Assembly: GCA_016789705.1 (NCBI GenBank)
Contig: JAEUQR010000106.1
Location: 1-64,000 of the forward strand
Direction of reading: 5' to 3'
DNA: 64,000 bases
Source of the DNA: Acidobacteriota bacterium
GTDB lineage: Bacteria > Acidobacteriota > Vicinamibacteria > Vicinamibacterales > UBA2999
How positions within the stretch are numbered: position 1 is the first letter of the stretch; each line of letters starts with the position of its first letter. This document shows positions 1 to 64,000 of the stretch, one piece after another. Below the pieces are notes generated by a model. The model was not told where the DNA came from, did not search any database, and saw only the letters and a program-made list of their open reading frames with translations. Made by a program: the position numbers and the translations under genes.

Positions 1-523
1 AGAAGTGGAACGAGCCGGTGTCCGTCAGGATGGCCAGATAGACGTGCGTGGCGATCTCGGCGGTGAACGGCACGCCGAGGGCCCGGACGAGGGCGTACAC
101 GAGCTCGCCGCAGGCCGCCGCCGATTCGTTCACCCAGTTCACCACGCCGTAGTGCGTGTTCCCCGGGTGGTGATCCACGTTGAGGACGGGCGACCGCTCG
201 AGGCCGCTCACGCCGGTGCGCGAGAGGTCGCTGCACTCCATGATCGCGGCGGCATCGAACGTGTCGGTCACCGCGCGCGTCACCCACAGGCCGTCGACGG
301 CGGGGAAGGGCAGCAGGGAGGCAGGCGGCAGGTCGCACATCACCATGCGCGCGTCTTTGCCCATGGCGCGCAGCGCCAGTGTCAGCGCCATGCCGGAGCC
401 GATGGCGTCGCCGTCGGGACGCTCGTGCGAGGAGACGACGACGCGTGAGGCCTGGCGCAGGCGGGCGACGACCTCGTCGAAGGCCGGGTCGGCCGCCGGA
501 TCAGGAACGGCGCGTGTCGTCAT
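1..523 (-). CDS. nrnA: Bifunctional oligoribonuclease/pAp phosphatase NrnA, DHH family (3' part outside window)
   Basis: The first 174 residues are visible; the gene runs off the left edge. DHH-family motifs appear in order: SHERPDGDAIGS near residue 32, the aspartate-containing ECSD, the signature NVDHHPGN, and ILTDTGSF. These metal-binding motifs are those of NrnA, which degrades 2-5 nt RNAs and dephosphorylates 3'-phosphoadenosine 5'-phosphate in the cytoplasm. The ATG at 523 lies 23 bp inside the end of rbfA, so translation is probably coupled. The order infB-rbfA-nrnA is common in bacteria, with truB often next, which would be off the window. Confidence 0.93.
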   Translation of the reverse strand, partial: MTTRAVPDPAADPAFDEVVARLRQASRVVVSSHERPDGDAIGSGMALTLALRAMGKDARMVMCDLPPASLLPFPAVDGLWVTRAVTDTFDAAAIMECSDLSRTGVSGLERSPVLNVDHHPGNTHYGVVNWVNESAAACGELVYALVRALGVPFTAEIATHVYLAILTDTGSFHF

Positions 524-941
524 CGGCGGCGGGGGCGGCGGCAGCGGCGGCGTCGGACGGGGCGCCCTCGGGCGCCGCCTGCACCCGCGCTGCCTCCTGC
601 TCGTGCAGCTCGTGGAGGATTTCTTCGACGCGCGCGTGCGCGGCGAGGCCTTCGTCGTACTGGAACACGACCTCGGGAGCGCGACGGAGGGCCAGCCGCT
701 CGGCCAGCAGGTGCCGGATGAACTTGGCGGCCCGCTGCAGCGCCTGGGCCGTCTTCTTCTTCTCGGCCGGGCCGCCGAGCAGCGTCCAGTAGACGCGCGC
801 CAGCGAGAGGTCGGGCGTGACCTTCACGCGCGTCACGGTGACGAGTCCCACGCCGGGGTCGGAGACCTCGGTGGCGAGGATCAGGCTGACCTCTTCGCGT
901 ACCTGTTCGGCGACGCGCTCGACGCGATGGGTGAGGGCCAT
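501..941 (-). CDS. rbfA: 30S ribosome-binding factor RbfA
   Basis: 146 residues, slightly longer than usual because of an Ala/Pro/Asp-rich tail after about residue 120. The body is typical: an N-terminal RVERVAEQVREEVSLIL helix, the segment DPGVGLVTVTRVKVTPDLS, and a C-terminal part containing FQYDEGL. RbfA has a KH-like fold and helps maturation of the 16S rRNA 5' helix in 30S assembly. It sits downstream of infB and upstream of nrnA on the same strand, separated from infB by 133 bp that hold a heptamer repeat and a hairpin. The ATG at 941 is the only start compatible with the family N-terminus. Confidence 0.95.
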   Translation of the reverse strand: MALTHRVERVAEQVREEVSLILATEVSDPGVGLVTVTRVKVTPDLSLARVYWTLLGGPAEKKKTAQALQRAAKFIRHLLAERLALRRAPEVVFQYDEGLAAHARVEEILHELHEQEAARVQAAPEGAPSDAAAAAAPAADDDTRRS

Positions 942-955
942 GGGGCGATCTTAGT

Positions 956-983
956 CAGGGAACAGGGAACAGGGAACAGGGAA
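956..983. repeat. Intergenic heptanucleotide tandem repeat, 4 x CAGGGAA
   Basis: Four exact consecutive copies of CAGGGAA (TTCCCTG on the other strand) lie between infB and rbfA, just upstream of the rbfA start. More degenerate 7-bp units seem to continue to about 997. Similar 7-bp periodic spacers occur at 7196, 20372, 39511 and 45706 in this window. Confidence 0.85.
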
Positions 984-1033
984 CGGAGCGGGGAGCAGCC
1001 AGCGGATGCCGTGGACGGCGGGAGAGGAGCGCG

Positions 1034-1064
1034 GGCGATGGCAACCCGTCGGGCTGCCATCGCC
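1034..1064. other. Perfect 10-bp inverted repeat between infB and rbfA
   Basis: GGCGATGGCA at 1034-1043 is exactly complementary to TGCCATCGCC at 1055-1064, and the loop can pair a further 3 bp (CCC with GGG). It is 10 bp after the infB stop codon. No T-rich run follows on the minus strand, so it is not a standard intrinsic terminator. An attenuating or mRNA-stabilising hairpin is possible. Confidence 0.6.
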
Positions 1065-1074
1065 AAGCTGATCG

Positions 1075-3981
<2,907 letters not shown>

Positions 3982-4008
3982 CAGTCACCCCTGAAAAGAC
4001 GTACTCGC

Positions 4009-5202
4009 TTACTGATCGTTGCCGCCGGACGTGCCCGCGTCGGGCGCGGTCTCCGGCTCGGCCGCCGGCGTGTCGGCCGCCGCCGTATCATCGCCCGCAG
4101 CCGCTTCGTCACCCGCACCCGCTTCGAGGGCGCCGAGCTCCGCTTCGACTTCCTTGCGCTTCTCTTCTTCGCTCTTGATGTCGATCTTCCAGCCGGTCAG
4201 CTTGGCCGCAAGGCGCACGTTCTGACCCTTCTTGCCGATCGCGAGCGAGAGCTGGCTGTCTTCCACCAGCACTTCCATCACCTTGTTCTCGTCGTCGGTG
4301 ATCGAGACGCGCTGCACCTTGGCGGGGCTGAGCGCGTTCATCACGAACTGCACGGGGTCGTCCGACCACTCGACGATGTCGATCTTCTCGCCGCGCAGCT
4401 CGCGGATGATCGCCTGCACGCGCGTGCCCTTCATGCCCACGCAGGCGCCCACCGGATCGATGTCGCGCTCGCGCGAGTAGACGGCCACCTTGGCGCGGTC
4501 GCCGGCTTCGCGGACGGCGCCGCGGATCATCACCGTGCCGTCGTAGATTTCCGGCACTTCCTGCTCGAACAGCTTGATGAGCAGGGCAGCGTCGGTGCGC
4601 GACAGCACCACCTGCGGACCCTTGGCGCTCTTGTTCACGCCGCGAATGACGGCGCGCACGCGGTCGCCCTGGTTGTAGCTCTCGGCCCGTGACTGCTCCT
4701 TGCGGGGCAGGATCGCCTCGATGCGGCCGATCTCGACGATCATGTCGCCCTGCTCGAAGCGCTTGACCAGGCCGGTGAGCACTTCGCCGACGCGCTGGTC
4801 GAACTCGAGGAACACGTTCTCGCGCTCCGCCTCGCGGACCTTCTGGAAGATGACCTGTTTGGCGGTCTGTGCGGCGATGCGCCCGAGCTTCTCGGTGCTC
4901 TGCGGAAACTCGATCTGGTCGCCGACCTCGACGCCCGAGTCACTGCCGTAGATGCCGAGGGCCTCCTCGAGCGAGACCTCGATGGCCGGGTTCGTCACCT
5001 CGGCCACGATGGTCTTCACCGCCACGAGTTCCATCTGGCCGGTGTCGGTGTTCAGGCGGGCGCGCAGGTCTTCGCCGGCCTTGTAGTGCTTGCGCGAGGC
5101 GGTCAGGTAGGCCTCTTCCATCGCGGCGATGACCACGCCGGGCTCGATGCCCTTTTCCTTGGCCAGCGCCTCGATGGTCTGCATCAACGGGTTGGTCGCC
5201 AT
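4009..5202 (-). CDS. nusA: Transcription termination/antitermination factor NusA
   Basis: 397 residues from ATG 5202. N-terminal RNA-polymerase-binding domain (to about 130), S1 domain with GEVLTGLVKRFEQGDMIVEI, then two KH domains containing CVGMKGTRVQAI and LAIGKKGQNVRLAAKL, and a short acidic, Ala-rich tail. It lacks the C-terminal AR repeats of the E. coli protein, as in many non-proteobacteria. NusA binds RNA polymerase and nascent RNA and modulates pausing, termination and antitermination. A TTG at 5211 overlapping the rimP stop is an alternative start with GGAG just ahead; the ATG is preferred because it gives a family-like N-terminus. Confidence 0.95.
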   Translation of the reverse strand: MATNPLMQTIEALAKEKGIEPGVVIAAMEEAYLTASRKHYKAGEDLRARLNTDTGQMELVAVKTIVAEVTNPAIEVSLEEALGIYGSDSGVEVGDQIEFPQSTEKLGRIAAQTAKQVIFQKVREAERENVFLEFDQRVGEVLTGLVKRFEQGDMIVEIGRIEAILPRKEQSRAESYNQGDRVRAVIRGVNKSAKGPQVVLSRTDAALLIKLFEQEVPEIYDGTVMIRGAVREAGDRAKVAVYSRERDIDPVGACVGMKGTRVQAIIRELRGEKIDIVEWSDDPVQFVMNALSPAKVQRVSITDDENKVMEVLVEDSQLSLAIGKKGQNVRLAAKLTGWKIDIKSEEEKRKEVEAELGALEAGAGDEAAAGDDTAAADTPAAEPETAPDAGTSGGNDQ

Positions 5203-5207
5203 GTTCC

Positions 5208-5684
5208 TCAAAACTCCACTTCGAGACGGGCGCGCCGGATGAGCCCCAGCGGCAGCCGAATCAGCTTGCCGCCCTGGTTCTCGAACAGCACGTCGTCGCC
5301 ATCCACCCCCCGCAGGTGACCCGCGAAGGCCGTCTGCCGGGCAATGGGTTCGGCGGTGACGATCTTCGCCAGCCGTCCCGCAAACCGCTGGTAGTCGTCG
5401 CGCGACCGGAGCGGTCTGTCGAGCCCCGGTGACGACACCTCCAACGTGTACTCGTCGGGCACGACGTCGTCGACGTCGAGCACCGCGCTCAGTTCTTCAC
5501 TCACCTTCTGGCAATGCTCCAGACTCACGCTGTCCTCGGCGGTGGCCGAGGGGCCAGGCCTGTCGAGCACGACCCGCAGTACGTTCCGGCCGGCTTCACG
5601 CCCGTACGTCACGTCGAACAGCTCGAGGCCGTACGCCCCGGCGATTCCCGCCGCGAGCTCCCGAATCCGTTCTAGTGGCAGCAC
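5208..5684 (-). CDS. rimP: Ribosome maturation factor RimP
   Basis: 158 residues from a GTG start. The N-terminal domain reads like RimP (LELFDVTYGREAGRNVLRVVLDRPG), followed by DSVSLEHCQKVSEELSAVLD, the conserved YTLEVSSPGLDRPL, and a C-terminal SH3-like domain. RimP is needed for 30S subunit maturation. It is the first gene of the rimP-nusA-infB-rbfA-nrnA run on this strand, and its stop overlaps the possible TTG start of nusA. The spacer in front of it contains the terminator of rimO, which makes a separate promoter for this run likely. Confidence 0.94.
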   Translation of the reverse strand: MLPLERIRELAAGIAGAYGLELFDVTYGREAGRNVLRVVLDRPGPSATAEDSVSLEHCQKVSEELSAVLDVDDVVPDEYTLEVSSPGLDRPLRSRDDYQRFAGRLAKIVTAEPIARQTAFAGHLRGVDGDDVLFENQGGKLIRLPLGLIRRARLEVEF

Positions 5685-5695
5685 GACTTACCCAG

Positions 5696-5726
5696 AAACA
5701 AAAAAGAGTGGGCTACAGCCCACTCT
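5696..5726 (-). terminator. Intrinsic terminator after rimO
   Basis: AGAGTGGGCT (5705-5714) and AGCCCACTCT (5717-5726) form a perfect 10-bp stem with a 2-nt loop. On the minus strand the stem is followed by a T-rich tract (complement of 5696-5705), the classical rho-independent arrangement. It lies 49 bp after the rimO stop and separates rimO from rimP. Confidence 0.85.
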
Positions 5727-5774
5727 GGTTTTGCCAGATCAGCACCGGACCGTTAAGTCTAGCATCCGGGAGAG

Positions 5775-7193
5775 TCAGAGGTCCAGAGCCGCCACCGGCC
5801 GCGCCACCAGGTCGTAGCCTTCGGCGCCGACGATCTCGACGTCCAGGAACTGGCCGGGCGAAAGTGCGGCCGGATCGGCCTCGGTCAGGTAGACCTGCGG
5901 GTCGATCTCGGGCGCCTGCCCCGGCAGCCGGCCCGTGAACACCCACTCATGCTCGGGCGACGGCCCGTCCACGACCACGCGGACGCGCGTGCCCACCTTC
6001 GCCTTCTGGCGCTTCGCGACCAGGCGCTTCTGCAGGGCCATGACGCGCTTCTGACGGCGGGTCTTGTCAGCCGCCGGCACGTCGTCCGTGAGCTCGAAGG
6101 CCGAGGTGTCTTCCTCGTGGCTGTAGGTGAAGACGCCCACATGGTCGAAGCCCACGGCCGTGATGAAGGCCAGCAGTTCCTCGACGTCGGCCTCGGTTTC
6201 GCCCGGGAAGCCCACGATGAAGGTCGTGCGCAGGGCCACGTCGGGCATCTTCGCGCGGATGTTGCCGAGCAGCCGTTCGTAGGAGGCGCGGGTGCCGGGG
6301 CGCTTCATACGCTTCAGCACGGCGTCGGACGCATGCTGCAGCGGCAGGTCGATGTAACGGACCACTTTGCGGCTGGCGGCGATGGCGTCGATGGTGGCGT
6401 CGGTGATGGTCGTGGGGTAGAGATAGAGCAGGCGCACCCACTCGATGCCGTCCACCTGGTCGAGCGCCTCGATGAGCCGCGGCAGCGCGTCGCGGTCCTT
6501 GCGGTCGATGCCGTAGAACGTCGTGTCCTGCGAGACGAGCAGCAGTTCCTTCACGCCACGGGCGGCGAGCTGGTGCGCTTCGGCCACGACCGACTCGATG
6601 CTGCGGCTCCGGTAGTGGCCGCGCATCTTCGGAATCACGCAGAACGCGCACTTGTAGTCGCAGCCTTCGGCGATCTTCACGTAGGCGTAGTGCCCCGGCG
6701 TGGCGAGCCGTCGCGGCGTGGCGGCGTCGTAGAGATACGTCGGCAGGTCGACGCCGAAAACCGGGGCCGACGGCGTCGCGTCGCTCGGCGCTTGCGGATC
6801 GCGTCTGTAGAACGTCAGCGGGGCGGCGCCGGTGGCGCGGGCGGCGGTGGAGCCTGGCTGGATCGCTTCGAGGATGTTCGGGACATCGCCGGTGCCGAGG
6901 AGCGCGTCGATCTCGGGGATTTCCTTCTGCAGGCTGTCGCGATACCGCTCGGCCAGGCAGCCGGTGACCACGAGGCGGCCGCCGGTGGCCTTCTTCTTCG
7001 CCGCCATCTCGAGAATCGTGTCGATCGATTCCTGCTTGGCGCGGTCGATGAAGGCGCACGTGTTCACGATGACCACGTCGGCGCCGTCGGCATCGGTCGT
7101 GATCTCGTGGCCGGCCTGCTCAGCCGTGCCGAGCATCACCTCGGAGTCGACGAGGTTCTTGGGGCAGCCGAGGGAAACGAAACCAATCTTCAC
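5775..7193 (-). CDS. rimO: Ribosomal protein S12 methylthiotransferase RimO
   Basis: 472 residues. The N-terminal UPF0004 domain starts KIGFVSLGCPKNLVDSE and contains the Cys residues for the second 4Fe-4S cluster (LGCPKN, NTCAF, VTGCLAER). The radical-SAM domain has the CxxxCxxC motif CDYKCAFC, and a TRAM domain ends the protein. RimO adds a methylthio group to an aspartate of ribosomal protein S12. GTG at 7193 is chosen because it opens exactly at the conserved KIGFVSLGCPKN; an upstream extension has no family support. LGCPKN and the RimO-type N-terminus argue against MiaB. The protein is somewhat longer than the usual 430-445 residues because of an insertion near residues 130-160. Confidence 0.93.
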   Translation of the reverse strand: MKIGFVSLGCPKNLVDSEVMLGTAEQAGHEITTDADGADVVIVNTCAFIDRAKQESIDTILEMAAKKKATGGRLVVTGCLAERYRDSLQKEIPEIDALLGTGDVPNILEAIQPGSTAARATGAAPLTFYRRDPQAPSDATPSAPVFGVDLPTYLYDAATPRRLATPGHYAYVKIAEGCDYKCAFCVIPKMRGHYRSRSIESVVAEAHQLAARGVKELLLVSQDTTFYGIDRKDRDALPRLIEALDQVDGIEWVRLLYLYPTTITDATIDAIAASRKVVRYIDLPLQHASDAVLKRMKRPGTRASYERLLGNIRAKMPDVALRTTFIVGFPGETEADVEELLAFITAVGFDHVGVFTYSHEEDTSAFELTDDVPAADKTRRQKRVMALQKRLVAKRQKAKVGTRVRVVVDGPSPEHEWVFTGRLPGQAPEIDPQVYLTEADPAALSPGQFLDVEIVGAEGYDLVARPVAALDL

Positions 7194-7195
7194 AG

Positions 7196-7230
7196 CAGGG
7201 ACCAGGGACCGGGGAGCAGAGACCAGGAGC
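7196..7230. repeat. Degenerate intergenic heptamer repeat (CAGGGAC-type)
   Basis: Five 7-bp units with phase kept: CAGGGAC, CAGGGAC, CGGGGAG, CAGAGAC, CAGGAGC. They occupy the spacer between asnS and rimO, immediately before the rimO GTG. Related to the exact CAGGGAA array at 956-983. Confidence 0.7.
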
Positions 7231-7293
7231 ACTGCCGCCGGGCGGCGTCTCGAGACATCCCTTCACTGTACACCGGACACCGCCCGGTCTCCG

Positions 7294-8591
<1,298 letters not shown>

Positions 8592-8595
<4 letters not shown>

Positions 8596-9455
8596 TGGCT
8601 CATCAGCTCGTCGTTGATGCCGAGCGCCTGTTCGAAGCGCTGGCGGGCCTGCGCGGCGCGCGCCAGCACGGCCACGGGCGCGGCCGCCGGGGCGAGTTCG
8701 AACGTCCAGGGCCCGGCATAGCCCACTTTGAGGAAGGCCAGCAGCGTGCGGGCCCAGTCGATCGAACCGTCGTAGGGCACGAGATGGTCGTCGCGCGAGC
8801 CGCGGTTGTCGTTCACGTGCGTGGCGATGATGTGGCCCGACGCCGCTTCGATCGCATCCACCGGATCGCCGAGCAGGCGGGCGTGGCCGGTGTCGAGGCA
8901 GATGCCGGCCACCGGCCAGTCGGTGGCGTCCTCGATGAGCGCCACGAGCGCGTCGGCCGTGGACAGGCGGTTCGTCTGCACTTCGAGCGCCACCTGCACG
9001 CCGCGTTCACCGGCGTACGGCATCAGCACGTCGAGGCTGCTTCGGGCCGCGGCGGCGTCGTTGTCGTCGCCGCCGGCAACATGTTCGGGCAGGCCGACGT
9101 GCACGACGAGCGTGTCGGCGCGCAGCGCGCGCGCCAGGTCGATCGCGGCCCGGGTCTCCTCGACCGCCGCCGAACGGGCCTCGGCATTCCGGGCGGCGAG
9201 TGACAGCGTGCCGTGCCAGCGGCCGTCGTAGGCGAGCGCCGTCGGGGCATGCACGGCGGCCAGCGTGAGCCGCGTGTCGTCGAGCCACTCGCCCAGCCGC
9301 TGCACGGCGGCCGGGTCGGCGTAGTCGACGTGCGACTTCAGCGCGAAGAGCTCGACCGCGTCGAAGCCATGCGCCGCAATCTCCACCAGGTGCTCGCGGT
9401 CGAGGCGTGCCTGGTGGAAGAGATACGTGGATACGCTGAAGCGGGCGGCGCTCAC
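8592..9455 (-). CDS. Sugar phosphate isomerase/epimerase-like TIM-barrel protein
   Basis: 287 residues from GTG 9455. Belongs to the xylose-isomerase-like TIM barrel (AP_endonuc_2) family: opening [22 protein letters not shown], a middle VVHVGLPEH, an Glu-containing strand [22 protein letters not shown] and a histidine-containing [24 protein letters not shown]. The conserved E, D, H and late histidine fit metal coordination. The substrate cannot be read from sequence. The gene starts inside the last codons of the AmgK-like kinase (GTGA overlap) and ends in an ATGA overlap with asnS, so it belongs to a cell-wall sugar module by position only. Confidence 0.85.
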
Positions 9456-10486
9456 GATGGGCCGGAATTGTACCGCAGCTCGTCCACCAGCCCGCCGAGC
9501 AGCTCGGCCAGGCGGCCGAACCGTGGGTCGCGGTGCAGCGTGCGCTTCACGTAGGTCAGTGTCCGCGGCACGTACTGCATGTAGACCGGATTCCCGCGTG
9601 TGGTCGTCTGGTAGCCGAAAGTGCCGAGCGCTTTCAGGTTGCGCTGCAGCGCCATCAGGTCGAAGCGCCGCCGGAACTCGGCGCCCGCCTCCGGCGTGGC
9701 CGCCGTGCCGCGCGAGAGCGCGTAGTAGTAGTCGATGAGGTCGTCGACCGCGGCGTCGGGGAGATCGACGTAGGAATCGCGCAGCAGCGACACCAGGTCG
9801 TAGGTGTCTGGGCCCATGCGCGCATCCTGGAAATCGATCACGTGCAGGATGCCGTCGTGCCACATCAGGTTGCGGCTGTGATAGTCGCGGTGACACAGCA
9901 CGCGGGGGTCACCCGCGAGTTCGTCCACGATCGCGGCCCACTCGGCGCGCAGCGCCTCGCGGATCGGCTCTTCGGGCACGGCGCCGCGGTACGCGAGCAG
10001 GAAGTGCCGCACGAAGAACTCGAGCTCCCAGGTGAGCTTCTCGTGGTCGAACGCCACGCCGAAGGGCGGGTAGGCCGCCGACGCGAGCGCCGCGCCGCGT
10101 TGCTGGATGCGCACGATGAGACCCACGGCCTCGCGGTAGCGTGCGGCACGTTCGGTGGACGAGGCGCCGCCGAGGTGCGCCTGCAGCGTCACGTCGCCGA
10201 GATCCTGCTGCGCCAGGATGCCGAGCGCGTCATCGTGGTGCAGCAGCGCCGGGATCGGCACCGGCATGGCGGCGAAGAGCTCGGCGACGCGGACGAAGGG
10301 CGCGGTGGCGTAGTCGATCGGACCGGCGTGCACGCTGAGCACGATGGACGGCCGGCCGCGCAACAGCACGCGCACGTAGCGCCGGTCGGAGGCGTCGCCG
10401 GTGAGCAGCACCGTGCGCTGCACGCCGGGCGTCAGGGCGTGAAGGTCGAGGTACGCGGCGACGCGCTGGTCGAGATCGGCGGACAT
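9452..10486 (-). CDS. amgK: AmgK-like aminoglycoside-phosphotransferase-fold sugar kinase
   Basis: 344 residues. Kinase motifs: HRDYHSRN as catalytic loop and VIDFQDARMGPDTYDL as metal-binding segment, both very close to the N-acetylmuramate/N-acetylglucosamine anomeric kinase AmgK. In Pseudomonas AmgK phosphorylates recycled MurNAc and the neighbouring MurU activates it to UDP-MurNAc, bypassing de novo MurA synthesis. Here a MurU-like gene is directly upstream (11 bp gap), which supports the same role. The start ATG at 10486 follows that gene closely. The substrate remains an inference from pair and motif. Confidence 0.82.
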   Translation of the reverse strand: MSADLDQRVAAYLDLHALTPGVQRTVLLTGDASDRRYVRVLLRGRPSIVLSVHAGPIDYATAPFVRVAELFAAMPVPIPALLHHDDALGILAQQDLGDVTLQAHLGGASSTERAARYREAVGLIVRIQQRGAALASAAYPPFGVAFDHEKLTWELEFFVRHFLLAYRGAVPEEPIREALRAEWAAIVDELAGDPRVLCHRDYHSRNLMWHDGILHVIDFQDARMGPDTYDLVSLLRDSYVDLPDAAVDDLIDYYYALSRGTAATPEAGAEFRRRFDLMALQRNLKALGTFGYQTTTRGNPVYMQYVPRTLTYVKRTLHRDPRFGRLAELLGGLVDELRYNSGPS

Positions 10487-10497
10487 CGCGGCCGATT

Positions 10498-11478
10498 CTA
10501 CCTGTGGAGGTCGAGCGGTGCGATCCAGAGATCGCCGTCCGCCTCGCCACCTGCGCCGGCCGGCACGAGCGCGCGCGGCACGACGGCGACGCGCGCGAGC
10601 CGGCGCCCTGGCGGCACGGTCACGCCGTCGGCGAGCACCGAGTCGCGCACGACGGCGCCGGCGCCGACGGTGACGTCGTTCCAGATGGCCGTGCCCGTGA
10701 CGTCGGCGTCCCCGGCAATCATCACGTCGTCGCCACGGTCGAGGGCGCGACGCTCGGCGGTGGCCACAGCGCGCACGGTGGCGAGATAGTCGGCCGGCGT
10801 GCCGATGTCGTGGAACGCCACCGCGCTCGGCCACACCCGCACGCTGCCGGGATCGCGGGCGATGAGCGCCGGATACAGGGCCTTCAGCGTCTCGGACGGC
10901 GCATCCGGGGAGGCGGCCGCGAACGCCGCCCGTTCGGCCACCTGCACGCCGATGAAGTGGACGTGGCGATGATGGGCGTGCGCCGGTGCCGGGGCGTGTC
11001 CGGCGCGCGTGACGCCGGCGAATCGGCCGTCCTCGTTCACGGCAAGCGCGTTGTAGCCGGGCCGCGCGTCGGGCGTCGATGCCATGGTCACGAGGGGCTG
11101 ATGCCGGGCATGCGCGGCGGCCAGGGCCGCCAGGTCGAGGTCGGTGAGGGTGTCGCCGTTCACGATGAACGCCCGGTCGCAGCCCAGCAACTCGAAGGCG
11201 CGCCGCGGTCCGCCCCCCGAGCCGAGGACCACCGGTTCCCAGGAGTAGCGGACCTCCACGTCGAGGTCGCGGCCGTGCCCGACGAGGCCCGTGATGCTGG
11301 CCGGCAGGTGGTGCAGATTGACGACGACCTTGCGCACACCGGCGGCCGCGAGCCAGCGGATCTGCCGGCGGATGATGGGTTCCCCGGCCACGGGCAGCGC
11401 CGCTTTCGCGCGCACCCACGACAGCGGTGCGAGGCGCGTGCCGTATCCGGCGGCCAGCAGGATGGCGGCGTCGATCAC
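10498..11478 (-). CDS. murU: MurU-like sugar-1-phosphate nucleotidyltransferase
   Basis: 326 residues. N-terminal nucleotidyltransferase fold with LAAGYGTRLAPL, a lysine in AKAALPVAG, and FIVNGDTLTDLDL carrying the metal-binding Asp. The C-terminal 60 residues (NDVTVGAGAVVRDSVLADG) are hexapeptide-like and are not present in the roughly 220-residue Pseudomonas MurU; this layout resembles mannose-1-phosphate guanylyltransferases. The neighbour is an AmgK-like kinase, favouring activation of MurNAc-1-phosphate or GlcNAc-1-phosphate in peptidoglycan recycling. The ATG overlaps the stop of the CYTH gene by 4 bp. Activity on another sugar phosphate cannot be excluded. Confidence 0.75.
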   Translation of the reverse strand: MIDAAILLAAGYGTRLAPLSWVRAKAALPVAGEPIIRRQIRWLAAAGVRKVVVNLHHLPASITGLVGHGRDLDVEVRYSWEPVVLGSGGGPRRAFELLGCDRAFIVNGDTLTDLDLAALAAAHARHQPLVTMASTPDARPGYNALAVNEDGRFAGVTRAGHAPAPAHAHHRHVHFIGVQVAERAAFAAASPDAPSETLKALYPALIARDPGSVRVWPSAVAFHDIGTPADYLATVRAVATAERRALDRGDDVMIAGDADVTGTAIWNDVTVGAGAVVRDSVLADGVTVPPGRRLARVAVVPRALVPAGAGGEADGDLWIAPLDLHR

Positions 11479-12035
11479 GCGGGGCCCGTGCCGAATGTCA
11501 TGTCGCCCGCGCGCATGGTGTCGCCGGCGGCGGCGAGCCAGAGACTGCGATACGACGCGGTGATGTAGTCGGCGGGCGAGTAGCCAAGGCGCGCCGCCCA
11601 GTCGTGGATGGCGGCTTCCTGGCCTTCGATTTCGAGGAACGTGCCGATCGGCGTGTCGTCGATGGCGATGAGCGCGCCGGGGACGTCGAGTTCCTCGCGG
11701 AACTTCTCGTAGCGGAAGATGGGCTGGTAGCCGAGCGCGGCGAGGATGGCGAGCAGCCGCTCGGCGCTCGCGGCCGAGGTCTCGAGCTCCTCGCGCACCT
11801 TGAGCGGGCCGGGCACGACCACGCCCTTGTAGGTCAGATACGCGTGGCCGTCGTCGTCGCGCACGCGCAGCGCGCAGCCGCGTGACACCAGCGCCGCGTC
11901 GGCGGTGTCGACGATGACATCACGCTGCAGGCGTCGCGCCCGGCGCGGCGTGGCGCCCAGCGCGAGAACCCGGACACGGGCCGCCTCGGCACTGGGCACA
12001 CGCAGCTTGACTTCGCGTTCGACGCCGCCGGCCAG
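11475..12035 (-). CDS. CYTH domain protein (class IV cyclase / triphosphatase superfamily), probable CTG start
   Basis: 186 residues if translation starts at CTG 12035. The CYTH hallmark ExExK is present as EREVKLRV, but only upstream of the first ATG/GTG/TTG in frame (GTG at 11999); starting at that GTG would remove it. The CTG sits 6 nt after AAGGAG, which is the end of htrA, and directly behind the htrA TAG in the same frame. Other CYTH residues follow: charged strands RGCALRVRDDDGHAYLTYKG, KVREELET, and late FLEIEG. Members hydrolyse triphosphates (thiamine triphosphate, PPPi) or make cAMP; the substrate here is not readable. Ends with an ATGA overlap with the MurU-like gene. Confidence 0.8.
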   Translation of the reverse strand: MAGGVEREVKLRVPSAEAARVRVLALGATPRRARRLQRDVIVDTADAALVSRGCALRVRDDDGHAYLTYKGVVVPGPLKVREELETSAASAERLLAILAALGYQPIFRYEKFREELDVPGALIAIDDTPIGTFLEIEGQEAAIHDWAARLGYSPADYITASYRSLWLAAAGDTMRAGDMTFGTGPA

Positions 12036-12038
12036 CGC

Positions 12039-13595
12039 CTACTCCTTGCGGACGGTGACGAAACTTTCCTGGCCGTTGCGGAGCACGAGCAGGAAGGCGG
12101 TGGCGCCGGAGCCGACCTTCCCGAGCTCCCGGGCGGCGTCGGCCACGGTCGTGACCGGCCGGCGGTTCACCTGGAGCAACACGTCGCCGCGCGCAAGGCC
12201 GCCGCGCTGCGCCGGGCTCCCGGCTTCGACGTCGGTGATGATGACGCCTTCGGTGCCCGAGGGCAGGCGCAGGCGCCGCGCCATCTCCTGGGTGAGCGAA
12301 CCCACCGTCATGCCGAAGCCCTCGCCGGCCTGTTCTTCGGGCTCCGGCTCGTTGGTGTCGCGCGAGGCGCGGGCCGACTCGGCGTCGAGATTCAGTTCGT
12401 CGATGGTGATGCTCAGGCGCTTTTCGACCTTGTCGCGCAGCACTTTCACCGGCACGGTGGAGCCGGGCGCCGTGCGGGTGACGTAGCCCACGAGCTGGTC
12501 GCGGTTCTTCACGGCTTTGCCGTTGAACTCGATGATGACGTCGCCGGGTTCGATGCCGGCCTTGGCCGCGGGGCCGCCCGAGTTCACCGACGAGACGAGC
12601 GCGCCGGTGCGCTCCTTGAGGCCGAGCATCTCGAGCGAGTCGAGCGGGATGGCGCCCACAGAGACGCCGATGACGCCGCGCGTCACCTTGCCGGTGCGAA
12701 GCTGCGGCAGCAGTTCACGCACGGTGTTGATGGGCACCGCGAAGCCGATGCCGATGTTGCCGGCCTGCCGCGAATCGGTGTAGATCGCCGTGTTGATGCC
12801 GATGACCTCGCCGCGCACGTTCAGCAGCGGGCCGCCCGAGTTACCGGGGTTGATGGCGGCGTCGGTCTGCAGCACGTCCTGGCTGCGGCCGTCGGTGATG
12901 GGGAAGGGACGTTCGGTGGCGCTGATGACGCCGACGCTCACGGTGTGCGCCAGGCCGAACGGGTTGCCGATGGCCATGACCCAGTCGCCGGGCTGCATCT
13001 GCGCCGAGTCGCCGAACTTCACTTCGGTGAGCTCGCGCTTCGGCTTCTCGGTGAGCTCGATGAGCGCGCTGTCGGTGAGCTGGTCGCGGCCGACCACCTT
13101 GGCGAGGTAGCTCACGTCGGGATCGTCGCCGTAGAACGAGACCTGGATCTTCGTGGCATCCTCGACGACGTGGTTGTTCGTCAGGATGAGCCCCTCTTTG
13201 GCGCTGATGACGAAGCCCGTGCCGGCCGCCTGCGTGACCTGCGGCCGCTCCTGCTGCTGACGGCGCTGCTGGCCGCCACCGCCGCCGCCGCCGAAGAAGC
13301 GCTCGAGCAGGTCGTCGTCGCCGCCGAAGAACTGTGTCATCTGCGACTGCTTCTGCCGCGACTCGGTGCGGATGTTGACGACGGTCGGACTCATCGACTT
13401 CGCGATCGTGCGGAACGTCGAGGCGTCCACCGGGCCAGTCAGCGGCGCGCTGTTCGCCGGCGGCACACCCGCCGTCACGCTCTGCGCGGACGAGGTGGGC
13501 GCCAGTTCGAGTTTCGACGCGATGACCATCCCGACCGCGGCCGATGCGACGGCGATGAGCAGGGCGTAGAACAGCGTGGTTTTGCGGGTCGACAT
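12039..13595 (-). CDS. htrA: Periplasmic serine protease HtrA/DegP family
   Basis: 518 residues from ATG 13595, preceded by GGAGG 7 nt upstream. One N-terminal transmembrane or signal segment (TLFYALLIAVASAAVGMVIA), then a trypsin-like domain with His142 (TNNHVVED), Asp175 (LTDSALIEL) and Ser253 (GNSGGP), followed by two PDZ domains. A glycine run of seven (about 103-109) in the loop before the protease domain is unusual in length. The enzyme degrades or refolds damaged envelope proteins. It lies between an M24 peptidase and the CYTH gene; its stop is immediately followed by that gene in the same frame. Confidence 0.94.
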   Translation of the reverse strand: MSTRKTTLFYALLIAVASAAVGMVIASKLELAPTSSAQSVTAGVPPANSAPLTGPVDASTFRTIAKSMSPTVVNIRTESRQKQSQMTQFFGGDDDLLERFFGGGGGGGQQRRQQQERPQVTQAAGTGFVISAKEGLILTNNHVVEDATKIQVSFYGDDPDVSYLAKVVGRDQLTDSALIELTEKPKRELTEVKFGDSAQMQPGDWVMAIGNPFGLAHTVSVGVISATERPFPITDGRSQDVLQTDAAINPGNSGGPLLNVRGEVIGINTAIYTDSRQAGNIGIGFAVPINTVRELLPQLRTGKVTRGVIGVSVGAIPLDSLEMLGLKERTGALVSSVNSGGPAAKAGIEPGDVIIEFNGKAVKNRDQLVGYVTRTAPGSTVPVKVLRDKVEKRLSITIDELNLDAESARASRDTNEPEPEEQAGEGFGMTVGSLTQEMARRLRLPSGTEGVIITDVEAGSPAQRGGLARGDVLLQVNRRPVTTVADAARELGKVGSGATAFLLVLRNGQESFVTVRKE

Positions 13596-13607
13596 CGAGT
13601 CCTCCAC

Positions 13608-14789
13608 CTACACCAGCGGCACCACGGCGGTCTGCCGCGGGCCCGTCACCTCGGGGCCGGCCGGGCCCCAGGCGATATTAATTTCCGTGCGCACTCCGAA
13701 CGTCGGGAAATACAGGCCGGGTTCAATCGTGAAACCCGTGCCCGGGAGCAGCCGGCGTTCGTCCTTCGTTTCGTAGTCATCGAGGTGCGCGCCATTGCCG
13801 TGCACCTCTTCTCCGAGGCTGTGTCCCGTACGATGCAGGATGGCGGCGCCGAAGCCCCGCTGCTGCAGCACGGCGCGCGCCGCGGCATCGGCTTCATAGC
13901 CGCGCACCTCGCGCCCGGCCGCGGCCGCGGATGTCACGAGGTCGACGGCGGCGTCACGGGCGTCGCGAATGGCCGTGAAGGCCGCCTCGACCGGCGCCGG
14001 AATGGCAGGTCCGGTGAAGCCCATCCAGCTGATGTCGGCGTAGACGGCGCGCGGCGTCGTCTGCTTGCCCCAGAGATCGAGCAGCACCACTTCGTTCGGG
14101 CCGATCGGCCGCGCGGCGGTGGCCGTGGGCTGGTAGTGCGGGTCGCCGGCGTTTTCCTGGGAGGCGACGATCGGCGCCGAGTCGGTGACCAGGCCTTCCT
14201 CGCCGAACCACGTCATCATCGCCGACTGGATGTCGTATTCGGTGGTGGGCACGCGGTCGCGCAGGCGCCGGGCGATGAGCTCGAAGGCGCGGTCCTTGAT
14301 GCGATACAGCGCCTCGGAGGCGGCGCGATGCGTGGTCAGGCCGCCCTCGGGCCAGATGGCCTCGAACTGCTGCACGAGGTCGCCCGAAGAGACGACGGCC
14401 GCGCCGCAGTCGCGCACGAGTTCGATCGTGCCGGCATCGACGCGCGAGACGTACGGTATGGCGGCGCGCGGCGAATACTCCATGGCCACCGTGCCGCAGC
14501 CGGCGAGGAGCTGCCGGAGGCCGGCCTCGAGCTCCACTCGGCCGGCGTATTCGAAGGTGCGGCCAGGCAGGTGCGCCAGCGTGCGCTTCTCGATCTTGTG
14601 CACGAGGGCCCGCGGCTCACCCTCGGCCGGCACCAGGTAGAACCAGCGCCGGGTGGTCATGTGCCCGGTGGTGGCGAGGCCGGCGACCCGCCGCGACACG
14701 GGGTTCGAGCCGTGGAAATCGTAGAGCAGCCAGCCATCGAGCCGGGCCGCGCGGAGGGCCGCCTGTACGGCGGGTACGTCGAGGGACAT
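13608..14789 (-). CDS. M24 family metallopeptidase (Xaa-Pro aminopeptidase-like)
   Basis: 393 residues. The creatinase-type N-terminal domain is followed by the pita-bread catalytic domain, whose five metal ligands are visible: Asp in LLDLWG, Asp in YADISW, His in HRTGHSLG, Glu in TIEPGLY and Glu in RTEINI. These enzymes remove N-terminal residues in front of proline. No signal peptide is seen, so it is probably cytoplasmic. It heads the minus-strand run leading to htrA (12 bp gap). A TATACT hexamer is 10 nt before the ATG, with no Shine-Dalgarno between them. Confidence 0.9.
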   Translation of the reverse strand: MSLDVPAVQAALRAARLDGWLLYDFHGSNPVSRRVAGLATTGHMTTRRWFYLVPAEGEPRALVHKIEKRTLAHLPGRTFEYAGRVELEAGLRQLLAGCGTVAMEYSPRAAIPYVSRVDAGTIELVRDCGAAVVSSGDLVQQFEAIWPEGGLTTHRAASEALYRIKDRAFELIARRLRDRVPTTEYDIQSAMMTWFGEEGLVTDSAPIVASQENAGDPHYQPTATAARPIGPNEVVLLDLWGKQTTPRAVYADISWMGFTGPAIPAPVEAAFTAIRDARDAAVDLVTSAAAAGREVRGYEADAAARAVLQQRGFGAAILHRTGHSLGEEVHGNGAHLDDYETKDERRLLPGTGFTIEPGLYFPTFGVRTEINIAWGPAGPEVTGPRQTAVVPLV

Positions 14790-14799
14790 ACGAATTCTG

Positions 14800-14805
14800 A
14801 GTATA
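14800..14805 (-). promoter_or_regulatory. -10-like hexamer TATACT before the M24 gene
   Basis: On the minus strand TATACT lies 10 nt before the M24 ATG. Only about 3 nt of leader would remain, with no ribosome-binding site. A -35 element is not clear. Part of a recurring pattern in this window. Confidence 0.5.
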
Positions 14806-14965
14806 GCTCTGGTTGGCGCGGTCAGGCCGGGGCACCACGGCCCACGGACCGATGCCGCTACCTGCTAGGACGCAGCACGGCGGCCGAAAGTTTTTGCCGT
14901 CGCGCCGCCCGGCGCCGCCGGCCACGCGCGGTGGCCGGGCAACCGGCACCCGCCGCCCGCCGTCC

Positions 14966-14971
14966 TATAAT
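14966..14971 (+). promoter_or_regulatory. Consensus -10 TATAAT upstream of the VWA gene
   Basis: Exact TATAAT in an otherwise very GC-rich 261-bp divergent spacer (14790-15050). No good -35 is seen 17 bp upstream. It would give a leader of about 73 nt for the VWA gene. Nothing else was recognised in this spacer apart from the M24 -10 element. Confidence 0.5.
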
Positions 14972-15050
14972 CAACGGTGCCGCGCCGTGCACCCGGCCGC
15001 CACCCCGACGCGGGCCGCGTCCGGTGAAATCTCTGCCACAGACCAGGATC

Positions 15051-17141
15051 ATGCGCATGACTCGTACGACATGGCTCGTCACGTCGGCTGTTCTCGCGGT
15101 CGGCGTCGCTCTTGGCGCCCGGAGCGCGCCTCAGGATCAGGCCATCCAGCCGCCGGTGACCTTCCGGTCGGAAATCAACTACGTCGAGGTGGATGCCCGC
15201 GTGCTCGACGGGCAGGGTGCGTTCGTGCCGGGGCTCACGGCCGCCGACTTCCAGGTGCTCGAAGACGGCAAGCCGCAGAAGGTCGACGCGTTTTCGTTCA
15301 TCAACATCCCGGTCGAGCGCCAGGCGCGTCCGCTCTTCGCCAAGGCGCCCATCGAACGCGACGTAGCCGACAATATCACCGGCTACGACGGCCGCGTCTA
15401 CGTGATCGTGCTCGACGACCAGCACACGCATCCGCTGCGCAGCCAGCGCCTCAAGGCGGCGGCCCGGCAGTTCGTGCTGCGCTACATGGGCGCCAACGAC
15501 ACGGCGGCCATCGTCTACACGAGCGGCCGGTCGGACGTGGCGCAGGAGTTCACCAACAGCCAGCGCCGGCTGCTGGCCGCGGTGGACAAGTTCATGGGCC
15601 GCAAGCTGCGGTCCTCCACGCTCGAACGGCTCGATGAAGAGCAGCGCACGCGCGGCACGCGGCAGCAGGGCGACCGTATCGACGATCCGTTCGACCAGGA
15701 GCGCGCCATGGTGGCCCGCACGACGCTCGACTCGCTGCGCAACCTGTCGAACTACCTGGCCGGCATCAGCGGCCGCCGCAAGGCGATCATCTACTTCAGC
15801 GAAGGCGTCGACTACGACATCTACGACGTGTTCAGCACGTCAGGCGGTGCCTCGGCCGTGCTGCAGGCCTCGCGTGACGCCGTGGCCGCGGCCACCCGCG
15901 CCAACGTGTCGATCTACGGGATCGATCCGCGCGGCCTCGGCGCCATGGCCGACGACATGATCGAGGTGCAGGACACCCCGCAGGACACGTCGCTCAACCT
16001 CGGGCTGTCGTCCTTCGGCAACGAACTCCAGCGTTCGCAGGACAGCCTGCGCGTGTTGTCGAATGAGACCGGCGGCTTCGCCGTCGTCAACCAGAACGAC
16101 ATGGCCACAGCCTTCGAGCGCGTCGTCGCCGACAACAGCGCCTACTACCTGCTCGGCTACTACTCGACCAACGAGCGGCGCGACGGCAAGTTCCGCAAGA
16201 TCGAGGTCAAGGTGACGCGGCCCGGGCTCACCGTGCGCTCGCGCAAGGGCTATGTGGCGGCGCGCGGCCGCAGCGAGGTGAAGGACGACGGCAAGACGGC
16301 CCCGGAACTGCGGGCGGCGCTGTCGAGCCCGCTGCCGACGTCGGCCCTGCCGATGGCCCTTTCGGCCGCGGTGTTCAAGGGCGGCGCCGGCAAGGGCGCG
16401 GTGGTCCTCTCGACGCTCATTGCGGCGCGTGATCTCGACCTGGTCGAGAAGGACGGCACGTTCAACAACCAGCTCGAGCTCGTCGTCACGGCCGCCGACT
16501 ACGGCGGCAAGTCGTTCCCCGGCGATCGCGCCACGCTCACCCTGGCCATGAAGCCCGATTCGGTGCAGCGCCTGCGGGCCGGCGGGTTCCGCATCCTGAA
16601 CGCAATCGATCTGCCGCCCGGCCGCTACCAGCTGCGCGTCGCGGCGCGCGAGACCAACACGAAGCGGGCGGGTTCGGTGGTCTATGACCTCGACGTGCCG
16701 GATTTCACGAAGGACAAACTCGCGCTGAGCGGCCTCGCCCTGACCTCGGCGACGAGCGGCCTCATTCCCACGGCGCGGCCGAAGGATCCGCTGGCCAAGA
16801 TGCTGCCCGGGCCGATGACGACGTATCGCGACTTCGTGCAGGGCGATGAGATCGCTCTCTTCGCCGAGCTCTACGACAACATCAAGCAGGCTCACAAGGT
16901 GGATATCGAAACCAGCCTGCGATCCGAAGGCGGCCAGTCTGTGTTCGAGACCAGGGAAGAACGCGACAGCAGCGAGCTGGCCGGCGGCCCCGGCGGCTAC
17001 GGCTTCACGGCCAGGGTGCCGCTCAAGGACGTCCCGCCCGGGCTGTACGTGCTGCGGGTGACCGGCAAGGCCCGTATCAGCGACCAGGAGCAGGTGACGC
17101 GCGAGACGGTGGTGCGGGTGCTGGCGCCGGCGGCGCGCTGA
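15051..17141 (+). CDS. Secreted VWA-domain protein of the acidobacterial VWFA-related type
   Basis: 696 residues with a signal peptide (TTWLVTSAVLAVGVALGARS). Residues about 40-85 contain VDARVLDGQGAFVPGLTAADFQVLEDG, the opening typical of the VWFA-related domain expanded in acidobacteria. The VWA fold follows (YVIVLDDQHTHPLRSQ ... ISGRRKAIIYFSEG ... YYLLGYYSTNERRDGKFRKIEVKVTR is spread over 120-370). The MIDAS motif DxSxS is degenerate: LDDQHTH stands in its place. The C-terminal half is beta-rich, of unknown function, probably extracytoplasmic. Function beyond surface or secreted adhesion-type binding cannot be stated. The start at 15051 is followed by a second in-frame ATG at 15057. Confidence 0.88.
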   Translation: MRMTRTTWLVTSAVLAVGVALGARSAPQDQAIQPPVTFRSEINYVEVDARVLDGQGAFVPGLTAADFQVLEDGKPQKVDAFSFINIPVERQARPLFAKAPIERDVADNITGYDGRVYVIVLDDQHTHPLRSQRLKAAARQFVLRYMGANDTAAIVYTSGRSDVAQEFTNSQRRLLAAVDKFMGRKLRSSTLERLDEEQRTRGTRQQGDRIDDPFDQERAMVARTTLDSLRNLSNYLAGISGRRKAIIYFSEGVDYDIYDVFSTSGGASAVLQASRDAVAAATRANVSIYGIDPRGLGAMADDMIEVQDTPQDTSLNLGLSSFGNELQRSQDSLRVLSNETGGFAVVNQNDMATAFERVVADNSAYYLLGYYSTNERRDGKFRKIEVKVTRPGLTVRSRKGYVAARGRSEVKDDGKTAPELRAALSSPLPTSALPMALSAAVFKGGAGKGAVVLSTLIAARDLDLVEKDGTFNNQLELVVTAADYGGKSFPGDRATLTLAMKPDSVQRLRAGGFRILNAIDLPPGRYQLRVAARETNTKRAGSVVYDLDVPDFTKDKLALSGLALTSATSGLIPTARPKDPLAKMLPGPMTTYRDFVQGDEIALFAELYDNIKQAHKVDIETSLRSEGGQSVFETREERDSSELAGGPGGYGFTARVPLKDVPPGLYVLRVTGKARISDQEQVTRETVVRVLAPAAR

Positions 17142-17163
17142 GCGGCGGTCGCGGTACAGACAA

Positions 17164-17196
17164 ACGGCCCGCGGATGCGCTGCATCCGCGGGCCGT
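17164..17196. terminator. Strong palindromic hairpin between convergent genes
   Basis: ACGGCCCGCGGATGC (17164-17178) pairs perfectly over 15 bp with 17182-17196, loop GCT. It lies 22 bp after the VWA stop and 21 bp before the stop of the convergent secreted-protein gene, so it can end transcription from both sides. There is no T-run on either strand. Confidence 0.7.
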
Positions 17197-17217
17197 GTCG
17201 TGTACTGCGCCGGCGGC

Positions 17218-17652
17218 TTACTTCGGCGTGGTCGCGGCGGGGTTGTCGATCTTCGGCACGACGTTGGTCTTGATGGTGCCGTTCGCGTGCGTGAACTGGT
17301 ACTGGTTCGTGTCCATGTTCGGGTTGCGCGGCGTGCGCAGCGTGATGGTCACGACCTCGCCAGCCTTGAGCGGGCTGCGGTGGCGATAGACGTCGCCGCC
17401 GACGGGGTTGCGCTTCTTGTCGTACCAGTTCTCTTCGACCTTGAGACCGGCGATCGCGCCCGTCGTGGCCGGGTTCCGCACGGTGATGACCGTCACCACC
17501 TCGGCGCCCGAGAGCTTCGTGTTCGGCTTGGTGATGTCCAGCGTCGCCTCGCCGCGAATCGGCGGAATGAGCTTGCGCTCCTGGGCCGAGGCCTCACCGG
17601 TGACCAGGCCCGCGACTGCAACGGCCAACATGAACTGCCCAAAGCGCTTCAT
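17218..17652 (-). CDS. Small secreted protein with FxLYD-like beta domain
   Basis: 144 residues from ATG 17652, with GGAGG 8 nt upstream. Signal peptide MKRFGQFMLAVAVAGLVTGEASAQ, then a single beta-sandwich-like domain: VVTVITVRNPATTGAIAGLKV followed at once by EENWYDKK, and a later RSPLKAGEVVTITLRTP. The NP...ENWYD...GEV arrangement resembles FxLYD domains of secreted proteins. No enzymatic motif. A TATA-rich stretch (complement of 17704-17711) 50 bp upstream is a plausible promoter. Probably periplasmic or surface-associated; role unknown. Confidence 0.7.
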   Translation of the reverse strand: MKRFGQFMLAVAVAGLVTGEASAQERKLIPPIRGEATLDITKPNTKLSGAEVVTVITVRNPATTGAIAGLKVEENWYDKKRNPVGGDVYRHRSPLKAGEVVTITLRTPRNPNMDTNQYQFTHANGTIKTNVVPKIDNPAATTPK

Positions 17653-17729
17653 CGACATTTCCTCCGATCGTGCGACGGCGCCCGTGGCCGCCAGCTGGTG
17701 TGGAGTATATAGCAGCCCGACCCCGGCGT

Positions 17730-18191
17730 TCACATCTCGCCGTTCCAGTCTTCCGGTTCGGCCGTGGCCGAGCGGAAGACCTCCAGGTGCCACTTACCGC
17801 CGCCCCAGGGCTCGATGACCTCGGTGGCCACCACGTCCACGAGCAGCTCGGCGAAGGTGCGGCCCTCGGGGTCGCCCTCCAGATGGTAGGCCGGATCGTC
17901 CCAGGAGAAGTTGGGATAGAGCGTCATCGTGAGGAAGAGGTCGTAGCCGTCGTCCACCACGATGAGCTGGCCGCAGGGCGGCTTCTGGGTCGAGTGGTAG
18001 ATCAGGTACTTCTCGGCGCTGTGCGCGCGGATGTAGCGCTTGAGGACGAACTCCCGCGCCACGATCTCCTCGACCGCGATCTTCTTGTCCCAGCAATCGG
18101 CGCAGTAGCGCTCCTCGCCCTTGGGTTCGGTGACGTCTTTGGCGCCGCAGAGCGCGCAGTGCACCTTGTTGCTCGTGGTCTTGCGGGACAT
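17730..18191 (-). CDS. Small zinc-ribbon-like protein of unknown function
   Basis: 153 residues. The N-terminus holds two CxxC pairs (CALC at about 12-15 and CADC at about 29-32) that could bind zinc like a ribbon. The rest is a compact alpha/beta region including YLIYHSTQKPPCGQLIVVDDGYDLFL and FAELLVDVVATEVI. I do not recognise a named family. It lies between glgP (47 bp gap) and the small secreted protein on the same strand. The ATG at 18191 is preceded by TACAAT with 6 nt between and no Shine-Dalgarno, suggesting its own leaderless transcript. Confidence 0.7.
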   Translation of the reverse strand: MSRKTTSNKVHCALCGAKDVTEPKGEERYCADCWDKKIAVEEIVAREFVLKRYIRAHSAEKYLIYHSTQKPPCGQLIVVDDGYDLFLTMTLYPNFSWDDPAYHLEGDPEGRTFAELLVDVVATEVIEPWGGGKWHLEVFRSATAEPEDWNGEM

Positions 18192-18197
18192 CAGACC

Positions 18198-18203
18198 ATT
18201 GTA
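18198..18203 (-). promoter_or_regulatory. -10-like hexamer TACAAT 6 nt before a start codon
   Basis: Minus-strand TACAAT ends 6 nt before the ATG of the zinc-ribbon gene, placing the expected transcription start on the start codon. The leader would be absent. The cleanest example of the leaderless pattern in this window. Confidence 0.6.
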
Positions 18204-18238
18204 CCGGGCGCCTGTCGGCGAGCGCAATCGGCCACGGC

Positions 18239-20365
18239 CTAGCGCCCCGCGGCCGGCGCGTAGAGCTTGCGCACGTATTCCTTCAGCATGCGCGCGGTGG
18301 AGAAGCGCGGCAGGTTGGTGCGCATGGCTTCACGCACGATCCGCATCCACGCCGCCGGCACGCCCGCCTCGTCGCGATCGTAGAAGGCCGGCACGACGTC
18401 CCGTTCGAGCAGCGTGTAGAGCGCCTCGGCATCGGCGCGGTCGGCGGCGTCGTGGTCGTTGGCATCGGCGCCGCCCTCGATGAGCCAGCCGTTGTCGCCG
18501 GTGTAGCCCTCGGCCCACCAGCCGTCGCCGATGCTCAGGTGCGGCACACCGTTCAGGGCCGCCTTCATGCCGCTCGTGCCGCTGGCTTCGAGCGGTTTGC
18601 GCGGGTTGTTGAGCCAGACGTCGCAGCCCTGCACGAGCAGGTGGGCGACGTGCAGGTCGTAGTCGTCGATGAACGCCACGCGGCCGCCGAACAGCGGGTC
18701 GAGGGCCCGGCGGAAGACGCGCTGCAGGTGGTGCTTGGCCGGGTCGTCGGCCGGATGCGCCTTGCCGGCGAAGACGATCTGGACGGGACGCCCGGGCGCG
18801 TTCAGGATGCGCGCCAGGCGCTCGATGTCGTGGAAGATGAGCTCCGGCCGCTTGTATTGCGCGAAACGCCGCGCGTAGCCGATCGTCAGGGCATCGGGGT
18901 CGAGCATGGCGCCGTGGGTGACGACCCGCGGCGGGGCAACGCGCTCGATCGTCCAGCGCTGGCGGGCGCGCTCGCGGATCCAGCCGAAGAGCGCGTCGCG
19001 CAGCGTGAGGCGCACGCGCCACAGTTCGGCGTCGGGAATCGCGTCGAAGCGCTGCCAGGTGGCCGGATCGTCCACCCGCCGGATCCAGTCCTCGCCGAGG
19101 TGCGTGTCGAGCAGCTCTCTCACGTTCGCCGCCACCCACGTGGGCACGTGCACGCCGTTGGTGATGGCCTGCACCGGCACCGCGTCGACCGGGCGGTCGG
19201 GCCACATGCCCTGCCACATCTCGCGGGTGACGTGCCCGTGCAGTTCGCTCACGGCGTTGATGCCGCCGGCCGCCCGCATGGCGAGCGCGGTCATGTTGAA
19301 CAGGGAGCCGTGGCCGCTGTCGTGTTCGCCGAGCGCGAGGAAGCGCGCGCGATGCTGGCCCAGGTCGCCCCAGCAGCCGGCGAGATGTGTTTCGACGAGA
19401 TGGTAGGGAAAGGCGTCGTGGCCGGCGGGCACCGGCGTGTGGGTGGTGAAGACGGTGCTCCTGCGCACCATCTCGAGCGCTTCGTCGAACGACAGCCCCT
19501 GTTCGATGTGTTCGCGGATGCGCTGCAGCACGACGAAGGCGGCATGCCCTTCGTTCAGATGCCACACCGCCGGCTCGAGGCCCATGGCCCGCAGCACGCG
19601 CACGCCGCCGATGCCCAGAATCACTTCCTGCTGGATGCGTGTTTCGCGGTCGCCGCCGTAGAGGCGCGCCGACAGCTCGCGGTCCCAAGGCGCGTTCTCT
19701 TCGAGATCGGTGTCGAGCAGGAAGAGGCGCACGTGCCCGACACGAACCCGCCACACGGCGGCGAGCACCGAGCGGTCACCGAGCGGCACCGCCACCACGC
19801 AGGGCTTGCCGTCGGGGGTGATGGCCGTTTCAATCGGCGCATCGGCCCAGTTGATGCGCTCGTAGTGCTCCTGCTGCCAGCCGTCGGTCGAGACGCGCTG
19901 ATGGAAGTAGCCCTGCGGATACATGAAGCCGATGCCGACGAGCGGCAGGCCGAGGTCGCTCGCTTCTTTGCAGTGGTCGCCGGCGAGCACGCCGAGGCCG
20001 CCGGCATAGATCGGCAGCGACTGGTGCAGGGCGAACTCGGCCGAGAAGTAGGCGATCACCTTGCCGCCGAGGTCCGGCCCTTCGGACGTCCACCACGACT
20101 GCTCCGGATGACGCGCCGCGTCGAGGCCACTGATCGCGGCGTCGTACATCCGCACGAACGCCGGATCGTCCGCCGCGCGCTGCAGCGTCTCGGCCCCGAT
20201 CGTGCGCAGCATGCGCGCCGGGTTGTGGGCCGTGGATCGCCAGGCCGCGAGGTCGAGCCGGCGGAAGAGCTGCCGCGCGCCGGGCTGCCAGCTCCACCAG
20301 ACGTCGGTGGCGAGCTCGCCGATGCGGTGGATGCGGCTGGGGAAAGGAATGGCGAAACGTTCCAT
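18239..20365 (-). CDS. glgP: Alpha-glucan (glycogen/maltodextrin) phosphorylase
   Basis: 708 residues, the shorter TIGR02094-type phosphorylase found outside enterobacteria. Recognisable segments: AYFSAEFALHQSLPIYAGGLGVLAGDH is spread over about 108-136; HLNEGHAAF; VHVPTWVA; and the PLP-binding lysine region EASGTSGMKAALNG near the C-terminus. It releases glucose-1-phosphate from alpha-1,4-glucans using phosphate. The ATG at 20365 matches the conserved PFPSRIHRIGELATDVWWSW opening. It is alone among unrelated genes; no other glycogen gene is in the window. Confidence 0.93.
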   Translation of the reverse strand: MERFAIPFPSRIHRIGELATDVWWSWQPGARQLFRRLDLAAWRSTAHNPARMLRTIGAETLQRAADDPAFVRMYDAAISGLDAARHPEQSWWTSEGPDLGGKVIAYFSAEFALHQSLPIYAGGLGVLAGDHCKEASDLGLPLVGIGFMYPQGYFHQRVSTDGWQQEHYERINWADAPIETAITPDGKPCVVAVPLGDRSVLAAVWRVRVGHVRLFLLDTDLEENAPWDRELSARLYGGDRETRIQQEVILGIGGVRVLRAMGLEPAVWHLNEGHAAFVVLQRIREHIEQGLSFDEALEMVRRSTVFTTHTPVPAGHDAFPYHLVETHLAGCWGDLGQHRARFLALGEHDSGHGSLFNMTALAMRAAGGINAVSELHGHVTREMWQGMWPDRPVDAVPVQAITNGVHVPTWVAANVRELLDTHLGEDWIRRVDDPATWQRFDAIPDAELWRVRLTLRDALFGWIRERARQRWTIERVAPPRVVTHGAMLDPDALTIGYARRFAQYKRPELIFHDIERLARILNAPGRPVQIVFAGKAHPADDPAKHHLQRVFRRALDPLFGGRVAFIDDYDLHVAHLLVQGCDVWLNNPRKPLEASGTSGMKAALNGVPHLSIGDGWWAEGYTGDNGWLIEGGADANDHDAADRADAEALYTLLERDVVPAFYDRDEAGVPAAWMRIVREAMRTNLPRFSTARMLKEYVRKLYAPAAGR

Positions 20366-20371
20366 ATCTGG

Positions 20372-20406
20372 CAGGACTCAGGGGCTCGGGGCCCGGGACT
20401 CAGGTC
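20372..20406. repeat. Degenerate intergenic heptamer repeat upstream of glgP
   Basis: Five phased 7-bp units: CAGGACT, CAGGGGC, TCGGGGC, CCGGGAC, TCAGGTC. They fill the start of the spacer between the threonine-dehydratase-like gene (stop at 20479) and glgP (start 20365). Confidence 0.65.
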
Positions 20407-20478
20407 AACAGGGAGGCCGGCACGGCAGGCGCCAGCCCGGCACAGGCCAATATCGGCTCGTCGCGGCCGGGGCCGCAG

Positions 20479-21456
20479 TCAGCGCGCATCGGGACAGGCA
20501 CCGACGAGCAGGGCGAAGCGGGAGAGATCGATGTTCCCGCCCGAGACGACCGCCACCACCTTGCCGGCGCCGGCGCGGCCTGACACTGCCGCGGCGGCCG
20601 CGCAGGCGGCGGCCCCCTCGATGATGACGTGCAGCCGGTCGGCCACAAGGGCCATGGCGCTGGCCGCCTCGTCGAGCGTGACGACGAGCGACGCGGCGAC
20701 CGTGGGCTGCAGCAGCGGCCACATCGAGGGCAGCACCGACTTGCCGCCGGCGCCGTCGACGAACGACGCGCGCCAGGCCTCGAAGCGCTGCGGGGCGCCC
20801 GCCGCCAGGGACTGCGCCAGCGGGGCGGCGGTCTCCGGTTCGGCCGCGACGACGCGGACGTCGGGGCGGCGCGCGTGCATCACCGCGCCGATGCCCGAGA
20901 GCAGGCCGCCGCCGCCGATGGCCGCCACGACGGTGGAAACGTCAGGAAGGTCCTCGAGGATCTCGAGGCCGGCCGTGGCGTTGCCCGCGATGAACGCATC
21001 GTCGTCGAACGGATGCACGAAGTGGCCGTGCATCCGATCCGAACGGTGCGTCTCCACCGTGCGCCAGCATTCGTCGTAGGTGGCGCGCACGACCGTGGCG
21101 CCGAGGCGTTCGATGGCCCGCACCTTGGTCTCGGGCGCCGTGTCCATCACAAGCACCGAACACGGCGCGCCCACGGTGCGCGCGGCGAACGCCACGCCCT
21201 GCGCCGCGTTGCCGGCGCTCACCGTCCAGACACCATCCGCGAGTTCGGCCGGCGTCAACTGCCGGACGGCGTTCATCGCGCCGCGCAGCTTGAACGAGCC
21301 GATGGGCTGCAGGCACTCGAGCTTGAGGTAGATCTCGACGGGCTCGCCGGCCGGCGTCGAGACGGGCACGTGCAGGCGCACGAGCGGCGTGCGCACGACG
21401 GCGGAGTAGATGACGGCCGCGGCGTCCTCCACCGCGCGCATCGGAATGTGACGCAT
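20479..21456 (-). CDS. Threonine/serine dehydratase-like PLP enzyme
   Basis: 325 residues of fold-type II. Lys56 in GSFKLRGAMNAV is the Schiff-base residue; SAGNAAQGVA binds the substrate carboxylate; GGGGLLSG is the phosphate-binding loop; a Ser/Gly-rich VVSGGNIDLSRF closes the core. It lacks the C-terminal regulatory ACT-like domain of biosynthetic IlvA, as in catabolic threonine dehydratases and serine racemases. It would deaminate threonine or serine to a 2-oxo acid, or racemise serine. SAGNAAQG, where many dehydratases have SSGNHAQG, is a mild variation. Confidence 0.85.
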   Translation of the reverse strand: MRHIPMRAVEDAAAVIYSAVVRTPLVRLHVPVSTPAGEPVEIYLKLECLQPIGSFKLRGAMNAVRQLTPAELADGVWTVSAGNAAQGVAFAARTVGAPCSVLVMDTAPETKVRAIERLGATVVRATYDECWRTVETHRSDRMHGHFVHPFDDDAFIAGNATAGLEILEDLPDVSTVVAAIGGGGLLSGIGAVMHARRPDVRVVAAEPETAAPLAQSLAAGAPQRFEAWRASFVDGAGGKSVLPSMWPLLQPTVAASLVVTLDEAASAMALVADRLHVIIEGAAACAAAAAVSGRAGAGKVVAVVSGGNIDLSRFALLVGACPDAR

Positions 21457-21510
21457 GAGTGCGCGATGGTACCACGGGAGGCGTGCCGGTCCGGTGACGC
21501 GTCCGCCGCG

Positions 21511-21516
21511 TAGAAT
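21511..21516 (+). promoter_or_regulatory. -10-like TAGAAT upstream of the P1 peptidase gene
   Basis: TAGAAT is 20 nt before the ATG, and a GGAGG-like ribosome-binding site (GGCGGAGGACG) lies between, so this gene has a conventional short leader. No clear -35. Confidence 0.4.
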
Positions 21517-21536
21517 GCGGACGGCGGAGGACGAGG

Positions 21537-22685
21537 ATGACGGCAGTGCGACTGATGGTGTGCGGACTCGTGGCGTGCGGCGTGAGCGTGCTGGCGCAGA
21601 CGCCGGAGGGGCGTCCGCGGGCGCGCGACCTCGGACTCGCGCCGGGCGTCTTCGCGCCCGGCCCGCTCAACGCCATCACCGACGTGGACGGCGTGCGGGT
21701 GGGCCACGTGACGCTCTCGACCGGCGATACGATTCGCACCGGGGTCACGGCCATCGTGCCGCATGGCGGCAATGTCTTCCAGGACAAGGTGCCGGGCGCG
21801 GTGTTCGTCGGCAACGCCTTCGGCAAGCTCGCCGGTTCGACCCAGGTGGACGAACTCGGGACCATCGAAACGCCGATCGTGCTCACGAACACGCTGGGCG
21901 TGGGCGCGGCTATGGAGGGCGTGGTGCGCTGGACGATCGCCCAGGCCGGTAACGCCGGTGTGCGGTCGGTCAACGCGCTCGTGGGGGAGACGAACGACAG
22001 CGGGCTGAACGACATCCGCGCCCTCGCCGTGCGGCCCGACCACGTGGTCGAGGCCATCGGCGCGGCCCGCGGCGGTGCGGTGGCGGAAGGCAGCGTGGGC
22101 GCCGGCACGGGCACGCAGGCCTTCGGCTGGAAGGGCGGCATCGGCACCTCGTCGCGGCGGCTCACCGCGGCGCTCGGCGGCTACACCGTCGGCGTGCTCG
22201 TGCAGAGCAACTACGGCGGCGTGCTCACGATGGGTGGTGCGCCGGTGGGCCGCGAACTGGGCCGCTACGCCTATGCGCCGAACCCGCGCGGCAACGACGC
22301 CGGCGACGGCTCGTGCATGATCGTCGTCGCCACCGATGCGCCGCTCGACGCGCGCGACCTGAAGCGCCTCGCGGCGCGGGCCGTCTTCGGTCTCGCGCGC
22401 ACGGGCAGTTCCTACAGCAACGGCAGCGGCGATTTCGCGATTGCCTTCTCGACGCACCCGTCACTGCGCGTGACCTTCGGCGCCGAAGCGCCGGTCACGC
22501 GCATGGTGCTGCCGACCGACGGCGTGTCGCCGCTCTTCCAGGCGGCGCTCGAAGCCACGGAAGAAGCCGTCTACAACTCGCTGCTGCGGGCAACGACCAC
22601 GACCGGTCGCGGCACGACCGTCGAGGCGCTGCCCGTGGACCGCGTGCGCGCGATTCTGCAGAAGTACAACCTCGGCGGCCGTTAG
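21537..22685 (+). CDS. P1 family peptidase (DmpA/BapA type aminopeptidase), secreted
   Basis: 382 residues. A signal peptide (LMVCGLVACGVSVLAQ) is followed by the DmpA fold: ARDLGLAPGVFAPGPLNAIT, DGVRVGHVTL, NTLGVGAAMEG, GTGTQAFGWKGGIGTSSR, and GNDAGDGSCMIVV. The Gly258-Ser259 bond is the expected self-processing site, leaving Ser259 as an N-terminal nucleophile. Members act on N-terminal D- or beta-amino acid residues or small peptides. Good ribosome-binding site GGAGG 8 nt before the ATG. Followed convergently by a PLP enzyme with 12 bp between stops. Confidence 0.9.
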   Translation: MTAVRLMVCGLVACGVSVLAQTPEGRPRARDLGLAPGVFAPGPLNAITDVDGVRVGHVTLSTGDTIRTGVTAIVPHGGNVFQDKVPGAVFVGNAFGKLAGSTQVDELGTIETPIVLTNTLGVGAAMEGVVRWTIAQAGNAGVRSVNALVGETNDSGLNDIRALAVRPDHVVEAIGAARGGAVAEGSVGAGTGTQAFGWKGGIGTSSRRLTAALGGYTVGVLVQSNYGGVLTMGGAPVGRELGRYAYAPNPRGNDAGDGSCMIVVATDAPLDARDLKRLAARAVFGLARTGSSYSNGSGDFAIAFSTHPSLRVTFGAEAPVTRMVLPTDGVSPLFQAALEATEEAVYNSLLRATTTTGRGTTVEALPVDRVRAILQKYNLGGR

Positions 22686-22697
22686 GGCGGCACCGCG

Positions 22698-23744
22698 TCA
22701 GCCGCTGAAGCGCTTCTCGGCGGCCGGCGTCATCGAGAGCCCGCCCGTGTGCACGAAGAGCACGCGGCTGCCGGGCGCGATGTCGCCGCGGGCGACGAGG
22801 CCCTGCAGCCCCGCGAAGCCCTTGGCCGTGTAGACGGTGTCGAGGAAGAAGCCTTCGACCTCGGCCATGAGACGCATCGCCTCGTCGCTGCCGCGATTGG
22901 CCACGCCGTAGCCTTCCTCGGCGAACCCGTAGACGACCGCGTGCGGCGGCACGTCCGCCGCCGTGAGCGGCAGACCGAAGTGGGCGGCCGATTCGAGGAA
23001 GAGCGTGGCCGGCGACTTCATCCGGAAGGCTTCCTCCACGGCATACCGTGTCTCGATCGCGATCGGGTGCACGCGGGCGCCGAAGCCGCCGAGCGCGAGG
23101 CCCAGCAGGATGCCGGTGGTGGTGGAGCCGGTGCCGTAGGCGACCACCACGTGATCGAAGTCGAAGCGGCCGCCGCGCTGCGCCGCGATTTCGGCGATGC
23201 ACTGCATGTAGCCGGGTTCGGCTTCGGGCATCGTGCCCCCGCCTGGCACGAAGTAGCCGCCCGTCGAGGCCGTGACCTCCTGGCAGAACGCCTCGAGGCG
23301 TGCGCCATCTTCGGGCGTGGGGTCGGCGAAGTTCATCGGGCTGAAGTGCAGGTGGGCGCCGAGATAGTCGAGCAGCAGCAGGTTGCCGTGCCAGTCGGCG
23401 GGCGTCGCCGGCCGTTCACCGGCCACGATGCAGTGCACGTCGAGGCCCACGCGCCGGCACGCCGTGGCCGTCATCATCGTGTGGTTCGAGGTGAGCGGCC
23501 CGGGCGTGACGACCGACGTGAAGCCCTTCGCGCGGGCGTCGGCGAGCACGTATTCGAGCTTGCGCGTCTTGTTGCCGCCGAGCGCGACGCCGGAGCAGTC
23601 GTCGCGCTTCATCCAGAGGTCGACGCCGAGGCGGCGGCTCAGACGCTCGAGCGCGACGAGCGGCGTGGGAAACGTGCCGAGCGGAATGCGGGGCACGCCG
23701 GCGAGAAACGTGGTGAGCTGTTCGAGGGACGGCACGGCCGGCAT
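22698..23744 (-). CDS. D-cysteine desulfhydrase / ACC deaminase family PLP enzyme
   Basis: 348 residues from ATG 23744. Features: FPTPLVALERLSRRLG, DLWMKRDDCSG, Schiff-base Lys59 in LGGNKTRKLEY, GPLTSNHTMMTATAC, and the phosphate-binding VAYGTGSTTTGILLG. The family converts D-cysteine to pyruvate, H2S and ammonia, or opens the ring of 1-aminocyclopropane-1-carboxylate; sequence alone does not decide between them. A TACAAT hexamer overlaps the annotated ATG. A GTG at 23735 is 7 nt downstream of this hexamer and would fit the leaderless pattern, shortening the protein by three residues. Confidence 0.87.
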   Translation of the reverse strand: MPAVPSLEQLTTFLAGVPRIPLGTFPTPLVALERLSRRLGVDLWMKRDDCSGVALGGNKTRKLEYVLADARAKGFTSVVTPGPLTSNHTMMTATACRRVGLDVHCIVAGERPATPADWHGNLLLLDYLGAHLHFSPMNFADPTPEDGARLEAFCQEVTASTGGYFVPGGGTMPEAEPGYMQCIAEIAAQRGGRFDFDHVVVAYGTGSTTTGILLGLALGGFGARVHPIAIETRYAVEEAFRMKSPATLFLESAAHFGLPLTAADVPPHAVVYGFAEEGYGVANRGSDEAMRLMAEVEGFFLDTVYTAKGFAGLQGLVARGDIAPGSRVLFVHTGGLSMTPAAEKRFSG

Positions 23745-23776
23745 TGTACGGGCGCGAGGGCGGCGGATGAGCAGGC

Positions 23777-23805
23777 TTGCCGCATCGGCGGCGATTCGAT
23801 ACAAT
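23777..23805 (+). promoter_or_regulatory. Promoter of tRNA-Leu
   Basis: TTGCCG (23777-23782), a 17-bp spacer, and TACAAT (23800-23805): a sigma-70-like arrangement. The mature tRNA begins at 23843, leaving a 5' leader of about 30 nt for RNase P. The best promoter in the window by spacing and match. Confidence 0.75.
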
Positions 23806-23842
23806 GCGAAGTTCCTGCCGGTCAAAACGACCTTCTTCTTGT

Positions 23843-23929
23843 GCGGAAGTGGCGGAATTGGCAGACGCGCTAGCCTCAGGAGCTAGTCCGGGCAACCGGG
23901 TGAAGGTTCGAGTCCTTTCTTCCGCACCA
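23843..23929 (+). tRNA. tRNA-Leu(CAG)
   Basis: 87 nt with CCA encoded. Acceptor GCGGAAG (23843-23849) pairs with CTTCCGC (23919-23925); discriminator A, then CCA (23927-23929). The anticodon stem CTAGC/GCTAG encloses loop CTCAGGA, anticodon CAG, which reads CUG, a common leucine codon in high-GC genomes. The long variable arm (TCCGGGCAACCGGGT region) and T-arm with GGTTCGAGTCC are type II features, as expected for leucine. Confidence 0.96.
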
Positions 23930-24027
23930 CTCAGTCGGCTTTCGCCTCCTTCGCGGCGCGGAAGCCAGCCTCAGGCACTCGGCCGTCGCCCTCCGGGCCC
24001 GGCCTTCGGGCACGAGTCCTTTCTTCC
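23909..24027 (+). repeat. 15-bp direct repeat of the tRNA-Leu 3' end
   Basis: CGAGTCCTTTCTTCC occurs inside the tRNA T-arm/acceptor (23909-23923) and again at 24013-24027, 104 bp away. A duplicated tRNA 3' end is what site-specific integration leaves, but 15 bp is short and no integrase gene lies between the copies. Confidence 0.7.
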
Positions 24028-24033
24028 TCGCCT

Positions 24034-24101
24034 CACTGCTTGGCTTCGCCCTTCGGGCTCAGCCTTCGCGCGCAGGGCGTATCGCACTGCTTGGCTTCGC
24101 C
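24034..24101 (+). repeat. 17-bp direct repeat, two copies
   Basis: CACTGCTTGGCTTCGCC is present at 24034-24050 and 24085-24101 (51 bp apart). Surrounding sequence is also loosely similar, as if the region were built from degenerate units of about 50 bp. Confidence 0.7.
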
Positions 24102-24142
24102 TGCGCACAGTCGAGGTTCGGCGCGGGGCGCCCGTCCGCAGG

Positions 24143-24350
24143 CCGCTGCGTTGGCGTGGGTGTCCGCTCGGCGGCGACTATGAGTCGTCCTCGCACACGC
24201 ATCCGACACTCGCACCGGGAGTGCGGGTCACACCAGATCAGGGGATGGGGGTCCCCAGAAGCGCTTTGGACAGCGACAAGTCGCCGGGAGGTGCGAGTGT
24301 CCGACGCGACTCATCGGAGCCGACGAGCGGACACCACGCCATCGCAGCGG
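24143..24350. repeat. Long imperfect inverted repeat (about 208 bp element)
   Basis: Outer arms 24143-24170 and 24324-24350 match as inverted copies with one mismatch and one extra base. Inner arms 24202-24216 and 24290-24304 match with one mismatch. CGACT-ATG-AGTCG (24175-24187) is a small palindrome within the left arm. The central part has a GGGGATGGGGGTCCCC segment. As RNA or single-stranded DNA it would fold into one long branched hairpin. No target-site duplication could be identified. Confidence 0.75.
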
Positions 24351-24369
24351 CTTTCGAGGGCGCTCTGCG

Positions 24370-25356
24370 CTACTTCTTCCAGTCCGGCAGCCGGTCGTTG
24401 CCCGCGCCCTGCGTGAGGCGGGTCCACTGGCCGGTGGCGACGTCGATGACGGCCAGGTCCCAGTTCTCGCCCTCGTGGTGTTCGGGACTCACGGAGAAGG
24501 CGAGCCGTGTCATGTCTGGCGACCAGGCCGGGTAGTAGCTCCAGAGGCCGGGCACCGTCAGCACCTTCGAGGAGTGCAGGGTGCTTCCGTCGCGCACTTC
24601 GAGCGTGGAACGTTCGTTCGCGCCCAGACGCACGTGCGCGAGGCGGCGGCCGTCGGGTGACCATCGCGGCCAGCAGGCGCCGGCCGTCGACGGCACAGGT
24701 ACGATGGCGCCGCTCGCATCGCGCACGTGCACCTGGAAATCCCAGAAGGCACCCACACGCAACGTCTGCGCGGCGAAGGCCGTGCGCGACGGCGCCGGCG
24801 AGACACTCGGCATGATGGCGCGGCCCACGAAGTGGCGCGTGAGCCGCACGGTCGTGCCGGTGGCGATCGTGACCAGGTAGAGGTCGCCGCGGCTGTCGCG
24901 GTCGGACGAAAACACCACGCCGCGGCCATCGGGTGTCCACGCTGGATCGGCGTCGAGCGCCGGATCGGTCGTGAGCCGGCGGGCGTTCGTGCCGTCGGCG
25001 TTCACGATCCAGATGTCGAGGTCCGGCGCGCCGGTGTCGCGCGACGTGCCGCTGTAGTGGGCGCGGTTCGAGGCGAAGACCACCTGCCGGCCATCCGGCG
25101 ACCAGCGCGGAGTCTGTTCCGTAGCCGTGCCATCGCCCGTCAGGCGTGCCACGGCGCCGCGTGCGAGATCCAGCGTGTAGAGGCCGGGTCGGCCGGTGAG
25201 ATCCGATTCGAAGACGACGGTGCCGGCGAGTCCGGCGGGGAAGGGGGCGACGGGCCGCGGCAGAGGTGGCGCCTGCGCATGCGGCAGGGCTGACACGCCG
25301 CCGAGCAGGAGCGCGGCGATCGTGGCGAGGCGCCCGGCGCGGCTCGCGGAGGCCAT
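24370..25356 (-). CDS. TolB-like beta-propeller protein, secreted
   Basis: 328 residues with a signal peptide (MASASRAGRLATIAALLLGGVSALPHAQ). Repeated PD40/WD40-like blades: PRWSPDGRQVVFASNR, PAWTPDGRGVVFSSDRD, CWPRWSPDGRRLAHV, YYPAWSPDMTRLAFSV, each with the xxxSPDGxxxxF pattern. TolB itself belongs to the Tol-Pal envelope system, but no tol genes are nearby and similar propellers are abundant in acidobacteria, so this is only a TolB-type fold. The ATG is 5 nt after TATACA, without a ribosome-binding site. Confidence 0.82.
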   Translation of the reverse strand: MASASRAGRLATIAALLLGGVSALPHAQAPPLPRPVAPFPAGLAGTVVFESDLTGRPGLYTLDLARGAVARLTGDGTATEQTPRWSPDGRQVVFASNRAHYSGTSRDTGAPDLDIWIVNADGTNARRLTTDPALDADPAWTPDGRGVVFSSDRDSRGDLYLVTIATGTTVRLTRHFVGRAIMPSVSPAPSRTAFAAQTLRVGAFWDFQVHVRDASGAIVPVPSTAGACWPRWSPDGRRLAHVRLGANERSTLEVRDGSTLHSSKVLTVPGLWSYYPAWSPDMTRLAFSVSPEHHEGENWDLAVIDVATGQWTRLTQGAGNDRLPDWKK

Positions 25357-25435
25357 CCCTGTGTATACCGTACGGGGACGGCGGAGTGTTCAGAAACGGA
25401 CCACGGTGTGCCGGTCACCGTGCCGTTTCAGCACA

Positions 25436-25696
25436 TCAGTGGACCGCCAGGCGGCGGTCGATCGCGTCCACCTCGTCGAGCAGGCGGCGCAGCAGCACGG
25501 CGTGCGTCTCGGTGTGCGGCGTGCGGAAGATGGTCCGCACTTCGCGCAGCCAGTGCCGCACATCGCCCACGAATTCGTCGAGTTCCGGCTTGTCGCGCGC
25601 GATGTCGGCCGTGGCGCGTTCGATCTTGTTGAGCAGGCTCACCGCCTCCAGCAGCTGTTCGTGCGAGAGGTCCACGTTGCCAGGTCGTCGTCCCAT
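25436..25696 (-). CDS. Small alpha-helical hypothetical protein
   Basis: 86 residues from ATG 25696. Mostly helical and charged: LSHEQLLEAVSLLNKIERATADIARDKPELDEFV, given here only by its two halves, LSHEQLLEAVSLLNKIERA and TADIARDKPELDEFV, then HWLREVRTIFRTPHTETHAVLLRRLLDEVDAID region. No recognised family; no membrane segment. It is divergent from udk, with about 70 bp between the starts. Coding character is supported by the conserved-looking amphipathic pattern, but a longer or shorter start cannot be excluded. Confidence 0.5.
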   Translation of the reverse strand: MGRRPGNVDLSHEQLLEAVSLLNKIERATADIARDKPELDEFVGDVRHWLREVRTIFRTPHTETHAVLLRRLLDEVDAIDRRLAVH

Positions 25697-25765
25697 GACG
25701 TCGATCCACCGCAAGGCATGTGCCACGGGCCGGGGGCGCCGGGCCGGCGTGTTATCGTCCGGGCG

Positions 25766-26389
25766 ATGACTCCCATCGTGATTGGTGTGGCCGGGGGCTC
25801 CGGATCGGGCAAGTCGACGGTCGTGCGGCGCATCGTCGACAGCCTGGGCGACGACCAGGTGAGCGTGCTCGAGCACGATCGCTACTACCGCGACCGCAAC
25901 GACCTGCGTCTCGAAGAACGCGCCGCCCTCAACTACGACCACCCCGATTCACTCGAAACCGACCTGCTCGTACGGCACGTGCACGCGCTCCGGACGGGCG
26001 AGCCCGTCGAAGCGCCGGTCTACGATTTCGCGCGCCACGCGCGCACCGCGGTCACACATCGCGTGGTGCCGCGCCGCGCCCTCATCGTCGAAGGCATTCT
26101 GATCTTCGCCGACCCGTCGCTGCGCCCGCTGATGGACATCAAGGTGTTCGTCGACACCGACGACGACACGCGGGTGATTCGCCGGCTGCAGCGCGATGTG
26201 GCCGAACGCGGCCGCACGATGGAATCGGTGATCGAGCAGTACCTCGGCACGGTGAAGCCGATGCACCTCGAGTTCGTGGAGCCGAGCAAGCGGTACGCCG
26301 ACATCATCGTGCCGGTGGGCGGGCACAATGCCGTGGCGGTCGATCTGCTGCTGTCGCTCATCCGCAGCGTGACCGGCGCCGGACGCTGA
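25766..26389 (+). CDS. udk: Uridine kinase
   Basis: 207 residues. The P-loop GVAGGSGSGKST is at residues 7-18, followed by LEHDRYYRD with the catalytic aspartate, NYDHPDSLETDLL, YDFARHART, and VEGILIFADPSLR. It phosphorylates uridine and cytidine to UMP and CMP. TATCGT is 7 nt before the ATG and no ribosome-binding site is evident. It converges with leuD (6 bp between stops). Pyrimidine salvage partners deoA and cdd are at 57-59 kb. Confidence 0.93.
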   Translation: MTPIVIGVAGGSGSGKSTVVRRIVDSLGDDQVSVLEHDRYYRDRNDLRLEERAALNYDHPDSLETDLLVRHVHALRTGEPVEAPVYDFARHARTAVTHRVVPRRALIVEGILIFADPSLRPLMDIKVFVDTDDDTRVIRRLQRDVAERGRTMESVIEQYLGTVKPMHLEFVEPSKRYADIIVPVGGHNAVAVDLLLSLIRSVTGAGR

Positions 26390-26395
26390 CGGCGG

Positions 26396-26977
26396 TTACC
26401 GGCCGGTGTCGTGCGCCGCTTCGTAGCGGCGGATGGCGTCTTCGTGCTGCAGGATGATGCCGATGTCGTCGAGCCCGGCGAGCAGCCGCTGGCGCGCGCG
26501 GTCGTCGACCATGATCGGCGCGTCGATGCCGCCCGGGCCCGTCACACGGCAGGCCTCGAGATCCACCGTGACCTGGCAGCCGGGCGCGGCCTCGGCGGCA
26601 GCCACGAGGGCGGTGGCCGTGGCGGGGTCGATGCGCGCGGCCAGGAAGCCGTTGGCCACGGCGTTACTCGCGAAGATGTCGGCGAAGGACGCCGCCAGCA
26701 CGACGCGGAACCCGTAGTCGTGGAGCGCCCACACGGCGTGTTCGCGCGACGAGCCGCAGCCGAAGTTCGGTCCGCCGACGAGGATCGACGCGCCGGCATA
26801 ACGCGGGTCGTTCAGCACGAAGGGTTCGCCGTTCGTCCGCCAGTCGAAGAAGAGGGCGTCGGCATACCCCGTGCGGCCGAGCCGCTTCAGGAACTGCTTC
26901 GGGATGATCTGGTCGGTGTCGATGTCGGGGCGGGCGAGCGGCGCCACGACGCCGGTGTGTGCGTGAAAGGGCTGCAT
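26396..26977 (-). CDS. leuD: 3-isopropylmalate dehydratase, small subunit
   Basis: 193 residues. Swivel-domain motifs: ARPDIDTDQIIPKQFL near the start, GGPNFGCGSSREHAVWAL, and a late NAVANGF. Together with LeuC it isomerises 2-isopropylmalate to 3-isopropylmalate. Last gene of leuABCD, 11 bp after leuC. Normal length for bacterial LeuD of the 190-200 residue class. Confidence 0.96.
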   Translation of the reverse strand: MQPFHAHTGVVAPLARPDIDTDQIIPKQFLKRLGRTGYADALFFDWRTNGEPFVLNDPRYAGASILVGGPNFGCGSSREHAVWALHDYGFRVVLAASFADIFASNAVANGFLAARIDPATATALVAAAEAAPGCQVTVDLEACRVTGPGGIDAPIMVDDRARQRLLAGLDDIGIILQHEDAIRRYEAAHDTGR

Positions 26978-26988
26978 CAGGTCCGGGC

Positions 26989-28390
26989 CTACCGGTACGT
27001 CCAGTGGCGGATGTCGGTGAAGTGACCGCGGATCGCCGCCGCGGCCGCCATCGCCGGGCTCACGAGGTGCGTGCGTCCGCCCCGGCCCTGGCGTCCTTCG
27101 AAGTTGCGGTTGCTGGTCGACGCACAGCGCTGGCCGGCGTCGAGCACATCATCGTTCATGCCAAGGCACATCGAGCAGCCCGGTTCGCGCCACTCGAAGC
27201 CGGCGGCGCGCAGGATCTCGTGCAGGCCTTCGGCCTCGGCGGCTTTCTTCACGGGTTGCGACCCGGGCACGACCATGGCGCGCACGTTCGGCGCCACGTG
27301 GTGGCCCTTCGCCACGCGCGCGGCCTCGCGCAGATCCTCGAGACGGGCGTTCGTGCACGATCCGATGAACACGCGATCCACCGGGATGCCGTCGATCTTC
27401 GCCCCGGGCGCGAGCCCCATGTAGGCGAGGGCCTGCTCGAAGCTGGCGCGCGCCGACCCGGCGAGTGTGGCCGGATCCGGCACGGCGCCGGTGACCGGCA
27501 CGACCATGTCCGGACGGGTGCCCCACGTCACGAGCGGCACCACCGTCGAGGCGTCGAGCGTGATGACGCGGTCGAACGTGGCGCCGGGGTCGGTCGTGAG
27601 CGTGCGCCAGCGGGCCTCGGCCGCCGTCCACGCGTCGCCCTGGGGCGCGTGTTTCCGGCCGCGCAGATAGTCGATGGTCGTGTCGTCCACGGCCACGAGG
27701 CTCGAGCGCGCCCCCGCCTCGATGCTCATGTTGCAGAGCGTCATGCGGCCCTCCATCGAGAGGCCGCGGATGGTGTCGCCGGTGAACTCGATGGTGTAGC
27801 CGGCGCCGCCGGCACACGTGATCTCGCCGATGACGGCGAGCGCCAGGTCCTTCGCGGTGACACCGGGCGCGAGTGTGCCGGTGACGCGCACTTCCATGGC
27901 CTTCGGCTTCGTGAGGACGAGGCACTGCGTGGCGAGCACGTGTTCCACTTCGGAGGTGCCGATGCCGAAGGCGAGCGCGCCGAAGGCGCCGTGCGTCGTC
28001 GTGTGGCTGTCGCCACAGACGATGGTCATCCCGGGCTGCGTGAGCCCCTGCTCGGGGCCAATCACGTGCACGATGCCCTGTGCCGGCGAGTCGAGGTCGT
28101 GCAGCACGATGCCGTGTTCCGCGCAGTTGGCGCGCAGCGCATCGAGCTGGGCGGCGGCGAGCTGGTCCACGAGCGGCAGGTGCCGCGGCCCGGTCGAGAT
28201 GTTGTGGTCGAGCGTCGCCACCGTGCGATCCGGGCGCCGCACACTGCGGCCCGCCAGGCGCAGCCCTTCGAAGGCCTGGGGCGTCGTGACTTCGTGGATG
28301 AGGTGCAGGTCGATGTAGATGAGGTCGCGGCCGCCGTCGAGGTGTTCGACGACGTGGGCGTCCCAGAGCTTGTCGAGCAGCGTGCGCGGA

Positions 28391-28401
<11 letters not shown>
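26989..28401 (-). CDS. leuC: 3-isopropylmalate dehydratase, large subunit
   Basis: 470 residues from ATG 28401. Aconitase-fold motifs: [36 protein letters not shown], and [12 protein letters not shown], giving the three cysteine ligands of the 4Fe-4S cluster (SCT, GCSMC). It forms the heterodimer with LeuD. The start lies 11 bp inside the end of leuB. Length and content are those of the standard bacterial enzyme. Confidence 0.97.
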
Positions 28402-29491
<1,090 letters not shown>

Positions 29492-30711
29492 CGTGGGAGT
29501 CTCGCACGCTCGCGCCCACGGCGTCGAATGCCGTGTCGAGTCCGGGCGCGTCGAGATCGCGGATGAGGCCGACGAGTTCGGTGTCGTCGACCGACTTCGC
29601 GTAGTCCGTGATCTCGAGCATCTTGGTGTAGAGGCGCCGCAGGTCTTCGACGCGCAGCCGGTGGCCGAGGGCCCGGCACCGCGCATCGAGTCCGCGGAGG
29701 CCCGAGTGACGGCCGAGCACCAGCTTCGTCGCCGGCGCGCCGACCGATTCCGGGCGCATGATTTCGTAGGTGAGCGGGTTCTTCACCATGCCGTCCTGGT
29801 GGATGCCCGCCTCGTGCGCGAACGCGTTGTCGCCGACGATCGCCTTGTTCGGCTGCACCGGCACGGCGACGACGGCCGAGAGCGCGCGGCTCGTCGGATA
29901 GAGCTCTTCGGTATGGATGCGCGTGCGGCAGCCGAGCGTGTCGCCACGGACGTCGATCGCCATCACGATCTCTTCGAGCGCGGCGTTGCCGGCCCGTTCG
30001 CCGATGCCGTTCATCGTGCACTCGACCTGGCGCGCGCCGGCTTCGATGGCGGCGAGCGAGTTGGCCACGGCGAGACCGAGGTCGTTGTGGCAATGCGACG
30101 AGAGCGTCACGCCCGGGCCCACGCGGGCCGCCACGGCCGAGAACATGCGGCGGATGTCATCGGGCAGGGCGTAGCCCACGGTGTCGGGCAGGTTGATGGT
30201 CGTGGCGCCGGCCTCGGCGACCGCCGCCGCCACGTCGCACAGGAAGGCGAGGTCGCTGCGCGTGGCGTCTTCCGCCGAGAATTCCACGTCGGGACAGAGC
30301 GCCACGGCCTGACGCACGGCGGCGACCGATCGCGCGATGCATTCCTCGCGCGTGATGCGGAGCTTGGCCGAAAGGTGCAGGTCGGAGGTGGCGAGGAACA
30401 CGTGGATACGCGGCCGTGCCGCCTGGCGCACGGCGTCCCACGCCGCCGTCACATCCTCGGGCACCGCGCGGGCCAGCGCGGCGATGACGGGCGTGCGCAC
30501 GGCGCGTGCGACTGCCGCCACCCCTTCGAAGTCGGCGGCCGAGGCGATGGGGAAGCCGGCCTCGATGATGTCCACGCCGAGCTTTTCCAGTTGCCCGGCC
30601 AGCCGGACCTTGTCGGCCGGGCTCATGCTGAAGCCGGGGGCCTGTTCGCCGTCACGAAGGGTCGTGTCGAAGATCCGAATGGCGGGGCGGGCACTGGTTC
30701 CCATGGCTACG

Positions 30712-30740
30712 ATGTCACACGAGTTTCCATGATAAGTCAA
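30712..30740 (-). promoter_or_regulatory. leuA promoter
   Basis: On the minus strand TTGACT (30740-30735), exactly 17 bp, then TGACAT (30717-30712). Only 7 nt separate the -10 element from the leuA ATG, so the transcript should begin at or next to the start codon. No leucine-rich leader peptide fits in this space, so classical leu attenuation is absent. Confidence 0.65.
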
Positions 30741-30768
30741 GATGACGCATGATTTATGTTTGATAAGT
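30730..30768. promoter_or_regulatory. Candidate LysR-type regulator binding sites
   Basis: TGATAAGT occurs at 30730-30737 and 30761-30768, 31 bp apart (three helical turns), in an AT-rich divergent spacer inside a GC-rich genome. One copy overlaps the -35 of the leuA promoter. CATGAT is also repeated at 30729 and 30748. The layout suits a LysR-family activator bound at two half-sites. Confidence 0.5.
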
Positions 30769-30778
30769 TTTGCTGTGA

Positions 30779-30809
30779 TTGAACGATTGTTCTGAACACT
30801 TGTTACAAT
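30779..30809 (+). promoter_or_regulatory. Candidate lysR promoter
   Basis: TTGAAC (30779-30784), 19-bp spacer, TACAAT (30804-30809). The regulator ATG is 8 nt further on with no ribosome-binding site. The spacer is longer than ideal. Confidence 0.5.
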
Positions 30810-30817
30810 GGATAGTT

Positions 30818-31732
30818 ATGGATATACATCAGCTGGAGACCTTCCTGGCCGTGGTGGAAGAAGGCAGCTTCTCCGGGGCCGCCAAAGCCCTCGGCCGGAC
30901 ACAGCCGGCCGTGAGCCAGGTCATCGGCCGTCTCGAAGACGAGCTCGGGCAGCGCCTCTTCGAGCGGCCGGCGCGCCGCGGGGGCATGACGGACGCCGGC
31001 AAGGCGCTCGTCGAATACGCGCAGCGCCTCATCACGGTGCGCGAGCAGGCGCGGGTGGCCCTCGAAGACGTGCGCGCGCTGCGGGCCGGGCGTCTGGCCA
31101 TCGCCGCCAACGAGCTCACCTGTCTCTATCTGCTCCCGGTGCTCGATCGGTTCCGCCGGCTCTATCCCGGTGTGTCGGTGACCGTGCAGCGTTCGCTCGC
31201 GAGCCGCGTGCCGGCGAGCGTCCTCGATTACGCCGTGGACCTCGGCGTCACCACCTACCGGCCGGCCGAGCCCGGCCTGCGCGCGATCGTCGTCTACCGC
31301 GACCAGCTCGTGTTCGTGGTGCCGCCGTCGCATCCGCTGGCACGGCGTCCGGAGGTCAGCATCACCATGCTCGGCTCCGAGTCGTTCGTCGCCCACCACG
31401 TGGCCTCGCCGTTCCGCGACCGCGTGGTCGAAGCGTTCCGCACGCACCGCGTCGCGCTGCAGATGCCGGTCGAGATGCCCACCATCGACGCCATCAAGCG
31501 CTTCGTCGCGCTCGGTCACGGCGTCGCACTGCTGCCAGGCATCAGTGTGGAGGACGAACTGCGGCGCGGCGAACTCGTGCGCGTGCCGGTGCCGGAGCTG
31601 GCGATGGAGCGGCCGCTGCGGCTGGTGCTGCGCCGCGAAGGCGAGCTGTCTCACGCCGTGCGCGCGTTCCTGTCGGTGGCCGAGCACCACGCGACGACCG
31701 CGAAGGGCGCTTACTCGTTCGTGAACGAATAG
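30818..31732 (+). CDS. LysR-family transcriptional regulator, probable leucine-operon regulator
   Basis: 304 residues from ATG 30818. N-terminal winged helix-turn-helix: DIHQLETFLAVVEEGSFSGA, then AKALGRTQPAVSQVIGRLED with the usual A..L..TQPAVS core; substrate-binding domain from about residue 90. It is divergent to leuABCD with a 113-bp shared spacer, the common arrangement for LysR regulators and their targets (as with LeuO or IlvR-like proteins). The effector is unknown. The start is chosen because DIHQLETFL is the conserved opening. Confidence 0.9.
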   Translation: MDIHQLETFLAVVEEGSFSGAAKALGRTQPAVSQVIGRLEDELGQRLFERPARRGGMTDAGKALVEYAQRLITVREQARVALEDVRALRAGRLAIAANELTCLYLLPVLDRFRRLYPGVSVTVQRSLASRVPASVLDYAVDLGVTTYRPAEPGLRAIVVYRDQLVFVVPPSHPLARRPEVSITMLGSESFVAHHVASPFRDRVVEAFRTHRVALQMPVEMPTIDAIKRFVALGHGVALLPGISVEDELRRGELVRVPVPELAMERPLRLVLRREGELSHAVRAFLSVAEHHATTAKGAYSFVNE

Positions 31733-31792
31733 GCCGCGTCCGGCCGTCCTGTGCGGGGCCATCCGGCGTCCGCTTTCGTCGAGGAGAGTTCC

Positions 31793-34792
31793 ATGCGTCG
31801 TTCCCTGGCCCTTCTGAGCGTTCTCCTGTGCGGCCTCGCGGCCGCGCCTCACGCGCAGCCGCCGTCGACTCCGCCCGCCGCGGTCGATCCGGCGCTCTTC
31901 GCCGAGCTCGCCTGGCGCAACATCGGCCCGCATCGCGCCAGCCGCACGCGCGCCCTGACGGGCGTCGTGCAGGAGCCGCACACGTTCTACATCGGCGTCT
32001 CGAACGGCGGCGTCTGGAAGACGACCGACGCCGGCCGCGCGTGGGCGCCGATCTTCGATCGCGAGAGCACGGGATCCACGGGCGCCATCGCCGTGGCGCC
32101 GTCGGATCCGCGCGTGCTCTACGTGGGCACCGGCGAAGCGCACCAGCGGCCCGACCTGTCGGTGGGCAACGGCGTCTATGCCTCGACCGACGCCGGCCGC
32201 ACGTGGACGCAGCTGCCGCAGCTGCGCGACACGCAGCAGATCACGGCCATCGTCGTGCATCCGCGCGATCCGCGCCACCTGTTCGTGGCGGCCCTCGGGC
32301 ATCCCTACGGGCCGAACACCGAGCGCGGTGTGTTCCGCTCGCGCGACGGCGGGCAGACATTCGAGCGCGTCCTGTTCGTGAACGAGAACACCGGCGCCGC
32401 CGACGTGACAATGGATCCCGAGAATCCCGACGTGCTCTACGCGGCGCTCTGGCAGGCGCGGCAGGGGCCCTGGGAGAACGGTGACTTCCGCGGGGCCGGC
32501 AGCGGGCTTTTCAAGTCCACCGACGGCGGCACGACGTGGCGGCCGCTCACGAAGGGCCTGCCGAGCTGGGAGCAGGGGCGGCTCGGGCGCATCGGCGTCA
32601 CCGTGGCGCCCACGCTGCCGTCGCGGCTCTACGCCGTGGTCGAGGCGCGCGAGGGCGAGGGCATCTATCGCTCTGATGACGCCGGCGAGAGCTGGTACCG
32701 CGTGAACAGCGATCCGCGTGTGGTGGCGCGCCCGTCCGACGCCGCCGACATCCAGGTGCACCCGACGAAGCCGGACGTCGTCTTCGTGCCGACGATCGTG
32801 GCGTGGAAGTCGGTGGACGGCGGGAAGACCTTCACCGCCTTCCGCGGCGCGCCCGGCGGCGACGACTATCAGGAGCTCTGGATCAACCCGCAGAATCCCG
32901 ACGTGATGGCGATGTCGTCGGATCAGGGCGCCATCATCAGCCTGAACGGCGGCGCGTCGTGGAGCAGCTGGTACAACCAGCCGACGGCGGCGTTCTATCA
33001 CGTGTCCACCGACAACGCCTTTCCGTACCGCGTCTGCGGTGGCCAGCAGGAAAGCGGGTCCGCGTGTATCGCCAGCCGCGGCGACGACGGGCAGATCACG
33101 TTTCGCGAGTGGCATCCGGTGGGCGTCGAGGAATACGGCTACGTGGCGCCGGATCCGCTGAATCCCGACATCGTTTATGGCGGCAAGGTGAGCCGCTACG
33201 ACCGGCGCACCGGCCAGGTGCAGCAGGTCGGACCGAAGGCCCTGCGGTCGGCCGACTACCGCGTCGTGCGCACGATGCCGGTGCTCTTCTCGCCGGTCAA
33301 TCCGCGCAAGCTCTACTTCGCGTCGAACGTGCTCTGGCAGACGCTCGACGGCGGGCAGCAGTGGGCGCAGCTGAGCCCCGATCTCACGCGTGAACGCTGG
33401 GACGTGCCGGCGAACGTCGGCGTCTACCGCGGATCCCCCGAAGCGGCGCCGAGCCGCCGCGGCGTCATCTACACGATTGCGCCCTCGCCGCTCGACGAGA
33501 AGACGATCTGGGTGGGCACCGACGACGGGCTCGTCCACGTGACGCGGGATGGCGGCGCGCGCTGGACCGACGTGACGCCGCCGGCGCTTGGCCCGTGGTG
33601 GAAGGTGTCGCTCATGGACGCGTCTCACTTCGATGCGCAGACGGCGTACGCGGCCGTGAACACCATCCGCCTCGACGACCTGCGCCCGCACCTCTATCGC
33701 ACGCGCGACGGCGGGAAGACGTGGACCGAGATCGTCGCCGGGATTCCCGACGGCGGCATCATCAACGTCGTGCGCGAAGACCCGCAGCAGCGCGGGCTGC
33801 TTTTTGCGGGCTCCGAACAGGCCGTCTACGTGTCGTTCGATGACGGCGACCACTGGCAGTCGCTGCGCGTGAACATGCCGGCCACGTCGATTCGCGATCT
33901 GGTCGTGAAGGATGACGATCTCATCGTCGGCACCCACGGCCGTTCGTTCTGGATCCTGGACGACATCACGCCCCTCCGCCAGATCGCGGCCGGCGCGCTC
34001 GCGAGGGGTACACACCTCTTCGAACCGCAGGCCGCCTGGCGCTGGCGCTTCAACACCAACACCGACACGCCGCTGCCGCCCGACGAGCCGGCGGGCCAGA
34101 ATCCGGCCGACGGCGCGCTTATCCACTACCGGCTGACCAGCCCGGCGCGCGACGTGTCGCTCGAGGTGCTGGACGGCGCGGGCGCGGTGGTGCGGCGCTA
34201 TACGAATCACGACACGCCGGTGCCTCCGGTGCCGGGCCGCAACACACCCGACTACTGGCTGCGGCCGCCGCAGGCGCTCGCCGCGTCGGCCGGGTTGCAT
34301 CGCCACGTGTGGGATCTGCGGCACGAGGCCCCGGCCGTCGCGTCGTTCTCGTACCCGATTGCCGCCATCTTCCAGGCGACGCCGCAGGTGCCGCGTGGCA
34401 CCGTCGTGCCGCCCGGACGTTACACCGTGCGACTGACCGTGGACGGCGCGGTGCAGACGGCGCCGCTCATCGTGCGCATGGACCCGCGCGTGAAGACCAC
34501 GCCGGCCGGGCTCACGCAGCAGTACGCCACGTCGCGGGCCATCGACGCCGCGCTCCGCCGCGTCGCGACCGCCCTCACCGACGTGCGGTCGGCCGTGGCC
34601 GCCGGCGGGGACGCCGCCACCCGCGCCCGCGCCGCCGAAACCGCCCTCGCCCGCGCGCAGGGGCAGGCCACGCAGCTGCTGGGCCTCATCGACGCCGCGG
34701 ACCTGCCGCCCACGCCGCAGATGCTCGCGGCGTGGAAGGAGACGTCCGCCGCCATCGACGCCGCCCTCACCGGCTGGACGGCGGGGAAGTAG
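31793..34792 (+). CDS. BNR/sortilin-type beta-propeller protein, secreted
   Basis: 999 residues with a signal peptide (MRRSLALLSVLLCGLAAAPHAQ) and GAGGAG before the ATG. Many BNR-like blades recur across residues about 50-740: GVWKTTDAGRAWAPI, GVYASTDAGRTWTQL, GVFRSRDGGQTFERV, GLFKSTDGGTTWRPL, GIYRSDDAGESWYRV, LYRTRDGGKTWTEI. The fold is the sortilin/VPS10-like propeller common as large secreted proteins in acidobacteria. The C-terminal 250 residues are a separate beta-rich and helical part. Substrate unknown; often annotated as glycosyl hydrolase, but no catalytic residues can be assigned. Confidence 0.88.
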   Translation: MRRSLALLSVLLCGLAAAPHAQPPSTPPAAVDPALFAELAWRNIGPHRASRTRALTGVVQEPHTFYIGVSNGGVWKTTDAGRAWAPIFDRESTGSTGAIAVAPSDPRVLYVGTGEAHQRPDLSVGNGVYASTDAGRTWTQLPQLRDTQQITAIVVHPRDPRHLFVAALGHPYGPNTERGVFRSRDGGQTFERVLFVNENTGAADVTMDPENPDVLYAALWQARQGPWENGDFRGAGSGLFKSTDGGTTWRPLTKGLPSWEQGRLGRIGVTVAPTLPSRLYAVVEAREGEGIYRSDDAGESWYRVNSDPRVVARPSDAADIQVHPTKPDVVFVPTIVAWKSVDGGKTFTAFRGAPGGDDYQELWINPQNPDVMAMSSDQGAIISLNGGASWSSWYNQPTAAFYHVSTDNAFPYRVCGGQQESGSACIASRGDDGQITFREWHPVGVEEYGYVAPDPLNPDIVYGGKVSRYDRRTGQVQQVGPKALRSADYRVVRTMPVLFSPVNPRKLYFASNVLWQTLDGGQQWAQLSPDLTRERWDVPANVGVYRGSPEAAPSRRGVIYTIAPSPLDEKTIWVGTDDGLVHVTRDGGARWTDVTPPALGPWWKVSLMDASHFDAQTAYAAVNTIRLDDLRPHLYRTRDGGKTWTEIVAGIPDGGIINVVREDPQQRGLLFAGSEQAVYVSFDDGDHWQSLRVNMPATSIRDLVVKDDDLIVGTHGRSFWILDDITPLRQIAAGALARGTHLFEPQAAWRWRFNTNTDTPLPPDEPAGQNPADGALIHYRLTSPARDVSLEVLDGAGAVVRRYTNHDTPVPPVPGRNTPDYWLRPPQALAASAGLHRHVWDLRHEAPAVASFSYPIAAIFQATPQVPRGTVVPPGRYTVRLTVDGAVQTAPLIVRMDPRVKTTPAGLTQQYATSRAIDAALRRVATALTDVRSAVAAGGDAATRARAAETALARAQGQATQLLGLIDAADLPPTPQMLAAWKETSAAIDAALTGWTAGK

Positions 34793-34795
34793 GCG

Positions 34796-35137
34796 ATGCG
34801 GACCATCGCGCTCACCATCGGCCTGCTCGTCGGCTCGAACATCTTCATGACCTTCGCCTGGTACGCGCATCTGCGTGACATGCAGGCGCGCCCGGTCGTC
34901 GTCGCGATTCTCGCCAGCTGGGGCATCGCGTTCTTCGAATACGTGCTGCAGGTGCCGGCCAACCGCATCGGTTTCGGCACGCTGTCACTCGCGCAGCTCA
35001 AGGTGATTCAGGAGGTCATCACCCTGAGCGTCTTTGTGCCGTTCGCCGCGTTCTACATGCAGCAGCCGATGAAGCTCGACTTCCTCTGGGCGGCGCTATG
35101 CCTGGTCGGGGCGGTGTACTTCGTGTTTCGCGGCTGA
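34796..35137 (+). CDS. DUF486 family small membrane protein
   Basis: 113 residues with three to four transmembrane segments. Family features: FMTFAWYAHL, GIAFFEYVLQVPANRIG, and C-terminal FLWAALCLVGAVYFVFRG. DUF486 is related to the small multidrug resistance/DMT transporters; no substrate is known. Only 3 bp after the BNR-protein stop, so the two are probably co-transcribed. The conserved NRIG motif makes the family call secure. Confidence 0.88.
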   Translation: MRTIALTIGLLVGSNIFMTFAWYAHLRDMQARPVVVAILASWGIAFFEYVLQVPANRIGFGTLSLAQLKVIQEVITLSVFVPFAAFYMQQPMKLDFLWAALCLVGAVYFVFRG

Positions 35138-35215
35138 ACGCCGGCGGCGCAGGGGAGGCGGACGGAGCGGAGGGGCTGGCGGGGGACGTACGGGGTGGTC
35201 GAACGTGGAACGACA

Positions 35216-35246
35216 CGACCGGCGGCCCGTGTGAGGCCGCCGGTCG
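35216..35246. terminator. Perfect 12-bp hairpin between convergent genes
   Basis: CGACCGGCGGCC (35216-35227) pairs with GGCCGCCGGTCG (35235-35246), loop of 7 nt. It lies between the DUF486 gene (ends 35137) and the PpiD gene (stop at 35259). No T-run on either side. Probably a two-way terminator. Confidence 0.65.
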
Positions 35247-35258
35247 CGCGGGAAGGGT

Positions 35259-37229
35259 CTACTGCATCGCGCCGGGCACGGGCGCCGGGAAGGCCGGCGC
35301 GGCCGGCATCGGGCCCATCAGCTGCGTGAGGACGTCCTGCTTCACCGCGATGGCGAGTGACGTCTTGGCCTTCTGCATGTAGGCGCTGAAGAAGCGGTCG
35401 CGGCGCTGGTTGGTGAGTTCTTCGCGCAGCCCGTCGCGGCCGTCGGCGAGCTGCTGCTCGGTGACGTCGGCCCGCTCGACCACGCGCGCGATGACCGCGC
35501 CGCTCGGCGTCGTGATGGCGTCGGTCACGCCGCCCTGGGGCAGGGCGAAGGCCGCCTTCTCGACGTCGGCGTTCGGGCCGATGTCGGGCAGGGCCGCGCC
35601 GCGCGCGATGAGCTCGGTGGGCTTGGTCTCGAGGCCGGCCTTCTTGACCGCGGCGGCGAAGTCCTTCGCCGCGCGGAGCTCGGCGGCGATGGCGGCGGCG
35701 CGCGTCTTGACCAGCTCGGCGGCCTTGTCGCGCACGACATCTTCGCGCACGCGCGCCGTCACTTCGGCGAGCTGCGGGATGTAGGAATCCTGCTTGCCGG
35801 CCGGCGTGGCGAACACCCAGCCGCGCGACACGCGCAGCGCCGGCGTCACTTCGCCGTCCTTCATCGTGAACGCGCGGGCGGCCACGTCGGGCGCCGCGCC
35901 GAGCTCGCCAATCGGCTCGTCGCGCAGGAAGAGCGGCGACTCCACGACGGTCACGCCGCGCTCCTTCGCCACCTTCTCCATGTCGGCCGGCGACTTGATC
36001 GCCGACTCCATCGCCTTGGCGATCTGCTCCGCCTGCTGCTGCGCCTTCTGCCACTTGAGCTGATCGACGATCTCGGGTTTCACCTCGGCCACCGGCCGCG
36101 ACGTCTCTGGCTGGCTGTCGATCACCTTGATGATGTGGAAGCCGAAGGTCGTCTTCACGAGGCCGCTCACCTCGCCGGCCTTGAGCGCAAAGGCCGCCTG
36201 TTCGAACTCCGGCACCATCTGGCCTTTACCGAAGTAGTTGAGGTCGCCGCCGTTCACGGCCGAGCCCTCGTCTTCCGAGTTGGCCCTGGCCAGCGCGGCG
36301 AAGTCGGCGCCAGGTGCCTTGACCTGGGTGAGCAGCGCCTCGGCCTTTGCCTTCACGGCGGCTTCGTCCTTGCCCTCGGTCTTGAGCAGGATGTGGCTGG
36401 CGCGCACGCGGCCTTCGGTCGTGTACTGCGCCTTGTTCTGGGTGTAGAAAGCCTCGACGTCGGCATCGGGCACCTGCACCGTCTCACGCACCTTCTCGAC
36501 CTCGAGCAGCGCATACTTGACCTTGCGCTTCTCGCCGATGCGGTAGGTTTCCTTGTTGGCGTCGAAGCGCGCCTGCAGGTCGGCGTCGGTCGCCGTGACC
36601 TGACTCTTCATCGAGTCGGCGGTCAGCGGCACGAGCTCGAGCTTCACCTTTTCGTTGCGCTGGCGGAACTCCTGCGCCACGTCGGCGTCGCTCACCGACA
36701 TCCAGCCGGTGACCGAGGTGCGCAGCTTCTCGGCCAGGATGGCCTGACGCAGCTGCTCCTCGAACTCGCGGGTGGTGAGCGGCGGGTTCTGCATCGAGAG
36801 CAGCTGCCGGTAGCGCGTCTCGCCGATGAACTGGCCGTTCTCCATGAACGCCGGCAGCGAGAGAATGCGCTGCCGCACCTCGACGTCGCTCACCGTGAGG
36901 TTCTGCTTCCGCGCCTCGGCGACCATCGCCTGCTCGTCGACGAGCGACTGCAGGATCTGCTGATCGATGCCGAGCTGCCGGAGCATCTGCTCGCTGATCT
37001 GGCCGCCGTACGCGTTCCGGTACTGCTGGAGCTGGGCGTTGTAACGGCGCTGGAACTCGGCGACGGTGATGCTCTGCCCCTCGACGTCGGCCAGCACGGT
37101 GTCGGGCGAGATCCCCGCCGTGGTGACGTTGTTGTTGGGCACGAAGAAGAAAGCGAACGGAATGATGAGGACGGCCAGGCTCCATTTGAGCCAGCCACGG
37201 TGCCGCCGCATCCAGTCGAGCGTGGTCAT
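35259..37229 (-). CDS. Membrane-anchored periplasmic peptidyl-prolyl isomerase, PpiD/SurA type
   Basis: 656 residues. An N-terminal signal anchor (WLKWSLAVLIIPFAFFF) is followed by a SurA_N-like chaperone region and a single parvulin domain (about residues 285-385: RVRASHILLKTEGKDE, GGDLNYFGKGQMVPEF, TTFGFHIIKVID). A C-terminal region has a second, weaker parvulin-like segment. Such proteins assist folding of secreted and outer-membrane proteins. The closest fit is PpiD, given the anchor and size near 620 residues. ATG at 37229 has a GGAA box ahead. Confidence 0.88.
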   Translation of the reverse strand: MTTLDWMRRHRGWLKWSLAVLIIPFAFFFVPNNNVTTAGISPDTVLADVEGQSITVAEFQRRYNAQLQQYRNAYGGQISEQMLRQLGIDQQILQSLVDEQAMVAEARKQNLTVSDVEVRQRILSLPAFMENGQFIGETRYRQLLSMQNPPLTTREFEEQLRQAILAEKLRTSVTGWMSVSDADVAQEFRQRNEKVKLELVPLTADSMKSQVTATDADLQARFDANKETYRIGEKRKVKYALLEVEKVRETVQVPDADVEAFYTQNKAQYTTEGRVRASHILLKTEGKDEAAVKAKAEALLTQVKAPGADFAALARANSEDEGSAVNGGDLNYFGKGQMVPEFEQAAFALKAGEVSGLVKTTFGFHIIKVIDSQPETSRPVAEVKPEIVDQLKWQKAQQQAEQIAKAMESAIKSPADMEKVAKERGVTVVESPLFLRDEPIGELGAAPDVAARAFTMKDGEVTPALRVSRGWVFATPAGKQDSYIPQLAEVTARVREDVVRDKAAELVKTRAAAIAAELRAAKDFAAAVKKAGLETKPTELIARGAALPDIGPNADVEKAAFALPQGGVTDAITTPSGAVIARVVERADVTEQQLADGRDGLREELTNQRRDRFFSAYMQKAKTSLAIAVKQDVLTQLMGPMPAAPAFPAPVPGAMQ

Positions 37230-37341
37230 GGGTAGGTTCCTTGAACCGTCGATCCTAACAAGGTTGCGGGCCGATTCCCACACTCCCGTGCAACGGGGGG
37301 CGCCGGGCCCCGAAATCGCCCCGATCAGGGCCGAGACGCTG

Positions 37342-37350
37342 TGGTATAGT
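37342..37350 (+). promoter_or_regulatory. Extended -10 promoter TGGTATAGT before the diguanylate cyclase gene
   Basis: TGG-TATAGT matches the extended -10 form (TGn followed by the hexamer). It lies 68 bp upstream of the diguanylate cyclase ATG and could drive the whole dgc-mre-rod run. No -35 stands out. Confidence 0.45.
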
Positions 37351-37418
37351 CGGCACACTAGACAAGTGCCGGAACGGGCCGAATTCGCCCCAGACTCCCC
37401 CAGTCTCGGCTGAAGCCA

Positions 37419-38468
37419 ATGCCACCTTCAGCAGCTGCCCGCGCCGACCTCGCGACCCGTCTCCGCCAGTCGCAGCGTTCCCTCAAGACGCGACTGGCCC
37501 GACCTGATGTGCAACTCGCGCTCATGCGATCGGCGCACGAGACGCTCGACCCCGAGGAAATCGGCGAGCTCATCGTCACGAGCGCGGCCCAGTGGCTGCG
37601 CACGCCGGCGCTCGCCGTCTACGCGGTGGACATGGACGGCCAGGTGGGCCTGATGGCCTCGCGCGGCCTGTCATCGGCCCTCTCGGCGCCGGCCTCGGCC
37701 GTCAGCCGGTGGGTGCTCTCGCACGGCCGCGAATTCGCCAGCCAGGACCTGCGGCACGACCTGCGGGTGCGCGGGGCGGCGGGCGCGGCCTTTGCCGTGC
37801 CGCTGCGGTGCCGCGGCCGGGTCGTGGCGGCACTCGTCGCCGTCGAACGGGCGACGTCCAGGGGCGAGCCCCGGCTCGCACAGGCCGCCGCCGATGCCCT
37901 GGCCGACATTCTCGAAGGGCCGGCGCTGGCTCTCGACAACGCCCTCGCCATCCGCCGGGCCGAGGCCCTCTCGGTCACCGACGATCTGACCCAGCTCTAC
38001 AACTCGCGATTCCTGAACCAGGTGCTGCGCCGGGAATCGAAGCGGGCCTCGCGCAGCGGCCGCTCGCTCTCGCTGCTCTTCATCGACCTCGACGGCTTCA
38101 AGCGCGTGAACGACTCGTTCGGCCATCTGGCCGGCAGCCGCGCGCTCGTCGAAGCCGCCGGCGTCATCCGCGGGTCGGCACGGGAAACCGATGTCGTCGC
38201 CCGTTTCGGCGGCGACGAATTCGCCATCGTGCTGCCGGAGACCGGGTCGGACGGCGCGCTCGGCGTCGCCGACCGCGTGCGCGATCGCGTGCGCGACTTC
38301 GTATTCCTGGCGGCTGACGGGCTCGACGTGCGCCTCACCGTGTCGGTGGGCGTGGCGACGCTGCCCGATGCCGCCAGTTCGGCGGAAGAACTCGTGCGCG
38401 CGGCAGACGTTGCCATGTATCGCGTCAAGGAAACGGGGAAGGACGGCGTCGCCGTCGCCAACCCCTAG
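37419..38468 (+). CDS. GAF-GGDEF diguanylate cyclase
   Basis: 349 residues. A GAF-like sensory domain (about 30-175) is followed by a GGDEF domain with the active motif at residues 264-268 (RFGGDEFAIVLPETG) and an RxxD inhibitory site at 255-258, five residues upstream as required for product inhibition. It makes cyclic di-GMP from GTP. The TDDLTQLYNSRFLN entry of the domain is standard. It lies 15 bp before mreB on the same strand, which links c-di-GMP synthesis to the elongasome operon. No membrane segment, so soluble. Confidence 0.93.
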   Translation: MPPSAAARADLATRLRQSQRSLKTRLARPDVQLALMRSAHETLDPEEIGELIVTSAAQWLRTPALAVYAVDMDGQVGLMASRGLSSALSAPASAVSRWVLSHGREFASQDLRHDLRVRGAAGAAFAVPLRCRGRVVAALVAVERATSRGEPRLAQAAADALADILEGPALALDNALAIRRAEALSVTDDLTQLYNSRFLNQVLRRESKRASRSGRSLSLLFIDLDGFKRVNDSFGHLAGSRALVEAAGVIRGSARETDVVARFGGDEFAIVLPETGSDGALGVADRVRDRVRDFVFLAADGLDVRLTVSVGVATLPDAASSAEELVRAADVAMYRVKETGKDGVAVANP

Positions 38469-39509
<1,041 letters not shown>

Positions 39510-39510
39510 G

Positions 39511-39545
39511 CCGAGCCCCGGGCCCCGGGCCCCGAGCCCCGGTCC
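39511..39545. repeat. Intergenic heptamer repeat between mreB and mreC
   Basis: Five phased 7-bp units: CCGAGCC, CCGGGCC, CCGGGCC, CCGAGCC, CCGGTCC, starting at the base after the mreB stop. Reverse complements resemble the TCGGGGC/CCGGGAC units upstream of glgP. Confidence 0.75.
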
Positions 39546-39569
39546 GGGCGACCGAAGGTCGCCTTCCAC

Positions 39570-40409
39570 ATGGCACTTGCCGACATCGGTCAGCGTCCGG
39601 GGCTCCTGCTCGCAGCGGCCGTGACGCTGCACGTCGGCCTCATCTCGGCGCAGGTGACCACCAGCTCCGGCCGCACCATCTTCCACACGGTGGTGTTCGG
39701 CGGTTTCTCGGAAGGGCAGCGCGGCGCGTCCACCGTCGTCGGCGGCGTGCGCAACGTGTGGGACAGCTACTTCGCGCTGCGCGACGTGCGGGCCGAGAAC
39801 GAGGCGCTGCGCGCCGAGCTGAACGCCCTGCAGGTGCAGCTCCAGGCCGAACGGTCGCGCGCCGAACGCGCCGATGCCTATCGCAGCCTGCTGCAGTTGC
39901 GGGCCCGCGTGCCGCTCGAGACCACCGGCGCGGAAGTGATCGCCGCCGGCGTCAGCCCCGAGTTCCGCACCGTCACGATCGACAAGGGCGGGTCTGACGG
40001 CGTCGCCGCCGACATGGCCGTCGTGGCACCGTCGGGCGTGGTCGGCCGCGTCACCCAGCCGAGCGCCCGCGCCTCGCTCGTGCAGCTCATCGTCGACCGG
40101 AACGCCGCGGCCGGCGCGGTCATCGAGCGGACCCGCGTGCAGGGCATCGTCGTCGGTGTGGGCGACGGCTCGCTGCGCATGGACTTCGCGCCCGCCACCG
40201 GCGATGTCGTCGCCGGTGACGTCGTCGTCACCTCGGGCATCGACGGCCTCTATCCCGAGGGCTTCATCCTCGGCACGGTCGAACGCGTCGCCCGTGGTGA
40301 TGGCCTGTATCACGAGATCGCCGTGCGGCCGGCGGTGGACTTCTCGCGCCTGGAGGACGTGCTCGTCGTGCTCCAGCGGCACGCGCCGGCGGTCGAGGGC
40401 GTGAAATGA
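39570..40409 (+). CDS. mreC: Rod shape-determining protein MreC
   Basis: 279 residues. A single N-terminal membrane segment, a coiled coil (residues about 65-110, DVRAENEALRAELNALQVQL) and a periplasmic beta domain with GVSPEFRTVTIDKGGSDGV and GVVGRVTQPSARASLVQL. MreC links MreB inside to the peptidoglycan synthases outside. Ends with an ATGA overlap with mreD. The 60-bp distance to mreB and no obvious promoter suggest co-transcription. Confidence 0.94.
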   Translation: MALADIGQRPGLLLAAAVTLHVGLISAQVTTSSGRTIFHTVVFGGFSEGQRGASTVVGGVRNVWDSYFALRDVRAENEALRAELNALQVQLQAERSRAERADAYRSLLQLRARVPLETTGAEVIAAGVSPEFRTVTIDKGGSDGVAADMAVVAPSGVVGRVTQPSARASLVQLIVDRNAAAGAVIERTRVQGIVVGVGDGSLRMDFAPATGDVVAGDVVVTSGIDGLYPEGFILGTVERVARGDGLYHEIAVRPAVDFSRLEDVLVVLQRHAPAVEGVK

Positions 40410-40918
40410 GGGCGCTCGGCACGCTCGCCGCCCTGGCCGTCGCCGTCCTGGCCCAGTCGGCTTCGGGCGGATTCGAGTGGCGGGGCGCCCCGACGGTGGA
40501 TCTGGTGCTCGTGGTCGTGGTCTACGTGGCGCTCACCGGCGGACCGGTGGCCGGACTGGCCGCCGGCACGCTCGGAGGACTGGTGCAAGATGCCCTCTCC
40601 ACCGGTATTCTAGGCATGGGCGGACTGGCCAAGACCGTGGTGGGGTTCCTGGCCGGCCGTTTCGGCACGCAGTTCATCGTCACGGCCACCGTGCCGCGCA
40701 TCGTGACCTTCGCGGCCGCCACGGCGGCGCACGCCGTGCTCTTCATGGGAGCGTATGCCTTGCTCGGATTGCGGAGCTTTCCCGACCCGATGACCGCCGT
40801 GGCCATTCAGGCTGCCGGCAATGGTCTGGCCGGCGTCGTGTGCTTCCAGCTGAGCGAATGGTTGCCGCGCGCCATCGAACGCCGCCGCGCGACACGCGGC
40901 ATGCGGGTGTCGCGATGA
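40406..40918 (+). CDS. mreD: Rod shape-determining protein MreD
   Basis: 170 residues with several hydrophobic helices (LGTLAALAVAVLAQS, VDLVLVVVVYVALTGG, GLAKTVVGFLAGRF, HAVLFMGAYALLGL, AGNGLAGVVCFQL). MreD is poorly conserved; the call relies on size, membrane character and its place between mreC and mrdA. Start overlaps mreC by 4 bp. Confidence 0.9.
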   Translation: MRALGTLAALAVAVLAQSASGGFEWRGAPTVDLVLVVVVYVALTGGPVAGLAAGTLGGLVQDALSTGILGMGGLAKTVVGFLAGRFGTQFIVTATVPRIVTFAAATAAHAVLFMGAYALLGLRSFPDPMTAVAIQAAGNGLAGVVCFQLSEWLPRAIERRRATRGMRVSR

Positions 40919-40944
40919 CGCGCCGCGGCGGAGGCGCCTGAGCC

Positions 40945-42870
40945 ATGCGCATCGGGACCTTCGGAGTTGTCGAGGACCGGCGCCGCCTGCAGTCGCGCAT
41001 CACCGCGTTGCGCGTCGTCATGAGCGTCATCTTCGTGCTGCTGCTCGGCGGCTTCTGGTTCTTCCAGGTCTTCCAGCACGCCAAGTTCAAAGAGATGGCC
41101 GAGAACAACCACCAGCGCACCCTGCCGCTCAGGGCGCCGCGCGGCGTGATGTTCGACCGCCACGGCGAGGTTCTGGTCGAGAACCGTGCCTCGTTCAACA
41201 TCTCGATCATGCGCGAGCACTCCCGCGACCTCGATCGCACGATGCGCCTGCTGGCGAAGGTCACCGGCGCCGACGAAGCACAGATGCGCGAGACGGTGGA
41301 GCGGCACCGTCGCGAGCCCTCGTACCGGCCGATCGTCGTCGTGCAGGACGCGACGCTCGCGCAGGTGGCGGCCGTCACCGCGCGCCGGCTCGACTTCGAA
41401 CTGCCAGACGTCGTCGTGCAGCAGGTGCCGACGCGCAGGTATCCGGCCGATGCCCTCGGCGCGCACCTGCTCGGCTATGTCGGGGAAGCGAGCGAGCAGC
41501 AGGTCGCGGATGGTGTGGTCGCGACCGGCACCGTGATGGGGCAGTCGGGGCTCGAGCGCACCTACAACGAGATCCTGATGGGCAGCGACGGCGCCCGCCG
41601 CGTCGTCGTGAACAGCGTCGGCCGCGAGATCCGCACGCTCGACGAAGAGCCGCCCACCGAAGGCAAACGGATGCAGCTGACGCTCGATGCCTCGATGCAG
41701 CGGGCGGCGGAGGAAGGCTTCCGCACCACCGGCTACTGGGGCTCGGCCGTGGTGCTCGAGCCGGCCACCGGCGACGTGCTCACCCTCGTGAGCCTGCCCG
41801 CCTACGATCCGAACGCGTTTGCCGCCGGCATCGACAAGGCCACCTGGCAGCAGCTCAACACCGACGAACTCAGGCCGTTGCAGAACCGGGCGATCCAGGG
41901 CCGCTATTCCCCCGGGTCGACGTTCAAGGTCGTGATGGCGACGGCGGCGCTCGAAGAGGGCGTCATCACACCCGAGACGAAGATCTTCTGCGCCGGCGGC
42001 GGCACGTTCTACGGCCGCTTCTTTCAGTGCCTCGGCCACCACGGCTGGATGGACGTGCGCCACGCGCTCGAGAAGTCCTGCAATACGTTCTTCTACACGG
42101 TCGGCAATCAGCTCGGCGTGGACAAGATTCACGACTGGTCCCAGAAGCTCGGCCTCGCGACGAAATCCGGCGTCGACCTGCCGAACGAAGTGGAAAGCAT
42201 CATTCCCTCCACGGCATGGAAGCAGCAGCGCACCGGCGAGCGCTGGTATCCCGGTGAGACGATCTCGGTGGCCATCGGCCAGGGCCAGGTGTCGGTCACG
42301 CCGATGTCGATGGCCGTGATGATGGCCTCGGTCGCGCAGGGCCGCCGCGTGACACCCCGCCTCGTCAAGGCGACGTCGAACGGAGGCACGTGGGAGCAGG
42401 TGCAGAACCCGGCGCCCGCGGCGCCGGTCACGCTCAAGCCCGACACCGTGTCGGCCGTGCACGACGGCCTCTGGATGGCGGTGAACGGGGCCGGCACGGC
42501 CGTGCGCGCGAAGATCGCCGGCCGCGACGTGGCCGGCAAGACAGGCACAGCGCAGGTGATCTCGCTGCAGGGGCGCCAGCGGGCCCGCGGCACCGGCCGT
42601 GACCTGCGCGATCACGGCTGGTTCGTGTTCATGGTGCCGAAGGACAACCCGGAGCTGGCCGGCGTCATCTTCGCCGAACACTCCGAGCACGGCTATCTGG
42701 CGGCGCCGATCGCCCGCCACATCATCGAAACCTACTACGCGCGCAAGGAGGGGCGGCCGCTGCCCGTCATGCCCGCGGTGCCCGGCACCCCCGGGTTCCC
42801 GGCCGCGCCGGCGCCCGCGCCCGCGCGTCCGGTCGCCGGCGACGGCGCTGACGAGGGCGGCGTCCGCTGA
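40945..42870 (+). CDS. mrdA: Penicillin-binding protein 2 (elongasome transpeptidase)
   Basis: 641 residues. Membrane anchor near residues 22-42, dimerisation domain with LRAPRGVMFDRHGEVLVEN, and a class B transpeptidase domain whose catalytic motifs are Ser325 in SPGSTFK, S378-C379-N380, and KTGT at 532-535. A Pro/Ala-rich tail ends the protein. It cross-links new peptidoglycan during elongation with RodA as glycosyltransferase partner. GGAGG precedes the ATG; rodA begins 2 bp after its stop. Confidence 0.96.
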   Translation: MRIGTFGVVEDRRRLQSRITALRVVMSVIFVLLLGGFWFFQVFQHAKFKEMAENNHQRTLPLRAPRGVMFDRHGEVLVENRASFNISIMREHSRDLDRTMRLLAKVTGADEAQMRETVERHRREPSYRPIVVVQDATLAQVAAVTARRLDFELPDVVVQQVPTRRYPADALGAHLLGYVGEASEQQVADGVVATGTVMGQSGLERTYNEILMGSDGARRVVVNSVGREIRTLDEEPPTEGKRMQLTLDASMQRAAEEGFRTTGYWGSAVVLEPATGDVLTLVSLPAYDPNAFAAGIDKATWQQLNTDELRPLQNRAIQGRYSPGSTFKVVMATAALEEGVITPETKIFCAGGGTFYGRFFQCLGHHGWMDVRHALEKSCNTFFYTVGNQLGVDKIHDWSQKLGLATKSGVDLPNEVESIIPSTAWKQQRTGERWYPGETISVAIGQGQVSVTPMSMAVMMASVAQGRRVTPRLVKATSNGGTWEQVQNPAPAAPVTLKPDTVSAVHDGLWMAVNGAGTAVRAKIAGRDVAGKTGTAQVISLQGRQRARGTGRDLRDHGWFVFMVPKDNPELAGVIFAEHSEHGYLAAPIARHIIETYYARKEGRPLPVMPAVPGTPGFPAAPAPAPARPVAGDGADEGGVR

Positions 42871-42872
42871 CC

Positions 42873-43958
42873 GTGTTCGAGCGCCGCCTTTCCACGCACC
42901 TCGACTGGTCGCTGCTCGTGGCCGTACTGGCGATTGCCGTCATCGGCGTCGTCATGATCTTCAGCGCCACCGGCGGCGCGAGCCGCGAGTACTGGACGCA
43001 GATCTACGCCGTGCTCCTCGGCCTCGGCGCGATGGTGGCGTGCATGGTCATCGACTACCGCACGCTCGTCGACAAGGCGCACTGGATCTACCTCGCGCTG
43101 CTGCTGGCGCTGCTCGCCGTGATGCTCTTCGGCGTGGTACGAGGCGGGTCGCGCCGCTGGCTCGATCTGGGCGTGTTCAACCTGCAGCCGTCGGAGTTCG
43201 CCAAGGCCGGCCTCGCCCTGATTCTCGCCAAGCTGCTCGGCGATCTGCGGCGCACCGCGCCGTCGACGCAGGACCTGTTCCTCGCCGTCGCCCTCACGGC
43301 CGGCCCGCTGCTGCTCATCGCCAACGAACCCGACCTCGGCACCGCCGTCACCCTGCTGCCGGTGCTCGGCGTCATCGTGTTCGCCGCCGGCCTGCCGCTG
43401 CGCTACCTCGGCATCGCCGCGGTCGTGGCCGTCGTCTCGGCGCCGGTGGCATGGATGTTCGCGCTCCAGGACTACCAGAAGGAGCGCATCGTCACGTTCC
43501 TCGACCCCGAACAGGATGCCCGCGGTGCCGGCTATCAGCAGATCCAGGCGCGCATCACGGTGGGCTCGGGCGGTGTCACGGGCAAGGGCTTCATGAAGGG
43601 CACGCAGGGCCAGCTGCGTTTCCTGCCCGTGGCCCACAACGACTTCATCTTCTCGGTGCTGGCGGAGGAACAGGGGTTCGTCGGCGTCGTCGTGGCGCTG
43701 GGCCTGTACTTCTTCGTCATCATCCGCTCGCTCGACGCGGCCCGGCTGGCCAAGGACCGCGTGGGCGCCTACCTCGTGCTCGGCGTGCTCGCCAGCTTCA
43801 TGTTCCAGGTCGTCTACAACATCACCATGTCGGCGGGTCTGGCTCCGGTCAAGGGGCTGACCCTGCCGCTGCTCAGTTACGGCGGTTCCTCCATGATCGC
43901 CACCCTCGCCGGCTTCGGCCTCATCCTGAACGTGCGGATGCGGCGATTCACGAATTGA
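42873..43958 (+). CDS. rodA: Peptidoglycan glycosyltransferase RodA (SEDS family)
   Basis: 361 residues from GTG. Ten or so transmembrane segments with SEDS hallmarks: GGSRRWLDLGVFNLQPSEFAK given in parts as SRRWLDLGVFNLQPSEFAK, ANEPDLGTAV, GGVTGKGFMKGTQG, LPVAHNDFIFSVLAEEQGFVG in parts, and PLLSYGGSSM at the C-terminus. It polymerises lipid II during side-wall synthesis together with PBP2. Position directly after mrdA (2 bp) and 7 bp before rng completes the cluster. Confidence 0.96.
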   Translation: MFERRLSTHLDWSLLVAVLAIAVIGVVMIFSATGGASREYWTQIYAVLLGLGAMVACMVIDYRTLVDKAHWIYLALLLALLAVMLFGVVRGGSRRWLDLGVFNLQPSEFAKAGLALILAKLLGDLRRTAPSTQDLFLAVALTAGPLLLIANEPDLGTAVTLLPVLGVIVFAAGLPLRYLGIAAVVAVVSAPVAWMFALQDYQKERIVTFLDPEQDARGAGYQQIQARITVGSGGVTGKGFMKGTQGQLRFLPVAHNDFIFSVLAEEQGFVGVVVALGLYFFVIIRSLDAARLAKDRVGAYLVLGVLASFMFQVVYNITMSAGLAPVKGLTLPLLSYGGSSMIATLAGFGLILNVRMRRFTN

Positions 43959-43965
43959 GACTCGC

Positions 43966-45630
43966 ATGAACAAGGAAATGATCATCTCGACCAACGGGCA
44001 CGAAACCCGGGTGGCCATCCTCGAGGACGATCTGCTCGCCGAGGTGTTCGTCGAGCGGGAGCGCAACCGCGGCGTCGTCGGCAACGTCTACAAGGGCCGC
44101 GTCTCGAAGGTGCTGCCCGGTATGCAGTCGGCGTTCGTGGACCTCGGGCTCGAGCGCGACGGCTTCCTGTATGTCGCCGACGTCGTCAACACGATGGAAG
44201 AGTTCGAGCGCCTGAGCGGCGACGACGACGAAGACGAGCCGGCGGCGGCGCCGTCGGCAGCGGTCGAAGCGATTGGCAGCGGCGCGGCGGAAGTGGCGGC
44301 GAGCGCGGCTGGTCCGGCGGCGCCGGTCACGAACGGCGGCGGGGGCGGGCGCGGACGGGGGCGCGGAGGACGTAGCGACCGCGGCGACGCGCAGAAGGGT
44401 CTCGAGGCGAAGATCGAAGACCTCGTGAAGGAAGGCCAGGACATCATCGTGCAGGTGGCCAAGGAGCCGCTCGGCACGAAGGGCGCCCGCCTGACCTCGC
44501 ACGTCACGATGCCCGGGCGGTTCCTGGTCTTCATGCCCACGGTGGATCACGTGGGCGTGTCGCGGAAGATCTCGACCCGCGAGGAACGCAACCGCCTGCG
44601 CGGCATCGTCAAGGAGTTCCGCGAGCAGCACCACTTCGGCGGCGGCGTCATCATCCGCACGGCGGCCGAAGGCAAGCCCAAGGAAGACATCGTCTCCGAC
44701 CTGCAGTACTTCCACCGCGTGTGGACCGAGATGCGCCAGAAGTCGGAATCGAGCCGCGCCCCGGCCGTGGTCTTCCGCGAGGCGAGCCTCGTCGCCAAGC
44801 TGCTGCGCGACCTGCTGACCGACGACTACGTCGCCATCCGCATCGACGACGCCCGCGAGTACCAGCGCATCGTCGAGCTGCTCGACCGCATCATGCCGGG
44901 CATGTCGGCGCGCGTGAAGCTGCACGACAAGCCGTACCCGATCTTCGAGGAATACGGCGTGCAGGCCGAACTCGACAAGGCGCTCAAGAGCAAGGTGTGG
45001 CTGAAGTCGGGCGGCTCGATCGTCATCAACCAGACCGAGGCGCTCGTCGCCATCGACGTCAACACCGGCCGCTACGTCGGCAAGAAGACGACCGGCCGGC
45101 TCGAAGACACCATCATCAAGACCAACCTCGAGGCGGCGAAGGAGATCGTGCGGCAGATGCGGCTCAGGGACCTGGGCGGCATCATCGTGCTCGACTTCAT
45201 CGACATGGAAGAGAAGAAGAACCGCCAGAAGGTCTTCCAGGCGGTGGAGCAGGAGCTGCGGCGCGATCGCTCGCCGTCGAAGGCCCTCCAGGTGTCTGAC
45301 TTCGGCCTCGTGATCGTGACGAGGAAACGCGTGAAGCAGAGCCTCGAGCGCACGCTGACCGAGCCGTGCCCGTACTGCTCGGGCACCGGCACCATCAAGT
45401 CGAGCTCGACCGTGTGTTACGAGATCCTGACCGAAGTGAAGAAGGTGGGGCCGGATCTCGATGGGCTCGGCGTGCTGCTGCGCGTGAATCCGGACATCGC
45501 CCGCGCCCTCAAGGACGAGGAGCGCGGTGTGCTGCGCGACCTCAAGCAGATGCTCGGCAAGGACGTCATCGTGAAGGCCGACGTGCAGTTGCACCACGAG
45601 CAGTTCGACGTGATGAGCATCGGCGGCTGA
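43966..45630 (+). CDS. rng: Ribonuclease G/E family protein with interrupted S1 domain
   Basis: 554 residues. N-terminal S1 region (VGNVYKGRVSKVLPGMQSAF, GLERDGFLYVADV) followed at about residues 85-145 by an Asp/Glu run, an Ala-rich stretch and a Gly/Arg segment (GGGGGRGRGRGGRSDRG) before the S1 fold resumes with VKEGQDIIVQVAKEPLGTKGA. Catalytic domain contains IDVNTGRYVGKKT and LGGIIVLDFIDM; the zinc-link motif is CPYCSGTG. It cleaves AU-rich single-stranded RNA and matures rRNA. At the end of mre-rod, as in many bacteria. No RNase E scaffold tail, so G-like. Confidence 0.94.
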   Translation: MNKEMIISTNGHETRVAILEDDLLAEVFVERERNRGVVGNVYKGRVSKVLPGMQSAFVDLGLERDGFLYVADVVNTMEEFERLSGDDDEDEPAAAPSAAVEAIGSGAAEVAASAAGPAAPVTNGGGGGRGRGRGGRSDRGDAQKGLEAKIEDLVKEGQDIIVQVAKEPLGTKGARLTSHVTMPGRFLVFMPTVDHVGVSRKISTREERNRLRGIVKEFREQHHFGGGVIIRTAAEGKPKEDIVSDLQYFHRVWTEMRQKSESSRAPAVVFREASLVAKLLRDLLTDDYVAIRIDDAREYQRIVELLDRIMPGMSARVKLHDKPYPIFEEYGVQAELDKALKSKVWLKSGGSIVINQTEALVAIDVNTGRYVGKKTTGRLEDTIIKTNLEAAKEIVRQMRLRDLGGIIVLDFIDMEEKKNRQKVFQAVEQELRRDRSPSKALQVSDFGLVIVTRKRVKQSLERTLTEPCPYCSGTGTIKSSSTVCYEILTEVKKVGPDLDGLGVLLRVNPDIARALKDEERGVLRDLKQMLGKDVIVKADVQLHHEQFDVMSIGG

Positions 45631-45662
45631 CGCCGCCCGGCGTCGACGCCGGTACGGAAGAA

Positions 45663-45692
45663 AAGGGCCGGCTGGATGACCAGCCGGCCCTT
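45663..45692. terminator. Bidirectional terminator between rng and the TonB receptor gene
   Basis: AAGGGCCGGCTGG (45663-45675) pairs over 13 bp with 45680-45692, loop ATGA. On the minus strand it is followed by CTTTTCTT-like T-rich sequence (complement of 45658-45664). Located 33 bp after rng stop and 37 bp before the receptor stop. Confidence 0.8.
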
Positions 45693-45705
45693 CGTGTCTG
45701 TGCTT

Positions 45706-45727
45706 GGCCCCGAGACCCCGGCCCCGC
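45706..45727. repeat. Short heptamer-phased repeat after the terminator
   Basis: GGCCCCG, AGACCCC, GGCCCCG with 7-bp phase in the spacer between rng and the receptor gene. Shorter and less certain than the other four arrays. Confidence 0.5.
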
Positions 45728-45728
45728 C

Positions 45729-48512
45729 TCAGAAGCGGAAGATCGCCGAGATGCGGTAGGTGCGGGGCGTCTGAAACGAGCCGCGCGCGGCCGCCTTGCC
45801 GTAGTTGTCCACGGCCGTGGCGCAGGCGGCAGTCGCGGTCGAGCCGCAGAACGCCGTGTTGTTCGAGACGATCTTGGCTTCGCGATTGGTCACGTTGAAG
45901 ACTTCACCCTTGATGCCCACCTGTGTGCGGGCGGGGCCTCGCCAGGTGAGTTCGAGCGAGTTGTCGAGGAACCACTGGAGACCCTCGATGGGGTCCGAGC
46001 CGCGCTCGTTGTAGAAGTAGGTGGCGGTGGGGCCCAGATTGCTCAGCGTCCCCGGGACGAGGACGTTGACTGGCCGGGTCTTCTCGTACCGGCGCTTCGA
46101 GACGGCTTCGAACAGGCCGCCGATGGCCAGATTGAAGGGGCCGACCGGCCGCACATAGGCGCCGTTCAGCTTGAAGTTGTGCGGGCGGTCGTAAATCGGC
46201 CGGCCGTACTTGTTGGCGCCATCCTGCACCTCGGCGCAGGGAATGATGCCGCCGGTGCCCACCGTGGCATCGAGCGTCGTGCGGCACTGGGCGTCGAGGT
46301 AGTCGCCAAGGGTCGTGAACGTCGCGTCGAAGTGGTTGCCTTCGGTCCGCGAGAAGGTGTAGCTCGACGCCAGGTTCCAGTTGTTGGCAAATCGCTTCTC
46401 GAAGGTCGCCTGAACGCCCCGGTACTTGCGCTCAGCGGGGCCGTAGTTGACCACCTGGCGGTTGATCGACAGGTCGGCGTTGATCGTCCGCACGTCGTCG
46501 ATGAGATCGTCCCAGCGGCGGCCAATCGCGCGGACGCCCACCGCCATGTTACGGCCGAACTGCCGCTGCAGGCCGATGGTGATTTCGTCCATGTACGAGG
46601 GCTTGAGGTCGGGGTTGGGCACGAACGACGAGCCACCGATGCGGACCTGGTTCTGCAGCACGTAGGTGCTGCCGTTCCACACGAAGTTGTCGTAGTTGGC
46701 CTGTTGTGGCACGCCGGCGAAGCCGTCCGAGAAGCTCTGGATGATGCCCGTGTAGAAGCGGCCGAAGCTGCCCGTGACGATGGTCTTTCCGTCGCCGGTC
46801 ACGTTATAGCTGGCCGAGATGCGTGGCGCCAGCGTCGTGGTGTCGACCGTGTCGGCGCCGAGGTCGCTCGTTCCGGTCTGCTTCTCGAGGCGGACGCCCG
46901 CCTCCACGAAGATCTTGCTGGTCAGGTCGAACTTGTCGCGCAGGTACAGGGCGTAGTTCTTGCCCTTGGACGTGGAGGCACCGGCCTGGTAGTCGCGACG
47001 AAACTGCGGCACGAACGTGCCGGCCGCCTGGTTGAACGATTCGGCGATGTAGTACTGGCTGTTCGGGTAGTTGAACAGCGAACCGGACTCGACGGTCTGG
47101 AAGTCGAAGCCGGCCTTCACGTTGTGGCTGCGCGAGCCCACGGTGAAGTAGTAGGTGCTGGCGATGTTGGCCTGCTGGCGGGGCCGATCGACGTAGCCGT
47201 CGAAGGTGGCGCCATTGTAGTTCCGGTTGTCGGCCTGGGCGAACACCGGTGCATTCGAGCCGATTCGCCCGTTTTCGAAGGTGGTCACGTCGATCGTCGA
47301 GGCATAGGTGCCGCCGGCGGCTTCCACGGTCCAGCGGTCACTGAGGACACCGGTCCACTGGGCCGCCCAGGAGCTCGACGACTGGTTCTGGGAGGTCAGG
47401 GCCTCGAGCTCCCCGGCGTTGCCCCAGTAGTCGATGATGAAGCCGTCGGTGGGCGAGCGGAAGTACTTCACCCAGGCCTGGTGCCCGTCGGAAATCTGCA
47501 CCGTCGCGCGGACGTTCAGGAAGTTGCTCTCGGTGGCCTGTTGGTAATCTTCGGGGATCGGGCCGCCGGTCTGGCGCCGTGGTGTGGTGTTCGTCGAGTA
47601 CTCGTGGGCGCCGAAGAACCAGGCGCGGTCCTTGAGAAGTGGTCCACCCAGCGTGAACGCGTAGTTCGGATTGATCTGATCGAACTTGACGCGTTCCAGT
47701 GACGCGCCGGTGACTTCGCTCTTGGTCGAGTTCTGCTTGTCCCAGTTGTCATTGACCGCGATGTACTTCGCCGAGCCTTCGAACCGGTTGGTGCCGGACT
47801 TCGTGATGACGTTGATGATGGCGCCCTGACCGCGGCCGTATTCGACCGAGACCGCCGAGGTCGACACCGACACTTCCTGGATGGCCTCGAAGTTGAGGTT
47901 GGCGCCGAAGGTGCCCGTGGTCGGGTCGGTCGTGTCGACCGAGTCCATGATGTAGATGTTGGCGTTGTTCGGCGCGCCGAGCGCGTTCACGTTCGAACTG
48001 CCCGTGACTGCGTTGCCGCCGACGACGCCGGGCGTGGCGATGACGAGCGACTGGTAGCTGCGGCCCACGGGCAGGCGCTCGAATTCTTCCCTGCGCACGC
48101 GGGTGTTCGCGGTGACGTTCGTCAGGTCGACGATCGGCGTCTCACCGGTGACGGTGACCGTGTCGGTCAGGCCGCCTACTTTGAGCTGCACCGGCACGTT
48201 GGTGGTCTTTTCGGTTTCCACCAGGTTGTCGGTGAGCCGCACCGGGGCGAACCCCGAGAGGTTGGCCTCCACGGTGTAGTTCCCGATGGCGAGCGCCGGG
48301 AAGATGTAGCGCCCGTTCTCGTCGGTCACCGCCGAGCGCGAGGTGCCGCGCTCCTGAGAGGTGATCGTGACGGTGACGCCGGGGAGCACGCCGCCGCTGG
48401 CGTCCTCGACGACACCGGCAATGGTGCCCGTCTGGGCGGGCTGGGCGAAGGCGCGCGTGCCGAGCAGGGCGGTCAGCACCACCGCCAGACACAGGGAAAC
48501 GCGTCGGAGCAT
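45729..48512 (-). CDS. TonB-dependent receptor with carboxypeptidase-regulatory-like domain
   Basis: 927 residues from ATG 48512. Signal peptide MLRRVSLCLAVVLTALLGTRAFAQ; carboxypeptidase regulatory-like beta domain (about 28-110: GTIAGVVEDASGGVLPGVTV); plug domain (VTVTGETPIVDLTNVTANT, GAPNNANIYIMDSVDTTDP, YGRGQGAIINVITKSGTNRF); and a long beta-barrel ending in the outer-membrane signature IFRF. This architecture is expanded in acidobacteria and imports large ligands (siderophores, glycans, peptides) with TonB energy. The substrate is unknown; no TonB or SusD partner is adjacent. A palindromic operator candidate precedes it. Confidence 0.93.
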   Translation of the reverse strand: MLRRVSLCLAVVLTALLGTRAFAQPAQTGTIAGVVEDASGGVLPGVTVTITSQERGTSRSAVTDENGRYIFPALAIGNYTVEANLSGFAPVRLTDNLVETEKTTNVPVQLKVGGLTDTVTVTGETPIVDLTNVTANTRVRREEFERLPVGRSYQSLVIATPGVVGGNAVTGSSNVNALGAPNNANIYIMDSVDTTDPTTGTFGANLNFEAIQEVSVSTSAVSVEYGRGQGAIINVITKSGTNRFEGSAKYIAVNDNWDKQNSTKSEVTGASLERVKFDQINPNYAFTLGGPLLKDRAWFFGAHEYSTNTTPRRQTGGPIPEDYQQATESNFLNVRATVQISDGHQAWVKYFRSPTDGFIIDYWGNAGELEALTSQNQSSSSWAAQWTGVLSDRWTVEAAGGTYASTIDVTTFENGRIGSNAPVFAQADNRNYNGATFDGYVDRPRQQANIASTYYFTVGSRSHNVKAGFDFQTVESGSLFNYPNSQYYIAESFNQAAGTFVPQFRRDYQAGASTSKGKNYALYLRDKFDLTSKIFVEAGVRLEKQTGTSDLGADTVDTTTLAPRISASYNVTGDGKTIVTGSFGRFYTGIIQSFSDGFAGVPQQANYDNFVWNGSTYVLQNQVRIGGSSFVPNPDLKPSYMDEITIGLQRQFGRNMAVGVRAIGRRWDDLIDDVRTINADLSINRQVVNYGPAERKYRGVQATFEKRFANNWNLASSYTFSRTEGNHFDATFTTLGDYLDAQCRTTLDATVGTGGIIPCAEVQDGANKYGRPIYDRPHNFKLNGAYVRPVGPFNLAIGGLFEAVSKRRYEKTRPVNVLVPGTLSNLGPTATYFYNERGSDPIEGLQWFLDNSLELTWRGPARTQVGIKGEVFNVTNREAKIVSNNTAFCGSTATAACATAVDNYGKAAARGSFQTPRTYRISAIFRF

Positions 48513-48555
48513 AGTCGTATTCCTCACCAAGGTGGCACCGGGCATCGGCGCCGGA

Positions 48556-48585
48556 CTAACCAAATAAGGGGTTAGACCCAATATA
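48556..48585 (-). promoter_or_regulatory. Candidate promoter with overlapping palindromic operator for the receptor gene
   Basis: Minus-strand TATATT (48585-48580) could be a -10 element. Directly downstream is CTAACC-N8-GGTTAG (48556-48575), which would cover the transcription start. That placement suits a repressor. About 70 nt of leader would precede the ATG. The -35 is weak. Confidence 0.4.
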
Positions 48586-48691
48586 TCGGCACTTCGTCCC
48601 AAAACAGTGCATGGGGCGACCTGGGCGGGGCGGTGGGGGCGTCGAAACCGTGCAGCGCGAGGCAGGGGCGCCAGGTGACGGGAACGAGTCC

Positions 48692-49051
48692 TCAGGGACG
48701 AATACGGCCACACCACCTGAGCCGTGCGAACTCGCGGACCCGCCGCGGCCCGGCCTCGACGCCCTCGGCCGCGAGCAGCGCCCGCTTGAGGGCGAGCTGG
48801 CTGTAGCCGCCGAGTGCCCCGCCGGCAGCAATCACCCGGTGATACGGCAGCCCGGGCCGATCGGCCCGGGCGAGGATGTTGCCCACGGCCCGCGCTGCGC
48901 CGGGACGTCCGGCCATGGCGGCCACATCGCCGTACGTCGTGACGCGGCCGGGCGGCACGCGCGACACCACCGTGAGGACGCGGCGCTCGAACGCACCGGC
49001 CCCGCGCCTAGCGGCCGATGACGAGCTTGACGCGGAGGCTCGTGCCGCCAA
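48692..49051 (-). CDS. Alkyltransferase-like (ATL) protein without the reactive cysteine
   Basis: 119 residues. The MGMT/ATL DNA-binding domain is clear: RVPPGRVTTYGDVAAMAGRP, the arginine finger in GAARAVGNILA, and the pocket PYHRVIAAGG at residues 69-78. MGMT proteins have PCHRV with the alkyl-accepting Cys; ATL proteins usually have Trp; here it is Tyr70. ATLs bind O6-alkylguanine and flag it for nucleotide excision repair. Start uncertain: TTG at 49051 overlaps the preceding gene by 44 bp, and no ATG lies before the conserved region. Last gene of a long minus-strand run. Confidence 0.8.
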   Translation of the reverse strand: MAARASASSSSSAARRGAGAFERRVLTVVSRVPPGRVTTYGDVAAMAGRPGAARAVGNILARADRPGLPYHRVIAAGGALGGYSQLALKRALLAAEGVEAGPRRVREFARLRWCGRIRP

Positions 49052-49685
49052 GGTTGTCTTCGCCGAACGCCTTCGAGGCGCCGCCGTCGCCGATGGCGTT
49101 GGCCACCGACGTCCATACCACCTCGCCCGCCAGACCCACCCAGCGGTGCAGACGCACTTCGGCGGCGCCCGTCACGTGGAAGCCGTTGAACGACTCGTCC
49201 ACGTCGTCGCCGTCCTGGGCGAAGGCGGCCGATTCCTCGTAGCGCAGCCGGGTGTAGCCGATGCCGAGCTGGGGGCGAACGCGGGCGCCGAAGAGCGGAC
49301 GGAAACGCCAGCCGGCCGTGACCTCGAGCGGTGTCATCGTGACGTCGGTGTCGATGCCGAGAGGGAAGACCTGGCCACCGGTCGCCACGAACACCCGCTC
49401 GCCGCTCTTCGAGAAGCGGCGCGCTCCGGCTTCGATGACGACCGGGCCCCGCGTGAGGTTGACGCCGCCGCCGAAGTCCTGGCCCTGGCCGCTGCCGAGC
49501 ACGGCCTTGAACGTCTTCGACGCCGTGAACCACGTCGTGCCGGCCGAGATGAACGGTCGAATCTGCAGCCCGTCGGGATACGCCGCGGCCTGGCGCGCGG
49601 CCGGACGGCGCGGCGCGGTCTGCCCGACGGCGGTTGCGGGCAGGCTGACTGCGAGGAGGGCGAGCGCGAACAGCATGGGGCGCAT
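49008..49685 (-). CDS. Small outer-membrane beta-barrel protein
   Basis: 225 residues from ATG 49685 (GGAG 8 nt upstream). Signal peptide MRPMLFALALLAVSLPATAVGQ, then amphipathic strands such as LQIRPFISAGTTWFTASKTF, VVIEAGARRFSKSGERVF, VTAGWRFRPLFGARVRPQLG, AEVRLHRWVGLAGEVVW. Alternating polar and aromatic residues suggest an OmpW/OMP_b-brl type barrel. Function unknown. Located 11 bp after the subtilase gene and overlapping the ATL start. Confidence 0.72.
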   Translation of the reverse strand: MRPMLFALALLAVSLPATAVGQTAPRRPAARQAAAYPDGLQIRPFISAGTTWFTASKTFKAVLGSGQGQDFGGGVNLTRGPVVIEAGARRFSKSGERVFVATGGQVFPLGIDTDVTMTPLEVTAGWRFRPLFGARVRPQLGIGYTRLRYEESAAFAQDGDDVDESFNGFHVTGAAEVRLHRWVGLAGEVVWTSVANAIGDGGASKAFGEDNLGGTSLRVKLVIGR

Positions 49686-49696
49686 GTCATCGTCTC

Positions 49697-51274
49697 CTAG
49701 CGGGCCAGACCCAGCCCGCGCAGGGTGGCGCGGGGATTGATGAGGCCGGCGCCATGGGCGTCGTCGCGCCCGGGGGAGCCGCGGTCGGTCGCGAACTGCT
49801 TCATGGCGGCTTCGATGGCCGCCGGGCTCGTGATGCCCTGCTGGCGCAGCAGGGCCGCGAAGCCCGACACGTGCGGCGCGGCCATCGACGTGCCTTGCAG
49901 GAAGTAGTACTGAAACACGTCGAAACGCGGTGCTCTGAACAGGGCCGGTGCCTGCGTGAAGGTGATGGCGAGGTCCTGATCCACCATCTGCTGCAGGATG
50001 CCACCCTCGCGCGGCCCCGAGAGGCGCTGGTCGCCGCCAGGCGCCGAGAGTTCCACGTAGCTGCCGGTCGTGGAGTAGTAGGCGCGGTCGAGCGTGCGCC
50101 CGACGGCGCCCACCGAGACGGCGCCGTCGATGCTGCCGGTGAAGTCGCCGGCCCGGTTCGCCCGGTTCTGGCCGTTGCCGTCGTTGCCGGCGGAAATGAC
50201 GACGAACGCGCCCTTCGACACCGCATAACGCACGGCCGCTTCGATGGCCGGCGCCGCGCCGCCGGCTTCGCGGCCGATGCTCATGTTGATGACGTGGGCG
50301 CCGTTGTCGGCGGCGTAGCGGATGCCCTGGGCGACGGTGTCGTCGCTGCCGAAGTTCGGGCTGCCGAAGATGAAGTCCCACACCTCGTCGATGACCTTCA
50401 CCGGCATGATGCGCACGTTGAAGGCCATGCCGGCCACGCCGATGCCGTTGTTGGTCGCCTGGCCGATCGTGCCCGAGACATGCGTGCCGTGGCCGTCGAG
50501 GTCGAGCGGCAGGTCGTCGTTCCAGATGAAGTCGCGCGGCGCGACGAAGCGCGACGCGGGTCCGAGATCCGGCGCCGCGGCGAACGGCACGTCCACGAGA
50601 CCGAGGGCGGGGTAGACCGGGCCGCCGGCTTCGAGCCGGAACGCCGAACCGCGATAACGCACGACCGAGTCGCGGAAGGCGACGCCGCTGTCGAGCACGG
50701 CCACCGTCACGTTGCTCGACGCGCCGGGGTTGATGTCCCACGCCCGCTCCATGTCGATGGCGGGGAAGTTCCACTGGAAGGAGTAGAGCGGATCGGTCGG
50801 CGTGAACATCGCGTGGTTGCGGTAGCGTGGCTGCGCGTATTCCACGTCGGGCCGGGATTCGAGTGCCGCGGCGACGGCCTCGGGGTCGGCGCCCTCCGGC
50901 AGCGCCATGATCTCGAAGTCGGCCCACGACGGCCGGGCGAGGCGTTCACCGCCCACGGCGGCAAGCGCCGCCTGACGTGGCGGGATCGTGTCGTTCCTGA
51001 ACTTCACGATGACCGACCCGCGGGCGTAGACGGCGCGCGGTTCGCCTGCCGCATCCGCCACGAGGCCGGCACGGTTGCTGCGGTCGACCGGGTCGAGCGG
51101 GCCGGCCTCGGGGGCGAGGCCGCGGTCGATGCCCGGCAGCGCGGCCTCTTCGAGCAGCACGCGGGCCGCGGACTCGATGCCGGCCTGGCGGCCCGAAGGC
51201 ACGGCCACCGTCAGCGCCAGCACTCCCGCGGCCACGATGGCCGACGCAGGTCGTCGTCGAGTCGATGGGGTCAT
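49697..51274 (-). CDS. S8 family serine peptidase (subtilase), secreted
   Basis: 525 residues with a signal peptide (SAIVAAGVLALTVAVPSG). An I9-like inhibitor propeptide (VIVKFRNDTIPPRQAALAAV, EYAQPRYRNHAM) is followed by the subtilisin domain with the triad Asp in VAVLDSGVAF, His in DGHGTHVSGT and Ser in QGTSMAAPHVSG. The oxyanion Asn lies in VISAGNDGNGQN. It is an extracellular or periplasmic endopeptidase. Closely followed by an outer-membrane barrel gene (11 bp); preceded 41 bp upstream by the phosphatase gene. Confidence 0.93.
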   Translation of the reverse strand: MTPSTRRRPASAIVAAGVLALTVAVPSGRQAGIESAARVLLEEAALPGIDRGLAPEAGPLDPVDRSNRAGLVADAAGEPRAVYARGSVIVKFRNDTIPPRQAALAAVGGERLARPSWADFEIMALPEGADPEAVAAALESRPDVEYAQPRYRNHAMFTPTDPLYSFQWNFPAIDMERAWDINPGASSNVTVAVLDSGVAFRDSVVRYRGSAFRLEAGGPVYPALGLVDVPFAAAPDLGPASRFVAPRDFIWNDDLPLDLDGHGTHVSGTIGQATNNGIGVAGMAFNVRIMPVKVIDEVWDFIFGSPNFGSDDTVAQGIRYAADNGAHVINMSIGREAGGAAPAIEAAVRYAVSKGAFVVISAGNDGNGQNRANRAGDFTGSIDGAVSVGAVGRTLDRAYYSTTGSYVELSAPGGDQRLSGPREGGILQQMVDQDLAITFTQAPALFRAPRFDVFQYYFLQGTSMAAPHVSGFAALLRQQGITSPAAIEAAMKQFATDRGSPGRDDAHGAGLINPRATLRGLGLAR

Positions 51275-51315
51275 GGCGAACGGTCCTCGCGGTCGGAGGG
51301 GCAGGCGCGGTCAGT

Positions 51316-53019
51316 CTACTGTGCCGGAGCGCGTTGCGTCACGGCGTCGGTCAGCGGGCGGCCCTCGACGTCCCGCATCGGCACGCCGATCGTGGCGGCG
51401 AGCGTCGGCGCCAGGTCCGCGGGGGTCACCCGCGTGCCGTAGTGGCCGGCCTGGAACGCCGCGCCGAGGAAGACGAGCGGCACGTGCTGGTCGTAGGTGT
51501 GCGGCGACCCATGGGTCGTACCATCGCCGCCGTCCGCTTGATTACCGGGGACGAAGATCCAGTCCGGGGCGGGAACGATCGTGATGTCGCCGCTGCGCTC
51601 CGCCACGTGGCCGGCGCGAATGGCGGCGAGCAGGTCCGGCGCCACGTCGTCGTGCGCTGCCGCAAGGTCGCCGTTCCAGACAGCCGTCGCGATGCCGGGG
51701 ATGGCGCGAAGGGCCGCGATGGCGGGTGCCATGGTCGCCGCCGTCGCTTTCGCCTGTGCCTCGCGCGTGAGGTAGACCTGCGTGTATTCCGCGCGGGCCA
51801 CATGCGGCCCGGCGCCGAGTTCCGCCAGCGCCTTGTCCACCGCGGTGCGCACCGCGCCGAGCGGCACGCGACCTGCCCGTCCCCCGGCGGCCTGCGTCGC
51901 TTCCGGCACCGTCGCCACCCCGTGATCCGACGACAGCGCCAGCACGTAGCGGTCGCGCCCGACCGCGGTGTCGAGGAAGGTCAGCAGGCGCCCGAGCGTG
52001 CGGTCGAGGCGGGCCAGCACATCCTGCACTTCGTGACTGTCGGGACCGAACGAGTGGCCGACGTGATCGGTGGCGGAGAAACTCACGCCGAGGAAGTCGG
52101 GCACGCCACGCTGCCCGAGCTTGAAGTCGCGCACGGCGGCCTCGGCCATTGCGCCAAGATACGCGTCGGAGTAGGGACTCTCTTCCCACAGGTCTCTGAA
52201 CGTGCCGGCGGCCGTGCCGGAGAGCGGGTGCGGGAACACCGCCTGCCAGCCGGTGGCGGGACGTTCACCCACGCCGTCATCGCGGCCGGTGTAGGAGTCG
52301 GCCGGGTGCAGCCGCTCCCACACGGTGTTGACGTCGTTCGTGTACGGCTGCGCGGTGAGGAAGCGGGCGACCTGACGCCGCGGCCGTCCGTAGGCGCTCG
52401 ACGTCTGCCAGCCGTTCCCGCCGAACCACGTGACCGCGGTCGCGTCCTTGCCGGCCATCATGATGGCGGAGCGGGCCTTCATGGACATCGTCACGACGCG
52501 CGATTCCCGCCGCCATCGCCGCAGGCGCTCGCCGAGCGTCGGCACCTTCAGCTGCACGGCGCTGTGGCCGTCGCCGCCCGAGGCTCCGCCGTAGGTGTAG
52601 GTCGTGGCCGACGGATCGGCGGTGCAGGGGCGCACGTCGCCGATATCGCGATGGAACCACTGGTTGAGGATGACGCCGTGAGTCTTCGGCCAGGCGCCCG
52701 TGCCGAGCGTGGCGTGCCCGGCGCAGGTGACCGTGTTCAGGTAGGGGTAGAACGTCTGGTCGTAGATGGCGCCCTGCTCGAGCAGGCGCTTGAAGCCGCC
52801 GCTCCAGAGCGACGCGTAGCGCGTGAGGTACTCGGCCCGCATCTGGTCGACGACGACCAGCACGAGCAGCGAAGGGCGGCGCGGGGGGGATGGCTGCGCT
52901 GCGCGGACCGGCCAGAGGGCGGCGCCGCCGGCGAGGGCGGCCCCGACGAGCGCGGCGGCCAGGCGGCGGGAGGGACGACGGCGCGTGCCGGTCATGGTCG
53001 ATGGTTCCGGGCGGGTCAT
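51316..53019 (-). CDS. PafA-like alkaline phosphatase (phosphatase/nucleotide pyrophosphatase superfamily)
   Basis: 567 residues. A signal peptide region (SRRLAAALVGAALAGGAALWPVRAA) is followed by VVVDQMRAEYL with the first metal-binding Asp, nucleophile Thr98 in NTVTCAGHATLGTG, ATDHVGHSFGPDSHEV, LALSSDHGVATVPE, and a late His in SPHTYDQHVPLVF. These are the two-zinc ligands of the superfamily. It would remove phosphate from mono- or diesters in the periplasm. Its ATG makes an ATGA overlap with the HD-GYP stop; a second start at ATG 52995 is possible. Confidence 0.9.
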   Translation of the reverse strand: MTRPEPSTMTGTRRRPSRRLAAALVGAALAGGAALWPVRAAQPSPPRRPSLLVLVVVDQMRAEYLTRYASLWSGGFKRLLEQGAIYDQTFYPYLNTVTCAGHATLGTGAWPKTHGVILNQWFHRDIGDVRPCTADPSATTYTYGGASGGDGHSAVQLKVPTLGERLRRWRRESRVVTMSMKARSAIMMAGKDATAVTWFGGNGWQTSSAYGRPRRQVARFLTAQPYTNDVNTVWERLHPADSYTGRDDGVGERPATGWQAVFPHPLSGTAAGTFRDLWEESPYSDAYLGAMAEAAVRDFKLGQRGVPDFLGVSFSATDHVGHSFGPDSHEVQDVLARLDRTLGRLLTFLDTAVGRDRYVLALSSDHGVATVPEATQAAGGRAGRVPLGAVRTAVDKALAELGAGPHVARAEYTQVYLTREAQAKATAATMAPAIAALRAIPGIATAVWNGDLAAAHDDVAPDLLAAIRAGHVAERSGDITIVPAPDWIFVPGNQADGGDGTTHGSPHTYDQHVPLVFLGAAFQAGHYGTRVTPADLAPTLAATIGVPMRDVEGRPLTDAVTQRAPAQ

Positions 53020-54410
53020 CAGAGGTAGGTCAGGGGATCGATGCCGAAGTCCTTCGGATCGACCGGCGCCACGACGGACTTCGGACCGGCGGTCTCGCTG
53101 TCCACGTCCCAGAGATTCACGTCGAAGGGCCGCGCCAGGCGCGTGCCCGCCGCGTCGATGATGACGCGCACCCGCGGCCGCCGCGGATCGGGGGCGAACG
53201 TGCGGATGACCACGCCCACCTGGCCGGTGTCGAGCCGCACCATGTTGCCGGGCGGGTAGAGCCCCATGAGCTGCGAGAAGCGGCGCACGAGGTGCTGATC
53301 GAAGTGGAGGCCGTCGCTCTTCTGCAGCACCGCCAGGATGCGGTCGGTGGCGTGGGCCCCCTGATAGGCGCGCTGCGAGCGCATGGCGTCGTAGACGTCC
53401 GAGATACTGCAGAGCATCGTGCCGAGGTTGAGCGAGGCGCGCTTCACGCCCATCGGATAGCCCGAGCCGTCGATGCGCAGGTGATGTTCGAAGGCCACCA
53501 CCGGCGCGAGCGCCGGAATCTCGGGCGTGCGGCGCAGGATCTCGGCGCCGTCGACGACATGCATCCGCATGATCGCGAATTCGGATTCGGTGAGCCGGTC
53601 GGGTTTCGTCAGGATCTCGAGCGGCGTGCGCACCTTGCCGATGTCGTGCATGAGCGCGGCCAGGCCGAACTCACGCAGCAGCGCGCCGTCGATGCCGAGG
53701 CTGCGCGCCTGCGCCATGACGAGGATCGAGACGTTCACCATGTGCGTGAACGTGTAGTTGTCGTAGTCCTTGAGCGCGGTGAGCGCCATGAGCGCCGTGC
53801 GGTTCTGCGCCACCGCCTGGGCCAGCGAGTCCACGAGCTGCTTGGCCTGGTTGGGATCGGGCATCCCCTCCTTCTGCGTCATCTCCCAGAGCGCGCCGGC
53901 AATCGACACGCCGTCGGTGTAGAGGCGGCGGATCGTGGCCACGTCGGCCGCCGAGGCCTCGACGCGCTCGTCGAGCGTGAGACGGCCGACGCGGACGCGC
54001 GTGAGGGCGCCGAGCACGGCCAGCGGGTCGGGGATCTGGCCGGGCGCAGTGACGCCGGCGCGCTCGGGATGCGCGAGGGTCTCGATGAGGAGCGCCAGTT
54101 CTTCGGGCGGGACGCCGCGATCGAACGTGATGCGTTCGATGCCCACCTGGCGCACGCGCCGCAGCAGCTCCGAGAAGGCCTCGCCGGCGTGCACGAGCGG
54201 AATTTCGCCGACCACGACCTCGTTCTCGATGAAGCCGACGGCGAGGCTGGCGTCATCGACGAGCATCTGGTTGGCCGATTCGGCCAGCGCCTTGAGGGCG
54301 CGGCCGGCGAGCGGATGTGACGGCGCGTAGAGCTGGTTGGCGCGGACCGCCGCGGTCAGCCGCCGTACGAACTCATCGGCCTGACGCAGCTGGCGTGCAG
54401 CATCGCTCAC
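53019..54410 (-). CDS. HD-GYP domain protein with shared N-terminal domain
   Basis: 463 residues. N-terminal domain (about 1-115: YAPSHPLAGRALKALAE, FIENEVVVGEIPL) is like that of the next gene upstream, the HEAT protein. The HD-GYP domain starts near residue 200: FTHMVNVSILVMAQARSLG, LMHDIGKVRTP, and HHLRIDGSGYP. The usual motif is HHExxDGxGYP; here the Glu is Leu, so the metal site may be altered. HD-GYP enzymes degrade cyclic di-GMP. Start ATG makes an ATGA overlap with the HEAT stop. The same overlap joins it to the phosphatase gene. Confidence 0.86.
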   Translation of the reverse strand: MSDAARQLRQADEFVRRLTAAVRANQLYAPSHPLAGRALKALAESANQMLVDDASLAVGFIENEVVVGEIPLVHAGEAFSELLRRVRQVGIERITFDRGVPPEELALLIETLAHPERAGVTAPGQIPDPLAVLGALTRVRVGRLTLDERVEASAADVATIRRLYTDGVSIAGALWEMTQKEGMPDPNQAKQLVDSLAQAVAQNRTALMALTALKDYDNYTFTHMVNVSILVMAQARSLGIDGALLREFGLAALMHDIGKVRTPLEILTKPDRLTESEFAIMRMHVVDGAEILRRTPEIPALAPVVAFEHHLRIDGSGYPMGVKRASLNLGTMLCSISDVYDAMRSQRAYQGAHATDRILAVLQKSDGLHFDQHLVRRFSQLMGLYPPGNMVRLDTGQVGVVIRTFAPDPRRPRVRVIIDAAGTRLARPFDVNLWDVDSETAGPKSVVAPVDPKDFGIDPLTYL

Positions 54411-56740
54411 GACTCACTCCTGTGGGACTCCGGCGGGTCCGGCGGCGCGTCCGACGCGTCGGGCTCCGCCGCTGGGGGGGCGGCAGCATCCGCCGCTCGC
54501 GGCGACGGACGGGAGGGGGAAGCGAGGGCGGCCTGTGCGGCGGTCTTCGCGCCGTACCGGCCCGATCGCGCCAGCGTTTCGAGGGCCCCGAGCGCGTCGG
54601 CCGAGCCGATGGCCCGCAGCGCCTTCACGGCGGCGGTGCGCAGGCGCCTGGCCTGGAAGGGCTTCCACCAGGCGCCACGGCCGGCCGCATCGACCAGCGC
54701 ACCGATCGTCGTGTCGTCCGACACGCGCAGCGTGCCCAGCGCCTCGACCGCCGAGAGGAACACCTTCTCGGCGCGGCCGCGGATCTGGCCCTGCCGCACG
54801 ATGAAGGCGAAGAGCGGTGCGGCGCGTTCGTCGCGCAGCGTGCTGATCGAGCCCGTGATCATGTCGCGCGTGCGTTGCGAACCCGAGGTGAGCGCGTCGC
54901 GCAGAGCCGCGAACGCCTCGTCGGTGCCCGTCTGCACGATGGCGCGCAGCGCATCGCGCTGCACCTGGAGTTCGTCGTCGTCGAGCAGCTTCAGCAGCAG
55001 CGGCAGCGCCTCGGGCCCGCCGACCGCGCGCACGAGCTCGATGGCCGTGCGGCGCACCGAGGCGTTCGGCGAGGCACAGAGTTCGGCGACCCGGGCGCGG
55101 GCGGCCGAGCCGAACGAGATGAGCACCTCGCGCAGCCGGCGGATCGTGCGGGCGCCGTCTTCGGCGAGCAGCGCGTCGATGAGCCGGCCGACGACGCCGC
55201 GGCCGAGCGACAGGCTGAAGCGGGTGACGCGCGGCATGTCGCCGTCGTCGGCCTGGCGGATGAAGAGCAGCACGTGCGTCATGACCTCGCCCGAGGCGAG
55301 CTGGGCGACGCCGTCCTTCGCGGCGCCGGCAAACGGCGAGGCCTGGTCGCGCGACACGTGCAGCAGCGTGTCGAGCAGGTCCTGCGCCGGCGCGAGGTCG
55401 CCCACGAGCACGAGCTGCTCGATGCGGGCGAGTGCCAGCACGAGCACCTTGCGCCACTCATCGGGCCGCGACTCCACGACGATGAGGTCGCCGAGCACCT
55501 GCTGGTCGAGCCGCCGCACCTGTTCGTCGGAGACCGTGGCGACCCAGGCGGCGACGCGCTCGGGCGGATCGTCGCCGATCTTGTCCATTTCGACGGCGAC
55601 GACACGCGCCTGCGTGAGGTCGCGCGCGTAGTCCTCCGAGATGTACTTCTCGTCCGAGTAGGACGACAGGATGTCGGCCGCCTGATGCCAGAGTTCGGTG
55701 AACTGCGGCTCCCGGCCGAGCGGCCCGGCGGCGGCCTGGCTGGCGGCCAGGTCCAGCACGCGGTCGCGTTGCGTGTGGTCGGGCACCAGGGCCTGGAAGG
55801 CCTGGGCGAGGCGCGCCGTGGCGGCGCGGTCGCGCGCCACCGACTGGGCGACGAACTTCGCCACGAGGCTTTCGTCGACGCGCTCGCGCAGTTCGGTCGC
55901 CAGGTCGATGCCGTCGGGCTGGCCGTCCTCGTTGACCGGCTGCGGCTCCTCGAGCAGCGACATCACCATCTCGGGCGACATGCGCGGCAGGCTGTTCGCG
56001 ATGTTCCGCAGGACGCGATCCAGCTGGCCCGGATCGGAGCGGGTGATGAAGGCGGCGAGCGCCTGCAGGAGTTTGGCGAGCTGGGACTTCTGCTTGCTCA
56101 GCCAGTAGCCTTCCTGGGCGCCGCGTTCGACGATGCTGTCGACGAACGCGGCCAGCCGCTGCGGTTCGTTCGCGATCTCGAGCAGCGTCGACAGCATCGA
56201 GTCGTCGATGTCGGTCTGTTCGCCGGAGAGGTACGCCGAAAGGATGTTCTCCCAGTCGGAATTCTCGTTGCCCGACCGCTCGCGCAGCACCTCGCCGTAG
56301 TCGATCTGCCGCACTTCGAGCGGACCGCCGCCACCGGATTCCCAGGCCCGCGTGATGCCGCCTTCGTCGCGGATGTCGGCCGGTGACTGCGCGATCAGCA
56401 CGAGGAAGGCGTGCCAGGCAGGCGCCTCGAGCGGGCCGACGATGTTCAGTTCGCCGACGCTGTGGGCGTGCAGCATGCCGGCCAGTTCCGTGACCGCCTG
56501 ATCGGGGCGGGCGAGGGCGCGGCCGCCGACGAGGAGCGTGTCGGGCATCACCGTGATGAGGAACGGCCCGTCGACGACGGCGCGGCTGCCGGCGGTCGTG
56601 ATGCGGGCAAGCGCGTCCTGGATGGCGGGGTGCGTGGCGGGGTACATCGACACCACACGGGCCGCGGCCTTGCAGGCGCGGGCCAGATCCAGCAGTTTGC
56701 TGCTCGTGTCGGCCGACAGCGGCTCGGTCTCGTATGACAT
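54407..56740 (-). CDS. HEAT-repeat protein with the same N-terminal domain as the HD-GYP protein
   Basis: 777 residues, no signal peptide. Residues about 15-115 (YPATHPAIQDALARIT, MPDTLLVGGRALA) align without gaps to the HD-GYP N-terminus. The middle is helical. The C-terminal half (about 500-720) has HEAT/PBS-type repeats: LCASPNASVRRTAIELVRAVG, LLKLLDDDELQVQRDALRAI, LRTAAVKALRAIGSADALGALE in pieces of about 30 residues. It ends in a Pro/Ala tail. HEAT repeats bind proteins, so it may be a scaffold in the c-di-GMP pathway of its partner. No known name. Divergent from deoA with an AT-rich spacer. Confidence 0.75.
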   Translation of the reverse strand: MSYETEPLSADTSSKLLDLARACKAAARVVSMYPATHPAIQDALARITTAGSRAVVDGPFLITVMPDTLLVGGRALARPDQAVTELAGMLHAHSVGELNIVGPLEAPAWHAFLVLIAQSPADIRDEGGITRAWESGGGGPLEVRQIDYGEVLRERSGNENSDWENILSAYLSGEQTDIDDSMLSTLLEIANEPQRLAAFVDSIVERGAQEGYWLSKQKSQLAKLLQALAAFITRSDPGQLDRVLRNIANSLPRMSPEMVMSLLEEPQPVNEDGQPDGIDLATELRERVDESLVAKFVAQSVARDRAATARLAQAFQALVPDHTQRDRVLDLAASQAAAGPLGREPQFTELWHQAADILSSYSDEKYISEDYARDLTQARVVAVEMDKIGDDPPERVAAWVATVSDEQVRRLDQQVLGDLIVVESRPDEWRKVLVLALARIEQLVLVGDLAPAQDLLDTLLHVSRDQASPFAGAAKDGVAQLASGEVMTHVLLFIRQADDGDMPRVTRFSLSLGRGVVGRLIDALLAEDGARTIRRLREVLISFGSAARARVAELCASPNASVRRTAIELVRAVGGPEALPLLLKLLDDDELQVQRDALRAIVQTGTDEAFAALRDALTSGSQRTRDMITGSISTLRDERAAPLFAFIVRQGQIRGRAEKVFLSAVEALGTLRVSDDTTIGALVDAAGRGAWWKPFQARRLRTAAVKALRAIGSADALGALETLARSGRYGAKTAAQAALASPSRPSPRAADAAAPPAAEPDASDAPPDPPESHRSES

Positions 56741-56784
56741 GGACGCCGGACGCAGGGTCCGGCGGGGGAAGCCGACCCGCGTAG

Positions 56785-56812
56785 ATTATAGACGTCAACC
56801 GGCTGCTATACT
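56785..56812. promoter_or_regulatory. Divergent promoter elements between the HEAT gene and deoA
   Basis: Plus strand: extended -10 TGC-TATACT (56804-56812), 13 nt before the deoA ATG, so only a few nt of leader. Minus strand: exact TATAAT (56790-56785), about 44 nt before the HEAT-gene ATG. Neither has a clear -35. Confidence 0.5.
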
Positions 56813-56825
56813 GCGCGTCGATTCC

Positions 56826-58151
56826 ATGCGCGCCGTCGACATCATCCGCGCCAAGCGGGACGGCGAGGTCCTGAGTCCCGAGGCGATCGGGGCCTTCATT
56901 GCCGGCGTGCTCGACGGCACGTGGGCGGACTACCAGACGTCGGCCCTCCTCATGGCCATCGTCCTGCGCGGGATGACGCCGGAGGAAACGGCCGCCCTGA
57001 CCGATGCCATGCTGCGCACCGGCCGCCGCGTGGACCTGACCGGCCTGGCCGGTGTGAAAGTGGGCAAACACAGCACCGGCGGCGTCGGCGACAAGGTGTC
57101 GGTGGTGCTGGCGCCGCTCGTCGCCGCCTGCGGCGTCATCATGCCGAAGATGTCGGGGCGTGGCCTTGGCCACACCGGCGGCACCCTCGACAAACTGGAG
57201 TCGATTCCCGGCTTCCGTATCGGCCTCTCGGTGGACGAGTTCCTCGCCGTGCTCGGCTCGGTGGGCTGTGCGCTCATCGGCCAGACGGCCGACATCGCGC
57301 CGGCCGACAAGGTGCTGTACGGCCTGCGTGATGTCACGGCCACGATCGAGAGCGTGCCGCTCATCTCGGCCTCGATCATGAGCAAGAAGCTGGCGGAGGG
57401 CAGCAGTGCGCTCGTGCTCGACGTGAAGTGCGGCCGCGGCGCCTTCATGAAGACGCTGCCCGAGGCGCTCGCGCTGGCCCGCTCGCTTGCCGCCATCGGC
57501 AAGGCCCACGGCGTGCCGACCGAGGCCGTGGTCACGAGCATGGACGCGCCGCTCGGCCGGGCCGTCGGCAACGCCCTCGAGATCCGGGAATGTGTGGAGA
57601 CACTCGCCGGGCACGGGCCTCCCGACCTGCTCGAGGTCGTGGAAGCGATCGGCGCGCGTGTGCTGCGCCTGGCGGGCCGCGCCCCTGACGACGCCGCCGC
57701 CCTGGCGCAGCTGCGCGCGGCGATCACGTCGGGGGCCGGACGGCGCAAGCTGCGGGACATGGTGGCGGCGCAGGGCGGCGACGTGGCCGTCATCGACGAT
57801 CCGGCGCGGCTGCCGGCCGCACCGCTCGTGCAGACGATCGAGGCCGGGGCCGACGGCGTCGTCGCGGCCATCGACGCCGAACTCATCGGGCAGGCGGCGG
57901 TGCGGCTCGGAGCAGGCCGCGAACGCAAGGGCGACCCGGTGGATCATGCCGCCGGCATCGTGTTGCGGACGGCCGTCGGCGCCGCCGTCAGGTGCGGGCA
58001 GCCGCTGCTCGAACTGCACGGCGCCGACCGGACGAAGATGGCAGCGGGCCGTGATGTCGCCACGCGGGCCGTGCGCATCGGCGGCGCGGTGACGGTCGGG
58101 CCGCGCGTGCGGGCGTACGTCACGCCCGATGGCGACGTCCGCGAGCCCTGA
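56826..58151 (+). CDS. deoA: Pyrimidine-nucleoside (thymidine) phosphorylase
   Basis: 441 residues. Family signatures: ADYQTSALLMAIVLRGMTPEE, KHSTGGVGDKVSVVLAPLV for phosphate, SGRGLGHTGGTLDKLES, and VLDVKCGRGAFMKT. It reversibly splits thymidine, deoxyuridine or uridine with phosphate to base and sugar-1-phosphate. Sequence does not separate thymidine-specific from uridine-accepting types. Followed by punA (12 bp), cdd and mtnA: a nucleoside salvage operon. Confidence 0.94.
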   Translation: MRAVDIIRAKRDGEVLSPEAIGAFIAGVLDGTWADYQTSALLMAIVLRGMTPEETAALTDAMLRTGRRVDLTGLAGVKVGKHSTGGVGDKVSVVLAPLVAACGVIMPKMSGRGLGHTGGTLDKLESIPGFRIGLSVDEFLAVLGSVGCALIGQTADIAPADKVLYGLRDVTATIESVPLISASIMSKKLAEGSSALVLDVKCGRGAFMKTLPEALALARSLAAIGKAHGVPTEAVVTSMDAPLGRAVGNALEIRECVETLAGHGPPDLLEVVEAIGARVLRLAGRAPDDAAALAQLRAAITSGAGRRKLRDMVAAQGGDVAVIDDPARLPAAPLVQTIEAGADGVVAAIDAELIGQAAVRLGAGRERKGDPVDHAAGIVLRTAVGAAVRCGQPLLELHGADRTKMAAGRDVATRAVRIGGAVTVGPRVRAYVTPDGDVREP

Positions 58152-58163
58152 GGAGATTCGACC

Positions 58164-58985
58164 GTGTCCGACTACACCGACCGTATCGCGGAAGCCGCCG
58201 ACGCGCTGCGGGCCCGCGGCATCACCGGCGCCGACGTGGCCATCGTGCTCGGCTCGGGCCTGGGCGCTTTCGCCGACGCCATCGAGGGCGCGGCGCGGGT
58301 GCCCTACGGCGAGATTCCACACTGGCCGGCGGCAAAGGTCGTCGGCCACGCCGGCGTGCTCGTGGCCGGCCGGCTGGCCGGCCGCACCGTCATCACACTC
58401 GCCGGCCGCGCCCACTTCTACGAAGGCTATCCGCTCACCGACGTCACGTTTGCGATGCGCGTCCTCGGCGCGCTCGGCGTGCCGCGTGTCATCCTCACGA
58501 ACGCCGCCGGCGGCATCAACACGCGGTTCGCCACCGGCGCGCTGATGCTCATCGACGACCACATCAACCTCATGGGCAGCAACCCGCTCATCGGGCCGTT
58601 CGATCCGGCGCTCGGTGCCCGTTTCCCCGACATGACCGAGGTCTACTCGCGGCGCCTGCGCGCGCTGGCGACGGAAGTGGCGGCGACGGCGGGTGTCGCC
58701 GTGGAACACGGTGTCTACGTGGCGGTCCACGGCCCGAGCTACGAGACGCCGGCCGAAATCCGCGCCTTTCGCGTGATGGGGGCCGATGCCGTCGGCATGT
58801 CCACGGCGCCCGAAGCCATCGTGGCGCGCCAGATGGGCCTCGAGGTGCTCGGCATCTCGTGCATCTCGAACCCGGCGGCCGGGGTCGTCGACGCGCCGCT
58901 CAATCACGAGGACGTGATGGCCGTGACGACGCGGGTGCGCGGGCAGTTCATCCAGCTGCTGGAGGGCGTGGTTGGCCGGCTCTGA
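58164..58985 (+). CDS. punA: Purine nucleoside phosphorylase (trimeric, PNP-I type)
   Basis: 273 residues from GTG. IVLGSGLGAFADAI is the phosphate loop; AGRAHFYEGYPLTDVTFAMRV, ILTNAAGGIN, HGPSYETPAEIRAFRV with the substrate Glu, MSTAPEAIVARQMGL, and SCISNPAAG, where Asn favours 6-oxopurines (inosine, guanosine) over MTA. It cleaves purine nucleosides to base and ribose-1-phosphate. The C-terminus overlaps cdd by 14 bp. Confidence 0.93.
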   Translation: MSDYTDRIAEAADALRARGITGADVAIVLGSGLGAFADAIEGAARVPYGEIPHWPAAKVVGHAGVLVAGRLAGRTVITLAGRAHFYEGYPLTDVTFAMRVLGALGVPRVILTNAAGGINTRFATGALMLIDDHINLMGSNPLIGPFDPALGARFPDMTEVYSRRLRALATEVAATAGVAVEHGVYVAVHGPSYETPAEIRAFRVMGADAVGMSTAPEAIVARQMGLEVLGISCISNPAAGVVDAPLNHEDVMAVTTRVRGQFIQLLEGVVGRL

Positions 58986-59376
58986 CGCGCTCGTCGACGC
59001 CGCCCGCGCGGCCCGGGCCTTCGCGCGCGCGCCGTATTCCGGATTCGCCGTCGGCGCCGCGCTCGAGTGCGCGGACGGCAGCATCGTGAGCGGCTGCAAC
59101 ATCGAGAACGCCACCTACGGCCTCACGGTCTGCGCCGAGCGCGTGGCCCTCCTCAAAGCGCTGTCCGAGGGGCGCGACCGCTTCGTGCGGATCGCGGTCG
59201 TGGCCGACACGGACCGGCCCACGCCCCCCTGCGGCCCCTGCCGGCAACTGTTGTGGGAGTACTGCGGCGACATCGAGGTCGTGATGGCCAATCTGGCGCG
59301 CGAGACCGGCCGCCATCAGCTTGCGACGCTTCTGCCGATGCCCTTCGACCGCTCACTGCTCGGGCCCGGCCGGTAG
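58972..59376 (+). CDS. cdd: Cytidine deaminase
   Basis: 134 residues from TTG 58972, supported by GGAGG 6 nt upstream. Zinc site: Cys and catalytic Glu in CNIENATYGLTVCAERVA, and PCGPCRQLLWEY. Homotetrameric small type. It deaminates cytidine and deoxycytidine to uridine forms, feeding the adjacent deoA and the uridine kinase at 25.8 kb. The start overlaps punA by 14 bp. The length is usual (about 130). Confidence 0.95.
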   Translation: MAGSDALVDAARAARAFARAPYSGFAVGAALECADGSIVSGCNIENATYGLTVCAERVALLKALSEGRDRFVRIAVVADTDRPTPPCGPCRQLLWEYCGDIEVVMANLARETGRHQLATLLPMPFDRSLLGPGR

Positions 59377-59388
59377 CCTCCAGCCCCT

Positions 59389-59394
59389 TAGAAT
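59389..59394 (+). promoter_or_regulatory. -10-like TAGAAT 6 nt before mtnA
   Basis: TAGAAT, 6 nt, ATG. No ribosome-binding site between. No clear -35. Would give a leaderless mtnA transcript within the salvage cluster. Confidence 0.45.
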
Positions 59395-59400
59395 GTAAGC

Positions 59401-60438
59401 ATGCTCCCGACGATCGCCTGGGATGGCGACGACATCCTGATGATCGACCAGCGCAAGCTGCCTGGTCGCGAGGTCTACGTGCGTTGCAGGACCGGCAACG
59501 AGGTGGCGAAGGCCATCACGACGATGGTCATCCGCGGCGCTCCCGCCATCGGCGTGGCAGCGGCCATGGGTCTCGCGCTCGGCGCCCGCCGCAGCACCGC
59601 CTCCGGCACCAAGCAGTTCGCCGTCGACTTCCAGCGGCTGGCCGATTCGCTCGCCGCCACCCGGCCCACCGCGGTCAACCTGTTCTGGGCCATCGAGCGC
59701 ATGAAGCAGGCGCTCGCCACCGGCGTGCAGGCGGGAGAGGGCGTGGTGGAACTCGTCGCGCGGCTGCGCCAGGAGGCCGACCGCATCCACGACGACGACC
59801 TCGAGAGCTGCCGCGCGATTGGCCGCCACGGCGCCCCGCTCGTGCCCGATGACGCGCGCATCCTCACGCACTGCAACGCCGGGGCGCTGGCGACCGCCGG
59901 CTACGGCACCGCCCTCGGCGTCGTGCGCGGCGCGGTCGATGCCGGCAAACGTGTGGCCGTCTACGCGGATGAAACGCGGCCATTCCTGCAGGGCGCGCGC
60001 CTGACGGCGTGGGAACTCGTCAGGGACGGCATTCCCACCACCGTCATCACCGACAACATGGCGGCCGCGATCATGGCGCGCGAACGGGTCGATCTGGTCG
60101 TCGTCGGGGCCGACCGCATCGCCGCGAACGGCGATGCCGCCAACAAGATCGGCACCTACGGGCTCGCCCTCGCGGCCCACGCGCATGGCATTCCGTTCTA
60201 CGTCGCGGCGCCGTGGTCCACGATCGATCTGGCGACGCCGACCGGCGCGGAAATTCCGATCGAGGAGCGGAACGCGAAGGAGGTCACCCACATGGCCGGC
60301 ACGCAGGTGACGCCCGACGGCGCGTCGGTGCGCAATCCCTCGTTCGACGTGACGCCGCACCGCTACATCACGGCCATCATCACCGAACGCGGCATCCTGC
60401 GCCCGCCGTACGTCGAGGCGCTGGCGGACGCGCGGTGA
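59401..60438 (+). CDS. mtnA: S-methyl-5-thioribose-1-phosphate isomerase
   Basis: 345 residues. MtnA motifs: [35 protein letters not shown] with the catalytic Cys, [20 protein letters not shown] with the catalytic Asp, and [20 protein letters not shown] at the end. It converts methylthioribose-1-phosphate to methylthioribulose-1-phosphate in methionine salvage. The other mtn genes are not in the window; the PNP next to it looks inosine/guanosine-specific rather than MTA-specific. Its stop overlaps tsaD (GTGA). Confidence 0.95.
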
Positions 60439-61493
60439 TCGTGCTCGGTATCGAGACGTCGTGTGACGAAACGGCGGCCGCGGTCATCGAGGCGGCGCCG
60501 GACGGCCGGTGGCACACGCGCGCGAACGTCGTCGCGTCGCAGATCGCGATCCACACCGAGTGGGGCGGTGTCGTGCCCGAGCTGGCCTCGCGCCAGCATG
60601 TGCGCGACATCTGCGGCGTCGTCGATCGGGCGCTCGCCGACGCCAGTCTCGGCTGGACGGATCTCGACGGTGTCGCCGTCACGGAAGGGCCCGGCCTCGT
60701 CGGGTCGCTGCTCGTCGGCGTGAGTTTCGCCAAGGCCGCGGCGTGGGCGCGCGGCCTGCCGCTCGTCGGCGTGAACCACATCGCCGGGCACATCGAGTCG
60801 TTGTGGCTGGCGCACGGGCCGCTGCCGCTGCCGGCCGTGGTGCTGGTGGTGTCGGGCGGTCACACGAGTCTCTACCTCGTGCCAGAGGCCGGTGTGTATC
60901 GCCTGCTCGGACGCACGCGCGATGACGCCGCCGGCGAAGCCTACGACAAGGTGGCGAAGCTGCTCGGGCTCGGGTATCCGGGCGGTCCGCTCATCGACCG
61001 GCTGGCCGAACGCGGCCGCGACGACGCCGTGGACCTGCCTGTGACGCGCCTCACGCATCCCGATCGCAATGCGCCCGATCGGGATCCCACGTTCGACTTC
61101 AGCTTCAGCGGCATCAAGACCGCCGTGCTGCGGCACGTGCGGCAGCGCCAGGCGGCGCTTGGCGTGGACACGTTGCCCGAGCCCGAGATCGCGGACGTCT
61201 GCGCCAGCTTCCAGCGCGTGGTCGTGCGCACGCTGCTCACGCGCACGTTCGCTGCGGCCCGCGCGCACGGCGCCGGCGCGGTCGGTGTGGCTGGCGGCGT
61301 CTCGGCCAATGCCCGCCTGCGCCGCGAACTCGAGAGCCGCGGCGCCGCCAGCCGCCTGCCGGTGTTCGTGCCGCCGGTGAGCCTTGCGACCGACAACGCC
61401 GCGATGATCGCCGCCGCCGGACTGCGTCGCTTCGCGCGGGGCGAGCTGGCGGGCGATCGGCTGAACGCCGTGCCGTCGCTCGGGCTCGGCTGA
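60435..61493 (+). CDS. tsaD: tRNA N6-adenosine threonylcarbamoyltransferase TsaD
   Basis: 352 residues from GTG 60435, inside the mtnA stop. ASKHA-fold motifs: [36 protein letters not shown], the metal-binding [51 protein letters not shown], and [14 protein letters not shown] with the final Asp ligand. With TsaB and TsaE it adds threonylcarbamoyl to A37 of ANN-reading tRNAs. Usual length. Followed 5 bp later by a Nudix gene. Confidence 0.96.
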
Positions 61494-61498
61494 CCCCG

Positions 61499-61942
61499 AT
61501 GGCGCGCGATTATCCCGAGGCGCCGGTTGCGGCGGTGGGCGGCGTGGTCATCGACGACGGCGCCGTGCTGCTCGTGCGGCGGGCGTTTCCGCCGCGGCAG
61601 GGGGAGTGGTCGCTGCCCGGCGGCCGGCTGGAACTCGGCGAGTCGCTCGCCGATGGCGTCGCGCGCGAGGTGCGCGAGGAAACGGGGCTCGACGTCGACG
61701 TCGGCGTGGTCGTGGATGTCTTCGACCGTGTGCATCGCGACGAGGCCGGCCGCGTTCGCTATCACTTCGTCATCGTGGATTTCCTCTGCCGGCCCCGTGG
61801 CGGTACGCTCGCCGCTGGTGATGACGCGGCCGAGGTCCGCTGGGTGCCGCGTGCCGATGTCGCCGCGCTCGGCGTCAACGCCTACGCCGTCGGCGTCATC
61901 GAGCGCGCTTTTCGCCTGCACGCCGGCCCGCAGGCCGGGTAG
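61499..61942 (+). CDS. Nudix hydrolase
   Basis: 147 residues. The Nudix box GGRLELGESLADGVAREVRE runs on to EETGLDVDV and matches Gx5Ex7REUxEExGU. The opening VAAVGGVVIDDGAVLLVRRAFPP is typical of ADP-ribose or (d)NTP pyrophosphohydrolases of this size; substrate unknown. Short distance to tsaD suggests co-transcription. The next gene starts 10 bp after its stop. Confidence 0.88.
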   Translation: MARDYPEAPVAAVGGVVIDDGAVLLVRRAFPPRQGEWSLPGGRLELGESLADGVAREVREETGLDVDVGVVVDVFDRVHRDEAGRVRYHFVIVDFLCRPRGGTLAAGDDAAEVRWVPRADVAALGVNAYAVGVIERAFRLHAGPQAG

Positions 61943-61952
61943 GATGTCGGCC

Positions 61953-62525
61953 ATGGCTCTGGACCGCGCGGCTGCCTGGCAGCTCCTCACCGAATGGACC
62001 GCGAGCGACAGCCTGCGCAAACACGCGCTGGCCGTCGAGGCCGCCGTGCGCGGCTATGCCCGGCTCGCCGGCGAGAACGAAGACGACTGGGGCGTCGTGG
62101 CGCTGCTGCACGACTTCGACTACGAACGCTTCCCGACGCTCGGTGACCACCCGAACAAGGGCTGCGAGCATCTGCGGAGCCTCGGGTATCCGGAGTGGGT
62201 GATGCGGGCCATCCTGGCGCATGCCTGGGAAATCACCGGCGTCGATGCCGAAACGCCGCTGGAGAAGGCGCTCGTCGCCTGCGACGAAATGGCCGGCTTC
62301 GTCACCGCCGCCTCGCTCGTGCGTCCGAGCCGCAGCGTGCTCGACCTCGAGGCCGCCTCGGTCATCAAGCGCATGAAGGACAAGGCGTTCGCCCGCGCCG
62401 TGCCGCGCGAGCACCTGAAGAAGGGCGCCGAGCTCGTGGGGCTGCCCCTCGACCAGCACGTCACCAACGTCATCACGTTCATGCGCGAGAAGGCCGACGA
62501 CCTCGGCCTGCGCGGCACTCTGTAG
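61953..62525 (+). CDS. HD domain phosphohydrolase
   Basis: 190 residues from ATG 61953; ATG 61944 is an alternative. HD pattern: LRKHALAVEAAVRGYA for the first His, LLHDFDYERFP for the HD pair, then IRDH-like HAWEITGVDAETPLEKAL and CDEMAGFVTAASLV with a late Asp. Members hydrolyse phosphate esters of nucleotides. Substrate unknown. The last gene of the salvage/tsaD run; 46 bp to the ABC gene. Confidence 0.85.
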   Translation: MALDRAAAWQLLTEWTASDSLRKHALAVEAAVRGYARLAGENEDDWGVVALLHDFDYERFPTLGDHPNKGCEHLRSLGYPEWVMRAILAHAWEITGVDAETPLEKALVACDEMAGFVTAASLVRPSRSVLDLEAASVIKRMKDKAFARAVPREHLKKGAELVGLPLDQHVTNVITFMREKADDLGLRGTL

Positions 62526-62571
62526 GCCACGGGTCGAACGTCGTCCGCGGCACTCTCGTATCTACCAGCGA

Positions 62572-63534
62572 ATGCAGGCGCCCGTATCCCCCCACGACGG
62601 CTCCGGCCGGTCCGATGGCGCCGCCGTCGTCGAGTTGCGTGGTGTCAGCGTGATCTACGGCCGCCAGACGGCCCTGCGCGACGTCTCGGCCGCCTTCCCG
62701 CCAGGGGCCGTGGGCCTGCTCGGCCCGAACGGAGCGGGGAAGAGCACCATGCTCAAGGCGCTGCTCGGCTTCGTCGTGCCGTCGCAGGGCGAGATGCGTG
62801 TGCTTGGGCTCGACGTCGCCACCTCGGCCCTCGACATCCGCGCCCGCCTCGGCTACATGCCGGAAAGTGACGCCCACATCCCCGGCATGTCGGCGGTGGC
62901 CTTCGTGGCCTACTGCGGCCAGCTCGCCGGGCTGCCGCCGGCCGACGCCATGCAGCGCGCGCACGAGGTGCTCTACTACGTGGGCCTCGGGGAAGCGCGG
63001 TACCGCAACGTCGAAACCTATTCGACGGGCATGAAGCAGCGCATCAAGCTCGCGCAGGCGCTCGTGCACGATCCGGACCTGCTGTTCCTCGACGAGCCCA
63101 CCAACGGGATGGACCCGAAGGGGCGCGACGAGATGCTCGAACTCATCCGCGATCTCGCGCACAACAAGGGCGTGAACCTCATCGTCTCGTCGCACCTGCT
63201 GCCCGACATCGAGTTCACCTGCGATCACGTGATCGTGATGGACAAGGGGGCCGTGGCCACCCAGGGCGCCCTCGACGCGGTGCGCGGTCCGCAGGGCCGC
63301 GTGTTCGAGCTGCGGGTGAAGGACGGCGCCGAGCAGATGTTGTCGCTCCTCACCGCCGCCGGCTACGAGGTGCACGACACGCAGGAAGACGTCATGCGGG
63401 TCTTCGTGCCCGGCGCGGCCGGCGCCGAGCCGATCTTCCGCCTGGCCGCGGCCAACGGCCTCCAGGTGCGGCACCTGAAGCAGAGCGTGCCCACTCTCGA
63501 AGACGCGTTCGCGCGCGCCGTGGGAGCCGACTAG
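62572..63534 (+). CDS. ABC transporter ATP-binding protein
   Basis: 320 residues. Walker A GPNGAGKST, Q-loop region GYMPESDAHIPGMSA, signature YSTGMKQRIKLAQAL, Walker B LLFLDEPTNGMDP, and H-loop VSSHLLPDIE. A C-terminal extension of about 90 residues is typical of exporter ATPases of the NatA/CcmA/YhaQ type. It pairs with the permease that begins 1 codon later. The exported substrate is unknown. N-terminal about 18 residues before the core appear unstructured. Confidence 0.92.
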   Translation: MQAPVSPHDGSGRSDGAAVVELRGVSVIYGRQTALRDVSAAFPPGAVGLLGPNGAGKSTMLKALLGFVVPSQGEMRVLGLDVATSALDIRARLGYMPESDAHIPGMSAVAFVAYCGQLAGLPPADAMQRAHEVLYYVGLGEARYRNVETYSTGMKQRIKLAQALVHDPDLLFLDEPTNGMDPKGRDEMLELIRDLAHNKGVNLIVSSHLLPDIEFTCDHVIVMDKGAVATQGALDAVRGPQGRVFELRVKDGAEQMLSLLTAAGYEVHDTQEDVMRVFVPGAAGAEPIFRLAAANGLQVRHLKQSVPTLEDAFARAVGAD

Positions 63535-64000
63535 ATGCCCATCCACGACCAGGGCTATCAGCGCTACGCCGGTGACCGCGCCCGCACGGGCACGGCCTGG
63601 CAGGTCATCGCCAGGGCCGGCATCCGCACGGTGCTGGCCGAGCGCAAGTTCCTGGCGCTGTTGCTCCTGGCCTGGGCGCCGTTCCTCGTGCGGGCCGTGC
63701 AGGTCTACGTGGCGGCCAACTACTCGCAGGCCTCGTTCCTGCAGCCGAAGGGCGAGACCTTCCGCGAGTTCCTCGAGACCCAGGCCGTCTTCGTCTTCTT
63801 CATCACCATCTACGTGGGGGCCGGGCTCATCGCGTCCGACCGCCGCGCCAACGCGCTGCAGCTCTATCTGGCCAAGCCACTCTCGCGGTGGGAATACGTG
63901 GCCGGCAAGATGGCCGTGCTGCTCACCCTGCTCGTGTCGGTCACCTTCCTGCCGGCGATGATGCTGCTGCTCGTGCAGATCGGCTTTGCCGGCTCGTTCA
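63535..64000 (+). CDS. ABC transporter permease (cut by window end)
   Basis: The visible 155 residues start immediately after the ATPase stop (TAG-ATG). Features: IHDQGYQRYAGDR, common at the start of ABC-2 type permeases of this class, then hydrophobic segments near FLALLLLAWAPFLVRAVQV, FVFFITIYVGAGLI, and MAVLLTLLVSVTFLPAMMLL. SDRRANALQLYLAKPLSRWEY in between matches the conserved cytoplasmic loop of ABC-2 permeases. Together they form an exporter; substrate not readable. Confidence 0.85.
   Translation, partial: MPIHDQGYQRYAGDRARTGTAWQVIARAGIRTVLAERKFLALLLLAWAPFLVRAVQVYVAANYSQASFLQPKGETFREFLETQAVFVFFITIYVGAGLIASDRRANALQLYLAKPLSRWEYVAGKMAVLLTLLVSVTFLPAMMLLLVQIGFAGSF

Follow-up and report, generated by a model that had tools for sequence, protein, structure and literature searches.

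Leaderless genes with a -10-like motif immediately before the start codon have been described in several bacterial phyla. TA-led genes were found in 207 of 953 bacterial genomes, and leaderless genes were predicted in all three Acidobacteria genomes of that study, at a mean of 13.3% of genes with a range of 9.7–19.4 (Zheng et al., 2011; PMC3160421). Therefore, leaderless genes are not new for acidobacteria. In Deinococcus radiodurans, a -10 motif at a spacing of 6–7 bp was experimentally found to drive leaderless genes (PMC12340547). In Mycobacterium tuberculosis, about one quarter of the genes with a primary transcription start site (TSS) are leaderless, and a C precedes the purine at which transcription starts (PMC3898074). 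A search of open-licence papers found no TSS map for any Acidobacteria.

The window, i.e. the whole 64,000-nt stretch of DNA analysed here, contains a series of genes with -10-like hexamers a few nucleotides before the start codon (Table 1). A preliminary description had listed eight of them, stating hexamer and spacing for each and the absence of a Shine-Dalgarno (SD) sequence. Reading the sequence upstream of the called genes reproduced all eight hexamers and spacings, and no suitably spaced SD precedes any of the eight genes. TANNNT fits six of the eight hexamers, the exceptions being those of leuA and the TolB-like gene, and at least three further cases were found in the window beyond the listed eight (rbfA, the kinase gene and the HD-domain gene). 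The genes were identified as mtnA (TIGR00512), udk (TIGR00235), leuA, and genes for a LysR regulator, a TolB-like beta-propeller protein, a PLP-dependent dehydratase and an M24 peptidase. The S58 peptidase gene, which is divergent from the dehydratase gene, has a short leader with an SD. In addition, the kinase and HD-domain genes carry leaderless-type promoters inside apparent operons, 10–11 nt behind the upstream gene, which suggests that their boxes are internal promoters.

Table 1. Start-proximal hexamers and related features of the window. Gap, number of nucleotides between hexamer and start codon.
Feature	Hexamer	Positions	Strand	Remarks
Zinc-ribbon-like gene box	TACAAT	18198..18203	-	gap 6 to ATG 18189-18191; spacer GGTCTG; no SD between
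Zinc-ribbon-like orphan protein		17730..18191	-	153 aa; predicted leaderless
mtnA box	TAGAAT	59389..59394	+	gap 6 to ATG at 59401
M24 peptidase gene (13608-14789) box	TATACT	14800..14805	-	gap 10
udk box	TATCGT	25753..25758	+	gap 7 to ATG at 25766
lysR box	TACAAT	30804..30809	+	gap 8 to ATG at 30818
PLP-dependent dehydratase gene (20479-21456) box	TACCAT	21466..21471	-	gap 9
TolB-like gene, overlapping candidates	TACGGT, TATACA	25362..25372	-	gap 10 and gap 5, respectively
leuA candidate	TGACAT	30712..30717	-	gap 7; judged unlikely
rbfA (501-941) box	TAAGAT	948..953	-	gap 6; directly after TTCCCTG heptamer array
Kinase gene (9452-10486) box	TAGAAT	10495..10500	-	gap 8; within gene cluster
HD-domain gene (61953-62525) box	TAGGAT	61940..61945	+	gap 7
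Pyrimidine phosphorylase gene box	TATACT	56807..56812	+	gap 13; short-leader relative of the same design
S58 peptidase gene (ORF 21537-22685), contrast	TAGAAT	21511..21539	+	TAGAAT, then GGAGG, then ATG 21537

The position of TANNNT relative to start codons was counted in the genome (5.03 Mb, 199 contigs), of which 1.01 Mb was analysed at gene level. Genes were called using a three-periodic Markov model, with coding score and type of codon as the only criteria for picking starts; as no upstream signal entered the calls, upstream motifs were unable to influence the choice of start. First genes (n = 445) were those whose upstream neighbour was either divergently oriented or separated by 60 nt or more, and operon-internal genes (n = 244) those lying at most 25 nt behind a same-strand neighbour. 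Among the first genes, TANNNT occurred 3, 30, 24, 14, 11, 9 and 2 times at gaps of 5, 6, 7, 8, 9, 10 and 11 nt, respectively, with about 3 per position further upstream. The genome-wide count at start-proximal distance, which the preliminary description had proposed as a check, was strongly positive: 87 of the 445 first genes (19.6%) carried the box at gap 6–10, compared with a mean of 9.3 (s.d. 3.3, maximum 20) in 200 dinucleotide shuffles. The corresponding number for operon-internal genes was 13 of 244 (5.3%). Over all called genes, the box was present in 111 of 782 against roughly 19 expected, indicating that about 12% of genes use it. Moreover, TANNNT was a clear outlier among the 64 XYNNNZ patterns, with a 6.4-fold enrichment compared with 2.5-fold for the runner-up and 0.32-fold for TANNNC. 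An annotation-free count over the whole genome gave 273 occurrences of TANNNT-N6-ATG versus 106 of TANNNT-N15-ATG, which has the same codon phase. An EM mixture model reached a log-likelihood of 514 on the real data versus about 55 on shuffled data; its weights were not taken as estimates, since shuffled data yielded similar weights.

The box and the SD tended to exclude each other. An SD core was found in 5 of the 87 first genes with TANNNT versus 99 of the other 358 (odds ratio 0.16, p = 3.7e-6). The preliminary description had also assigned GGAGG boxes to genes inside operons, and this holds as a tendency, with an SD core in 41% of operon-internal genes versus 23% of first genes. The 16S gene was not found in the genome assembly; the SD enrichment suggests a working anti-SD.

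The composition of the box was TAN(A/G/C)(A/C)T. No TTGACA-like -35 signal was detected at 15–19 bp, where the best-match mean was 2.70 versus 2.42–2.65 at control spacings. With respect to the TGn of an extended -10 promoter, G occupied -14 in 61% of cases, compared with 45% for TANNNT elsewhere upstream (p = 0.006), and T occupied -15 in only 21%. Furthermore, 67% of the genes with gap 6–7 had C at -1, compared with 45% of operon genes (p = 0.002; p = 0.03 against SD-led genes). Both the -1 C and the -14 G are modest initiation signatures. In genes with gap 8–10, the seventh base showed no clear preference for an initiating purine. Regions 2.4, 3.0 and 4.2 of RpoD look canonical when compared with Escherichia coli.

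These features very probably reflect a sigma-70-type promoter with TANNNT as its -10 element and no need for a detectable -35, giving leaderless or near-leaderless mRNA; where transcription starts and how ribosomes are recruited are both predictions. RNA polymerase would start some 7 nt past the box. At gap 6–7, the first transcribed base would be the start codon's A or G, gap 6 corresponding to the first base of the codon, and at gap 8–10 it would lie within 1–4 nt of the codon. The resulting mRNA, leaderless or nearly so and lacking an SD, would be translated by recognition of its 5'-terminal start codon, and operon-internal genes and a minority of first genes would use SD boxes instead. The earlier proposal that these mRNAs begin at the start codon itself fits the genes with gap 6–7, whereas gaps of 8–10 may leave leaders of 1–4 nt.

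The conservation of the box was assessed in orthologues. TANNNT at gap 5–10 was kept in 28/30 zinc-ribbon, 24/29 M24 and 26/37 mtnA orthologues across the order, compared with about one or fewer per gene expected from control windows. In 19 aligned zinc-ribbon upstream regions, the T, A, A and T of TANNAT and the ATG were the only invariant columns, and the hexamer itself varied among orthologues as TACAAT, TAGAAT, TAAGAT, TATAAT and TATCAT. Box-to-start spacing drifts by several nucleotides between orthologues; the pyrimidine phosphorylase gene, for instance, has gaps of 8–13 across seven genomes, window included. The HD-domain gene has TAGGAT-7 in locus L171 and TATGAT-7 in locus L093. The udk arrangement was kept in the genus and in one family member and was absent in distant relatives, so order-wide conservation holds for three of the four genes tested. 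Outside the order, the box geometry was present in 7/9 acidobacterial mtnA loci, mostly of Terriglobia, compared with 5/59 loci in the remaining groups, mostly other phyla, of which 31/59 had an SD. The upstream sequences compared here indicate that the geometry is evolutionarily conserved across the order while the rest of the upstream region turns over, which supports a function of the box. The motif is locked in position, depleted where SD boxes occur and conserved order-wide.

Some individual assignments of the preliminary description proved weaker. The same-genus relative G001 lacks the leuA candidate TGACAT, and an alternative TATCAT/TACGAT at 30729-30734, with a gap of 24, is conserved there. 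For these two reasons leuA more likely has a leader of about 18 nt, and its listing as leaderless was probably wrong. The TolB-like gene, with its two overlapping box candidates, is ambiguous; TACGGTATACACAGGG is conserved in two genus members. In the single relative available, the lysR box TACAAT is replaced by a GATAAT-type sequence.

Related genomes were examined in the same manner. Of 14 genomes sampled from the order, 13 had an excess of TANNNT-N6-ATG at p < 0.05, and the proportion of first genes with the peak was 14.1% in the same-genus genome, 9.8% in G037 and 9.6% in G054. The ratio of N6 to same-phase N15 was 1.2–3.2 within the order and about 1.0 in families f23, f34 and f18. The broad leaderless use proposed earlier for this lineage is supported by the genome-wide TANNNT peak together with the conservation across the order. 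In a survey of 149 genomes of the phylum, the excess was patchy, and families in which it was about 2-fold or higher include f53, f52, f62, f38 and f10; one genome (G149) was high against the reversed pattern and not against the spacing control. A Nonomuraea actinobacterial sample, too small to serve as a positive control, gave 5 cases versus 2.6 expected.

Three other explanations of the peak were considered. A+T enrichment before starts, or upstream stop codons, could create TANNNT by chance, and the upstream regions do have a slightly altered composition. Such an artefact would have to survive the dinucleotide shuffles, to spare TANNNC, which also contains TA and is depleted, and to act mostly on divergent genes, which have no stop codon upstream. 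Moreover, a GC-rich Azospirillum plasmid processed through the same pipeline as a proteobacterial control showed no peak, with 3 cases where 2.1 were expected. This explanation is refuted by the shuffles and by the conservation of the box in orthologues, and its residual probability is negligible. Miscalled starts, with the box acting as the -10 of a normal leader and translation beginning at a downstream codon with an SD, are very improbable. Calling starts from coding potential alone leaves some room for such errors; however, a downstream in-frame ATG or GTG with an SD within 25 codons was found in 3.5% of box genes versus 8.9% of SD genes, the peak is tied to the start position as called, and the zinc-ribbon orthologues conserve residue 1 and the N-terminus.

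The remaining explanation accepts the promoter and differs in the 5' end: much of the set might consist of mRNAs with leaders of 1–5 nt, translated from an internal AUG. The spread of gaps from 6 to 10, with 13 reached at the pyrimidine phosphorylase gene, points in this direction, as does the variation of spacing by several nucleotides among orthologues. The mode at gap 6–7, in contrast, is the exact leaderless spacing, and the frequency of C at -1 in genes with this gap resembles M. tuberculosis transcription starts. On this evidence, short leaders in much of the set are unlikely, although far less so than miscalled starts, and the -10-only promoter yielding leaderless or near-leaderless mRNA is the preferred reading.

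The zinc-ribbon-like protein was characterised separately. It matched no Pfam or NCBIfam family above the cut-off, with DZR_2 sub-threshold (E = 0.013), and its predicted fold (mediocre, pLDDT 69.5) matched no solved structure. The protein, which has a CxxC...CxxC arrangement at the N-terminus, was found at 74–100% identity in 38/40 genomes of the order and was absent from all 92 sampled genomes of the phylum outside it. By these sequence comparisons it is a highly conserved, order-specific orphan.

Heptameric tandem repeats often stop right at a leaderless-type -10 (9/115 versus 7/554 other first genes, p = 4e-4). These repeats have period 7 only and are all intergenic; they were seen in the window at about 955-986 before rbfA, at L077 and L006, and upstream of mtnA in L042, L044, L049, L062, L068 and L097. 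They resemble the heptamer repeats of cyanobacteria. At six further mtnA loci, mostly of Nitrospira (L123, L130, L133, L140, L144 and L148), a conserved TACAAGAT/TAGAAGAT-like box lies shortly before the ATG with no SD; these loci may represent a further lineage with near-leaderless mRNAs, in which the -10 differs slightly.

We tentatively suggest that leaderless expression might be the ancestral mode in this acidobacterial order, retained by a particular group of genes, some with housekeeping functions and some specific to the order (mtnA, M24 and the zinc-ribbon orphan). It would operate through -10-only promoters, leaving the upstream DNA free to turn over and to be colonised by heptameric repeats, and leaderless mtnA might already have been present in the ancestor shared by two acidobacterial classes. 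Acidobacteria abound in soil, and most have not been cultured. If 10–20% of first genes are leaderless, gene finders tuned to the SD would misplace starts here, heterologous expression would need an added leader, and mtnA, the M24 gene and the zinc-ribbon gene would be conserved test cases for the long-term retention of leaderless expression.

The prediction that about one fifth of first genes are leaderless is well supported. The arrangement is real and conserved, and its kind has been predicted before in acidobacteria and is familiar from other bacteria. Like the M. tuberculosis system (PMC3898074), it combines a TANNNT -10, no conserved -35 and a C before the start; that system belongs to a different phylum, and leaderless status was assigned there by TSS mapping and here from sequence. 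With Deinococcus-Thermus (PMC12340547) it shares TANNNT, the 6–7 bp spacing and the presence of SD genes in the same genome, the leaderless expression here being predicted. About one third of D. radiodurans genes are of this type, and promoter function was tested there by mutation, whereas the promoters described here are predicted from sequence. A further match is with the Acidobacteria of Zheng et al. (2011; PMC3160421), in which TANNNT likewise lies about 12 bp before the start; here, once the background is subtracted, about 12% of the called genes have it. Unlike that study of three acidobacterial genomes, the present analysis covers what is probably another class and includes conservation at the level of orthologues and the contrast between operon positions.
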